A stretch of DNA of 40,800 nt from Erysipelotrichaceae bacterium (GTDB taxonomy: Bacteria; Bacillota_I; Bacilli_A; Erysipelotrichales; Erysipelotrichaceae): contig JAISTR010000023.1 of the NCBI GenBank assembly GCA_031272515.1, positions 1-40,800 of the forward strand. Direction: 5' to 3'. Positions 1 to 40,800 of the stretch are shown here, piece by piece. The notes below the pieces were generated by a model that searched no databases, was not told the DNA's origin, and saw only the letters and a program-made list of their open reading frames with translations. Both the position numbers and the translations under genes were made by a program. Positions within the stretch are counted from its first letter, which is position 1. Each line of letters opens with the position of its first letter.

Positions 1-35
1 TTGCGCAAGTGTGTTCTTTCGTTTGCTCAAAAGAA

Positions 36-53
36 AACCCGCCGAAGCGGGTT
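36..53. terminator. bidirectional stem-loop terminator
   Basis: A perfect 7-bp stem AACCCGC/GCGGGTT with a CGAA tetraloop lies at 36-53, preceded by an A-rich stretch and followed by gcCTTTT. It could end transcription on either strand; the gene it serves lies left of the window or is the broken ATPase at its right. Confidence 0.55.
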
Positions 54-77
54 GCCTTTTGAAGTGCTCGCTCTCAC

Positions 78-97
78 CCCACGGTTAAAACCGTGGG
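78..97. repeat. hairpin resembling an IS200/IS605-type element end
   Basis: A perfect 9-bp stem CCCACGGTT/AACCGTGGG with a 2-nt loop sits at 78-97, embedded in ctctcac...gctctcccgctcgc. Such GC-rich subterminal hairpins of this sequence style are common at ends of IS200/IS605 and TnpB-type elements. Homology of the neighbouring ATPase stops about 20 bp away, at 116, as expected if an element inserted here. No transposase is visible in the window, so this is suggestive only. Confidence 0.35.
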
Positions 98-115
98 CTC
101 TCCCGCTCGCATTTT

Positions 116-997
116 GTAGTACTTGCTGCAAAAATCGAAGTAGTGCTTGCCTTTGATATCATAGCGTTTCACTTCCCGCAGCAAAAAAGCATCTTCCAAA
201 TAATGAAGATAATCGGTAATGGTGTGCCCGGAGACTTTTGCGTTGATACGGGAATTGAGCGTATTGGTAATATTGGCCGGGTTGCTCAGGGAGCCGATAG
301 ATGAACCTAAAAAATCAAGCATCCCCTCCAGGATATCCATGCGTTCAATTTTGTGGCATTCGACGATGTCTTTGATATAAACTTCTGGGAACAGCGACTG
401 CAGATAATTCTTCTTCTGCTCTTCTGTCTTCAGGTTTAAAAGATAAGGCATCCCGCCGTAAATCATATATGCATCAAAGTCATCGCGTACTGCACCTTTG
501 GATGCTTCGTGGAATTCCGCAAAGGAAAGGGGAAGACTTGTATCTGGGAAGCCCTGCCGCGAAATTCCGTCACAATGTCAACCGAGAGCATTTTGGAATT
601 GTTGCCGGTCACATAGACATCAAGGTTCTTATAACTGCGCAATTCGTTGAGCAGCTCATAGATGGTGATAGGGACAGCTTCGTTTTCCGGGTGCACAGCC
701 GTTTGACTCATTTGAATCTCATCAATTTATAAATAGAAAGCTTCCTGACTGTCCTTGATTTGTGTTTCGACAAAATCCGCAAGGAGATTCGGATTACGGT
801 ATTTCGCATCTGCCCGCTTATCCAACTCTATCCTGATGATGTTTTCAGCTTTGACGTTTTGGCTTAAAAAGGTAGTTGAAAAACAAATCGAAGAGCAGGA
901 CAGATTTTCCGCACCGGCGTAAACCGGTAATCACCTTTACCTGACCATCCCACATGTAATCAATCAGTTTTTGCAAGTATCTGGTTCTTGGCAGCAT
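116..997 (-). pseudogene. broken DUF4143-type AAA ATPase
   Basis: Read on the minus strand from ATG 997, the first frame gives a Walker A region (GLRRCGKS) after the DGQVKVITG strand. The reading frame shifts near 865, continues as KAENIIRIELDKRADAKYRN, meets an in-frame TAA at 727-729 just before the Walker B-side IDEIQ, and runs through the sensor-like TGNNSKMLS and TEFRGR motifs. A second frameshift lies near 525, after which FAEFHEASKGA and MIYGGMPYLL restore the family pattern. The sequence stops matching at SKYY (116), where the family normally continues with a D-x-G-x-RN region and a nuclease-like tail; the remaining codons read through the hairpin at 78-97. Three lesions plus a lost C-terminus make it non-functional. 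A related intact gene follows at 1063-2265. Confidence 0.8.
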
Positions 998-1013
998 TTC
1001 CCTTTTTTCCTTA

Positions 1014-1049
1014 CTGCAGATTCACGACGCATACGTCGTGACTTTGCAG
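1014..1049. other. stem-loop between the two ATPase genes
   Basis: CACGACG (1023-1029) pairs with CGTCGTG (1034-1040) around CATA, and the outer CTGCA (1014-1018) pairs with TGCAG (1045-1049). It lies just after the end of the leftward ATPase gene at 1063. There is no clear T-tract, so it may be a transcript 3'-end structure rather than a strong terminator. Confidence 0.45.
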
Positions 1050-1062
1050 TCAAGTTTCTATA

Positions 1063-2265
1063 TCACGATTGCCTTTCCCTTAACAGCCAATCCAGTACCG
1101 GGACAATCGCAATCCCCTCTTTTTGTCCGGCATCCGTTTTGATTGTCGTCAGGATGGTCTTGCGGTAATTGTCATGGATACTCAAGAGCTGCTTCAATAT
1201 TGGATTATCATCACTTAGTGCCTTTGTGGTAATCGTGAAGTATTCCGTACCATTGACGCCGAAGCAGACAAAGCCCATCTCCGTTTGTTCCAGCTTGGTC
1301 ACAAACACCTCAGCTTCCAAACGCTTTAGCTCCAGGTAAACGATGTTCTCCAATTGCGAGCTCACGCCTGCTGCCAGGTTTTTGGTGTGGTTGCTTAATC
1401 CGGTGTCGACACTGTAGTACTTCGGCAGGGTGCTCAGCTTTTCTTTCTTGCGCACATCATAGCGCGGCACCTCATAAAACAAAAATGCATCCTTCAGTAC
1501 ACTCAGGTACTTGTCCACGCTGGTGGGATTGGTTTTGATCCCGGCTTTCTTAAAAGCCTCTGCCATCTTTTTGATGGAGACCGGCGTGCCCACTGTATCA
1601 AACAGGTAATCGGCGCATTGCTCAAGCATCGTGACATCCCGCACCGCATTGCGCTTCACCGCATCTTTTAATAACAGCTCAGCCCGGATACCCTGTAGTA
1701 GCGTATGCCGCAGCAGTTCGTTTTCCACTTCCCCCAAAGCCGGAAAGCCACCCCATTTGACATATTCTTCAAAGAGCTTCAGCTGTGCCTGCTCATCAGC
1801 TGCCTCTAGCTTATTCTCAAGGTATTCCTGAAACGATAAGGGGGTTACTTCCAGCATCTGGAATTTAGCGGCGAGGTAGTCATTGACGGCCAGAAAGATG
1901 GAGGTGTTGCTGGCGGTGATTGTAATATCACTTTCAAAGCCAACCCGTATTCCATTCACCAGCTTCTGCCATTCCTTTACTTCGGTGATTTCATCCAAAA
2001 GGAAATAGATCCTGCCGCTTTTGTTTTTGACCATCTCCTTGATTGCATCATATGCCCCTTGCATACTCTTTAAGCTGCGGTTGTCCGGATGCTCAAAATT
2101 AACATACAGGATGTTTTCGGCCGGGATGCCGCTGAGCTCCAGGTAAGCCCGGTACAATTCCAAAAGGACGGTCTTACCGCTGCCGCGGGCACCACCCAGC
2201 ACCTTCACCTGTCCGTTGTCGCGGCGGGAAATCAGCCAATTCAAGAGCGATTTGCGTTTTAACAT
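1063..2265 (-). CDS. AAA family ATPase, DUF4143-like
   Basis: A 400-residue P-loop ATPase. Walker A is GGARGSGKT (residues 24-32) and Walker B is IYFLLDEI near residue 95; the ITASNTS segment matches the sensor position. After the ATPase core, the helical region with PLSFQEYL, a WGGFPAL box and a winged-helix-like part (KKMAEAFKKAGIKTNPTSV) fits the AAA_14/DUF4143 architecture. The C-terminal part keeps LENIVYLELKR but the EVDFV...EVK nuclease-like motif seen in the relative at 16927 is not recognisable, so this member may lack it. Family members are common, often multi-copy and of unknown cellular role. ATG 2265 follows AGAGGAACACCT. Alone in its transcript, behind an AT-rich promoter. Family call is firm; function is unknown. 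Confidence 0.8.
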   Translation of the reverse strand: MLKRKSLLNWLISRRDNGQVKVLGGARGSGKTVLLELYRAYLELSGIPAENILYVNFEHPDNRSLKSMQGAYDAIKEMVKNKSGRIYFLLDEITEVKEWQKLVNGIRVGFESDITITASNTSIFLAVNDYLAAKFQMLEVTPLSFQEYLENKLEAADEQAQLKLFEEYVKWGGFPALGEVENELLRHTLLQGIRAELLLKDAVKRNAVRDVTMLEQCADYLFDTVGTPVSIKKMAEAFKKAGIKTNPTSVDKYLSVLKDAFLFYEVPRYDVRKKEKLSTLPKYYSVDTGLSNHTKNLAAGVSSQLENIVYLELKRLEAEVFVTKLEQTEMGFVCFGVNGTEYFTITTKALSDDNPILKQLLSIHDNYRKTILTTIKTDAGQKEGIAIVPVLDWLLRERQS

Positions 2266-2285
2266 AGGTGTTCCTCTATGATTAA

Positions 2286-2313
2286 ATTATAAATGATTTT
2301 AATTTTATTTCAA
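2286..2313 (-). promoter_or_regulatory. promoter of the ATPase at 1063-2265
   Basis: On the minus strand TTGAAA (2308-2313) and TATAAT (2286-2291) are separated by 16 bp. An inverted repeat TTCAA...TTGAA (2309-2324) overlaps the -35 element. The surrounding ~100 bp are very AT-rich compared with the coding DNA. Confidence 0.6.
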
Positions 2314-2388
2314 TTATATTTGAATTATTTATTATGTTTAATTTTATTCATTTGTGTTTGATAGTTGATTGAGCTCTTGTTTTCCGAA

Positions 2389-3627
2389 TTATTTTTGCTC
2401 CATCGCCACCACACACTCGACATGCCGGGTCTGGGGAAACAGGTCCACCCCCACTGCTTTCTTCAGCTGGTAGACAGACTGCAATTGTCGTAAATCACGC
2501 ACCAGGGTGTGCGGGTCACAGGAAATATAGATCAGCTGTTTGGCAGGGTTACTACAAAGCAGTCTGCGTACATCGCTGCTTAAGCCGTTTCGCGGCGGGT
2601 CCACAATCACGACATCCGCCTTGTGTGCTGAAAGCACTTTGGCAGCGTCCTCTTGCAGGTAAGTGACATTGTCAATTTTCCGGCGCTCGCAAAAGCGCTG
2701 GCCATCCAATACCGAGCTCTCGGCAATCTCACCAACCAGGCAGGATTTTACCTGATCACATAACAAAAGTGAGATCGGACCAAAACCGCCATAGAGGTCC
2801 AGGACTGTATCACTTCTATGAAATACCCCGAAATCCAGGACCTGCTGGTAGAGCAGTCTGCGGACTTGCGGATTGACCTGGATGAAGGTCTCCGGCTGCA
2901 GCGCTATCGCTGTATCCAAAAACGGTTCATTTAAAACCGGCTCTCCATAGACAAATACTTCATCGCCGCATTCTACTTTCATCCCTTTCAAGGATGGTAC
3001 TTTCTTTAAAAGTTGGAGATATCCTTCTTGCCAGTTATCAGACAACGACTTGATACAAACCACAATCTCCTTACAATCACTGCTTTCCCGTATCAGGGCC
3101 TCCCCGCTTTGCGGGTGTGTTTTTAAGACCTGGTTGATCTCCTGTATCAGCTGATTGACGCTTGGCGACAACAAACAGCAACCCTCGATTGCCACCGGCT
3201 CATGGCTCTGGTCTTCGTAGTAACAAAGACTCTTATTGGACATGTGCAGCTGCGCCTTGCTGCGGTAATGGTACTGGTGTTCTCCCACCACCAAAGGAAG
3301 CCAATCCACCTTCAAGCCATTTTTGGTAAAAAGGGTCTTCAGCTCTTCTTGCTTTGTCTCTGTTTGTGCGTCATAGCGCATATGCGAAAGCGCACAGCCG
3401 CCGCACAAAGAATAGTAGGGACAGGTGGGCTTGACCCGCTCTTTAAAGACCTTCAATAGCTCCGCGATTTCCCCAAGCGCATAGCGCTTATGATAAGAGA
3501 CAATCCGGACCCTGGCCTCTTCGCCTTTTAAAAGCCCCCGTACAAAGATTACGAGCTTGTCTTTTCTTACCACCCCATAGCCCTGCATGTTGTGGTTCTC
3601 ACAGACCGCTTGAAAGAGTTTTGTCAT
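2389..3627 (-). CDS. rlmCD: 23S rRNA (uracil-C5)-methyltransferase, RlmCD/RumA family
   Basis: Class I SAM methyltransferase of the TrmA/RlmD family, making 5-methyluridine in 23S rRNA. The N-terminal ~60 residues are a TRAM-type RNA-binding fold (GYGVVRKDKLVIFVRGLLKGEE). An iron-sulfur cluster site follows: CPYYSLCGGC near residues 69-78, with a further Cys pair GCC near residue 150. The SAM-binding LDLYGGFG motif is near residue 275 and VIVDPPRNG follows. The catalytic cysteine is in IYISCDP near residue 370. At 412 residues it is a little shorter than the usual ~450. It follows the unknown membrane protein gene by 15 bp. Its start has no good ribosome site: an AGGAGAG lies about 24 nt upstream within a hairpin (3634-3655). 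Bacillus RlmCD modifies U747 and U1939; which positions are targeted here cannot be read from sequence. Confidence 0.9.
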   Translation of the reverse strand: MTKLFQAVCENHNMQGYGVVRKDKLVIFVRGLLKGEEARVRIVSYHKRYALGEIAELLKVFKERVKPTCPYYSLCGGCALSHMRYDAQTETKQEELKTLFTKNGLKVDWLPLVVGEHQYHYRSKAQLHMSNKSLCYYEDQSHEPVAIEGCCLLSPSVNQLIQEINQVLKTHPQSGEALIRESSDCKEIVVCIKSLSDNWQEGYLQLLKKVPSLKGMKVECGDEVFVYGEPVLNEPFLDTAIALQPETFIQVNPQVRRLLYQQVLDFGVFHRSDTVLDLYGGFGPISLLLCDQVKSCLVGEIAESSVLDGQRFCERRKIDNVTYLQEDAAKVLSAHKADVVIVDPPRNGLSSDVRRLLCSNPAKQLIYISCDPHTLVRDLRQLQSVYQLKKAVGVDLFPQTRHVECVVAMEQK

Positions 3628-3633
3628 AGCAAA

Positions 3634-3655
3634 AACAGGAGATTACTCTCCTGTT
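3634..3655 (-). terminator. hairpin between the membrane protein gene and rlmCD
   Basis: A perfect 9-bp stem AACAGGAGA/TCTCCTGTT with a 4-nt loop is followed on the minus strand by TTT, like an intrinsic terminator. The loop holds the stop codon of the upstream gene (3643-3645), and the stem occupies the only AGGAG-like sequence ahead of rlmCD. It may attenuate transcription into rlmCD or control its translation. Confidence 0.55.
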
Positions 3656-4482
3656 CCTTCTTCCTCTTCGGAATCATCGGGGGTCTGGATTTCGCCGTCC
3701 CCGTCTGTGATCTTTTCGGGTTCATCCGCCTGGGTTAAGCTGTCCTGCAGCTCCTTGGCCAATTCCGGGTCCACCGGTTCGCTGACGAGCTGGGGTTGTG
3801 AAGGGGCGGCCATGTTGGATGATTTTACCATCAGGTAATAGGTGAAGTTATCAGTCCCGTCATCCTTGTCCATGTTGTAGACATGGATTTCCATGTCGTA
3901 CTGTTTCTGGATGTCATTGATGACGGAGAAATAGATATCGACCGGCAGAATCGCGGTGACCTTGTCATAGCAGCGGTCAATCAAATCCAGGTACTGCTCA
4001 CTGGAAAGTCCCGGCTCCACTTTAATGTAGACCCGAAAGGTCGCAACTTTCAGGATGACCTGCACTTCGGCGATCTCCGGCTCCTCTTGCAAGGATGCCA
4101 CCACTTCATTGATCTGGGTCTGGGTAATCGCCGGATTGAGGTCCCCCTCAAAGCGGTCGCCGATGATGGCTTTGCCGGTAGCGGCATCCGCCTGTAACAG
4201 AATCACCGCAAACCAGATAATCGGTATCAGAATCAGGGCGGAGCCGATAATCAAAAACCAGGTCGCACCGTCTACTTTCTTCTTGCGATATTTTTTCGGT
4301 ATCTTTTTCCCGTTGGACGAGAATGTAAAAGTCGTCTTTTTCTTGTTCGCCATTCCTGCCTCTTCCTTGTTTTCCGGCTCTGGTGTATTAGTCTCTGCTT
4401 CTGAGAGAAATATTACATCCTCGCTGCCGGTCTTCCCTTCGCTGTTGTCCCCGTTCAAATCAGAGTTATAGCCGTTTGCCAT
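3643..4482 (-). CDS. single-pass membrane protein of unknown function
   Basis: A 279-residue protein not assigned to a named family. Residues 1-45 are acidic and low-complexity. Residues 46-70 are very basic (NKKKTTF...KKIPKKYRKKK), followed by one transmembrane segment at about 73-97 (WFLIIGSALILIPIIWFAVILL). Positive charge just before the segment predicts an N-in topology with the remaining ~180 residues outside. That part alternates strands and helices (EIAEVQVILKVATFRVYIKVEPG), and the last 40 residues are again acidic (DSEEEEGTGE). ATG 4482 is preceded by AAAGGAGGACTT. An internal Met at residue 44 just before the basic stretch is an alternative start. It heads a two-gene unit with rlmCD, with its own promoter downstream of gatB. 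The position suggests a conserved housekeeping neighbour, but function is not inferable. Confidence 0.75.
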   Translation of the reverse strand: MANGYNSDLNGDNSEGKTGSEDVIFLSEAETNTPEPENKEEAGMANKKKTTFTFSSNGKKIPKKYRKKKVDGATWFLIIGSALILIPIIWFAVILLQADAATGKAIIGDRFEGDLNPAITQTQINEVVASLQEEPEIAEVQVILKVATFRVYIKVEPGLSSEQYLDLIDRCYDKVTAILPVDIYFSVINDIQKQYDMEIHVYNMDKDDGTDNFTYYLMVKSSNMAAPSQPQLVSEPVDPELAKELQDSLTQADEPEKITDGDGEIQTPDDSEEEEGTGE

Positions 4483-4506
4483 AAGTCCTCCTTTTCAGGT
4501 ATCTGT

Positions 4507-4535
4507 ATTATACTATCACCTCGAGGCAAAGACAA
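4507..4535 (-). promoter_or_regulatory. promoter of the membrane protein-rlmCD unit
   Basis: TTGTCT (4530-4535) and a perfect TATAAT (4507-4512) are 17 bp apart on the minus strand, 25 bp ahead of ATG 4482. This separates the unit from the gatCAB genes. Confidence 0.75.
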
Positions 4536-4543
4536 CACCAACC

Positions 4544-5956
4544 TCATTGCCCGCTGAGTGCTTTTTTCGCAAGATCAGAGGTCAGGGCGGGATTGGCTTT
4601 GCCTTGGGATTTCTTCATCACCTGACCTACCACAAAGCCCAGGGAGCGATCCTTCCCTGCCCGGTAATCCGCAATCAGCTGCGGGTTTTCCGCAAGCACT
4701 TCATCGATTAAGGACTGGATGAAGCCGGCATCGCTGACCTGCGTCATGCCTTTGCTTTTCACCACTTCCCCGGCATCCCTGCCCTCTAACAGCTGCGCAA
4801 AGACTTCCTTCGCCTGCTTGGAGGAGATGGTCTTGTTTTGGATCAAGTCAATCAGATCCGCCAGGGCTTTGGGTTTGAGTTTCAGGTCTGCCACCGGCAG
4901 GTTTTCCTTATTGCAATAGCCCAGGGTATCCACCAAGAGCCAGTTTGCGACCGCTTTGATTTGGTCGGTATACTGAATCGTTTCTTCAAAGAAGGCAGCC
5001 AAGGGCCGCTGGGAAACCAAAATCGCGGCATCGGTTTCTGACAAGCCCAACCCAACAAAGCGTTCCCGCTTGGCCTTCGCACTCTCCGGCATATTGTCCT
5101 GGATCTCTTTCAGCCATTTTTCTGACAGACGAATCGGAAAGATGTTGGGCTCCGGGAAATACTTGTAGTCCAGCGCCGTTTCCTTGGTCCGCATGGACTT
5201 GGTGGTCCGGGAGGCCTCATCAAAGCGGCGGGTCTCCTGAATCACGGATTTGCCACGCAGATAAAGTTCGCTTTGGCGCTCGCTTTCAAATTCGATGGCT
5301 CTCTCTATATTGGCCAGGGAGTTGAGGTTTTTGATCTCCACTTTCGTGCCAAAGCCGTCGTAGCCATAGGGGCGCAGGGAGATGTTGATGTCGCAGCGGA
5401 TGGAGCCTTCCTCCATCTTCGCATCGCTGACATCCAGGTACTCCAGAATCTCCCGCAGTTGGTTCACATAGTCAATTGCCTCCGCACTGCTGCGCAAGTC
5501 CGGTTCACTCACAATCTCCACCAGAGGCACCCCGGCCCGGTTGAAGTCCATCTCGGTCTTATCGGACAGGTGGAATTGCTTGGCGGTATCCTCCTCCATG
5601 TGGATGCGGTTGAGCCGCACCTTTTTGCCAGTTGACAGGGTGATATAGCCATGGGAGCCGATTGGATGAAACTGCTGGGTGATTTGATAGCCCTTGGGCA
5701 AATCGGAATAGTAGTAGTTCTTGCGGTCAAAGCGCACCAGGGTATCAATCTCGCAATGGCAGGCATAGCAAGCCAACAGGGCCTTGCGTACAGCCTCCTT
5801 GTTGACACAGGGCAAAGTCCCCGGATGGGCCAGGTCAATCTCATTTACGGCGCTGTTGGGGGCCTGGCCAAAGGTCACCGGCGCGCCGGAAAACATCTTG
5901 GTCGTGGTCTTGAGTTCACAGTGGATCTCAATGCCGATGATGACTTCAAAGTTCAT
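4544..5956 (-). CDS. gatB: Asp-tRNA(Asn)/Glu-tRNA(Gln) amidotransferase subunit B
   Basis: GatB is the tRNA-binding and kinase subunit of GatCAB. It phosphorylates the misacylated Glu-tRNA(Gln) or Asp-tRNA(Asn) and receives ammonia from GatA. The start MNFEVIIGIEIHCEL matches the conserved G-(L/I)-E-(V/I)-H motif; FRFDRKNYYYSDLPKGYQI and VPLVEIVSEPD are family hallmarks. The C-terminal YqeY-like helical tail ends in LGFVVGQVMKKSQGKANP, which contacts the tRNA elbow in known structures. The 470 residues are normal. The start overlaps the end of gatA by 11 bp, so translation is probably coupled. It is the last gene of the leftward block; its 3' end is followed by the next promoter at 4507. Confidence 0.97.
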   Translation of the reverse strand: MNFEVIIGIEIHCELKTTTKMFSGAPVTFGQAPNSAVNEIDLAHPGTLPCVNKEAVRKALLACYACHCEIDTLVRFDRKNYYYSDLPKGYQITQQFHPIGSHGYITLSTGKKVRLNRIHMEEDTAKQFHLSDKTEMDFNRAGVPLVEIVSEPDLRSSAEAIDYVNQLREILEYLDVSDAKMEEGSIRCDINISLRPYGYDGFGTKVEIKNLNSLANIERAIEFESERQSELYLRGKSVIQETRRFDEASRTTKSMRTKETALDYKYFPEPNIFPIRLSEKWLKEIQDNMPESAKAKRERFVGLGLSETDAAILVSQRPLAAFFEETIQYTDQIKAVANWLLVDTLGYCNKENLPVADLKLKPKALADLIDLIQNKTISSKQAKEVFAQLLEGRDAGEVVKSKGMTQVSDAGFIQSLIDEVLAENPQLIADYRAGKDRSLGFVVGQVMKKSQGKANPALTSDLAKKALSGQ

Positions 5957-7358
5957 CCTTGCCCACCTCCTTCACCATATCCGCATAGCCGGTCACTTCT
6001 TCCACAGCCGCACAATAGCCAAACAGCTGTTTTTCTGTAAAGGGCAGGGTGTTCAGGTTTACACCAATGGGGCACTCATCCACAAAGCCCATGGGCAGCG
6101 TCACACTGGGATAGCCTGAGAAGTTGCCCAGCACCAGCCAGTTCTCCACAATCAGCGATTCATCGCTCATCGGGTCACTGTCAGAGCCGCTCAGTTTTGT
6201 GGCGATGCGGCCGCTGGCTGGTGCTAAGACCACATCCGCTGCCTCAAAGCACTGGCGGTAGGCCTCAACTATCAGCCGGCGCACGCGCTGAGCCTTCTTG
6301 AACAGCTTTTCCTGATTCTCCTGCAAAAGTCCATAGGAGCCGGTCACAAAGCGCCGGCGGATATAGAAGGACAGCCCCTGGGTCCTGGATTTCGTCATGA
6401 CCTCCTCCACGCTCTCGCCGCTTACACCGACGCCAAAGCGCAGTCCGTCCAGGTTGGAATGGTTGGCGGTTGCCTCACAATTGGACAGGATGTTGTAGGT
6501 CGACCAGACCGCCTTCATCAGGTTGTAGGGAATCTCCACTTCTTTGATGATGGCACCCTTGGCCTTCAGTTTATCCAATAACTGGTCAAACAAGGCCAAT
6601 ACCCGGGCATCTTCAATATAATCGGTGACGCTCTTGAGTACCCCGAAGACCTTGCCTTCGATGTTGGCGTCATAGTTTTCATAATCATCCACCGGCAGAA
6701 AGCTGGAGGTCATATCATGGTCATCCCGCCCTGCCAGTACCCCCAAGCCAATCGCCGCGTCCTTCACATTGCGGGTGAAGAAGGCTACATGGTCCAGCGA
6801 GGAGGCATAGGGAATAATCCCATAGCGGGAGATCCTGCCATAGGTTGGTTTGGTACCGGTAATCCCGCAGAAGGAGGCCGGCTTGCGCACCGAGTCACCG
6901 GTATCGCTGCCAATCGCAAAGGGCACATCCCCGCTCGCCACCGCTACCGCGCTGCCGCCGGAGGAACCTCCGGAGATTCGGCTCAAGTCATAGGGATTGA
7001 GGACCGGGCCGGTGGCTGCACTCAGGTTGGTGCCGCCCATGCCCAGCTCATCCAAAGACGTCTTCGCGATGACAACCGCGCCTGCTTCCCGCAGCTTCTT
7101 GGTAATGGTCGCATCATAGACAGGCACATAGTCAGAAAGGATTTTAGAGGAGGCAGTGGTTAGAATGCCCTTGGTATTGACATTGTCCTTAAGGGCAATC
7201 GGGACCTGATGAAAGGGCCCTTCCGCTACATCCAACAATTGCTTGCGCGGATCCACGAAGGTGACGACATGGTTGAGTTTCTCATGGCTTTGATGCATGT
7301 GGCGGATGGCTGCTTCGATATCCTCCATTGTCCATTTGTCCTGTACCCGCTTGTTCAT
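5946..7358 (-). CDS. gatA: Asp-tRNA(Asn)/Glu-tRNA(Gln) amidotransferase subunit A
   Basis: GatA is the amidase-signature glutaminase of GatCAB, releasing ammonia for the amidation step. The catalytic Lys is in QVPIALKDNVNTKG, the cis-Ser in ISGGSSGGSAVAV, and the nucleophile Ser in SDTGDSVRKPASFCG. The second loop reads TGDS where most GatA proteins have TGGS; the Ser is kept, and from memory the Asp also occurs in Mollicutes-Erysipelotrichia relatives, so I read it as a lineage feature. The 470 residues are typical (about 475-490). The ATG overlaps the gatC stop by 4 bp and the gene overlaps gatB by 11 bp, giving a tight three-gene unit. Confidence 0.97.
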   Translation of the reverse strand: MNKRVQDKWTMEDIEAAIRHMHQSHEKLNHVVTFVDPRKQLLDVAEGPFHQVPIALKDNVNTKGILTTASSKILSDYVPVYDATITKKLREAGAVVIAKTSLDELGMGGTNLSAATGPVLNPYDLSRISGGSSGGSAVAVASGDVPFAIGSDTGDSVRKPASFCGITGTKPTYGRISRYGIIPYASSLDHVAFFTRNVKDAAIGLGVLAGRDDHDMTSSFLPVDDYENYDANIEGKVFGVLKSVTDYIEDARVLALFDQLLDKLKAKGAIIKEVEIPYNLMKAVWSTYNILSNCEATANHSNLDGLRFGVGVSGESVEEVMTKSRTQGLSFYIRRRFVTGSYGLLQENQEKLFKKAQRVRRLIVEAYRQCFEAADVVLAPASGRIATKLSGSDSDPMSDESLIVENWLVLGNFSGYPSVTLPMGFVDECPIGVNLNTLPFTEKQLFGYCAAVEEVTGYADMVKEVGKDEL

Positions 7359-7645
7359 TTGACCACCTTGGGGACCACGATCAGTCCCGCATCCTCGACC
7401 TTGACATTCGCCAAAGCCTCATCCTGGGTGATGACGTGGGATACCACATCCTCCCGCAAAAAGTCGGTCTCGTCCTCAAAGGGATAGGCCATCGGTTCTA
7501 CATTTTCGGTATTGACATCATCCAACAGGTCCAGCTGCGCCAAAAGCACATCGAAATCCTCATTGATTTCCCGCGCTTCGTTTTCACTGAGGGTGAACAT
7601 CAGCTGGTTGGCTAATTGAATGACAAAAGCTTGGTCGTGTTTCAT
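7355..7645 (-). CDS. gatC: Asp-tRNA(Asn)/Glu-tRNA(Gln) amidotransferase subunit C
   Basis: GatC is a small subunit that wraps around and stabilises GatA-GatB. The 96 residues fit. The N-terminal helical part (VIQLANQLMFTLSENEAREINEDFDVLLAQLDLLDDVNT) is the conserved pattern, followed by the characteristic VEPMAYPF segment and a diverged tail. It overlaps gatA by 4 bp. The ribosome site is weak (GCGGGAT about 6 nt before ATG 7645). An extended -10 motif lies just upstream, so gatCAB may be transcribed separately as well as from pcrA. Confidence 0.93.
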   Translation of the reverse strand: MKHDQAFVIQLANQLMFTLSENEAREINEDFDVLLAQLDLLDDVNTENVEPMAYPFEDETDFLREDVVSHVITQDEALANVKVEDAGLIVVPKVVK

Positions 7646-7672
7646 AATTATCCCGCTTTCTGATTCCTACCT

Positions 7673-7681
7673 ATTTTATCA
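7673..7681 (-). promoter_or_regulatory. possible extended -10 promoter before gatC
   Basis: TGATAAAAT on the minus strand fits TGnTATAAT with one mismatch, 27 bp before gatC. No -35 element is convincing. Confidence 0.4.
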
Positions 7682-7689
7682 TGTTTCAC

Positions 7690-7712
7690 TCACCCGGCAT
7701 TTCACCGGGTGA
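7690..7712. other. stem-loop between ligA and gatC
   Basis: TCACCCGG (7690-7697) pairs with CCGGGTGA (7705-7712) across a 7-nt loop, immediately after the ligA stop codon. On the operon strand no T-tract follows, so partial termination or 3'-end protection of the pcrA-ligA part is more likely than a full stop. Confidence 0.5.
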
Positions 7713-7718
7713 TTCTTT

Positions 7719-11868
<4,150 letters not shown>

Positions 11869-11893
11869 AAAGATACCTCGTTTTCTCTTCTTT

Positions 11894-11902
11894 ATTATAA
11901 CA
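11894..11902 (-). promoter_or_regulatory. extended -10 promoter of pcrA-ligA(-gatCAB)
   Basis: TGTTATAAT on the minus strand is a perfect extended -10, 26 bp before GTG 11868. The -35 region is weak, as is usual with a TGn motif. Confidence 0.65.
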
Positions 11903-11994
11903 GAGCAAACTTTCCCCGCTTGCGAAAGATGGAAGGATACTCCCTGGAATGATTTACCAGTAACAGATCGCAAGACTTTTTTTTAACCGAATTG

Positions 11995-12023
11995 TTTTAC
12001 TTTTTTGACAGGTTTGGTACACT
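11995..12023 (+). promoter_or_regulatory. promoter of the membrane protein at 12050
   Basis: TTTTAC (11995-12000), a 17-bp spacer and extended -10 TGGTACACT (TACACT at 12018-12023). A consensus TTGACA at 12005-12010 with TTTAAC 16 bp further is an alternative, but it would start transcription inside the ribosome site. Confidence 0.45.
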
Positions 12024-12049
12024 GTTTTTAACAGGGGGAAGAAGCAGGC

Positions 12050-12682
12050 ATGTCATCATTTGTTTTAAAAACCATCATGAGCACCCAGCTCAAAAAGCGG
12101 GTTTTCTTCACCTTCCTCTTTGGTTTGGGATATTTCTTTTTGGTGGCTGCTTTGAGCTATTATCTTTTACCGGATGGCTTTCTGTTGCAAAAAAACAATG
12201 CGACCATGGGCTGGGATGCCCTGACAAATCCCTTTGGTGAGATGGTTCTCATCCTGGCATACAACTCATTTTCCTACATCGTGCTGGTTCTGTTGAACCA
12301 GTACCCCTACCCTTACCGCAAGCCGTTTTTTACAATCAGCTTTTTGGTGATGTTTACTCTTTTGACCTGGCAAGGGATTACCATCGGCACCTTCTCCTTT
12401 ACCCAAGCGGTCTATTTTGTGCCGGATTTGACAACCCGGTTATTTCGCAATTTCGATCTTTTACACAGGGCTGCGCTTTGGGAGCTTTGCGGTCAATTGA
12501 TGTTTCTGGCCTCCACTGCAAGATCTGCCATCGCCAAAGAGGAAGACGGACAGCTGTCTTTCTTCAAAGCTTTCAAACAATTCAAACTAAGCAAAGCCGA
12601 AAAGCTGGCCCTGATTAGTGCGGTTTTGATGGTGATTGTTGCGGCAATCGTGGAAGGGATGGCAATATTTAAGGGGGTGTGA
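12050..12682 (+). CDS. polytopic membrane protein, possibly SpoIIM-like
   Basis: A 210-residue integral membrane protein. Hydrophobic segments lie at about 17-40 (VFFTFLFGLGYFFLVAALSYY), 65-85, 93-113, 140-160 and 185-207 (LALISAVLMVIVAAIVEGMAIF). The segment LHRAALWELCGQLMFLASTARSAI followed by a last helix ending in AAIVEG recalls the stage II sporulation protein M/DUF95 family, where a helix beginning H-G-x-x-E-x-P is followed by a final helix with a Glu. The match is loose and no sporulation genes are nearby. ATG 12050 follows AGGGGGAAG. It is transcribed opposite to pcrA. A short in-frame start with its own ribosome-site-like GGGGG follows at 12686, hinting that a second gene once followed. 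Confidence 0.65.
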   Translation: MSSFVLKTIMSTQLKKRVFFTFLFGLGYFFLVAALSYYLLPDGFLLQKNNATMGWDALTNPFGEMVLILAYNSFSYIVLVLLNQYPYPYRKPFFTISFLVMFTLLTWQGITIGTFSFTQAVYFVPDLTTRLFRNFDLLHRAALWELCGQLMFLASTARSAIAKEEDGQLSFFKAFKQFKLSKAEKLALISAVLMVIVAAIVEGMAIFKGV

Positions 12683-12697
12683 GCAATGAAGAACTTT

Positions 12698-13075
12698 TCA
12701 CAATACATCTCGTATCTCGTTTTCAATAATGTTAAACCGCTTGAACTCAGGGATTGTATCCCTGTAGCTGTCTTTTTTCGGCTTGTCGCTGCGACTTAAT
12801 GCACATAAGATTAAAATACCAGACGGATAAAGCGGATCACGCAATTTTGCGCACCGTATATCGTCATATTCATAGCATAATGGCAAATCATTTTCACGGC
12901 TTAAATAATCCAGCATCGCCAACAGATACAAAGCCTCTGGATACCATTTTTTCTCAAACAGCTTACGGATTTGGTTTGACTCCAGCGTTTCGATAATGAA
13001 TCCAAGATCCCCTAGATCCTTAACCCTGTGGCAAACCGTAAATTTAAAAGCCTCAAAACCTTGGCGGTATTCCAT
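12698..13075 (-). CDS. small protein of unknown function
   Basis: A 125-residue soluble protein with the pattern FEAFKFTVCHRVKDLG...IIETLESNQIRKLFEKKWYPEALYLLAMLDYLSRENDLP...Y.DIRCAKL. I recognise the W/H-Y-x-x-A-L-Y-L-L-A-x-L-D-Y-L core as a recurring family of uncharacterised ~120-residue proteins in gut Firmicutes, usually in accessory DNA, but know no established function. No signal peptide or membrane segment. ATG 13075 follows AAGGGGATTGC at good spacing. It stands alone, convergent with the membrane protein gene at 12050, and its last codons lie 15 bp from that gene's stop. Likely a later insertion into an older operon (see findings). Confidence 0.65.
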   Translation of the reverse strand: MEYRQGFEAFKFTVCHRVKDLGDLGFIIETLESNQIRKLFEKKWYPEALYLLAMLDYLSRENDLPLCYEYDDIRCAKLRDPLYPSGILILCALSRSDKPKKDSYRDTIPEFKRFNIIENEIRDVL

Positions 13076-13159
13076 AATGCAATCCCCTTTTAAATGTTAT
13101 TTAAAATAAAACCACTGTCTCTATCAACCCGAGTAAAAGTCATATTTTCGCATCGGTCA

Positions 13160-14293
13160 CTACTTCCCTTGCATCTCCTCTAACAGCGCTTGTTTCTCCT
13201 TAAGCATCACTTCATCCTGCCGTATCAGGTTGCCATAATCAAACAAAGCAATTCCCTCAAAATGCTTCAGGGTCTTCGCATAAGCCAGCTGACGAGCCAA
13301 AAGGTCTCCGGACAGCCACTCTGCTGAACCCCCTTCTTCCCCTATCCGATATGCCGGCAAGCCGATAATCAGCTGCACGTTTTTATAGGTCACCAGCTCA
13401 TCCCACTGGTCTGCCCTTAAATCAAAAGCAGCACTGGCATGGTCAAACTGCCAGTAGATCTGAGGGATGATGTAATCGACATAGCCAGGCTGACTCAGCC
13501 AGGCATCGACATCCGCATAGATGGTATTGCGGTTGTAGTCAAGATTCCCGGATGGCGATATCCCAAAACGCAGTTCGCTGTCAAAAGCTTTGACCGCCCT
13601 ATACAAATCCATCACCAGCAGATTGGTCTGATGCAGACGGAAGTCTTTCAGTGATTCGTAGTCTGATTCCAGAAACCACATATTATCAAAGGTCTCATCA
13701 ATTCCTTCCGGATAGAAATAGTCATCCAGATGAATGCCGGATACATCATACTTCTGCAATATCTCCTGTGCCACAGATACCACCAGGTTTCTTACCTGGG
13801 GACTGGCAGGGTCGAGGTACCAGCGGTCATTGATTAAATGGATATGGGAGCTGGCCGGGGTATTGGCCCATTGTGCAACTTTGTAGGAAGGATCAATCAA
13901 TAACATATCTTCACTGCTATAGGAGCGGAAGGGATTGATCCAGGCTTCCACCAAAATCCCCTGCTTCTTTGCTTCCTTGACCAATAACAAAAACGGGTCG
14001 TAGTCCAAATCCTTTACAGTACTTGCCGGGGGATAGAGGGATGACTGATAGTAGCTGTCGGTGAAAGCGACCGCATGCAGATACAAGGTGTTTCCACCAA
14101 TCTTTTTAATGTTTTCACATATTTCCCGGGCCCGCTTCTCAAACTCCTTCTGGCTGGGCGCATCCGCAAGCACCGTATTCCAGTTGCCGAAGGAAAACCA
14201 AACCCCGACGATATAGTCCGTCTTTATTGTGGGGGTACTCTTGCTGCAGGAGACCAACAGACTCAGCACAATCACAACCATCATCTTTTTCAT
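13160..14293 (-). CDS. GHL10/DUF187 family glycoside hydrolase-like lipoprotein
   Basis: A secreted lipoprotein of 377 residues. A short leader ends in LVSC with the lipid-modified Cys at 16. The mature part is a TIM-barrel of the DUF187/GHL10 type: VGVWFSFGNWN, NTLYLHAVAFTDSYYQSSLYP, YDPFLLLVKEAKKQGILVEAWINPFR, VSGIHLDDYFYP and YVDYIIPQIYWQ follow the family order, with acidic DD in the HLDDYFYP box as likely active-site residues. Relatives act on, or are predicted to act on, cell-surface polysaccharide or peptidoglycan; substrate unknown here. I place the start at ATG 14293, which overlaps the mnmG stop as ATGA, behind GAGGTG; the open frame extends 8 codons further but inside mnmG. Translational coupling to mnmG is unusual in function and probably only positional. 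Confidence 0.85.
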   Translation of the reverse strand: MKKMMVVIVLSLLVSCSKSTPTIKTDYIVGVWFSFGNWNTVLADAPSQKEFEKRAREICENIKKIGGNTLYLHAVAFTDSYYQSSLYPPASTVKDLDYDPFLLLVKEAKKQGILVEAWINPFRSYSSEDMLLIDPSYKVAQWANTPASSHIHLINDRWYLDPASPQVRNLVVSVAQEILQKYDVSGIHLDDYFYPEGIDETFDNMWFLESDYESLKDFRLHQTNLLVMDLYRAVKAFDSELRFGISPSGNLDYNRNTIYADVDAWLSQPGYVDYIIPQIYWQFDHASAAFDLRADQWDELVTYKNVQLIIGLPAYRIGEEGGSAEWLSGDLLARQLAYAKTLKHFEGIALFDYGNLIRQDEVMLKEKQALLEEMQGK

Positions 14294-16158
14294 TTGGCAC
14301 CTCTTTGTTTCAGCCATACCGCCAGCACCCCGATATCAGCCGGGGTCACCCCGGAAATCCTGGAAGCCTGACCCAGGGTCAATGGCTGCACCTGGGACAG
14401 CTTTTGGCGGGCCTCCAGGGACAAAAGCTCGATACTTTGATAATCCAAATCCTGCGGGATGCTTTGCGCCTGTAAGCCAGCCAGCTGCTTCGCTTCCCGT
14501 CGCTGCTTTTCGATATAGCCTTCATACTTCAAGTCCACTTCTAAAGAATCCACGACACTTTGCGGGACATCTGTATCCAGGAAATCCCTGATACCAAGTG
14601 AGGGGCGCTTGATGAGCTGGTCCAGATGAATGCCATTTTTAATAGGATCATAGCCAGCCTGTTCTAAAATCTGATTGTTTTTCTCACTTACAGCAACCAC
14701 CGTATCTTTGACCTTTTGAAGCAGGTCCTGTTTTTGTTGCTGCATCTTTTGAAAGTTTTGGTACTGCGCTTCGCTGAGCAAGCCGATTTGATGGCCCAGC
14801 TGTGTTAAGCGCTCTGGTGCATTATCGTGTCTTAGCAGCAGCCGGTACTCCGCCCGGCTGGTCAATAAGCGATAGGGCTCAGTTGTTCCCTTGGTAACCA
14901 AATCATCGATCATGACTCCGATGTAGGCCTGATCCCTGCCCAGGATTACCGGCTCTTGTAAACGCAAAGAGCGCACGGCATTAATACCCGCCACTAAACC
15001 CTGACCGGCCGCCTCCTCATAGCCTGAGGTGCCGTTAATCTGGCCCCCACAAAAGAAGCCGGAGAGATGCTTGGCCTCAAGGCTTGGCCACAAACTCAAG
15101 GGATTAATCGCATCATACTCGATGGCATAAGCGTATTTCACAATCTCTGCCCGCTCTAAGCCCGGCAGGGTATGCAGGATCTCTTCTTGCACATAGTGGG
15201 GCAGGGAAGTCGAAAAGCCCTGCACATATAAAGTGTCCAGTTCTTTTGACTCCGGCTCCAGAAAAATCTGATGGCGCTCCTTGTCCGCAAAGCGGACCAC
15301 CTTGTCTTCAATCGAGGGACAGTATCTTGGTCCTGTCCCTTGAGCCACTCCGCCATACACAGCGGACTCGCTTAAGTGCGCGCGGATGATGTCATGGGTC
15401 TTCTGATTGGTATAGGTCAGATAGCAGGACCAGGGATTATGTATGATTTCCTCTGGTTTAGTCTGCCAGCTGAAGACATGAAAGCCTTCGCTTCCCGGCT
15501 GCTCACTGGTCAAAGACAAGTCCACACTATCCCGCTTTACTCGAGGCGGGGTTCCGGTCTTTAAGCGAAACAAGGGAAAGCCCAGCTTGATTAAGGACGC
15601 ACTGATGCGGCTGGTGGTCTTCTGTCCATCCGGTCCGCCCGGCGTCTTCTCTAATCCGACCAGGATATCGGAATTCATATAGGTACCGGTTGTCAGCACC
15701 AGTTTTTTACAATGGATGATGGTCCCATCCTCTAAGACTGCACCCTGGATGGTGTTGTTCTCGGTTATAAAATCCTCGCAGATACCTTCCATCACCCGCA
15801 GGTTTTCTTCTTTGGCAACAATCTTGGACATGTAATCCATATATGCCAGCTTATCGGATTGTACCCGCAGGCAATGCACCCCCGGACCTTTTGCAGTATT
15901 AAGCATTTTGAACTGCAATGCCGTCAGGTCCGCAGTCCTGCCCATCTGCCCGCCCAAGGCATCGATTTCCCGGGTGACGATTCCCTTGGCTGGACCGCCG
16001 ACCGAAGGATTGCAGGGCATGGAAGCCAGGCGGTTTTTATCAAGGGTCACCAAAATCGTGTCCGCACCTAAGCGGGCACTGGCCAAAGCTGCTTCCACAC
16101 CGGCATGACCGCCGCCGACAACCAAAATCTCACAGTGGATCGTTTGTTCTTTTTGCAT
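14290..16158 (-). CDS. mnmG: tRNA uridine-5-carboxymethylaminomethyl modification enzyme MnmG
   Basis: FAD-dependent subunit of the MnmE-MnmG complex, which installs (carboxymethyl)aminomethyl groups on the wobble uridine of several tRNAs. The dinucleotide-binding motif VVGGGHAGVEAALASARLG is near residues 12-30, MPCNPSVGGPAKG and the long ETPGGPDGQKTTSRIS-type region follow, and SGYEEAAGQGLVAGINA and RLLTSRAEYRLLLRHDNA are diagnostic. About 622 residues from ATG 16158, a normal length. A TTG at 16185 is in frame, but ATG 16158 fits family N-termini better. No ribosome site precedes it; a TATAAT box lies only 7 bp upstream, so the mRNA may be leaderless. mnmE is not in the window. Confidence 0.95.
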   Translation of the reverse strand: MQKEQTIHCEILVVGGGHAGVEAALASARLGADTILVTLDKNRLASMPCNPSVGGPAKGIVTREIDALGGQMGRTADLTALQFKMLNTAKGPGVHCLRVQSDKLAYMDYMSKIVAKEENLRVMEGICEDFITENNTIQGAVLEDGTIIHCKKLVLTTGTYMNSDILVGLEKTPGGPDGQKTTSRISASLIKLGFPLFRLKTGTPPRVKRDSVDLSLTSEQPGSEGFHVFSWQTKPEEIIHNPWSCYLTYTNQKTHDIIRAHLSESAVYGGVAQGTGPRYCPSIEDKVVRFADKERHQIFLEPESKELDTLYVQGFSTSLPHYVQEEILHTLPGLERAEIVKYAYAIEYDAINPLSLWPSLEAKHLSGFFCGGQINGTSGYEEAAGQGLVAGINAVRSLRLQEPVILGRDQAYIGVMIDDLVTKGTTEPYRLLTSRAEYRLLLRHDNAPERLTQLGHQIGLLSEAQYQNFQKMQQQKQDLLQKVKDTVVAVSEKNNQILEQAGYDPIKNGIHLDQLIKRPSLGIRDFLDTDVPQSVVDSLEVDLKYEGYIEKQRREAKQLAGLQAQSIPQDLDYQSIELLSLEARQKLSQVQPLTLGQASRISGVTPADIGVLAVWLKQRGAK

Positions 16159-16165
16159 CAAGGAT

Positions 16166-16171
16166 ATTATA
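16166..16171 (-). promoter_or_regulatory. -10 box of mnmG, probably giving a leaderless mRNA
   Basis: A perfect TATAAT at 16166-16171 (minus strand) ends 7 bp before ATG 16158, so the predicted first base falls at the start codon. The -35 region is poor (TTGGAT with a 19-bp spacer at best). The box overlaps the stop codon of the nucleotidyltransferase remnant. Confidence 0.45.
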
Positions 16172-16354
16172 CGATGTTTGTCCAAAAAGCATCCAAGGCA
16201 TCCCGGAAGATCTGATTCAATTCAGGCCATTCCAGCACAATACAATCAGGGAGGCGAATCCCCAAGCCCGGCTGCCGGACTCGATGGCATGCAATATCCT
16301 GATGTTCTGCTGAGCCTCTAGTTCTTGCAAAGTTTGCTTGATGAATGCTTCCAT
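16167..16354 (-). pseudogene. remnant of a YcgL-type nucleotidyltransferase
   Basis: From ATG 16354 (behind AAAGGATTGAAAT) the minus strand encodes about 36 residues ending ILHAIESGSRAWGFAS. That is the strand and GSRAWG motif at the N-terminus of YcgL/DNA polymerase beta-like nucleotidyltransferases, where the metal-binding D-x-D of an SPDSDYDVR segment should follow. Instead the sequence jumps to a shifted frame reading CIVLEWPELNQIFRDALDAFW and stops. The latter resembles a C-terminal helix of the same family (E-x-L-N-x-L-F-R). Some 200 residues, including catalytic Asp residues, are missing, so the gene is dead. It follows the broken metallophosphoesterase by 3 bp. Confidence 0.7.
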
Positions 16355-16357
16355 ATT

Positions 16358-16690
16358 TCAATCCTTTCTGAAAACCATGTTGTTTTCAAGCAGTTCTTGA
16401 AAGGTTACCGGTTGATAGTGATTGACTTCCACACATACATTCAAAGACTTGTCATGATTTCCCAGAATCAGATGTTTCTTGCCCTTGAGCCGGTCTAGAT
16501 ACACTTCCGGGTTTTGGGCAATGCGAAACATCAGGTCTCTCAGAATAAAGACCGTGTCTGAATTTGTGATACGTTTGTTGTAGTTGGCAATCAGTACTTC
16601 ATCCATTTCTGTGACATCCGCAAACGGACGGTCACAGAAACGGATGATGTTTTTATGGCCCAAATGTAAATCGGATGTGTAATAAACCAT
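16358..16690 (-). pseudogene. internally deleted metallophosphoesterase
   Basis: The 110-residue frame starts as a calcineurin-like phosphoesterase: MVYYTSDLHLGHKNIIRFCDRPF (motif I, D-x-H), then VFILRDLMFR where the metal-binding G-D box should be (here R-D), then HLILGNHDKS (G-N-H-D/E). After that it jumps straight to LNVCVEVNHYQPVTFQELLE, which is the C-terminal segment of the ~165-residue family. The middle ~55 residues, with the H...GHxH metal ligands, are absent without a frame change. With the G-to-R change this protein cannot bind its metals normally. ATG 16690 follows GAAGGAGACC. Formerly an operon with the nucleotidyltransferase downstream; such pairs occur together in other genomes from memory. 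Confidence 0.7.
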
Positions 16691-16855
16691 TGGTCTCCTT
16701 CAGGCAACTCCAACACATCTTCAAAAAGGAAGTGCAGTTGTCAATTCTGCTTGTTGATGTGGCCGCTTTGCCTCCTAAGTCTTAAACCATTATAAATGCT
16801 CCCACTTCAGAAGAAAACAGTAACCTCCTTATTAGAGAAACCTACTGTAACAATT

Positions 16856-16894
16856 TACTCAGTATACTGAGTATTTTGTAAAACATACTGAGTA
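16856..16894. promoter_or_regulatory. palindromic operator-like array before the ATPase at 16927
   Basis: TACTCAGTATACTGAGTA (16856-16873) is a perfect 18-bp palindrome. Its right half, ATACTGAGTA (16864-16873), recurs exactly at 16885-16894, 21 bp on, so the two sites lie on the same helix face. The second half-site covers the -35 region of the promoter at 16900. This is the form of a dimer-binding operator with an auxiliary half-site. Confidence 0.6.
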
Positions 16895-16899
16895 ATTTG

Positions 16900-16908
16900 T
16901 GTTAGAAT
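16900..16908 (+). promoter_or_regulatory. extended -10 promoter of the ATPase at 16927
   Basis: TGTTAGAAT at 16900-16908 matches the extended -10 with one mismatch; the -35 position (AAAACA, 16880-16885) is weak and overlaps the repeated half-site. ATCGGAGG at 16913-16920 serves ATG 16927. Confidence 0.5.
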
Positions 16909-16926
16909 AGATATCGGAGGTACAAC

Positions 16927-18105
16927 ATGTTTGAAAGAAAACTGGTGTCACAATTGGTGAATAGAATGCAGGAACCGCGCAAATTCATACAAATCGTGGA
17001 AGGCCCCAGGCAAACCGGGAAGACCACGGCAGTGCTGCAGGCATTAAATAAACTGGATATTCCCCAGCACTATGTCAGTGCCGATGACCCGACTCTGAAT
17101 TCTTTGGAATGGATCCGCAATGAGTGGCAAAGAGCCCGTTTACTATCAAAAGATGGCGATGCCATCCTGATTCTGGATGAACTGCAGAAAATAGAGAAAT
17201 GGTCTGAGATGGTGAAATTATTATGGGATGAGGACAGCCGCAATCATTGTCCTTTGAAAGTGATTATTACCGGATCCTCAGCCCTGTTATTAAAGAAGGG
17301 GATGAAAGAATCCCTGAAAGGCCGCTTTGAGGTGTTGTACTGTACCCACTGGAATTATCAGGAATGCAAAGACGCCTTCGGATACAGCCTGGACGATTTT
17401 TTGTTATTTGGCGGTTTCCCCGGAAGCAGTTCCCTAATTCAGGATGAGGAACGCTGGGTGTGCTATATGCGTGAAGCCATCATCAATCCAACACTCACCC
17501 AGGATGTCATGTTAATGGATGACATCCGTAAACCGGCATTATTGGATGCCCTATTCGCTTTGGGATCAATCTACAGCGGTCAGGAAGTATCCTACACAAA
17601 ACTCTTGGGGCAATTGCAGGATGTGGGCAATACCGTCACCTTAGCCCACTATCTTGACTTGTTAAGTGATGCTGGAGTAATAACCGGATTGCAGAAATAT
17701 GCCAATAGTCCAATATCTGTCCGCAAGAGCTCTCCGCGCTTGTTGGTCTATGACACCTCATTGATGAGCTATCACTACGGCACAAATCGCCGCAGCCTGC
17801 TGAATCATCCGGCAGAGCGGGGGCACTTGGTGGAAAGTGCGATAGGAGCTTATCTTTTGGCCAGGGGCAAAGAAGAGGGCTTTGGAGTGTATTGGTGGCG
17901 GGACCGGAGTGAAGAAGTGGACTTCGTAATTCAGAAAGGCTCATCTCTCACCGCCCTGGAAGTCAAGAGCGGCCGAATCAAGCATACCGGCGGAACCCTG
18001 TCCTTCAAATCCCGCTATCCCCATGCCCTCTCATTGATTATCGGCTCTTCTGATGTTTCAGTGGAAGATTTCCTTTTAGGAAAACAACCACTGTTTCTTG
18101 AATAA
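16927..18105 (+). CDS. AAA family ATPase with DUF4143 domain
   Basis: A 392-residue ATPase. Walker A is GPRQTGKTT (residues 26-34), Walker B is AILILDELQK near residue 80, and the sensor segment is VIITGSSALLLKKG. The WNYQECKDAFG...LLFGGFPGSS part and the winged-helix segment (YTKLLGQLQDVGNTVTLAHYLDLLSDAGVI) are typical of DUF4143. The C-terminus has EEVDFVIQKG...LTALEVKSGR, the D...E-x-K of a PD-(D/E)xK-like nuclease fold, so this member is complete, unlike the two relatives at the left end. ATG 16927 has a strong GGAGG. It is a single-gene unit with a palindromic operator. Biological role unknown; the family is often mobile and multi-copy. Confidence 0.88.
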   Translation: MFERKLVSQLVNRMQEPRKFIQIVEGPRQTGKTTAVLQALNKLDIPQHYVSADDPTLNSLEWIRNEWQRARLLSKDGDAILILDELQKIEKWSEMVKLLWDEDSRNHCPLKVIITGSSALLLKKGMKESLKGRFEVLYCTHWNYQECKDAFGYSLDDFLLFGGFPGSSSLIQDEERWVCYMREAIINPTLTQDVMLMDDIRKPALLDALFALGSIYSGQEVSYTKLLGQLQDVGNTVTLAHYLDLLSDAGVITGLQKYANSPISVRKSSPRLLVYDTSLMSYHYGTNRRSLLNHPAERGHLVESAIGAYLLARGKEEGFGVYWWRDRSEEVDFVIQKGSSLTALEVKSGRIKHTGGTLSFKSRYPHALSLIIGSSDVSVEDFLLGKQPLFLE

Positions 18106-18168
18106 ATGCACCTGCCCCCTTCCCCTATCCATCCTTGCTCCGCTATAATCAATGACAGAGGAACATTT

Positions 18169-19452
18169 ATGAAAAAACTGCTGCTTATCTGTTTGTTATG
18201 TTTATCCCTGTTTGCCTGCACCAAAAAAGATACAGTGGATCATGATGCGGCTGTGACCTGCTACTTGCAATCCGACGCAATTGGAATCATGACCCAGTAC
18301 AGCGGCCAGGTCCCAATCAAGGAAATTACTTCGACCTCGACGCTGTTTGCCTATGATTTCCATATTTTAAGTCAAAGCGATTTCAACTGGGAGGAAGAGG
18401 ATTTCGTTACTGCTCTCAAGGATGTGTACGCAGCACAGGACGTGCGCCTCACCTATGACCCGCCCCTGATTATCTATGAACTGGTGTTTACACCGGAGGG
18501 CTTCCAGGATGCGTACGCAAGCACTACCGACCTGGATTTCACCAAGGACCTTCTGGAAGAGATTATTAAAACACCTGTTGCCAATGGTGCTGTCTGTGAC
18601 AGTGATCCCAATGTTGCCCAAGCGCTTTTTGACGAAAATATCGCAGCACTCAAGGCTTTCCGCATCACCTACGACATCCCGTTTGACTTTGATCTCTTTG
18701 AATTGACTTTTGGCAGTGATATCCGCTTTACCAAAGTCAAAAACCAGTTTTCTGAATTCAACAACCACGATGTCGCCCTGGTTCCGGTCCACATCGTCAA
18801 TAACTCCGGTGCTACCGGAATGGTCAATATGTTCTACTATTCCATCTTTTCACCAGACGGTATTGAACTGGATGATGTTACTGTCTACTTCAGCTCTGAC
18901 GAAAACACCTTAGGTTATGGTTCAGAGTTACGAAACGGCGCTGAGGGTGATTATGTAATACCCGTTTTATTCACCGGCGATGGCGAGTATGTCATCGAGT
19001 TTGACAACTACGGCACTTTTGTGGAAGTCTATCTGCCGATTGAAAAGACCGGTACCACCGATTCAGGATCAGATTCCGGGACAGGCAGCAGTGAAACCAC
19101 CCAAACCGTCGATGCCGGCGACTTCACCATCACCTTCAAAAACAAGGTCACGGAAAATGCCAGCCTGACTTTTAAGATCACCGGCGCTGAAGATTTGGAA
19201 GTCACCAGCATTGAAGTAGTCAAGGACGGTTCGATCATCAAGACTGTGAACATTGCTGATGAGCTTGCCAACAGCTACATCACCATCACTACCAGTGGCG
19301 GCAAGAAAACCTATGATCTCTGCTACAACTCCTATGCGACCTTTCGAACCTGGTACCGCCATGCAGCAGACGGTAGCTATGACATCGTCATCTACTACAA
19401 CGGCACCAGCTACACCTATACCATGAAAGTAAACAACTGGTACAATCACTGA
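18169..19452 (+). CDS. multidomain lipoprotein with an N-terminal YehR-like domain
   Basis: A 427-residue secreted lipoprotein: leader ending LFAC with the lipidated Cys at 17. Residues about 27-143 follow the pattern of the small lipoprotein family elsewhere in this window: TC at the first strand (C31), Y-x-G-x-x-P-I at 44-50, a helical stretch, and a final Cys (C143). Residues about 185-290 form a beta-rich domain (NNHDVALVPVHIVNNSG...EYVIEFDNYGTFVEVYLPI) resembling a telokin/DUF4352-type fold. A Ser/Thr/Gly linker (about 291-313) leads to a C-terminal beta domain (DFTITFKNKV...SYDIVIYYNGTSYTYTMKV). ATG 18169 follows AGAGGAAC and starts the leader; the longer frame from 18106 does not. A TATAAT at 18144-18149 is a possible -10. 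Function unknown; presumably surface-exposed. Confidence 0.75.
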   Translation: MKKLLLICLLCLSLFACTKKDTVDHDAAVTCYLQSDAIGIMTQYSGQVPIKEITSTSTLFAYDFHILSQSDFNWEEEDFVTALKDVYAAQDVRLTYDPPLIIYELVFTPEGFQDAYASTTDLDFTKDLLEEIIKTPVANGAVCDSDPNVAQALFDENIAALKAFRITYDIPFDFDLFELTFGSDIRFTKVKNQFSEFNNHDVALVPVHIVNNSGATGMVNMFYYSIFSPDGIELDDVTVYFSSDENTLGYGSELRNGAEGDYVIPVLFTGDGEYVIEFDNYGTFVEVYLPIEKTGTTDSGSDSGTGSSETTQTVDAGDFTITFKNKVTENASLTFKITGAEDLEVTSIEVVKDGSIIKTVNIADELANSYITITTSGGKKTYDLCYNSYATFRTWYRHAADGSYDIVIYYNGTSYTYTMKVNNWYNH

Positions 19453-19491
19453 CCAAAGTAAAACCGGAGGCAAGCTCCGGTTTTCTTTGGT
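19452..19491. terminator. bidirectional terminator between convergent lipoprotein genes
   Basis: A 17-bp stem with one bulge: ACCAAAG (19452-19458) and AAAACCGGAG (19460-19469) pair with CTCCGGTTTT (19475-19484) and CTTTGGT (19485-19491). A and T runs on the two sides suit termination from both directions. Confidence 0.85.
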
Positions 19492-19493
19492 CT

Positions 19494-19946
19494 CTATTTT
19501 ATACTGCACTTCATATCTTCAATCTGGGCTTCATTGATTTCCTTGATGGTTTCCAGACTGTCATTGCTCCAATCGATGAAGTCATCTTCCTCCAGCCAGG
19601 ACAAAGCCTGGGGATCGCTCATATCATATTCCTGGGTAATGGTCAGCACGGTGCCCTTGACATTCATTTCATAGACCACACCGCTGATGGTTCCCAGGGT
19701 TTCCTGTAAATTCCGGTCCAGCTCCGCAACCACTTCATTCATCTGGTCGGCGCTTAAACCCTGATCTGCCATGTCTTCCGACACTTCAAATATAATCGTC
19801 TTAACCGGTTTCTCCCCCATGACCTTCATTGTGGACTTAATCCCATCCGCTTCATAGGAGCAGGTCAAAACCTTATCTCCCCCCGTACCTTTACCACAGG
19901 AGAATAATGTCATCAGCAATAAAATCACCAACGCCAATCGTTTCAT
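19494..19946 (-). CDS. small YehR/DUF1307-like lipoprotein
   Basis: A 150-residue lipoprotein with leader ending LFSC (C17). The mature domain begins KVLTCSYEADGIKSTMKVMGEKPVKTI, giving the family's first-strand Cys (C29) and GEKPV box, continues with a helical segment (SADQMNEVVAELDRNLQETLG) and strands (VVYEMNVKGTVLTITQEYD), and ends in MKCSIK (C147). I read the fold as related to the DUF1307/YehR lipoproteins; no function is established for them. ATG 19946 follows GAGGTGAGAAG. Its promoter overlaps back-to-back with that of the GntR-ABC operon, so the two may be co-regulated. Most diverged of the single-domain members in the window. Confidence 0.75.
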   Translation of the reverse strand: MKRLALVILLLMTLFSCGKGTGGDKVLTCSYEADGIKSTMKVMGEKPVKTIIFEVSEDMADQGLSADQMNEVVAELDRNLQETLGTISGVVYEMNVKGTVLTITQEYDMSDPQALSWLEEDDFIDWSNDSLETIKEINEAQIEDMKCSIK

Positions 19947-19969
19947 CTCTTCTCACCTCGGCTTGTTTT

Positions 19970-19999
19970 AGTATACAATACGAAAGACACTGTTGACAA
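19970..19999 (-). promoter_or_regulatory. promoter of the lipoprotein at 19494-19946
   Basis: On the minus strand TTGTCA (19994-19999), 18-bp spacer, TATACT (19970-19975). Its -35 box shares five base pairs with the -35 box of the divergent gntR promoter. Confidence 0.6.
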
Positions 20000-20021
20000 A
20001 TCAAAAATAATCCCGTACTGT
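19993..20021 (+). promoter_or_regulatory. promoter of the gntR-ABC operon
   Basis: Consensus TTGACA at 19993-19998 with a weak -10 (TACTGT, 20016-20021) 17 bp further. The -10 lies in the palindrome at 20018-20040, as expected for repression. Confidence 0.55.
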
Positions 20022-20040
20022 ATTAGTGTTAGTAATACAG
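20018..20040. promoter_or_regulatory. palindromic operator, probably for the GntR regulator
   Basis: CTGTATTA (20018-20025) and TAATACAG (20033-20040) form perfect 8-bp half-sites 7 bp apart, over the -10/start region of the operon. YtrA-type GntR regulators usually repress their own operon from such a site. Confidence 0.65.
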
Positions 20041-20049
20041 GAGAAAGTG

Positions 20050-20415
20050 ATGTATCATCTTTCCTATGCGGATAAGAATGCGATTTATCAGCAGATTGTA
20101 GACCAGACGATTACCTATATCCACCAGGGAATTCTGGAAGCGGACCAACAAATGCCGGCGGTCCGCATTTTGGCTTCCCAGCTGGGTATCAACCCCAATA
20201 CCGTACAGAAAGCCTATCAGATTCTGGAGGAAAAGGGATATATCATTCCGGTGCCCAAAAAAGGATCCTTTGTCAATGATACCAGCAAGATCAAGCAGCT
20301 GTTCACCCAGAATTGCCTGGAGCAGCTCAAGCAGGCAATCATGGACTGCAAGAATGCCGGGATATCGGGTAAAGAGATGAAAGAACTGTTAAACAGCTGC
20401 GGGGTAAAACTATGA
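20050..20415 (+). CDS. GntR family (YtrA subfamily) transcriptional regulator
   Basis: A 121-residue regulator with an N-terminal winged helix (YADKNAIYQQIVDQTITYIHQGILEADQQMPAVRILASQLGINPNTVQKAYQILEEKGYI) and only a short C-terminal dimerisation tail, which is the YtrA arrangement. Such proteins repress operons encoding their own ABC transporter, responding in some cases to cell-wall antibiotics or envelope stress. I chose ATG 20050 behind AGGAGAAAGTG; a GTG at 20026 is in frame but lies inside the palindromic operator. The ABC ATPase gene starts with a 4-bp overlap, so the operon is tightly coupled. Confidence 0.9.
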   Translation: MYHLSYADKNAIYQQIVDQTITYIHQGILEADQQMPAVRILASQLGINPNTVQKAYQILEEKGYIIPVPKKGSFVNDTSKIKQLFTQNCLEQLKQAIMDCKNAGISGKEMKELLNSCGVKL

Positions 20416-21299
20416 TCGAAGTTCAGGAAATATCCAAATCTTTTGACAGCGGGGAAGTGCTTCATCAGATCAGCTTCTCTGTCCCCAAGTCCCGGGTGCT
20501 TGGCGTGGTCGGACCTGTAGGGTCCGGCAAGTCCACGCTGCTGCGGATTTTAAGCGGCATCCATCAGCCGGATGCGGGGCTGGTGCTCGTCGATGAGCTG
20601 CCGCCGAAAAAACGCTATGTGATCAACCGCAAACTGTTTTTCGTCAGCGATGAAGTGGTCTTTGAAGCCGGGGCAACCTTACTGCAGCTGCGCAAGTTCT
20701 ACAAGGTCTTCTACAGTACCTTCAACGACGGCATCTACCATAAGCTTACCGCTCAGTTCTCACTTCCGGAAAAAGCCAAGCTCACCTCCTTCTCCAAGGG
20801 ACAAAGACGGCTGGCGGCTTTGGTTCTGGGACTGGCCATCAAGCCTTCCATCCTGTTATTGGATGAAGCCTTTGACGGGATTGATGCGGCTTTGCGCCAC
20901 AAGCTCAAAGCCATCATCACCCAGCAGATTGATGAAGAGGAAATGACGGTAATCCTGTCTTCCCATAACCTCAGGGAAATGGAGGATATCTGCGATATGA
21001 TCTGCCTGCTCAAGGATGGCAGCATCTCCCTGTTTGGGGATATCGATGAGATCAAAGCCGGCTTTGTGCGCATCCAGCTGGCCTTTGATAAACCGGTGGA
21101 CTTGGATTCTTTCGATAAGTACAAGCCCTTGTCCCTAACCCAGACCGGCAAGCTTTTGACCCTGATTATCCAGGGCGAAGCCGAACCGGTTCTGCTGGAT
21201 TTGCAGAAGCGCAAACCAATCTTCATCCAGGAAGTACCTTTGACCCTGGAGGAAATCTTTATCTTGAAAGCGGAGGCCAATCATGAGACCGTTGATTAA
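20412..21299 (+). CDS. ABC transporter ATP-binding protein
   Basis: A 295-residue single-NBD ABC ATPase, energising the permease encoded next. Walker A is GPVGSGKST (34-42). The signature motif is FSKGQRR, a departure from LSGGQ that is common in YtrB-like ATPases. Walker B is SILLLDEAFDGID and the H-loop SSHN. The C-terminal ~80 residues (after FGDIDEIKAG) form a small beta-rich extension as in antibiotic-type exporters. It overlaps the regulator by 4 bp and the permease by 17 bp. Substrate not inferable; the YtrA-YtrB-permease set suggests an envelope stress role. Confidence 0.92.
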   Translation: MIEVQEISKSFDSGEVLHQISFSVPKSRVLGVVGPVGSGKSTLLRILSGIHQPDAGLVLVDELPPKKRYVINRKLFFVSDEVVFEAGATLLQLRKFYKVFYSTFNDGIYHKLTAQFSLPEKAKLTSFSKGQRRLAALVLGLAIKPSILLLDEAFDGIDAALRHKLKAIITQQIDEEEMTVILSSHNLREMEDICDMICLLKDGSISLFGDIDEIKAGFVRIQLAFDKPVDLDSFDKYKPLSLTQTGKLLTLIIQGEAEPVLLDLQKRKPIFIQEVPLTLEEIFILKAEANHETVD

Positions 21300-23490
21300 G
21301 AAGCGGGTGCAGTTTGACTACGCGCGTTATCTTTTATCCAAGCATCTGCGTTACCTGGTTTTAACCTCGCTGGCTTGCATTATTGCCAACGGCTTTCTGG
21401 TTTTCACCAATCCCTTTGCGGGCGGGCCCTGGCTGGTGGATGGCGCCTTTTTCCAAACCGTCATCGCCGTCGTCGGTGCCTTCTTTGTCTCCGGCTTCCT
21501 CTTTGACTTTTTAAACAAGCGCTACAAGGCGGACATTTTCTTCAGCCTGCCCATCAAGCGCTCCGACCTGTTTGGCACCCTGTTTGTGACCGGGATGATC
21601 CTGGTCTTTGTGCCCTATCTTTGCGGCTGGCTTTCCGCCCTGCCTTTCTATGGGCAGCAGATCGGGGAAGCCTTTGAGGTCTTTCTGATTAATTTGCCGA
21701 TGATCATGGCTGTCTTTGCCCTGTTGGTCTTTGTGCAGATGAATACCGGCAACCTGCTGGAGAGCGTTTTGTTCTCGGGGATTGCCCTGCTGCTTCCCAT
21801 CTTGATTTGCGGGGTTTGGCTATTGTACTGCAATACCATGCTATTGGGTTATGCCAGCAGCAACCTGAGCCAGCTGTTTCTGGTCTTTTGTTACTTCTCG
21901 CCGCTGGCGGCAGGGATTGCGACCTTCTTTGACTGGGCTTCGCTTTCTGCCTTTACCTTCTGGCTGTCGGTATACTGGGGCGTCATCACCGTAGTTTTGG
22001 CCTTGCTTTCTTCCTATCTGTTTCAAAAGCGGAAGGCCCAGCAGGTGCAGGTTCCCTTCACCAATCCGGTCTTCTTCCCCCTGCTTATGGGAGCTTTCGC
22101 CTTGGCGATACAGCTTTTGTTCTGGGGGGTTTTGGGACTGGGCTTCTACTACGATATCCGCTATATGGTTTTGCCCTTCGCCTTTGCCTGGCTGGTCTAT
22201 GTGATTGTGGATGCGGTAGCCCACCGCGGCTTCAAGAATGTCATCCAGGCCGGGGTTGTCTATGCCTTAATCGGCATCGCCGGCTTTATGATTATCCTGC
22301 CTGCCAATGCAACCGGCGGTTTCGGCTTTGTCAAGCGGGTCCCGGACAATGAGGAAGTCGCTTCCGTTTATGTCAATATCAATGACTTTGTCTTAGCCAA
22401 CTATCAGTTCTCCTCCTATGACAATAAACTGCTGTTGGAGGATGAAGAATCCATAGCGACCATCACCAGCTTCCATCAGGAGCTCTTGGATTACTACGAG
22501 CAAAGCGGGTTAACCGGCACTGGCAGCTACGACATCATCTGGCAATCCCCCAGCGTGAGCGCCGGTATCTATACCTATCCCTATACCACCTTCGACAACT
22601 ATTACAGTTCTCTGGAAATCACTTATGTATTAAAAGACGGATCCTCCATCTCCCGCAGCTATACCTATCCGACCGACTGGGGCTACAGCCTGACCAGTTC
22701 GAATATCGTAAGACAGCTGACGATACAAAACCTGGATGTGCTGTTGCCGTCAAGAAATGATTTGTTGGTGGACTCGAGTGCGTCCGAGTATGAGAATATC
22801 AACGGCATCATCAATGACAACTCCAATATTCTGGTCACCCTCAATAACCTGACCTACAGTGCCGCCACCAACATCCGCACCAAGGAGGACCTGATTGCCT
22901 TGACCGAAGCCTTGAAGCTGGATATTGCGGATCAGGATCTCTTGAGTGCCAAGAGTACCTACCTGGGTGATCTGACCATCACTGCCAATGTCAAGGAAAC
23001 GATCATTACCTATTCTTTGGATGGCGAAGTTTCCTATCAAACGGCCAGCTCCTTATCCTACTACGCCTACTATATTTCCCTCAACTCAGAGATGACCAAC
23101 ACCCTTGCCTTCTTGGCTGAGAAGGGCTATGAAATCCCGGCCCAGACCATGAGCAAGGCTGTGCTGGTGCTGCCGATGGCAGATTTGGAGAAGTCCGCCT
23201 TCTTTACCTTCTCCCCCAGCCTGTATTACGGGGAGGATATGACCTTCACCTATTACCGGCTGACGGCCAGGCAGTTTGAGCAAATCCGGCCCTACCTGCT
23301 GACCCCTGGTCTGGCCAAGCAAGCCGGCTGCGTGCTGATCTTCCAGGATGCCAACGGCTATGAGTTTGCGGGCATCATTGATCCGCAGTACACCGGAACC
23401 GTGCTCAACCTGCTCAAGAACAATGAGCTCTATCAGACCACCGGCTGGAATTTCTTCTATCTGCTGGAAGACGTTCCCGCAAACCAATAA
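21283..23490 (+). CDS. ABC transporter permease with a large extracytoplasmic domain
   Basis: A 735-residue membrane protein. About ten hydrophobic segments fall in residues 20-345 (for example YLVLTSLACIIANGFLVF, LFVTGMILVFVPYLCGWLSALPF, VLFSGIALLLPILICGVWLLY). The KADIFFSLPIKRSDLF stretch between segments 2 and 3 is typical of ABC-2-type permeases found with YtrB-like ATPases. Residues about 346-735 are hydrophilic, rich in Tyr, Ser and Thr, with repeated strand-like stretches, and are predicted to lie outside the cell; no further membrane segment follows. The start overlaps the ATPase gene by 17 bp. Last gene of the operon, followed by a strong terminator. Substrate unknown. Confidence 0.82.
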   Translation: MRPLIKKRVQFDYARYLLSKHLRYLVLTSLACIIANGFLVFTNPFAGGPWLVDGAFFQTVIAVVGAFFVSGFLFDFLNKRYKADIFFSLPIKRSDLFGTLFVTGMILVFVPYLCGWLSALPFYGQQIGEAFEVFLINLPMIMAVFALLVFVQMNTGNLLESVLFSGIALLLPILICGVWLLYCNTMLLGYASSNLSQLFLVFCYFSPLAAGIATFFDWASLSAFTFWLSVYWGVITVVLALLSSYLFQKRKAQQVQVPFTNPVFFPLLMGAFALAIQLLFWGVLGLGFYYDIRYMVLPFAFAWLVYVIVDAVAHRGFKNVIQAGVVYALIGIAGFMIILPANATGGFGFVKRVPDNEEVASVYVNINDFVLANYQFSSYDNKLLLEDEESIATITSFHQELLDYYEQSGLTGTGSYDIIWQSPSVSAGIYTYPYTTFDNYYSSLEITYVLKDGSSISRSYTYPTDWGYSLTSSNIVRQLTIQNLDVLLPSRNDLLVDSSASEYENINGIINDNSNILVTLNNLTYSAATNIRTKEDLIALTEALKLDIADQDLLSAKSTYLGDLTITANVKETIITYSLDGEVSYQTASSLSYYAYYISLNSEMTNTLAFLAEKGYEIPAQTMSKAVLVLPMADLEKSAFFTFSPSLYYGEDMTFTYYRLTARQFEQIRPYLLTPGLAKQAGCVLIFQDANGYEFAGIIDPQYTGTVLNLLKNNELYQTTGWNFFYLLEDVPANQ

Positions 23491-23497
23491 GAAAGAC

Positions 23498-23527
23498 ACA
23501 AAGCACACGGCAACCCGTGTGCTTTGT
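23498..23527 (+). terminator. terminator of the gntR-ABC operon
   Basis: A 13-bp perfect stem, ACAAAGCACACGG/CCGTGTGCTTTGT, with a 4-nt loop, followed by TGTTC, 8 bp after the permease stop codon. Confidence 0.85.
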
Positions 23528-23542
23528 TGTTCAATCCCTTAA

Positions 23543-23566
23543 AAAAAGACCCTCACAGGTCTTTTT
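23543..23566. terminator. terminator of metG (bidirectional)
   Basis: AAAAAGACC (23543-23551) pairs with GGTCTTTTT (23558-23566) around a 6-nt loop; a run of T follows on the minus strand. It lies just after the metG stop. Confidence 0.85.
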
Positions 23567-23571
23567 GTTTC

Positions 23572-25482
23572 TCAGTAAATTTTCGTCCCTGGGGCCAAGT
23601 CCTGGACACTCACCACTTCCAGCAGCTTGCCATCACTGCCGGCCAAAAGCATGCCTTCTGAGGTTTCCCCTCTTAAGACTGCCGGTTTCAGGTTGGTGAT
23701 GACAATAATCTTCTTGCCGGTGAATTCCTCTGGGGTATAATGCTCAGCAATGCCGCTGACGATTTGAACCGTCCTGTCACCGATGTCAACCTGCGATATC
23801 AATAACTTATCTGCCTTGGGGTGTTTCTTGCAGGACTTGACCAGTCCGACTTGAAGTTGGATCTTGCTGAAGTCGTCCATGGTAATCTCCGGCTTGCTTT
23901 CTTCTACCGGCTTTTCAGCAGCCTTTGGCTCTTCACTTACACCAATACTCTTCTCATCAATCCGCTCAAAGAGAATCTCCGGGTTCGCTGTGACTTGATA
24001 TTCATCCACCTTGCCATAAGCCATATCGCTGTAGCTTTTTGCACTGGTATTGAGCTGCTCGAAAATCCGCTTGGAGGTTTCCGGAATAAAGGGCATCAGG
24101 GCGATGGCGGATACCCGGATTGCTTCCAGCAGGTGATAGAGCACACTCTCCAGTCGCTCTTTCGCTTCCGGGTCCTTGCCCAGCTTCCAGGGTTCGGTTT
24201 CATCCACATATTTGTTGGAGCGCCTTAACAGGTCCAAAATCACGCCGATGGCTTCATCGACCCGCAAGCCGTCCATCTTGTCCTCCAAGAGTACCGACAA
24301 ATCATTGATCATCGCTTGCAGCGAGGCATCCGGTGCGCCGCTGACGTCATTCTTCTTTATCTTCCCTGACAGATAGCGGTTGGACATGGTTAGGGTACGG
24401 TTGACCAGGTTGCCCAGAACGTTGGCCAAATCGGAATTCCTTCTTTGGACCATCAAGAGCTCTGAGAACTGTCCGTCATTGCCAAAGGGCACTTCACTAA
24501 GCAGGAAGTAGCGGACTGTGTCAACGCCATAATCCTTGATATAGATTCTGGGGTCCTTGTAGTTGCCCAGGGATTTGGAGATCTTGCCGCCCTCGATAAT
24601 CAGCCAGCCATGGCCATAGACCTTCAAAGGCTCGGCCACGCCCAAAGCCATCAGCATAATCGGCCAGATGATGGTGTGGAAACGGAAGATTTCCTTGCCA
24701 ACCAGATGCAGGCTGGCAGGCCAGTAGGTTTGAAACAGGCTGTCATCCTCACTCAGATAACCCATGGCACTGATATAGTTGGACAGGGCATCGATCCACA
24801 CATAGCTGACATGGTTGGAATCAAAGGTCAAAGGAATCCCCCAGGACAGTTTGTCCACAGTGCGGGACACCGACAGATCCTGCAAACCCGGTTTCAAAAA
24901 GTTATTGACCATTTCGTTGTAGCGGCTCTCCGGCTGCATCAAATCCCGATGGCTCTCCAGGTACTCCTCAAACTGCTTCTGATACTTGGAAAGCCGCAGG
25001 AAGTAGGATTCCTCCTTCATCAGCTTGACTTCCCTGCCGCAGTCCGGGCACTTCCCGTCCACCAGTTGGGACTGGGTCCAGTAGGACTCACAGGGAGTAC
25101 AGTACCAGCCTTCATAGTAGCCCTTGTAGATGTCGCCCTGCTCATACAGCTTTTCATAGATTCTCTGCACGCAGCGGATATGGTCCTCATCCGTGGTCCG
25201 GATGAAGCGGTCATACTCAATGTCCAGCGCCTTCCAGAGATCCTTGGCATTGGCCACGATCGGGTCCACGAATTCCTTGGGGCTCTTGCCCGCAGCAGCT
25301 GCCCGTTCGGCAATCTTCTGGCCGTGCTCATCGCTTCCGGTCAGAAAGTAAACATCCTCGCCTTTGAGCTTGTGATAGCGGCTCAGACAGTCAGCGATTA
25401 CCGTCGTATAGCAGTGACCGATGTGAAAGTTATCGCTGGGATAATAAATCGGGGTAGTGATGTAATAAGTGTTATTTTTCAT
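23572..25482 (-). CDS. metG: methionyl-tRNA synthetase with C-terminal tRNA-binding domain
   Basis: Class I synthetase charging tRNA(Met). The HIGH motif is at residues 20-23 (NFHIGHCYTT); a zinc knuckle CTPC...CPDCG lies near 128-147; the KMSKS motif reads KISKS near residue 303 (GGKISKSLGNYKDPR). The anticodon-binding helical domain follows, then a charged linker (EEPKAAEKPVEESKPE) and a C-terminal EMAP/Trbp111-like OB domain (IQLQVGLVKSCKKHPKADKLLISQVDIG). The 636 residues are typical for the form with the tail. ATG 25482 follows AAAGGGAGATGACAAC. Its promoter is only about 20 bp upstream of the start, so there is no T-box leader. Confidence 0.97.
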   Translation of the reverse strand: MKNNTYYITTPIYYPSDNFHIGHCYTTVIADCLSRYHKLKGEDVYFLTGSDEHGQKIAERAAAAGKSPKEFVDPIVANAKDLWKALDIEYDRFIRTTDEDHIRCVQRIYEKLYEQGDIYKGYYEGWYCTPCESYWTQSQLVDGKCPDCGREVKLMKEESYFLRLSKYQKQFEEYLESHRDLMQPESRYNEMVNNFLKPGLQDLSVSRTVDKLSWGIPLTFDSNHVSYVWIDALSNYISAMGYLSEDDSLFQTYWPASLHLVGKEIFRFHTIIWPIMLMALGVAEPLKVYGHGWLIIEGGKISKSLGNYKDPRIYIKDYGVDTVRYFLLSEVPFGNDGQFSELLMVQRRNSDLANVLGNLVNRTLTMSNRYLSGKIKKNDVSGAPDASLQAMINDLSVLLEDKMDGLRVDEAIGVILDLLRRSNKYVDETEPWKLGKDPEAKERLESVLYHLLEAIRVSAIALMPFIPETSKRIFEQLNTSAKSYSDMAYGKVDEYQVTANPEILFERIDEKSIGVSEEPKAAEKPVEESKPEITMDDFSKIQLQVGLVKSCKKHPKADKLLISQVDIGDRTVQIVSGIAEHYTPEEFTGKKIIVITNLKPAVLRGETSEGMLLAGSDGKLLEVVSVQDLAPGTKIY

Positions 25483-25508
25483 GTTGTCATCTCCCTTTGC
25501 GCTTTTTT

Positions 25509-25538
25509 ATTATAGAGGGAAATGTCAACAATTGTAAA
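25509..25538 (-). promoter_or_regulatory. promoter of metG
   Basis: TTTACA (25533-25538), 18-bp spacer, perfect TATAAT (25509-25514) on the minus strand. The expected start leaves a leader of about 20 nt. Confidence 0.7.
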
Positions 25539-25540
25539 TG

Positions 25541-25580
25541 AAAAAAGGATTTGTTTGATAAAAAATTATCAGGCAAATCC
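25541..25580 (-). terminator. terminator of the lipoprotein cluster, next to the metG promoter
   Basis: On the minus strand GGATTTG and TGATAA pair with TTATCA and CAAATCC (a 7-bp and a 6-bp stem with a 2/2 internal loop), followed by six T. It ends transcription from 25646-26062 and nearly abuts the metG -35 box. Confidence 0.75.
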
Positions 25581-25645
25581 AATTCAAAAGCGACTGTTTA
25601 TCTCTTTTGGAATTTTATTAAGAATTTTTTTGAAAACCAGACCGT

Positions 25646-26062
25646 TCAGGGGGTACAGCTGCCGCCGTTTTTTACCATCACATCCTTGATCTCCTGGTGG
25701 GTAATTGTCTTCCAGTCAAAGACACTGCCGGCTGCACTCATGTCGATTTTGTTGATTTGACCGCCGGCGGTAATGTGGATCACATCATCCTTGAGCTCTG
25801 CCTCTACTTCTACACCAGGAAAGATCTCCTGCACCTCGGCAATCAATTGTTTCTTGATGGCCGGGAAATTCTCCTTGGTGGCTTCGTAATTGGCAGCTGC
25901 CAAATCCAGGGACATGGAGAATTTCTCAACCGGCTTTTCACCATAGTAGATATAGGTATAAGTGGTACCGTTACTGGTCAAAACACAGGTCAGTTCACTC
26001 TGTTTTTTAGAACAGGAACCAAAGCTGAAACATAACAACAGGACAATCATTAATCTCTTCAT
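25646..26062 (-). CDS. small YehR/DUF1307-like lipoprotein
   Basis: A 138-residue lipoprotein. The leader ends FGSC (C17). The mature domain starts SELTCVLTSNGTTYTYIYYGEKPVEKFSM, with the first-strand Cys (C26) and the Y-x-GEKPV box, has a helical middle (YEATKENFPAIKKQLIAEVQEIFPG), then strands VEVEAELKDDVIHITAGGQINKIDM, and ends KNGGSC (C136). The two mature Cys residues are placed as in all family members here and may form a disulfide outside the cell. ATG 26062 follows GTGAGGTATTT. First from the left of a four-gene run of relatives on the same strand. No function is known. Confidence 0.8.
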   Translation of the reverse strand: MKRLMIVLLLCFSFGSCSKKQSELTCVLTSNGTTYTYIYYGEKPVEKFSMSLDLAAANYEATKENFPAIKKQLIAEVQEIFPGVEVEAELKDDVIHITAGGQINKIDMSAAGSVFDWKTITHQEIKDVMVKNGGSCTP

Positions 26063-26105
26063 AAATACCTCACTTCAATACCTTCCGTTTGTATTGATTT
26101 GCCAC

Positions 26106-26528
26106 TCACTTCATTTCACAGCTGAAACCATTTGCTTCCAAGTATTCCTTGATCTCTGCCTGTGTAATAGTATCCAAATGCATATCATTCTGGGTTTTAC
26201 TGAAGTCGATTTTGCCATCGGGAATGGTCAAGGTGACGATGACATTGCCATCATCCGTCAAATCGAAGTCCAGGACTCCCTGAGGGAAATCCTGTTTCCA
26301 GGAATTTGACAGTTCCTCCTTGAACTCTTCGTAGTTGCTTTCCTCAATCCCATAAAGGCTGGCCGGAGCTTCAAACGTCATAGAATAGCTGGATACCGGC
26401 TTTTCGCCATAATAGGTAAATGAAAGCTGGACACCATCTTCCTGTGCAGAGCAGACAATGACTTTTTCCTTTTTGGTGCAGCTTGTAAAAAGCATGACAA
26501 GCAAAATCAACATGACAATTTTCTTCAT
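26106..26528 (-). CDS. small YehR/DUF1307-like lipoprotein
   Basis: A 140-residue member of the same family: leader ending FTSC (C17), VIVCSAQEDGVQLSFTYYGEKPVSSYSM with C26 and the YYGEKPV box, a helix (YEEFKEELSNSWKQDFP), strands around VLDFDLTDDGNVIVTLTIPDGKIDF, and a C-terminal FSCEMK (C137). ATG 26528 follows AGAAGGAGACTTT. The next member downstream begins 44 bp after its stop and the gap has no clear terminator, so the two may be co-transcribed. It shares the GEKPV box with its neighbours but is well diverged from them elsewhere, so the duplication is old. Confidence 0.8.
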   Translation of the reverse strand: MKKIVMLILLVMLFTSCTKKEKVIVCSAQEDGVQLSFTYYGEKPVSSYSMTFEAPASLYGIEESNYEEFKEELSNSWKQDFPQGVLDFDLTDDGNVIVTLTIPDGKIDFSKTQNDMHLDTITQAEIKEYLEANGFSCEMK

Positions 26529-26625
26529 AAAGTCTCCTTCTTCCTACATCTATTATTTTACGCCAATCTGAAAAGATGTGCCATTCATCCTGAAATCCAT
26601 TGGTGTCAATTCGGATGAGTCATGT

Positions 26626-26665
26626 AATCAAAAAACTCTTTGGAACAATCATTCCAAAGAGTTTT
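26626..26665 (-). terminator. terminator downstream of the lipoprotein at 26693
   Basis: A perfect 14-bp stem, AAAACTCTTTGGAA (26632-26645) with TTCCAAAGAGTTTT (26652-26665), loop of 6, followed by T residues on the minus strand. Confidence 0.88.
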
Positions 26666-26692
26666 ACATTACACTTCGTTGCTTCTTTTGTT

Positions 26693-27112
26693 TTACTTGC
26701 AACTTCCGCCCTGCTGCTGCATGAACTCGGTTATTTCCTGGTAGCTGATGGTATCAAAGTCAAAGGTGCCGCCGATTTCCTCCACATCAATATCAGCAAT
26801 TTCCCCGCTGATGATGTAATGAATTTTGTCATCTTTGTAATTCACCTCAATATCAAAGCCGGGATAGGCTTCTACCATGTCTGCCAGCAACTCTTCTTTA
26901 TACAGCTCAAAGGTACTTGCATCAAGTCCATAAGCTTCCGCCGGGAAAGCCAGATCCATGTCAACATGGGTGACGGGCTTCTCGCCGGTATAGACATAAG
27001 TAAACAGGTATCCTTCCCCAATCTCCAGGGTACAGGTCAAAGTCGGTTGTTTTGAACTTTTACAGCCGGAGACCATCAGAAACAAAAGGCACAAAATTAA
27101 TAGCTTCTTCAT
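26693..27112 (-). CDS. small YehR/DUF1307-like lipoprotein (recent duplicate A)
   Basis: A 139-residue lipoprotein. The leader MKKLLILCLLFLMVSGC (C17) is identical to that of the gene at 27192, and the GYLFTYVYTGEKPVT...VDMDLA stretch and the C-terminal end ...GGSCK are nearly so. The first-strand Cys is C27 and the last C138. I use ATG 27112; a GTG directly before it is in frame. The ribosome site region GGGGATTTGTG is the same as in the sister gene, so the duplication included the 5' flank. Its own terminator follows at 26626-26665. Function unknown; likely anchored on the outer face of the membrane. Confidence 0.82.
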   Translation of the reverse strand: MKKLLILCLLFLMVSGCKSSKQPTLTCTLEIGEGYLFTYVYTGEKPVTHVDMDLAFPAEAYGLDASTFELYKEELLADMVEAYPGFDIEVNYKDDKIHYIISGEIADIDVEEIGGTFDFDTISYQEITEFMQQQGGSCK

Positions 27113-27191
27113 CACAAATCCCCTCTCTTTCCTCTTCTTTATTTGTTACCAGCATCACTGCTGTACAAATCTTCATTAAGCTGTCCTAATC

Positions 27192-27614
27192 CTATTTGCA
27201 AGACCCGCCTACATTCTCCATGAACTCGGTGATTTCCTTGTAGGTAACAACCGTAAAATCAAAGGTTCCCCCGCCAATCACGGAATCAAAGTTGGCTGGA
27301 TCGCCTTTGATGTAAAAATGGATGATATCATCACTGTAGGAAAGATCGACATCAAAACCGGGATAGGAGTTAACCATGTCCGCCAACAGGTCGTCTTTAT
27401 AGGAATCGTAGTTATCCGCACTAACACCGATGTATTCTCCCGGATAGGCAAGATCCATATCAACATAGGTGACTGGTTTCTCGCCGGTATAGACATACGT
27501 AAACAGATATCCTTCCTCAATGCTCAAGGTACAGGTCAATTGTTTGTTGCCACTTCCGCTTTTACAGCCGGAAACCATCAGAAACAACAGGCACAGAATC
27601 AACAGCTTCTTCAT
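27192..27614 (-). CDS. small YehR/DUF1307-like lipoprotein (recent duplicate B)
   Basis: A 140-residue sister of the gene at 26693 with the same leader (C17), KQLTCTLSIEEGYLFTYVYTGEKPVTYVDM (first-strand Cys C28), a helix (NYDSYKDDLLADMVNSYPG), strands DVDLSYSDDIIHFYIKGD, and ENVGGSCK at the end (C139). The start is ATG 27614 behind GGGGGATTTGTG; a longer frame to 27644 would begin inside a TATAAT (27643-27648, minus strand) that is the likely -10 of this gene. It lies upstream of its sister by 79 bp. Confidence 0.82.
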   Translation of the reverse strand: MKKLLILCLLFLMVSGCKSGSGNKQLTCTLSIEEGYLFTYVYTGEKPVTYVDMDLAYPGEYIGVSADNYDSYKDDLLADMVNSYPGFDVDLSYSDDIIHFYIKGDPANFDSVIGGGTFDFTVVTYKEITEFMENVGGSCK

Positions 27615-27740
27615 CACAAATCCCCCTTCACTCATTGCCTTCATTATACATGAGGGAGGTAGTTTTTTCTATGAAACCTCCATTGACAGGCTTTTCAATC
27701 CTCCCCAGAATCTTCTTGTTGTATAATTCAAAGGTAACCT

Positions 27741-29336
27741 ATGGAAAACAAAAAACCCAACATTCTGTTGATTACCACCGACCAGCAGCGTTATGATACC
27801 ATCCATGCTGCCGGCTACCCCCATATGATTACCCCCAACCTGGACCGCTTATGCGATGAAGGGTGCCGCTTTACGCGTGCCTATTCCCCCAATCCGGTGT
27901 GCCTGCCTGCCAGGCACAACCTGATTACCGGCTTGAGCGCAAAGCATCATACCTTTGATGACAACTACTTTGATGACTCCCATCAGATTCCCCAGCAGCT
28001 GCCGACCTTTGCGCAAAAGCTCAGCGATGCCGGCTATGACGCCATTGCTGTGGGCAAGATGCACTTTCAACCCTACCGGCGCCACAACGGCTTTACGCGC
28101 TTATATCTGATGGATGAAATACCGCGTTATAGGGAAGATGATGACTACGCAGTCTATCTGAAAAACAACGGATATGACTGGCTGCAAAGCCTTCATGGCG
28201 TACGCCATATACTGTACATGCAGCCGCAGCAGTCCCTGGTGGACATTGAACATCATGGCAGTACCTGGGTGGCAGACAAAGTCATCGATTATCTGAAAAC
28301 CAAGAGCAAGGACAAACCCTTTCTGATCTGGGCTGGCTTTATTGCCCCGCATCCGCCCTTTGATGTACCCAGGGAGTATGCCCACCTCTATGACAACAAG
28401 GAGCTGCCCTTGCCTACCAAAAGCAAGACCTCACTTTGCACCACTGCCTTGGATAACCAGGACATTGCTGATTATCCCGATGAGAAGGTCTTGATGCGGG
28501 CCAGACAGCTCTACTGTTCCTCCATCACCTTTGTCGACCATCAGATTGGCAGAATGCTGAAGCAGTTGGAAAACATGGGAGAGCTGGATAACACCTTCAT
28601 CCTCTTCACCAGTGACCATGGCGAAATGCTCGGGGATTTGGGGACCTATCAGAAGTTTCTGCCCTATGATGCCTCCGCCCGTATTCCGATGATTGTCCGC
28701 TATCCCCAGCTTGTAAAAGCAGGGAGTGTCAATAATGCCTTTGTGGACCTCAATGATATCTTTCCGACCTTTATGGATGTGTGCGGCTTGCAGATGCCGA
28801 AAAACTACGACTATCCCGGTGATTCCCTCTTTGGCAATAACAAAGACCGCAGTGTCCAGTACATCGAGCACCAGCATGATTCCAGGCGCTGGGTGAGCTT
28901 GGTCTCTGAGCGCTATAAATACAACTATTTCTATGGCGGAGCCAGGGAAGAACTGTTTGATTTATTGGTGGATCCGGAGGAAACCGATAACCTGATGGAG
29001 AGCATCCCGGAATCGGTGAAGGGAGTCAGGGACCAGCTCAAAGTCAAGCTGGTGGAACTGGAAGCCCGCTATGGATTGCCCCGGATGGTCAAGAACGGGG
29101 ACTTCCGCAAGCTGCCGCCCTTCAATCCCCGCTTTGACAGGGAAAAGAACCTTCCCTTCTTCCCCAAGCACTTAAACAACCAGGCGGAAATTGATGCCCT
29201 GATGTCTTTGGAACAGGAAGCGGCACTGGCTATCAAGGATGAACCTTTGGTACAGCTGGAACGGATGGATTTAAGCGCATATGAAGGATTGATTGATCTG
29301 GAGAAGGTCAAGGATCTGGTGAAGAAGATCCGTTAA
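27741..29336 (+). CDS. sulfatase family hydrolase (formylglycine-dependent)
   Basis: A 531-residue alkaline-phosphatase-superfamily sulfatase. The N-terminal NILLITTDQQRYDTI carries metal-binding Asp (D14). VCLPARHNLITG holds the C-x-P-x-R signature: C54 would be converted to formylglycine. AVGKMHFQP and FTSDHGEMLGD supply further active-site residues, and LFDLLVDPEETDNL is the usual C-terminal segment. There is no signal peptide, so the enzyme is probably cytoplasmic and acts on an imported sulfate ester; aryl-, choline- or sugar-sulfate cannot be told apart. In an anaerobe the Cys would need a radical SAM maturase (anSME), which is not in the window. A TATAAT lies at 27722-27727, close to the ATG. 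It converges on the YjjI-type gene with a shared terminator. Confidence 0.88.
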   Translation: MENKKPNILLITTDQQRYDTIHAAGYPHMITPNLDRLCDEGCRFTRAYSPNPVCLPARHNLITGLSAKHHTFDDNYFDDSHQIPQQLPTFAQKLSDAGYDAIAVGKMHFQPYRRHNGFTRLYLMDEIPRYREDDDYAVYLKNNGYDWLQSLHGVRHILYMQPQQSLVDIEHHGSTWVADKVIDYLKTKSKDKPFLIWAGFIAPHPPFDVPREYAHLYDNKELPLPTKSKTSLCTTALDNQDIADYPDEKVLMRARQLYCSSITFVDHQIGRMLKQLENMGELDNTFILFTSDHGEMLGDLGTYQKFLPYDASARIPMIVRYPQLVKAGSVNNAFVDLNDIFPTFMDVCGLQMPKNYDYPGDSLFGNNKDRSVQYIEHQHDSRRWVSLVSERYKYNYFYGGAREELFDLLVDPEETDNLMESIPESVKGVRDQLKVKLVELEARYGLPRMVKNGDFRKLPPFNPRFDREKNLPFFPKHLNNQAEIDALMSLEQEAALAIKDEPLVQLERMDLSAYEGLIDLEKVKDLVKKIR

Positions 29337-29346
29337 CATAGTATTT

Positions 29347-29374
29347 AAAATCCCAGGCAGCTGCCTGGGATTTT
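29347..29374. terminator. bidirectional terminator between sulfatase and yjjI-like genes
   Basis: A perfect 28-bp palindrome: AAAATCCCAGGCAG (29347-29360) followed by its complement CTGCCTGGGATTTT (29361-29374), with T- and A-rich ends. It serves both convergent genes. Confidence 0.88.
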
Positions 29375-29377
29375 CTG

Positions 29378-30883
29378 TTAATCTCCTTCGTGGTTGACTT
29401 TACGCTCCAGGGCATGGCCGTTCTCTGCTGCCCCATAGCCCAAAGCGGTGGAAGAGTTGAGGATGGTTTCCCCTCTTCTGTATTTTTCGATTTCACTGCG
29501 CTTCACCAGGTAGCCGGTAACCCGTACCAGATCCCCGCCTTCCTCATAACCGCTGAAGTAGCGCACGCCTTTTTCAAAGGCGCCTTTGAGGATATCCAGA
29601 AGCGCTTCCGGATGGTTGTACCAGGTCTCATCGAACTTGTACACATCCCCGCAGCCGGTCGGGAAATACTTTTGATAGTGGGTAGAGTGGTTGAGCTGCA
29701 TGGCAACCGGAGGCTCTGCCCCGATGGGAATCCGGATGCCCGGAGAACAATCCAGGCCATCGCTGTCGATGCCGACCTGGGCATGCAGCTGGGCAATGCC
29801 ATGATAGGCTTCGCAATAGTCCAAAGGATTCTCCTTGGTCAGCTTAACGATTTCCTGTAAAATCTTCTCACCCAACTTGTCCGCTTCTTGATTGAAGCCA
29901 AAGCCCTTGGTCTTGTCAGTAATGCCCAGCAGGATATTGCAGCACTCTGCCAAGCCTACCAAACCAAACATGCCGATGAAGTTCTCCCGGACCAGAAAGC
30001 CTTCCTTGACCATGAAGTTGGTCTTGAAGAAGGCCGCCTCCTCCACTTCAAAGTGGATGCGGCGGTTGATATTGTCAATCATCGTCTTGGTATAGTGGGG
30101 CAGTACCCTGTCAAAGAAGTCATCAATGTCACTTGCCTTTTTGGCAACATCAGAAAGACGGATGCGATTCATGGTATAGGCCCCGCCCTTGATCATAAAG
30201 CCGTTGTAGCAGCTGGCAATGCCATAGTTGTCACCCAGGTCAGCCCGGAACATCCTGTCATTGGCAAAGCTGGGCTTCGCGGTCTTCATCATGCAGCGGA
30301 TGCAGAGATTGGCGAACTCGTCGCTGGTCTTCTCTGGGTCATATTTTAAAGTGAGGTTGGGAATCTCCAAAGCCAATTCTTCCGTCGCCTTTAAGATCAT
30401 TCTTCCAGCCCTGGTATCATAGGGCCCGATATTGGCATGGACAAAGGAATCCGGCATGGTCTTGGCAATCATCAGCAAGAACAGCTTGATGGTCTCATAG
30501 GCACTGGCTTCATCCTTTATAAAGGGCTCAAGTAAAGTATCAATGTTTCCCAAATAGGGAGGATAGGTGGAACCGGAGGTGATATGACGGTAGAAGATCA
30601 GCAGGTAGGAAGTTGCCTCCTGCAGATCGGTAGGAACCGGTAAGCCCAGAAACTCACAGCCCTTCTGCATTAACAGTTCAAAATCGGGTATTAAATAACG
30701 GGGCCGAAACGGCGCCGCGCCTTCGTTTAAATCACAGATCGCCCCTTCTTTCACAGCTTCGATGTAATCATCGGATAAGGGGATGGTGGTATCCTGATTC
30801 TCTGCCAGCTTTGCGAGTTCAATGAATTGCTGGTAGACAGTCAGGGTTGGATTCTTGATAATATCAATCGGTTTCAGTGTCAT
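29378..30883 (-). CDS. yjjI: YjjI family glycyl radical enzyme
   Basis: A 501-residue protein matching E. coli YjjI in length and in MTLKPIDIIKNPTLTVYQQF, SSLAN-type and ANIGPYDTRAGRMI segments. The glycyl radical motif R-V-T-G-Y is at 454-458 (G457), 43 residues from the end; a candidate thiyl Cys is C225 in SCYNGF. Glycyl radical enzymes need a radical SAM activase, usually encoded beside them (yjjW for yjjI); none is in this window. ATG 30883 has an excellent AGGAGGGAAGAACT; an upstream extension to 30925 crosses the promoter. Substrate of the family is not established. It is divergent from a nitroreductase gene with a Rex-like operator, which suits an anaerobic redox context. The gene carries the oxygen-sensitive chemistry of an anaerobe. 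Confidence 0.88.
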   Translation of the reverse strand: MTLKPIDIIKNPTLTVYQQFIELAKLAENQDTTIPLSDDYIEAVKEGAICDLNEGAAPFRPRYLIPDFELLMQKGCEFLGLPVPTDLQEATSYLLIFYRHITSGSTYPPYLGNIDTLLEPFIKDEASAYETIKLFLLMIAKTMPDSFVHANIGPYDTRAGRMILKATEELALEIPNLTLKYDPEKTSDEFANLCIRCMMKTAKPSFANDRMFRADLGDNYGIASCYNGFMIKGGAYTMNRIRLSDVAKKASDIDDFFDRVLPHYTKTMIDNINRRIHFEVEEAAFFKTNFMVKEGFLVRENFIGMFGLVGLAECCNILLGITDKTKGFGFNQEADKLGEKILQEIVKLTKENPLDYCEAYHGIAQLHAQVGIDSDGLDCSPGIRIPIGAEPPVAMQLNHSTHYQKYFPTGCGDVYKFDETWYNHPEALLDILKGAFEKGVRYFSGYEEGGDLVRVTGYLVKRSEIEKYRRGETILNSSTALGYGAAENGHALERKVNHEGD

Positions 30884-30910
30884 AGTTCTTCCCTCCTGTT
30901 GACTCTTATT

Positions 30911-30916
30911 ATTATA
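30911..30916 (-). promoter_or_regulatory. -10 box of the yjjI-like gene
   Basis: A perfect TATAAT on the minus strand 27 bp before ATG 30883. No convincing -35 was found. Confidence 0.5.
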
Positions 30917-30969
30917 CAATCTCAATAGGCTAAATGGAAGATGATGACCGGATAATGTTACCCTGAAGA

Positions 30970-30998
30970 TTGCGTTCTTTGTAAGAAATTGTTAAAAT
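30970..30998 (+). promoter_or_regulatory. promoter of the nitroreductase gene
   Basis: TTGCGT (30970-30975), 17-bp spacer, TAAAAT (30993-30998). The -10 box lies wholly inside the Rex-like palindrome. Confidence 0.65.
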
Positions 30999-31006
30999 TT
31001 TAACAT
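30989..31006. promoter_or_regulatory. Rex (redox repressor) operator
   Basis: TTGTTAAAATTTTAACAT matches the Firmicute Rex consensus TTGTTAANNNNTTAACAA in 13 of 14 defined positions, and covers the -10 box of the nitroreductase promoter. Rex leaves DNA when NADH/NAD+ rises, so the gene should be induced under reducing conditions. Confidence 0.75.
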
Positions 31007-31028
31007 AAGCAGAAATGAGGGAGAAACC

Positions 31029-31598
31029 ATGTCACAGAATCAAACCATCGAAACCATCCTGAACCGCCGCAGCATCCGCTCCTATAAACCGGATCCCATC
31101 AGCGAGTCTGATTTGAACACCATTATTGAAGCCGGTCAAAGAGCCCCCTATGTGTGGGAAGACTGCCGCCACTTTACAGTAGTCAAAGACAGAGATTTGA
31201 TAAGCCGCTTGAATGCGGCAGCCATCAAAGCCGGCTCTGCCATCAACAAGGAAATGCGGGAGATCTTTCAGCAACCCGGCTTTGATGGCACTTATGGTGC
31301 CCCCTGTATTATTATCGTGTCCGGCAATGAAGCCGCCTTGCAGCATGAAGCCATCTGCGGTGCATCAATTGAGAATATGTTAATCGCCGCCAAGGCTTTG
31401 GGCCTGGGCTCCTGCTGGGTGTACTTTGTAATCTTCGCCTTCCATGGCGAAGATGCGGCATCATTCAAAGAAGAGCTGCAGATTCCGGAGGGATTCAAGC
31501 CCTGTGCCGGTGTCTTGCTTGGTTATGAAACAGAGCCGTTTACAGAGGAAGAGGATGTCCGCTGGAAGAACGGTGTCACTTTTATAAAAGGGAAATAA
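31029..31598 (+). CDS. nitroreductase family protein
   Basis: A 189-residue flavoprotein of the nitroreductase family, using NAD(P)H and FMN. The start ETILNRRSIRSYKPDPISESDLNTIIEAGQRAPYVWEDCRHF is the conserved FMN-binding N-terminal segment (RRSIRSY), and NMLIAAKALGLGSCWV is the usual central helix. The substrate may be a nitro compound, quinone or other electron acceptor; it is not predictable. ATG 31029 follows GAGGGAGAAACC. The Rex-type operator suggests it helps to reoxidise NADH. Single gene, converging on the SUFU-domain gene; a short imperfect stem-loop at 31599-31622 lies between them. Confidence 0.9.
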   Translation: MSQNQTIETILNRRSIRSYKPDPISESDLNTIIEAGQRAPYVWEDCRHFTVVKDRDLISRLNAAAIKAGSAINKEMREIFQQPGFDGTYGAPCIIIVSGNEAALQHEAICGASIENMLIAAKALGLGSCWVYFVIFAFHGEDAASFKEELQIPEGFKPCAGVLLGYETEPFTEEEDVRWKNGVTFIKGK

Positions 31599-31624
31599 GA
31601 CTTGAAACTTGTTGTTTCAGTCAG

Positions 31625-32293
31625 CTAAACATACTCTTTGGTCCGCTCTAAATCAATCACCAGATCCGGACTGTCCGCCTTCATCTTATCCACCAGTTCA
31701 CTCACCTTGTCCTGGTTTTCCTTTATGCAGGCAAATTCCTTTTGGGTTAAGCCAATCAACTGGATAAAGTCGAGTCTTCCGTGCACCGTATCGACTCCCG
31801 GCATTTCCGTATCCAATACACACAAGAGTCCCCCACTCAATAAGCTGCCTGAACCCGGCTTAATCGGGTTTCCCCCACTGGGGATGCTATCGCCTTCCTC
31901 AAAGTAATTCTCCGAATCATTGACATAATGCGCCATGTTGTTTAACAGATTGATTGCCCACATGACATCCTCATCATTGTCGGCTTTGATCTTCATGGTC
32001 ATCTCATAGCCCCACTTGCTGAAATCTTCGCCATATGCTTCCGGACTGGCATACAGTTCACTCATGCCATAGGTAACGATATGCCGGTAGCCCTTGGGTG
32101 AGACATAGATGCTGTAGCCATCCAGATACTGGTTTCCGCCAAATATGACGCGGTTCTGGACTGCTGTTGCATAATGTGCCGGCTTTTGATCTCCATATAC
32201 TTTTTTACAGGCTTCATCAATCGCATCCCATCCGGGTACGAAGTCTTCCTTCTCTTCCTGCATTCTTTGCAGATATTCTTCTTTGGTCATCAT
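31625..32293 (-). CDS. SUFU (suppressor of fused) domain protein
   Basis: A 222-residue soluble protein with the SUFU pattern: PGWDAIDEACKKVYGDQKPAHYAT near the start, LDGYSIYVSPKGYRHIVTYGMSELYA, and FSKWGYEMTMKI, then the C-terminal CVLDTEMPGVDTVHGRLDFIQLIGLTQKEF half. Bacterial SUFU proteins are often immunity proteins of polymorphic or contact-dependent toxins, but also occur alone. No toxin gene with an RHS, LXG or YeeF-type start lies beside it here. ATG 32293 follows AAGGGGGATAATACA; a second ATG follows directly. It is 19 bp downstream of the serine hydrolase gene and may be co-transcribed with it. Confidence 0.85.
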   Translation of the reverse strand: MMTKEEYLQRMQEEKEDFVPGWDAIDEACKKVYGDQKPAHYATAVQNRVIFGGNQYLDGYSIYVSPKGYRHIVTYGMSELYASPEAYGEDFSKWGYEMTMKIKADNDEDVMWAINLLNNMAHYVNDSENYFEEGDSIPSGGNPIKPGSGSLLSGGLLCVLDTEMPGVDTVHGRLDFIQLIGLTQKEFACIKENQDKVSELVDKMKADSPDLVIDLERTKEYV

Positions 32294-32312
32294 TGTATTA
32301 TCCCCCTTTGTT

Positions 32313-33053
32313 CTATTCTCCCAAAAAATGCCTGTAAGCTTTGGCGGAGATGGAAGAAATCTTCAGTCTCGCTGCTTCTTCATTTTCCTGGTCATTGGAC
32401 ATCACAACCAGAATATAATCCCCCTGCGGGGTATAGACAATCGCCGAATCATTTTCTATGTGCGGCAGCTCCCCGGTCTTATTGGCCACAGTCAGATAGG
32501 GCGGCAGTCCCTGCGGTATCTTGCCCCGAAACATCTGCCGCTTCATGGCTTTCAAAGACTCGCTGTCCCCTTTTTTATCCTTTTCATAAATCCGCTCCAG
32601 GATCAATCCTACATCCCGGGGTGAGGTGTAATTATCCAGCCCCTGCGGGTCCGGATAGGTACTGCCAAGCTTTCTTTCAAGCAAGGTGTCCACATATCCG
32701 TTTTTCTGCGCATAGCTGTTGAGTCTGTCCCTGCCCTTGTCCCAGTCACCAACACCCAGCGCCTCCAGCAAAAGATTGGTGGAAGTATTGCTGGAATTGG
32801 CAATCATGTTATGGATGGCCCTGCTGATGTCGGGTGTGTCTTCAATGAATTTCTCAGCAATTCTTTCTCTTACCAGCTCCATGACAAAGAGCTTAATCAG
32901 GCTGGCTGCCGCCAGCCTGCCATTGTAGACCTCGGCAATCTGCCCATCTCTGAGATCTTTGAAAAAAACAGACCATTTGCCGGATGACTGTTTAAAGTCA
33001 GCTTCCAGTGCCGCTGTAAAAGCCGCATATTTACTGCTATTCGCTTGTTTCAT
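32313..33053 (-). CDS. class A beta-lactamase-like serine hydrolase
   Basis: A 246-residue penicillin-recognising-fold protein. S-x-x-K is at 51-54 (AASLIKLF), S-x-N at 87-89 (NSSNTSTN) and K-T-G at 192-194 (ANKTGELPH). These three motifs are in class A order and spacing. The omega loop has ERKLGSTYPDPQGLDNYTSPRD instead of the E-x-x-L-N containing Glu166, so deacylation of beta-lactams by the class A mechanism is doubtful. No signal peptide precedes the domain (MKQANSSKYAAFTAALE), so the protein appears cytoplasmic unless exported otherwise. It could be an esterase or amidase. ATG 33053 follows AGGGGGTAGAATT. The promoter has an extended -10. Downstream lies the SUFU gene. Confidence 0.85.
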   Translation of the reverse strand: MKQANSSKYAAFTAALEADFKQSSGKWSVFFKDLRDGQIAEVYNGRLAAASLIKLFVMELVRERIAEKFIEDTPDISRAIHNMIANSSNTSTNLLLEALGVGDWDKGRDRLNSYAQKNGYVDTLLERKLGSTYPDPQGLDNYTSPRDVGLILERIYEKDKKGDSESLKAMKRQMFRGKIPQGLPPYLTVANKTGELPHIENDSAIVYTPQGDYILVVMSNDQENEEAARLKISSISAKAYRHFLGE

Positions 33054-33082
33054 AATTCTACCCCCTGAAGTCTTTCAGGTTC

Positions 33083-33091
33083 AGTATAGCA
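33083..33091 (-). promoter_or_regulatory. extended -10 promoter of the serine hydrolase-SUFU unit
   Basis: TGCTATACT on the minus strand (33083-33091), 30 bp before ATG 33053. Confidence 0.55.
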
Positions 33092-33153
33092 TGATATGAA
33101 AGAACAGCTTGAATATAGCGCCTTTGCCATTGCTGCAAAACCAACAAAAACAC

Positions 33154-33182
33154 TTGAGTATTGCGTGAGGATATGTTATAAA
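33154..33182 (+). promoter_or_regulatory. strong promoter for a putative antisense (antitoxin) RNA, copy 1
   Basis: TTGAGT (33154-33159), exactly 17 bp, then extended -10 TGTTATAAA (TATAAA at 33177-33182). It reads rightward into the 3' end of the small leftward gene at 33292-33405; no rightward protein frame follows. An equivalent promoter stands at the same place in copy 2 (34565-34593). Confidence 0.65.
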
Positions 33183-33188
33183 ATAGGT

Positions 33189-33247
33189 GATCGATAACCT
33201 GCACTCTGTGCAAAAGAAAAAGGGAGACGGTCATCTCCCTTTTCTTT
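33189..33247 (+). ncRNA. putative antisense RNA antitoxin
   Basis: The expected product of the promoter at 33154: it would start near 33189, contain CCTGCACTCTGTGCA (conserved in copy 2) and could end at the stem-loop 33218-33243 followed by CTTTG, giving about 60 nt, or read on to base-pair with more of the opposite mRNA. It overlaps the 3' end of the leftward small-protein transcript, the arrangement of txpA/RatA-type systems. Existence is inferred from promoter and terminator only. Confidence 0.4.
33218..33243. terminator. terminator of the small hydrophobic peptide mRNA (bidirectional)
   Basis: AAAAGGGAGA (33218-33227) pairs with TCTCCCTTTT (33234-33243), loop of 6. On the minus strand TTTTTCTTTT follows, a good terminator; on the plus strand CTTTG gives a weaker one. 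Confidence 0.75.
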
Positions 33248-33291
33248 GTCCTGTTAAGGACGTGGAGTTGTTGGATGGCAGGCAGGCTCCC

Positions 33292-33405
33292 TTAACGGGA
33301 CTTAGTCTTCAAAATTAAGAAAACGAAGATTAGAACCAGGATTACAAAAGCTTCCGGGTTCATAATTGTGTACCTGCCCCTGCCCATCAGACAATAATAT
33401 TTCAT
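33292..33405 (-). CDS. small hydrophobic peptide, putative type I toxin
   Basis: Minus-strand frame of 37 codons from ATG 33405, behind a strong GGAGG at 7-nt spacing. The last 23 residues, which can start at an in-frame ATG (33363) behind AGGGGCAGG, read MNPEAFVILVLIFVF followed by LILKTKSR: a short polar start, one membrane segment of about 15 residues and a basic tail, the design of Fst/TxpA/BsrG-like membrane toxins. Only the ATG at 33363 is kept in the second copy, so the 23-residue form may be the real product. The coding part is followed by a 3' region of about 70 nt ending in a terminator, and a strong promoter points at it from the opposite strand. I do not recognise the sequence as a named toxin family. 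Confidence 0.6.
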   Translation of the reverse strand: MKYYCLMGRGRYTIMNPEAFVILVLIFVFLILKTKSR

Positions 33406-33501
33406 GTCTTTCCCTCCACCTTATCATTGACAACAAATCCGGTAATTCCTACCCCAAAAGATAAAAAAGTTAATGAACTATTTCACAATTCATTTCATCA
33501 T

Positions 33502-33545
33502 AAAAAAACACACCCTGTTTCATTGCGGGATATGTTTGTGTTTTG
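33502..33545 (-). terminator. possible terminator of the DUF554 gene
   Basis: On the minus strand AAAACACA pairs with TGTGTTTT, with an inner CCC/GGG, followed by a run of T. The stem is interrupted, so this is tentative. Confidence 0.35.
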
Positions 33546-33576
33546 TTATAAAACAAAGCATTTTCCAATATACAAA

Positions 33577-34284
33577 TTAGAGATGCAGAAGCATCCATTG
33601 CCAAAACTGGGAAATGGGAAATACCAGAAGCAATGCGGGCAATATATTGATTACTTCCACTTCCACCAGCTTCAGGATGCGAAATCCGATAATCAGACTG
33701 ATGACACCGCCCACAGCAGAGAAGTCCTGCATCATGGTCACACTCACTAAGGGCATGATGATTTTCGCGCAGGCGAACAGGGTGAGAAAGATAACTGCCT
33801 GGGGAATAGCAATCAAAGCGGTGAAGCGTCCCAGTACCGTCGCAAAGATGGCGACGGTGAAGAAATCCAGGATTGCCTTGCAAAGGATGGTGGAACTGTC
33901 GCCGGTGAGGCCTTCATTAATAGATCCGAACCATCCTGTTCCGCTGCAGCAGCATAGCACCAGCAGAGTTGAAAACATCGCCATATATTGGGCACTGGGT
34001 GCAGATTTTTTGGTCAGTTTAATGCTGAGACGGGAGAAAAATGAATTGACATGCTGTTCCAGCTTCAGGGCATTGCCAATGATGAATCCGCCAACCAGGG
34101 AAAGTGCCATCGCACCCAAGGCGCTGACCTTGACAATCAGGGATATTCCAATAGCCATCGAGATAAAAGCAAACAGCTGATTCATATTCAGCTTCGTCTT
34201 TTCACTCAGGCGCGCCCCCAGTATACTTCCGGCAAAACCTCCCAAAACAACCATCAAATTGTCAGTCAATATCCCGATAGGCAT
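33577..34284 (-). CDS. DUF554 family membrane protein
   Basis: A 235-residue protein with about seven membrane segments. The start PIGILTDNLMVVLGGFAGSILGARLSEKTK and the FISMAIGISLIVKV, LVGGFIIGNALKLEQHV and CSGTGWFGSINEGLTGDSSTILCKAILDFFTVAIFA blocks are typical of the DUF554 (YdfK/YqgA) family, whose transport role is not established. Length is as usual (about 230). ATG 34284 follows GAAAGGAGTAAGAGC. It lies between the two toxin-like units, which face the same way, so recombination between these could delete or duplicate it. No clear promoter was found in the 320 bp upstream. Confidence 0.88.
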   Translation of the reverse strand: MPIGILTDNLMVVLGGFAGSILGARLSEKTKLNMNQLFAFISMAIGISLIVKVSALGAMALSLVGGFIIGNALKLEQHVNSFFSRLSIKLTKKSAPSAQYMAMFSTLLVLCCCSGTGWFGSINEGLTGDSSTILCKAILDFFTVAIFATVLGRFTALIAIPQAVIFLTLFACAKIIMPLVSVTMMQDFSAVGGVISLIIGFRILKLVEVEVINILPALLLVFPISQFWQWMLLHL

Positions 34285-34564
34285 GCTCTTACTCCTTTCG
34301 CAGTGCGTTGATTAAACACTAATGAGAAATGTTGGTCGTACTTGAATCTTTACCGCTGTCAAATATCTTATCCATTATCGCATATTCTCCACTCAGGACG
34401 TAATAGGAAACTTAAGCAGAATGAGTGTGTTGATGCCTTCGATAAACCTGCCTTGGAAACAGAAAACCACTGTTATTGATGTGTTAAAGCGGTGTTTAAT
34501 TCCGGATGATTTATTGTGATTTTTGCTGTGATTTTTTTCTATCCGTAAACATCTGATTATCCCC
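34285..34564. other. intergenic stretch without a recognisable gene
   Basis: AT-rich DNA upstream of the DUF554 gene. Both strands lack a frame of credible length or composition. A short repeat (GTGATTTTTGCTGTGATTTTT, first 20 bases apparent at 34515-34534) is visible but no structure. It ends at the promoter of the second toxin-like unit. Confidence 0.5.
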
Positions 34565-34593
34565 TTGAATCCTTCCTAAAGATTTGGTATATA
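34565..34593 (+). promoter_or_regulatory. promoter for a putative antisense RNA, copy 2
   Basis: TTGAAT (34565-34570), 17-bp spacer, extended -10 TGGTATATA (TATATA at 34588-34593). Same architecture and same position relative to CCTGCACTCTGTGCA as in copy 1, although the spacer sequences differ. Confidence 0.6.
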
Positions 34594-34604
34594 GCAATTG
34601 TATC

Positions 34605-34825
34605 CCTGCACTCTGTGCATGGGAAAAGGAAAACGGTAAAGCTCCCATTTCTTTGTCCTTAACGAACATCGTGTTGGTGAACTTCAGGCAGGCTCTCTTA
34701 ACGGGACTTCGTCTTCAAAATCAAGAAACTAAGAGCAGAACCAGAATTACAAAAGCGTCCGGGTTCATGATAGTGTACCTGCCCCTGCCCACCAGACAAT
34801 CATGATTCGTGTCTTAACTTCCACC
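34605..34825. repeat. duplicated toxin-antitoxin-like unit, copy 2
   Basis: Second copy of the ~220-bp unit at 33198-33420. The hairpin near its left end has changed sequence but is preserved: ATGGGA (34619-34624) with TCCCAT (34643-34648). Coding content is damaged (see the pseudogene at 34698-34768). Confidence 0.8.
34698..34768 (-). pseudogene. frameshifted copy of the small hydrophobic peptide gene
   Basis: From ATG 34768 the minus strand reads MNPDAFVILVLLLVS and stops at 34721. Compared with copy 1, one T of a T-run is missing; restoring it gives MNPDAFVILVLLLVFLIL and then KTKSR with the same stop codon (34698). The upstream start of copy 1 (ATG 33405) is ACG here and its GGAGG has become GGAAG. 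Confidence 0.7.
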
Positions 34826-34872
34826 AAATTGAAGAGATGTAGAGCGTTTCCGTTATTCTTTACAGGAATAAT

Positions 34873-34901
34873 AAAAGGCAACGGTTGACCCGTTGCCTTT
34901 T
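34873..34901 (-). terminator. terminator of the BMP-type ABC operon
   Basis: A perfect 12-bp stem AAAAGGCAACGG/CCGTTGCCTTTT with a 5-nt loop, ending in a T-rich stretch on the minus strand, 3 bp after the last permease gene. Confidence 0.88.
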
Positions 34902-34903
34902 GT

Positions 34904-35824
34904 TCACTTGTTCTTTCTTGCTTTCTGGTAATTTCTTACCGACAGGATAATCAGACCGATCATAACGCAGAGATAGGGAATCGTGTTAATCAGTTCTGAC
35001 GGCAATTGCATCAGCGCCAGATTATTGACGATACCCTGGGCAATCGCAAATACGAAGGTTGCCAGGATAACAATCAGGAAATTGCCCTGTCCTACCGCAT
35101 TGGCGGCAATCCCGATCCAGCCTCTGGAAGCTGTCATGTTATTGGAGAAGATTGGCATGTAACCCATGGAGAGATAAGCTCCGCCCAAGGCTGCCAGAAT
35201 CCCGGAGAGGATAATGGAAATCAGGCGGACCTTGTTAACTTTGATGCCAACAGACAATGCTGCATCCGCATCCAGCCCGCAGGCCTTCATGTGCATGCCA
35301 AACGGGGTCTTATAGACCAGGATATAGACAAAGATTGCCAGGGCAATGCAGACATAGGTCAAGAAGTAGTGGCCGGAGATAATCTGCCCCAGAATCGGAA
35401 TATCCTTGATAATCGGAATGTTGATGGTGGGAAGCACCTTGGAGGGCAGGCTGGCACTGGTGCCTTTGGAGCCGGTCCAGATCAACAAGAGCCAAATCGA
35501 TATATCCGAAGCGAAGAGATTCAGGGCGATGCCGCTCATGGCGGCATCCGCTTTCATCTTCATTGTGAAGAAGGCCAGGATTAATGAGCAGACAGTTCCG
35601 ATGACAATCACGCCCAATAAGCCGATCCAGGCACTGTGGCTCAAAGCGCTGAAGTAAACCCCGAACAGGGCACCGAAGATCATGATTCCTTCCACGGCGA
35701 TGTTTAAGATTCCCGACAGCGAAGCCACATAGGCAGACATCGAGGCAAAGAGCAGGGGAATGCCAACCCGGATGACGATAAACAGGAAGGAAGCAGAGAA
35801 GAAAGAGGCAATGATATTATTCAT
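34904..35824 (-). CDS. nucleoside-type ABC transporter permease (NupQ/YufQ-like)
   Basis: A 306-residue membrane subunit of the BPD_transp_2 type. LLFASMSAYVASLSGILNIAVEGIMIFGALFGVY is the family's hallmark start, and MKMKADAAMSGIALNLFASDISIWLL, FGMHMKACGLDADAALSVGIKVNKVRLI (the cytoplasmic coupling loop) and GRGWIGIAANAVGQ-like ASRGWIGIAANAVGQ follow in order. Together with the other permease it forms the channel for a substrate delivered by the BMP lipoprotein. It overlaps the preceding permease gene by 8 bp; ATG 35824 follows GGAGGAACAGGAAC. Last gene of the operon. Confidence 0.92.
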   Translation of the reverse strand: MNNIIASFFSASFLFIVIRVGIPLLFASMSAYVASLSGILNIAVEGIMIFGALFGVYFSALSHSAWIGLLGVIVIGTVCSLILAFFTMKMKADAAMSGIALNLFASDISIWLLLIWTGSKGTSASLPSKVLPTINIPIIKDIPILGQIISGHYFLTYVCIALAIFVYILVYKTPFGMHMKACGLDADAALSVGIKVNKVRLISIILSGILAALGGAYLSMGYMPIFSNNMTASRGWIGIAANAVGQGNFLIVILATFVFAIAQGIVNNLALMQLPSELINTIPYLCVMIGLIILSVRNYQKARKNK

Positions 35825-36914
35825 GTTCCTGTTCCTCCTTCAATAACTGTTTCTCCCGCCATTTTCTAAGGAAGTACTGGGAAGAAATCATCAAGGTCAA
35901 GATGACCTCCACAATCGATATCAGCTTGATGTCTATAACCGGGGACATATTGGCCAAAAGCTGCGCCGAAGCCCGCAGATAGCTGATGCCAAAGGCAGCA
36001 CCCAAGACTCCCAGAGGATGGTTTTTGCCCAGCATCGCCATCAGCGCCCCGGTAAAGCCCAGTCCTGGCAAAGTCGCCCAGGTAAAGCTGTTATAGACCC
36101 CCAGCAGTTCCACTGCGGAGCCCATGCCTCCCAGAAAACCGGCGATTAAGTGCACCACCATAAACAGTGAGAAAGCACTCATGCCGGAGTATTTCGCAAA
36201 TCTCGAGTTCAAGCCGGTCATACGGATGGTGTAGCCCAGCTTGGTATGAAACAGAAGAATATAGACCAGAACCACCATGACTGCCATGATGACAATCCCG
36301 ACATGGACCTGGGTCTTGGGGATGATGACCGGCAACTTCGCGCTGGCCTCAAAGGGAGCGCTGGACTGTCCGGTGACACCCTGCTTCGCCAAGAAATTCT
36401 TGATGATCCAGAAACCGATGCCAAACAGAATCGAGTTTAACATCAGCGAGATGACCATCTCATTGGCCCCGTACTTGGCTTTGAGAAAGCCGGGTATTAA
36501 AGCAATGATGGAGCCGACAATGGCAGCGGTCAAAATGCAGAGAACCGGGTCAATCACCCCGTTTCCAGTCAGGATACTGGGATTGACCGCAATTGCGGTC
36601 GCGGCTACGCCGCTGATGTAGAAGACCCCTTCGGTGCTGAGGTTGAATAATCCGGTACGGAAGTACAGCAGGGTCGCCAAACCGGCAAAGGTCAGCGGCA
36701 CCATCTTGACCAGCACATAGCCGAAGTTGAACCGGGACTTCAGGGGATAGGTCAAAAGATCAACAAAGTCCTTCACCGGGGTCTTGGAGACCAGCGCCAG
36801 CACCACAAAGGTAATCGCCAAAGCGGTGAAGATGGAAGTAATAATCTGCAAGGCAGTAAAGGGTTTTTCCTTGGTTAAAAGGAATTGTTTTTTCTTTACG
36901 GGTTTCGCTGTCAT
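35817..36914 (-). CDS. nucleoside-type ABC transporter permease (NupP/YufP-like)
   Basis: A 365-residue membrane subunit with eight or more hydrophobic segments. VKMVPLTFAGLATLLYFRTGLFNLSTEGVFYISGVAATAIAV, IPGFLKAKYGANEMVISLMLNSILF and GYTIRMTGLNSRFAKYSGM (coupling loop) are the conserved blocks. The N-terminal 25 residues are basic and cytoplasmic. It overlaps the ATPase gene by 4 bp and the second permease by 8 bp, indicating strict co-translation. ATG 36914 follows AGGAGGGCAGCCCA. Confidence 0.92.
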   Translation of the reverse strand: MTAKPVKKKQFLLTKEKPFTALQIITSIFTALAITFVVLALVSKTPVKDFVDLLTYPLKSRFNFGYVLVKMVPLTFAGLATLLYFRTGLFNLSTEGVFYISGVAATAIAVNPSILTGNGVIDPVLCILTAAIVGSIIALIPGFLKAKYGANEMVISLMLNSILFGIGFWIIKNFLAKQGVTGQSSAPFEASAKLPVIIPKTQVHVGIVIMAVMVVLVYILLFHTKLGYTIRMTGLNSRFAKYSGMSAFSLFMVVHLIAGFLGGMGSAVELLGVYNSFTWATLPGLGFTGALMAMLGKNHPLGVLGAAFGISYLRASAQLLANMSPVIDIKLISIVEVILTLMISSQYFLRKWREKQLLKEEQEHE

Positions 36915-38464
36915 TGGGCTGCCCTCCTGATTTCTTCTTCACTTTGGTGCTCGATCCCCAGCATGTAGTAGCCCAGCTGGTTTTCACTCACGCCCTTTAA
37001 GGAGTCAAAGTAAGCGACGATCTCGCCGTCATACATGACGACCAGACGGTCGGAGAGCGCCATGACCTCAGTGAGGTCGGCACTGACCAAAAGGATTCCC
37101 GCGCCTTGGTTGCGCATCTCAATCAATTGGTGATGGATGTATTCGGCACTGCCGATATCGATCCCCCTGGTGGGCTGTTCCGCCACCATCAGTTTCGGTT
37201 TGGTGTTCCACTCCCTGGCTACCACCACCTTCTGGATATTCCCTCCGGATAAAGAGCTCAGCTTTTCCTTCTGGGAGCTGACCTTGATGGAGAAGTTCTC
37301 AATCAGATTTCCGGTTTCCTTCACAATTGCCTTGTTCTTCAGAAACACCTTGCCGGAGAGTTCCGGGGTGTTATAGACCGTGGAGATCAGGTTGTCACTG
37401 ACACTGGCTGCCTGGGCAACGCCATCCGCCATCCGGTCTTCCGGGATGTAGGACATTCCGGCTTGTCTGCGCTGGTGGATGGTGTTGTGCTCAATGGCTT
37501 CGCCATTGAGCAGAATCCTGCCCTGCTGGAAGTGTTCCAGGCCGGTCAGAATCTTGATCAGTTCCTCCTGGCCATTGCCCTGTACTCCGGCAATGCCCAG
37601 GATCTCGCCGCTGCGTATGGTGATATTGAGGTTTTTGACCTTCTCAATGCCATGGGCTTTGCAAGAGAAATCCTCCAGTTTGAAGATGACCTGCGGGTCC
37701 TTTACCTTCTTTTTGTAGGACTCATAGGAAGTCTCAATCTTTCTGCCCACAATCAGCTCCGTGAGCTGGTCCATGGTAATGTCCTTGTTTAGGAAGGTCC
37801 CTTTGGTTTCCCCATCCCGGATGACGGTAATCCGGTCAGAGATGGATTTGACTTCATTGAGTTTATGCGAGATAAAGACAATCGTATGCCCCATCTCTTT
37901 GAAGATCTTCAGCTGTTCGAACAATTGTTCGGTCTCCTGCGGAGTCAGCACTGCCGTCGGTTCATCGAGTATGATTACTTCTGCATCCCGGTAGAGGGTC
38001 TTCAAGATCTCCACCTTCTGCTTTGCGCTGACCGACAGGTCCGCGACTTTACTGGTGACATCGATATCAAAGTGGTACTGTTTCGCCAGTTCCCCGGTCT
38101 TCTGCACCACTGCTTTCTTGTCAATAAACAACCCCTTCTTTGGCTCCGCACCCAGGGTAATGTTTTGGGCTACGGTAAATGACGGTATCAGCATGAAGTG
38201 CTGATGGACCATGCCGATGCCGTTTTCGATTGCGTCCATCGAGGACGCAAACGAAACCTCCCTGCCCTTGTAGATAATCTTGCCTTCCGTTTGTTTCTCG
38301 ATGGCAAAGATAATCTTCATCAGGGTGCTCTTGCCGGCACCATTCTCGCCCACCACTGAATGAATTTCCCCTTTTTCAAATTCAATGTTGATGTTCTTGT
38401 TGGCGAGGGTCCCGTTGGGGTAGATTTTTGTGATGTTCTCTAAGGTCAGTATCGCTTCACTCAT
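36911..38464 (-). CDS. nucleoside-type ABC transporter ATPase, two NBDs (NupO/YufO-like)
   Basis: A 517-residue fused double ATPase. First domain: Walker A GENGAGKSTLMK near 39-50, signature-like LSVSAKQKVEIL, Walker B VIILDEPTAVLTP, H-loop FISHK. Second domain (from about 260): a degenerate Walker A GVQGNGQEELI, signature LSGGNIQKVVVARE and EQPTRGID. This asymmetry is normal for the sugar/nucleoside importer class. ATG 38464 follows AAGGAAGAGGAGAG. It is 59 bp downstream of the binding-protein gene, with a stem-loop between, and overlaps the permease by 4 bp. Confidence 0.94.
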   Translation of the reverse strand: MSEAILTLENITKIYPNGTLANKNINIEFEKGEIHSVVGENGAGKSTLMKIIFAIEKQTEGKIIYKGREVSFASSMDAIENGIGMVHQHFMLIPSFTVAQNITLGAEPKKGLFIDKKAVVQKTGELAKQYHFDIDVTSKVADLSVSAKQKVEILKTLYRDAEVIILDEPTAVLTPQETEQLFEQLKIFKEMGHTIVFISHKLNEVKSISDRITVIRDGETKGTFLNKDITMDQLTELIVGRKIETSYESYKKKVKDPQVIFKLEDFSCKAHGIEKVKNLNITIRSGEILGIAGVQGNGQEELIKILTGLEHFQQGRILLNGEAIEHNTIHQRRQAGMSYIPEDRMADGVAQAASVSDNLISTVYNTPELSGKVFLKNKAIVKETGNLIENFSIKVSSQKEKLSSLSGGNIQKVVVAREWNTKPKLMVAEQPTRGIDIGSAEYIHHQLIEMRNQGAGILLVSADLTEVMALSDRLVVMYDGEIVAYFDSLKGVSENQLGYYMLGIEHQSEEEIRRAAQ

Positions 38465-38482
38465 CTCTCCTCTTCCTTTCTC

Positions 38483-38512
38483 AAAGGATGCTTCCTTGCG
38501 GAAGCATCCTTT
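38483..38512 (-). other. intra-operon stem-loop after the binding-protein gene
   Basis: A perfect 13-bp stem AAAGGATGCTTCC/GGAAGCATCCTTT with a 4-nt loop. On the operon strand it is followed by GAGAAAGG rather than T, so it fits a partial terminator or 3'-end stabiliser that raises binding-protein levels over the ATPase. Confidence 0.65.
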
Positions 38513-38523
38513 GGGGTTTTGTG

Positions 38524-39615
38524 TTAGTCGCTGACTTCCGCAAGCAGTTCTTCGTAGACGCCCGGGGTTACCAGTTCATCCACGACACTGACTTCGCCAG
38601 TCAGGATCTTGGAGGTGTATTCCTCCACCAAAGCCAGCTCTTCTTCAGTCATGTTGGCTTTGTAGTAATCATTTTCTGCCAATCCGACAGCGCCGTCCTT
38701 ATAGGTCAAGAACTCTTGGGTTCCATAAGGAGCAGTGCCTTCCATGATGGCGGTAACGCCAGCCAGGATGGCCTTGTCGCAGTTCTTCATGCCAGAGGTC
38801 AAAATCGTGGCTTGCAACTCCGGTTGTCCGGCCATGGTGACATATTGGTCGGTGTCAACGCCGATGGCCCATACGCCCGGGTTTTCCGCGGCAGCCGCGA
38901 ATACGCCGTTACCGGCTCCGCCGGCAACGCCCCAGATCACATCCGCGCCTTGCGCGATCATGTTCAGGGAGATTTCCTTGGCTTTGTTGGCATCAGAGAA
39001 GTCGCCAACAAAAGAAGACAGAACCTTGATATCCGGATTGACCGCCATGGCTCCTTGGAAGTAGCCGGCGATGAATTGACGGATGCCGTTCAAATCCATT
39101 CCGCCCACAGCGCCGATGACGCCGCTCTTGGATTTAATCGCAGCCACCACACCGGTCAGATAGCCCAGCTCATTGCAGGCATAGGAGACGGCATAGACAT
39201 TGGGCAGGCTGTTGGCTTCTGCATCCGAGTAGTCAAAGTTCAGGTATTTGATATCCGGATAGTCTTTGGCTACTGCCAGCATCGCCGCTTCGTATTCGAA
39301 GTTTCCGGAGATGATGATGTCGTAGCCGGCTTCCGCGGCTTGACGGTTGGCGGTTTCCCAACCGGCAGCATCGGTGCCCATTTCAATCAGTTTTACTTCG
39401 ACGGCATCGCCATACTTTTCCTTCAGCAGGGATAAGCCCTGGTAGGTAACGTCAAAGTAGGATTGGTCGCCGATGTAAGGCAATAACAATGCGATTTTGG
39501 TGACGTCGGAATCGCCGCCGTCGGTGGTTCCACTGGTGGAACCGCTCTTGTTGTCGCAGGCGACTAAGGATAGCGCCAAGACTAAAACAAGCAGCAAAGA
39601 AAGTACTTTTTTCAT
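38524..39615 (-). CDS. BMP family substrate-binding lipoprotein
   Basis: A 363-residue lipoprotein, the solute-binding component of the importer. The leader ends LVAC with lipidated Cys at 20, followed by a Ser/Gly/Thr linker. The mature part has the PnrA/Med (BMP) pattern: KIALLLPYIGDQSYFDVTYQGLSLLKEKYG, DIIISGNFEYEAAMLAVAKDYPDIKYLNFDY, NELGYLTGVVAAIKSKSGVIGAVGGMDL, IAQGADVIWGVAGGAGNGVFAAAAE and IGVDTDQY. Relatives bind purine nucleosides; some bind other small molecules. ATG 39615 follows AGGAGGACAA; the longer frame to 39720 runs through the leader RNA and lacks a signal sequence. First gene of the four-gene unit. Confidence 0.92.
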   Translation of the reverse strand: MKKVLSLLLVLVLALSLVACDNKSGSTSGTTDGGDSDVTKIALLLPYIGDQSYFDVTYQGLSLLKEKYGDAVEVKLIEMGTDAAGWETANRQAAEAGYDIIISGNFEYEAAMLAVAKDYPDIKYLNFDYSDAEANSLPNVYAVSYACNELGYLTGVVAAIKSKSGVIGAVGGMDLNGIRQFIAGYFQGAMAVNPDIKVLSSFVGDFSDANKAKEISLNMIAQGADVIWGVAGGAGNGVFAAAAENPGVWAIGVDTDQYVTMAGQPELQATILTSGMKNCDKAILAGVTAIMEGTAPYGTQEFLTYKDGAVGLAENDYYKANMTEEELALVEEYTSKILTGEVSVVDELVTPGVYEELLAEVSD

Positions 39616-39687
39616 TTGTCCTCCTGTACAATATTGCAAAGCAGCAAAGTGCTTGGCAACCATAATGAATATAAGCCTAAAATAAAA

Positions 39688-39749
39688 CACGCATTCAGGG
39701 TGACAGAAACCCCTTGGCATAGCAAGTGTGTCTGTGTTTGAGATGCGTG
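39688..39749 (-). promoter_or_regulatory. structured leader of the BMP operon, possible regulatory RNA
   Basis: CACGCAT (39688-39694) pairs with ATGCGTG (39743-39749), enclosing ACAGA/TCTGT and CTTG/CAAG pairings separated by internal loops, about 14 nt after the expected transcription start and about 70 nt before the start codon. This is the position of a riboswitch or attenuator, but the sequence does not fit the purine riboswitch core, and I cannot classify it. Confidence 0.45.
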
Positions 39750-39769
39750 CTGATTCTGCATATGGTTAT

Positions 39770-39798
39770 ATTAAAACATTTTCAGGACTTGAGTGCAA
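39770..39798 (-). promoter_or_regulatory. promoter of the BMP-ABC operon
   Basis: On the minus strand TTGCAC (39793-39798), 17-bp spacer, extended -10 TGTTTTAAT (TTTAAT at 39770-39775). The start would be near 39763, giving a leader of about 148 nt. The DNA from here to 39986 is AT-rich and holds nothing else I can support. Confidence 0.55.
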
Positions 39799-39986
39799 TT
39801 GTTTTTGAATTTGAATGTGTGAAAAATGTGCTGAAGCGGTGAAAAACAGTGAAAACCAAAAATTGGTAAATGGGGATACTGTCCAAAAGTACTTACCTGT
39901 ATTTTGGTGTTTGCTATAGCGTTTTATCAATTTGTTTTTTCCAAAAGCAATCAAGTCAAAGCTTAGCATTTTATTGTCTTTATTAT

Positions 39987-40787
39987 TCATTCCTGAATCT
40001 CACAATAACCGTTTCGTTCAGTATAGTTAGTGATTATCTCTGAATAAGTGACGGTCTCATAAGCTTTCCCACTTTCATTTAATGGAGATAAAGAAATATC
40101 AGATGTGTTCGCTTTTAAAACAATATGGAGCACATATCCATCTATCGCAACATCAATGTTAGAAATATTATTCTCTTTTACTAAATAGTCTATTAATGCT
40201 TGTTTTTTCTCATCAAAATTGCTTCCATTTATCCCATATATATATGCGGGATATGTAACATCGAAGACGATTGAAGTTATCGGCATTTCTCCAATATATG
40301 TATATTTATTTATTGCGTCCGGATAATCTAAAACACAAATTAATGTATCATCATTTCTTTCACAGTCAACCCCGCGTTTTTCCGCAAACCAAGTCTCTAA
40401 ATCATCCCAATTCGAGTTTGGAGAAACAAGAAGTGAGTTGAATTCATCACTCATGGATGAGAAATCAATTTCAGTTACAGCTCCTGAATACAGCAAATGC
40501 AGTTCCCCGGTTTCAAGATAGATGTCAAAATTTGAACCTGGGAATTGATTAGATAAAGCATCTGTCAAAGATTGTTTATTCGCTTCAAAATTGTTTTCAT
40601 CAATACCATAAGTGAAGGCTTTTTCTATAACTTCAAACTTAATTGTTTGAATAGGGGATTCACCATAAAATTCAAATTGAGCCATTCCAAAAGTATCCAG
40701 AAAACAAGTCATGCTTTTTTGCGGTTTTGCTTTACACCCGCTTAGTAGAATCAACGCAAGCAGAAACAAAATGACAGTCTTTTTCAT
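39987..40787 (-). CDS. two-domain YehR/DUF1307-like lipoprotein
   Basis: A 266-residue lipoprotein with leader ending LSGC (C18). It holds two tandem copies of the small-lipoprotein domain. The first runs from MTCFLDTFGMAQFEFYGESPI through TYGIDENNFEANKQSLTDAL to GVDC; the second from LICVLDYPDAINKYTYIGEMPI through IYGINGSNFDEKKQALIDYL to GYC. Each copy thus has the first-strand Cys, the Y-x-GE-x-PI box and a closing Cys. The gene is clearly richer in A and T than the surrounding DNA, which suggests a different origin or slower amelioration. ATG 40787 follows AGAGGAAAACAC. It lies upstream of the BMP operon on the same strand but separated by about 220 bp and that operon's promoter. Confidence 0.8.
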   Translation of the reverse strand: MKKTVILFLLALILLSGCKAKPQKSMTCFLDTFGMAQFEFYGESPIQTIKFEVIEKAFTYGIDENNFEANKQSLTDALSNQFPGSNFDIYLETGELHLLYSGAVTEIDFSSMSDEFNSLLVSPNSNWDDLETWFAEKRGVDCERNDDTLICVLDYPDAINKYTYIGEMPITSIVFDVTYPAYIYGINGSNFDEKKQALIDYLVKENNISNIDVAIDGYVLHIVLKANTSDISLSPLNESGKAYETVTYSEIITNYTERNGYCEIQE

Positions 40788-40800
40788 GTGTTTTCCTCTT

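Follow-up and report, generated by a model that had tools for sequence, protein, structure and literature searches.

A palindromic site that accompanies DUF4143 ATPase genes across phyla is probably the private operator of the encoded ATPase

The locus and the ATPase

The window, meaning the whole stretch of 40,800 nucleotides analyzed here, carries on its forward strand a DUF4143 ATPase gene of 392 amino acids (16927–18105), which is separated from a leftward 110-aa ORF (16358–16690) by a gap of 236 bp. Within this gap lies a 22-bp site (16854–16875, assigned to neither strand) with the half-sites TACTCA and TGAGTA in inverted order. Its 18-bp core, TACTCAGTATACTGAGTA (16856–16873), is an exact palindrome, and its right half recurs 21 bp downstream as a third half-site, TACTGAGTA, in the same orientation on the forward strand (16886–16894); both features had been claimed in an earlier sequence-only reading. 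The placement of the third half-site over a −35 region, claimed in the same reading, held only roughly: it lies just upstream of an extended −10-like sequence, TGTTAGAAT (16900–16908, forward strand), which was read by eye and is absent from a strict promoter scan that found no sigma-70 promoter. A Shine–Dalgarno-like GGAGG (16916–16920, forward strand) was also read by eye. No regulator gene adjoins the site among the seven ORFs scanned, the first regulator being a GntR ORF at 20026, with some small ORFs before this position lying outside the scan. A perfect palindrome of 18 bp is not remarkable alone, as the window has a second one at 29352; what gives the one at 16856–16873 its significance is conservation in relatives. 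A perfect 20-bp palindrome, longer than the one at 16856–16873, spans 29351–29370. The contig holds three DUF4143 loci, namely a broken copy with one in-frame stop and split ORFs (26–711), a full-length paralogue (1063–2265), and the window gene.

A Pfam profile search of the window protein gave matches above the cut-off to PF13635 and PF13173, and the protein combines AAA_14 with DUF4143. A PADLOC profile match (PDC-S01; E = 6.2e-162 to PDLC04791) makes it a defence candidate, and we take the PDC-S01 combination of DUF4143 and AAA_14 to be of the COG1373 type. Searches of PHROGs and NCBIfam gave no strong match (best E = 0.007, to a clamp loader, and 0.1, respectively), and the Pfam search linked the protein to no transposase or recombinase. 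A sequence search of the PDB returned designed armadillo repeats only, at E of about 0.03, which we took as chance.

The AAA+ domain (residues 1–150; 16927–17376, forward strand) has a Walker A motif from G26 to K32, a Walker B motif with D84 and E85, and R133, a candidate that may act as the arginine finger; G26, G31, K32, D84, E85, and R133 were present in all 76 aligned orthologues. The AlphaFold2 model (pLDDT 88.6) predicted three helices (203–215, 223–229, and 236–248) followed by a two-stranded wing (252–257 and 271–274) in residues 200–276 (17524–17754, forward strand). This is the order of elements of a winged helix-turn-helix (wHTH), which agrees with the earlier claim of a winged-helix-like region. 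A PD-(D/E)XK nuclease-like domain (residues 290–372; 17794–18042, forward strand) has D332, E345, and K347, conserved in 76, 75, and 73 of the 76 aligned orthologues, respectively, and the D...E-x-K motif was absent, by eye, in the relatives marked 'LIQVC' in the alignment. This domain was assigned from the motif, the secondary structure, and excerpts of PMC12988326 and not from a fold match, the structure matches mostly covering residues 1–319 and barely comparing the C-terminal part.

The best structure matches were AAA+ proteins generally, not one-component repressors. VIA-align ranked 2qen (Z = 16.1) and 2fna (Z = 15.6) above 2qby (Z = 13.5), and the top Foldseek match was 2qby_A, a Cdc6/Orc1 protein on origin DNA, with an E-value of 1.8e-8 and a TM-score of only 0.29. 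The archaeal ATPases PABY2304 (2qen) and SSO1545 (2fna) have a fold in common with residues 1–285 (rmsd 3.3 and 3.6 over 258 and 253 aligned residues, respectively), whereas the window protein has an added PD-(D/E)XK-like domain; we know of no DNA sites of their own for these two proteins. CED-4 and the NLR proteins are more distant fold relatives than the archaeal AAA+ ATPases.

Conservation of the site in orthologues

When the regions upstream of homologues were searched for inverted repeats, as the sequence-only reading had proposed, the lack of palindromes that it had named as counter-evidence did not occur. A site within five mismatches of the 22-bp consensus TTTACTCARTATAYTGAGTAAA was found in the 120 bp before the start codon in 45 of 75 orthologues (window gene included), and by the same criterion in 6 of 290 neighbour-gene controls. 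The other 30 orthologues had no consensus within five mismatches, and several of them had altered repeats when inspected by eye. The set of 75 included full-length relatives from plasmids, phages, and viral contigs and excluded fragments under 340–350 aa (L148–L151 and L195), one duplicate (L094, of L053), and L112, which has N in its upstream region. Start codons were picked by rule, and some upstream regions are possibly misplaced. The controls in this and the following tests were neighbouring genes at the same loci, a few of which may adjoin real arrays.

The genome scan yielded 24 relatives, the closest being those of two spirochaetes (61% identity) and three Bacteroidota (45–43%), and all five of these had the site before the start codon. 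Among 395 genomes of the phylum of the Sphingobacterium genome, 58 had matches at E ≤ 1e-30, and 76 loci were read after additions. Orthologues bearing the site span Spirochaetota, Bacteroidota, and Actinomycetota. The exact 18-mer occurs twice, 22 bp apart, at the orthologue on a Collinsella plasmid (48.5% identity), and adjacent promoter sites were 22 bp apart in all 28 orthologues that have two, compared with a spacing of 21 in the window. Relatives were contained in 217 plasmid records. In the plasmid, phage, and viral relatives inspected by eye (L152 and L192–L196), L194 had TGAGTA half-sites, and altered repeats were seen in L193 (TACTAG/CTAGTA), in L196 (TGCGTA), and also in L152 and L195. 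No clear site was seen by eye in the Thermus thermophilus copies. In the gene tree, the window gene grouped with those of the two spirochaetes and Collinsella (100/99), and Thermus grouped with one of the sequences drawn from Bacteroidota (100/100); these groupings indicated that gene and site cross phyla.

Repeats of other DUF4143 lineages and the domain that tracks them

Upstream repeats were also found in other DUF4143 lineages, where they differ from the site of the window; these, together with the sites on both sides of the gene and the lone sites described below, go beyond the sequence-only reading. A repeat with z > 3 in the 150 bp upstream was present in 21 of 53 diverse DUF4143 genes (window included) against 10 of 124 controls (Fisher, 1.6e-6), and in 29 of 69 close orthologues. 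The excess in the family is clear, though over half of the genes (32 of 53) fail the statistic and the sequences, being related, are not independent of one another. In the host genome 11 DUF4143 matches were found, and several of their upstream regions carry mutually different repeats by eye. One paralogue, L006, has its own palindrome, TTGCGGTTAGTAACCGCAA, which occurs genome-wide at three places within two mismatches, all flanking L006. Five other genes (L050, L073, L002, L003, and L005) are preceded by direct repeats of longer period and not by palindromes. Related DUF4143 genes on Enterococcus and Listeria plasmids are preceded by palindromes with a common core (L199, 2869–2904; L252, 2501–2534; L254, 2508–2541), whose outer arms differ yet are complementary (TTAGC/GCTAA, TACC/GGTA, and CAAC/GTTG, by eye). 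On the Enterococcus plasmids L254 and L255 the palindrome is kept before a truncated DUF4143 gene, and this stretch, about 255 bp long, matches at least 15 of the records listed.

Similarity of the upstream sites is matched more closely by similarity in the winged-helix domain than by that in the nuclease domain. In 59 of the 75 sequences, remaining after near-identical ones were thinned, the partial correlation of upstream similarity was 0.37 with the wHTH segment given the AAA+ domain (bootstrap, 0.21 to 0.52), 0.13 with the AAA+ domain given the wHTH (bootstrap, −0.04 to 0.29), and −0.18 with the nuclease domain given the wHTH. The wHTH outdid the AAA+ domain in 93% of bootstraps, which is not decisive, and none of 500 label permutations, which ignore relatedness, reached the wHTH correlation. 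In two lineages TGAGTA has changed to TGCGTA, and residue 237 is alanine (L117 and L196) or serine (L128) where relatives have valine or threonine. L105 (V237, TGAGTA) and L117 (A237, TGCGTA) have six differences in residues 200–276 and 45 over the protein, and A237 also occurs in L119 and L125, which have still other repeats.

Sites at both ends of the gene and gene-less loci

A shared match between the upstream and downstream regions with a score of at least 14 was found for 11 of 124 DUF4143 genes and for 1 of 209 controls. In seven of the 124 (L006, L044, L047, L114, L118, L120, and L192) the same site follows the gene too, within about 140 bp past the stop codon; the rest of the 11 (L063, L113, L097, and L117) had shared repeats other than the site and were left out of the seven. 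Loci lacking the gene were found as well. At pheT, the gene of G056 has a repeat on each side, and G051, whose pheT is 95% identical, carries a single repeat but lacks the gene; G049 has neither, but its right flank is different. At glnA, the gene of G300 lies between two arrays, and G479 and G478 show a single array but lack the gene; in G476 the gene is accompanied by one array, and G487 has a lone array, whereas no array was found beside glnA in G475, G358, and G495. At the locus of G337, the related G496 has neither array nor gene. For Thermus oshimai no clean empty site was found, as the two flanks lie in different places in the two matches inspected.

The arrays that flank the gene or stand alone show a unit with its site as the boundary, and they would fit either active movement or recombinational loss. 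It is possible, though on balance doubtful, that the arrays chiefly serve as the ends of a mobile element of one gene, whose protein would act on them to move or excise this gene, with a secondary role at the promoter. Besides the bracketed genes and the gene-less relatives that keep one repeat (G051 against G056; G479 and G478 against G300) or none (G496 against G337), this reading is favored by the plasmid copies of Enterococcus faecalis and Listeria seeligeri, which are about 80% identical and whose aligned stretch begins at the palindrome. However, most of the genes examined have the site upstream only, including the window gene, for which no downstream site was found; ordinary recombination between direct repeats would also leave one repeat; no target-site duplication was noticed in passing; and the G476 copy at glnA has diverged about as far as its flanks have, which points to loss and not to recent gain. 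More tentative still is the general form of the proposal, in which DUF4143/PDC-S01 genes could be unrecognised single-gene mobile units, the protein recognizing lineage-specific repeat arrays that serve both as operator and as the ends for gain and loss, leaving single-array footprints.

Rarity of the site

The rest of the window contained no other place within three mismatches of the palindrome (expected, 0.00), and the 2.13-Mb host genome contained the 18-mer at one place with up to three mismatches allowed, a reversed-pattern control also giving one chance place. The half-site TACTGAGTA had eight exact matches in the host genome, three of them at this locus, against six for the reversed control, so the half-site alone is not rare. 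Across six genomes, seven of the eight places within three mismatches were the promoter of this gene; the reversed control had five places, which is about chance at three mismatches, so the weight lies in the location and the low mismatch count, not in the number of places. The motif was thus not found genome-wide, which the sequence-only reading had named as a sign of an unrelated regulator.

That the palindrome is the site of an unlinked host regulator is quite unlikely, and the missing genome-wide sites are what tells against it. A looser pattern (one mismatch at most) gave at least 83 matches in 45 genomes against at least 33 for the reversed control, at least 37 of the 45 having a match, and some of the matches listed lie away from a DUF4143 gene; in G086 there are additional arrays near neighbouring genes. 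These matches would suit such a regulator, but the site is unique in the host genome, is kept with the gene in Spirochaetota, Bacteroidota, and Actinomycetota, and is replaced by different repeats before paralogues within one genome. Some of the looser matches are arrays without an intact gene: at L187 the apparent first codons of a lost gene copy are kept, and at L183 no gene copy was found within the stretch read. In L181, arrays of the same site occur at three places (2288–2331, 2711–2754, and 5306–5349) in about 3 kb, and two of these arrays bracket two neighbouring ORFs.

It is similarly improbable that the palindrome is an RNA element, a terminator or attenuator hairpin in the 5' leader. 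A terminator scan did pick out 16856–16873, scored as a stem followed by a T-rich tail (1 found against 0.2 expected), but L050 and L073 have direct repeats and no inverted ones, the third half-site is in direct order, and at the six central positions of the sites of 34 orthologues dyad symmetry was no greater than column composition predicts (56 pairs against 55.3 expected), although this test is weak, a hairpin loop needing no symmetry. Moreover, the sites lie, by eye, at or upstream of the likely promoter and so may not be transcribed. We give very little credence to an initiator-like role, in which the arrays would be iterons that an Orc1/Cdc6-like ATPase binds to open or replicate DNA, since the combination of AAA+ and wHTH that it has in common with Orc1/Cdc6 is found in many proteins and VIA-align prefers 2qen and 2fna to 2qby, even though the best Foldseek E-value belongs to 2qby, the arrays spaced by 22 bp and the direct repeats of other lineages resemble iterons, and relatives are recorded on plasmids.

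Discussion

The site is probably the private operator of an autoregulating ATPase and is carried along with its gene. The palindrome moves with the gene across distant bacteria and some genes have the site at both ends, and it is thus most likely that the gene carries the site of its own protein. The palindrome and the extra half-site would be binding sites for the protein encoded by the gene that they precede, and the winged-helix segment of this AAA+/wHTH/PD-(D/E)XK ATPase would read TGAGTA half-sites about two helical turns apart. Bound over or just upstream of the promoter, the protein may control its own transcription, most likely by repression. The different sites of DUF4143 lineages would mean that paralogues in one cell need not cross-regulate, and operator and gene would be inherited and transferred together. 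The suggestion in the sequence-only reading that the ATPase regulates itself has gained partial support from the palindromes before homologues, from a motif that is not genome-wide, and from the tracking of the site by the wHTH segment; binding and an effect on transcription are what we infer from these relations among sequences, as are repression, the role of ATP, and any link to defence.

Insertion sequences have terminal repeats at both ends. The DUF4143 units resemble them in that the gene of some relatives is bracketed by the same repeat and a lone repeat is found where the gene is absent; they differ in that the repeat is usually at one end only and the protein has no Pfam match to a transposase or recombinase. 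A private operator carried with its gene would also resemble the autoregulating toxin-antitoxin modules, such as AbiE, which have an inverted-repeat operator of this kind according to excerpts of PMC7319586; here, by contrast, there is a single gene with no partner, and the ATPase/nuclease itself would be the putative reader.

The window protein is, by sequence, a member of the PDC-S01 group (DUF4143 plus AAA_14), which the excerpted parts of PMC12988326 describe as an ATPase fused to a PD-(D/E)XK domain and as the fourth most common prokaryotic defence system, with 9,986 archaeal and 29,494 bacterial detections, adding that most PDCs await experimental validation. According to the part of PMC13356809 consulted, no individual locus was more frequent in rumen genomes than PDC-S01, and an excerpt of PMC4406477 gives a DUF4143 gene of Thermus, TT_P0211, the value 6.6 in a table that belongs to a section on expression changes when plasmid DNA is present. 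The excerpts of the open-access literature on DUF4143, COG1373, PF13635, and PDC-S01 contained no mention of upstream or flanking repeats.

The private sites suggest a way in which a very common and unexplained 'defence' protein may be regulated and may spread. If the operator reading is true, the genome would supply, for many such genes, a substrate for binding, a promoter assay, and a specificity code, and a site readable in this way would make the function of DUF4143/PDC-S01 proteins directly testable. The bracketed genes and lone arrays raise the question of whether the abundance of these genes comes from defence, from mobility, or from both. If they proved to be mobile units, a 'defence' locus that ranks among the most abundant would be partly a selfish element, or else a mobile immune gene with its own address.
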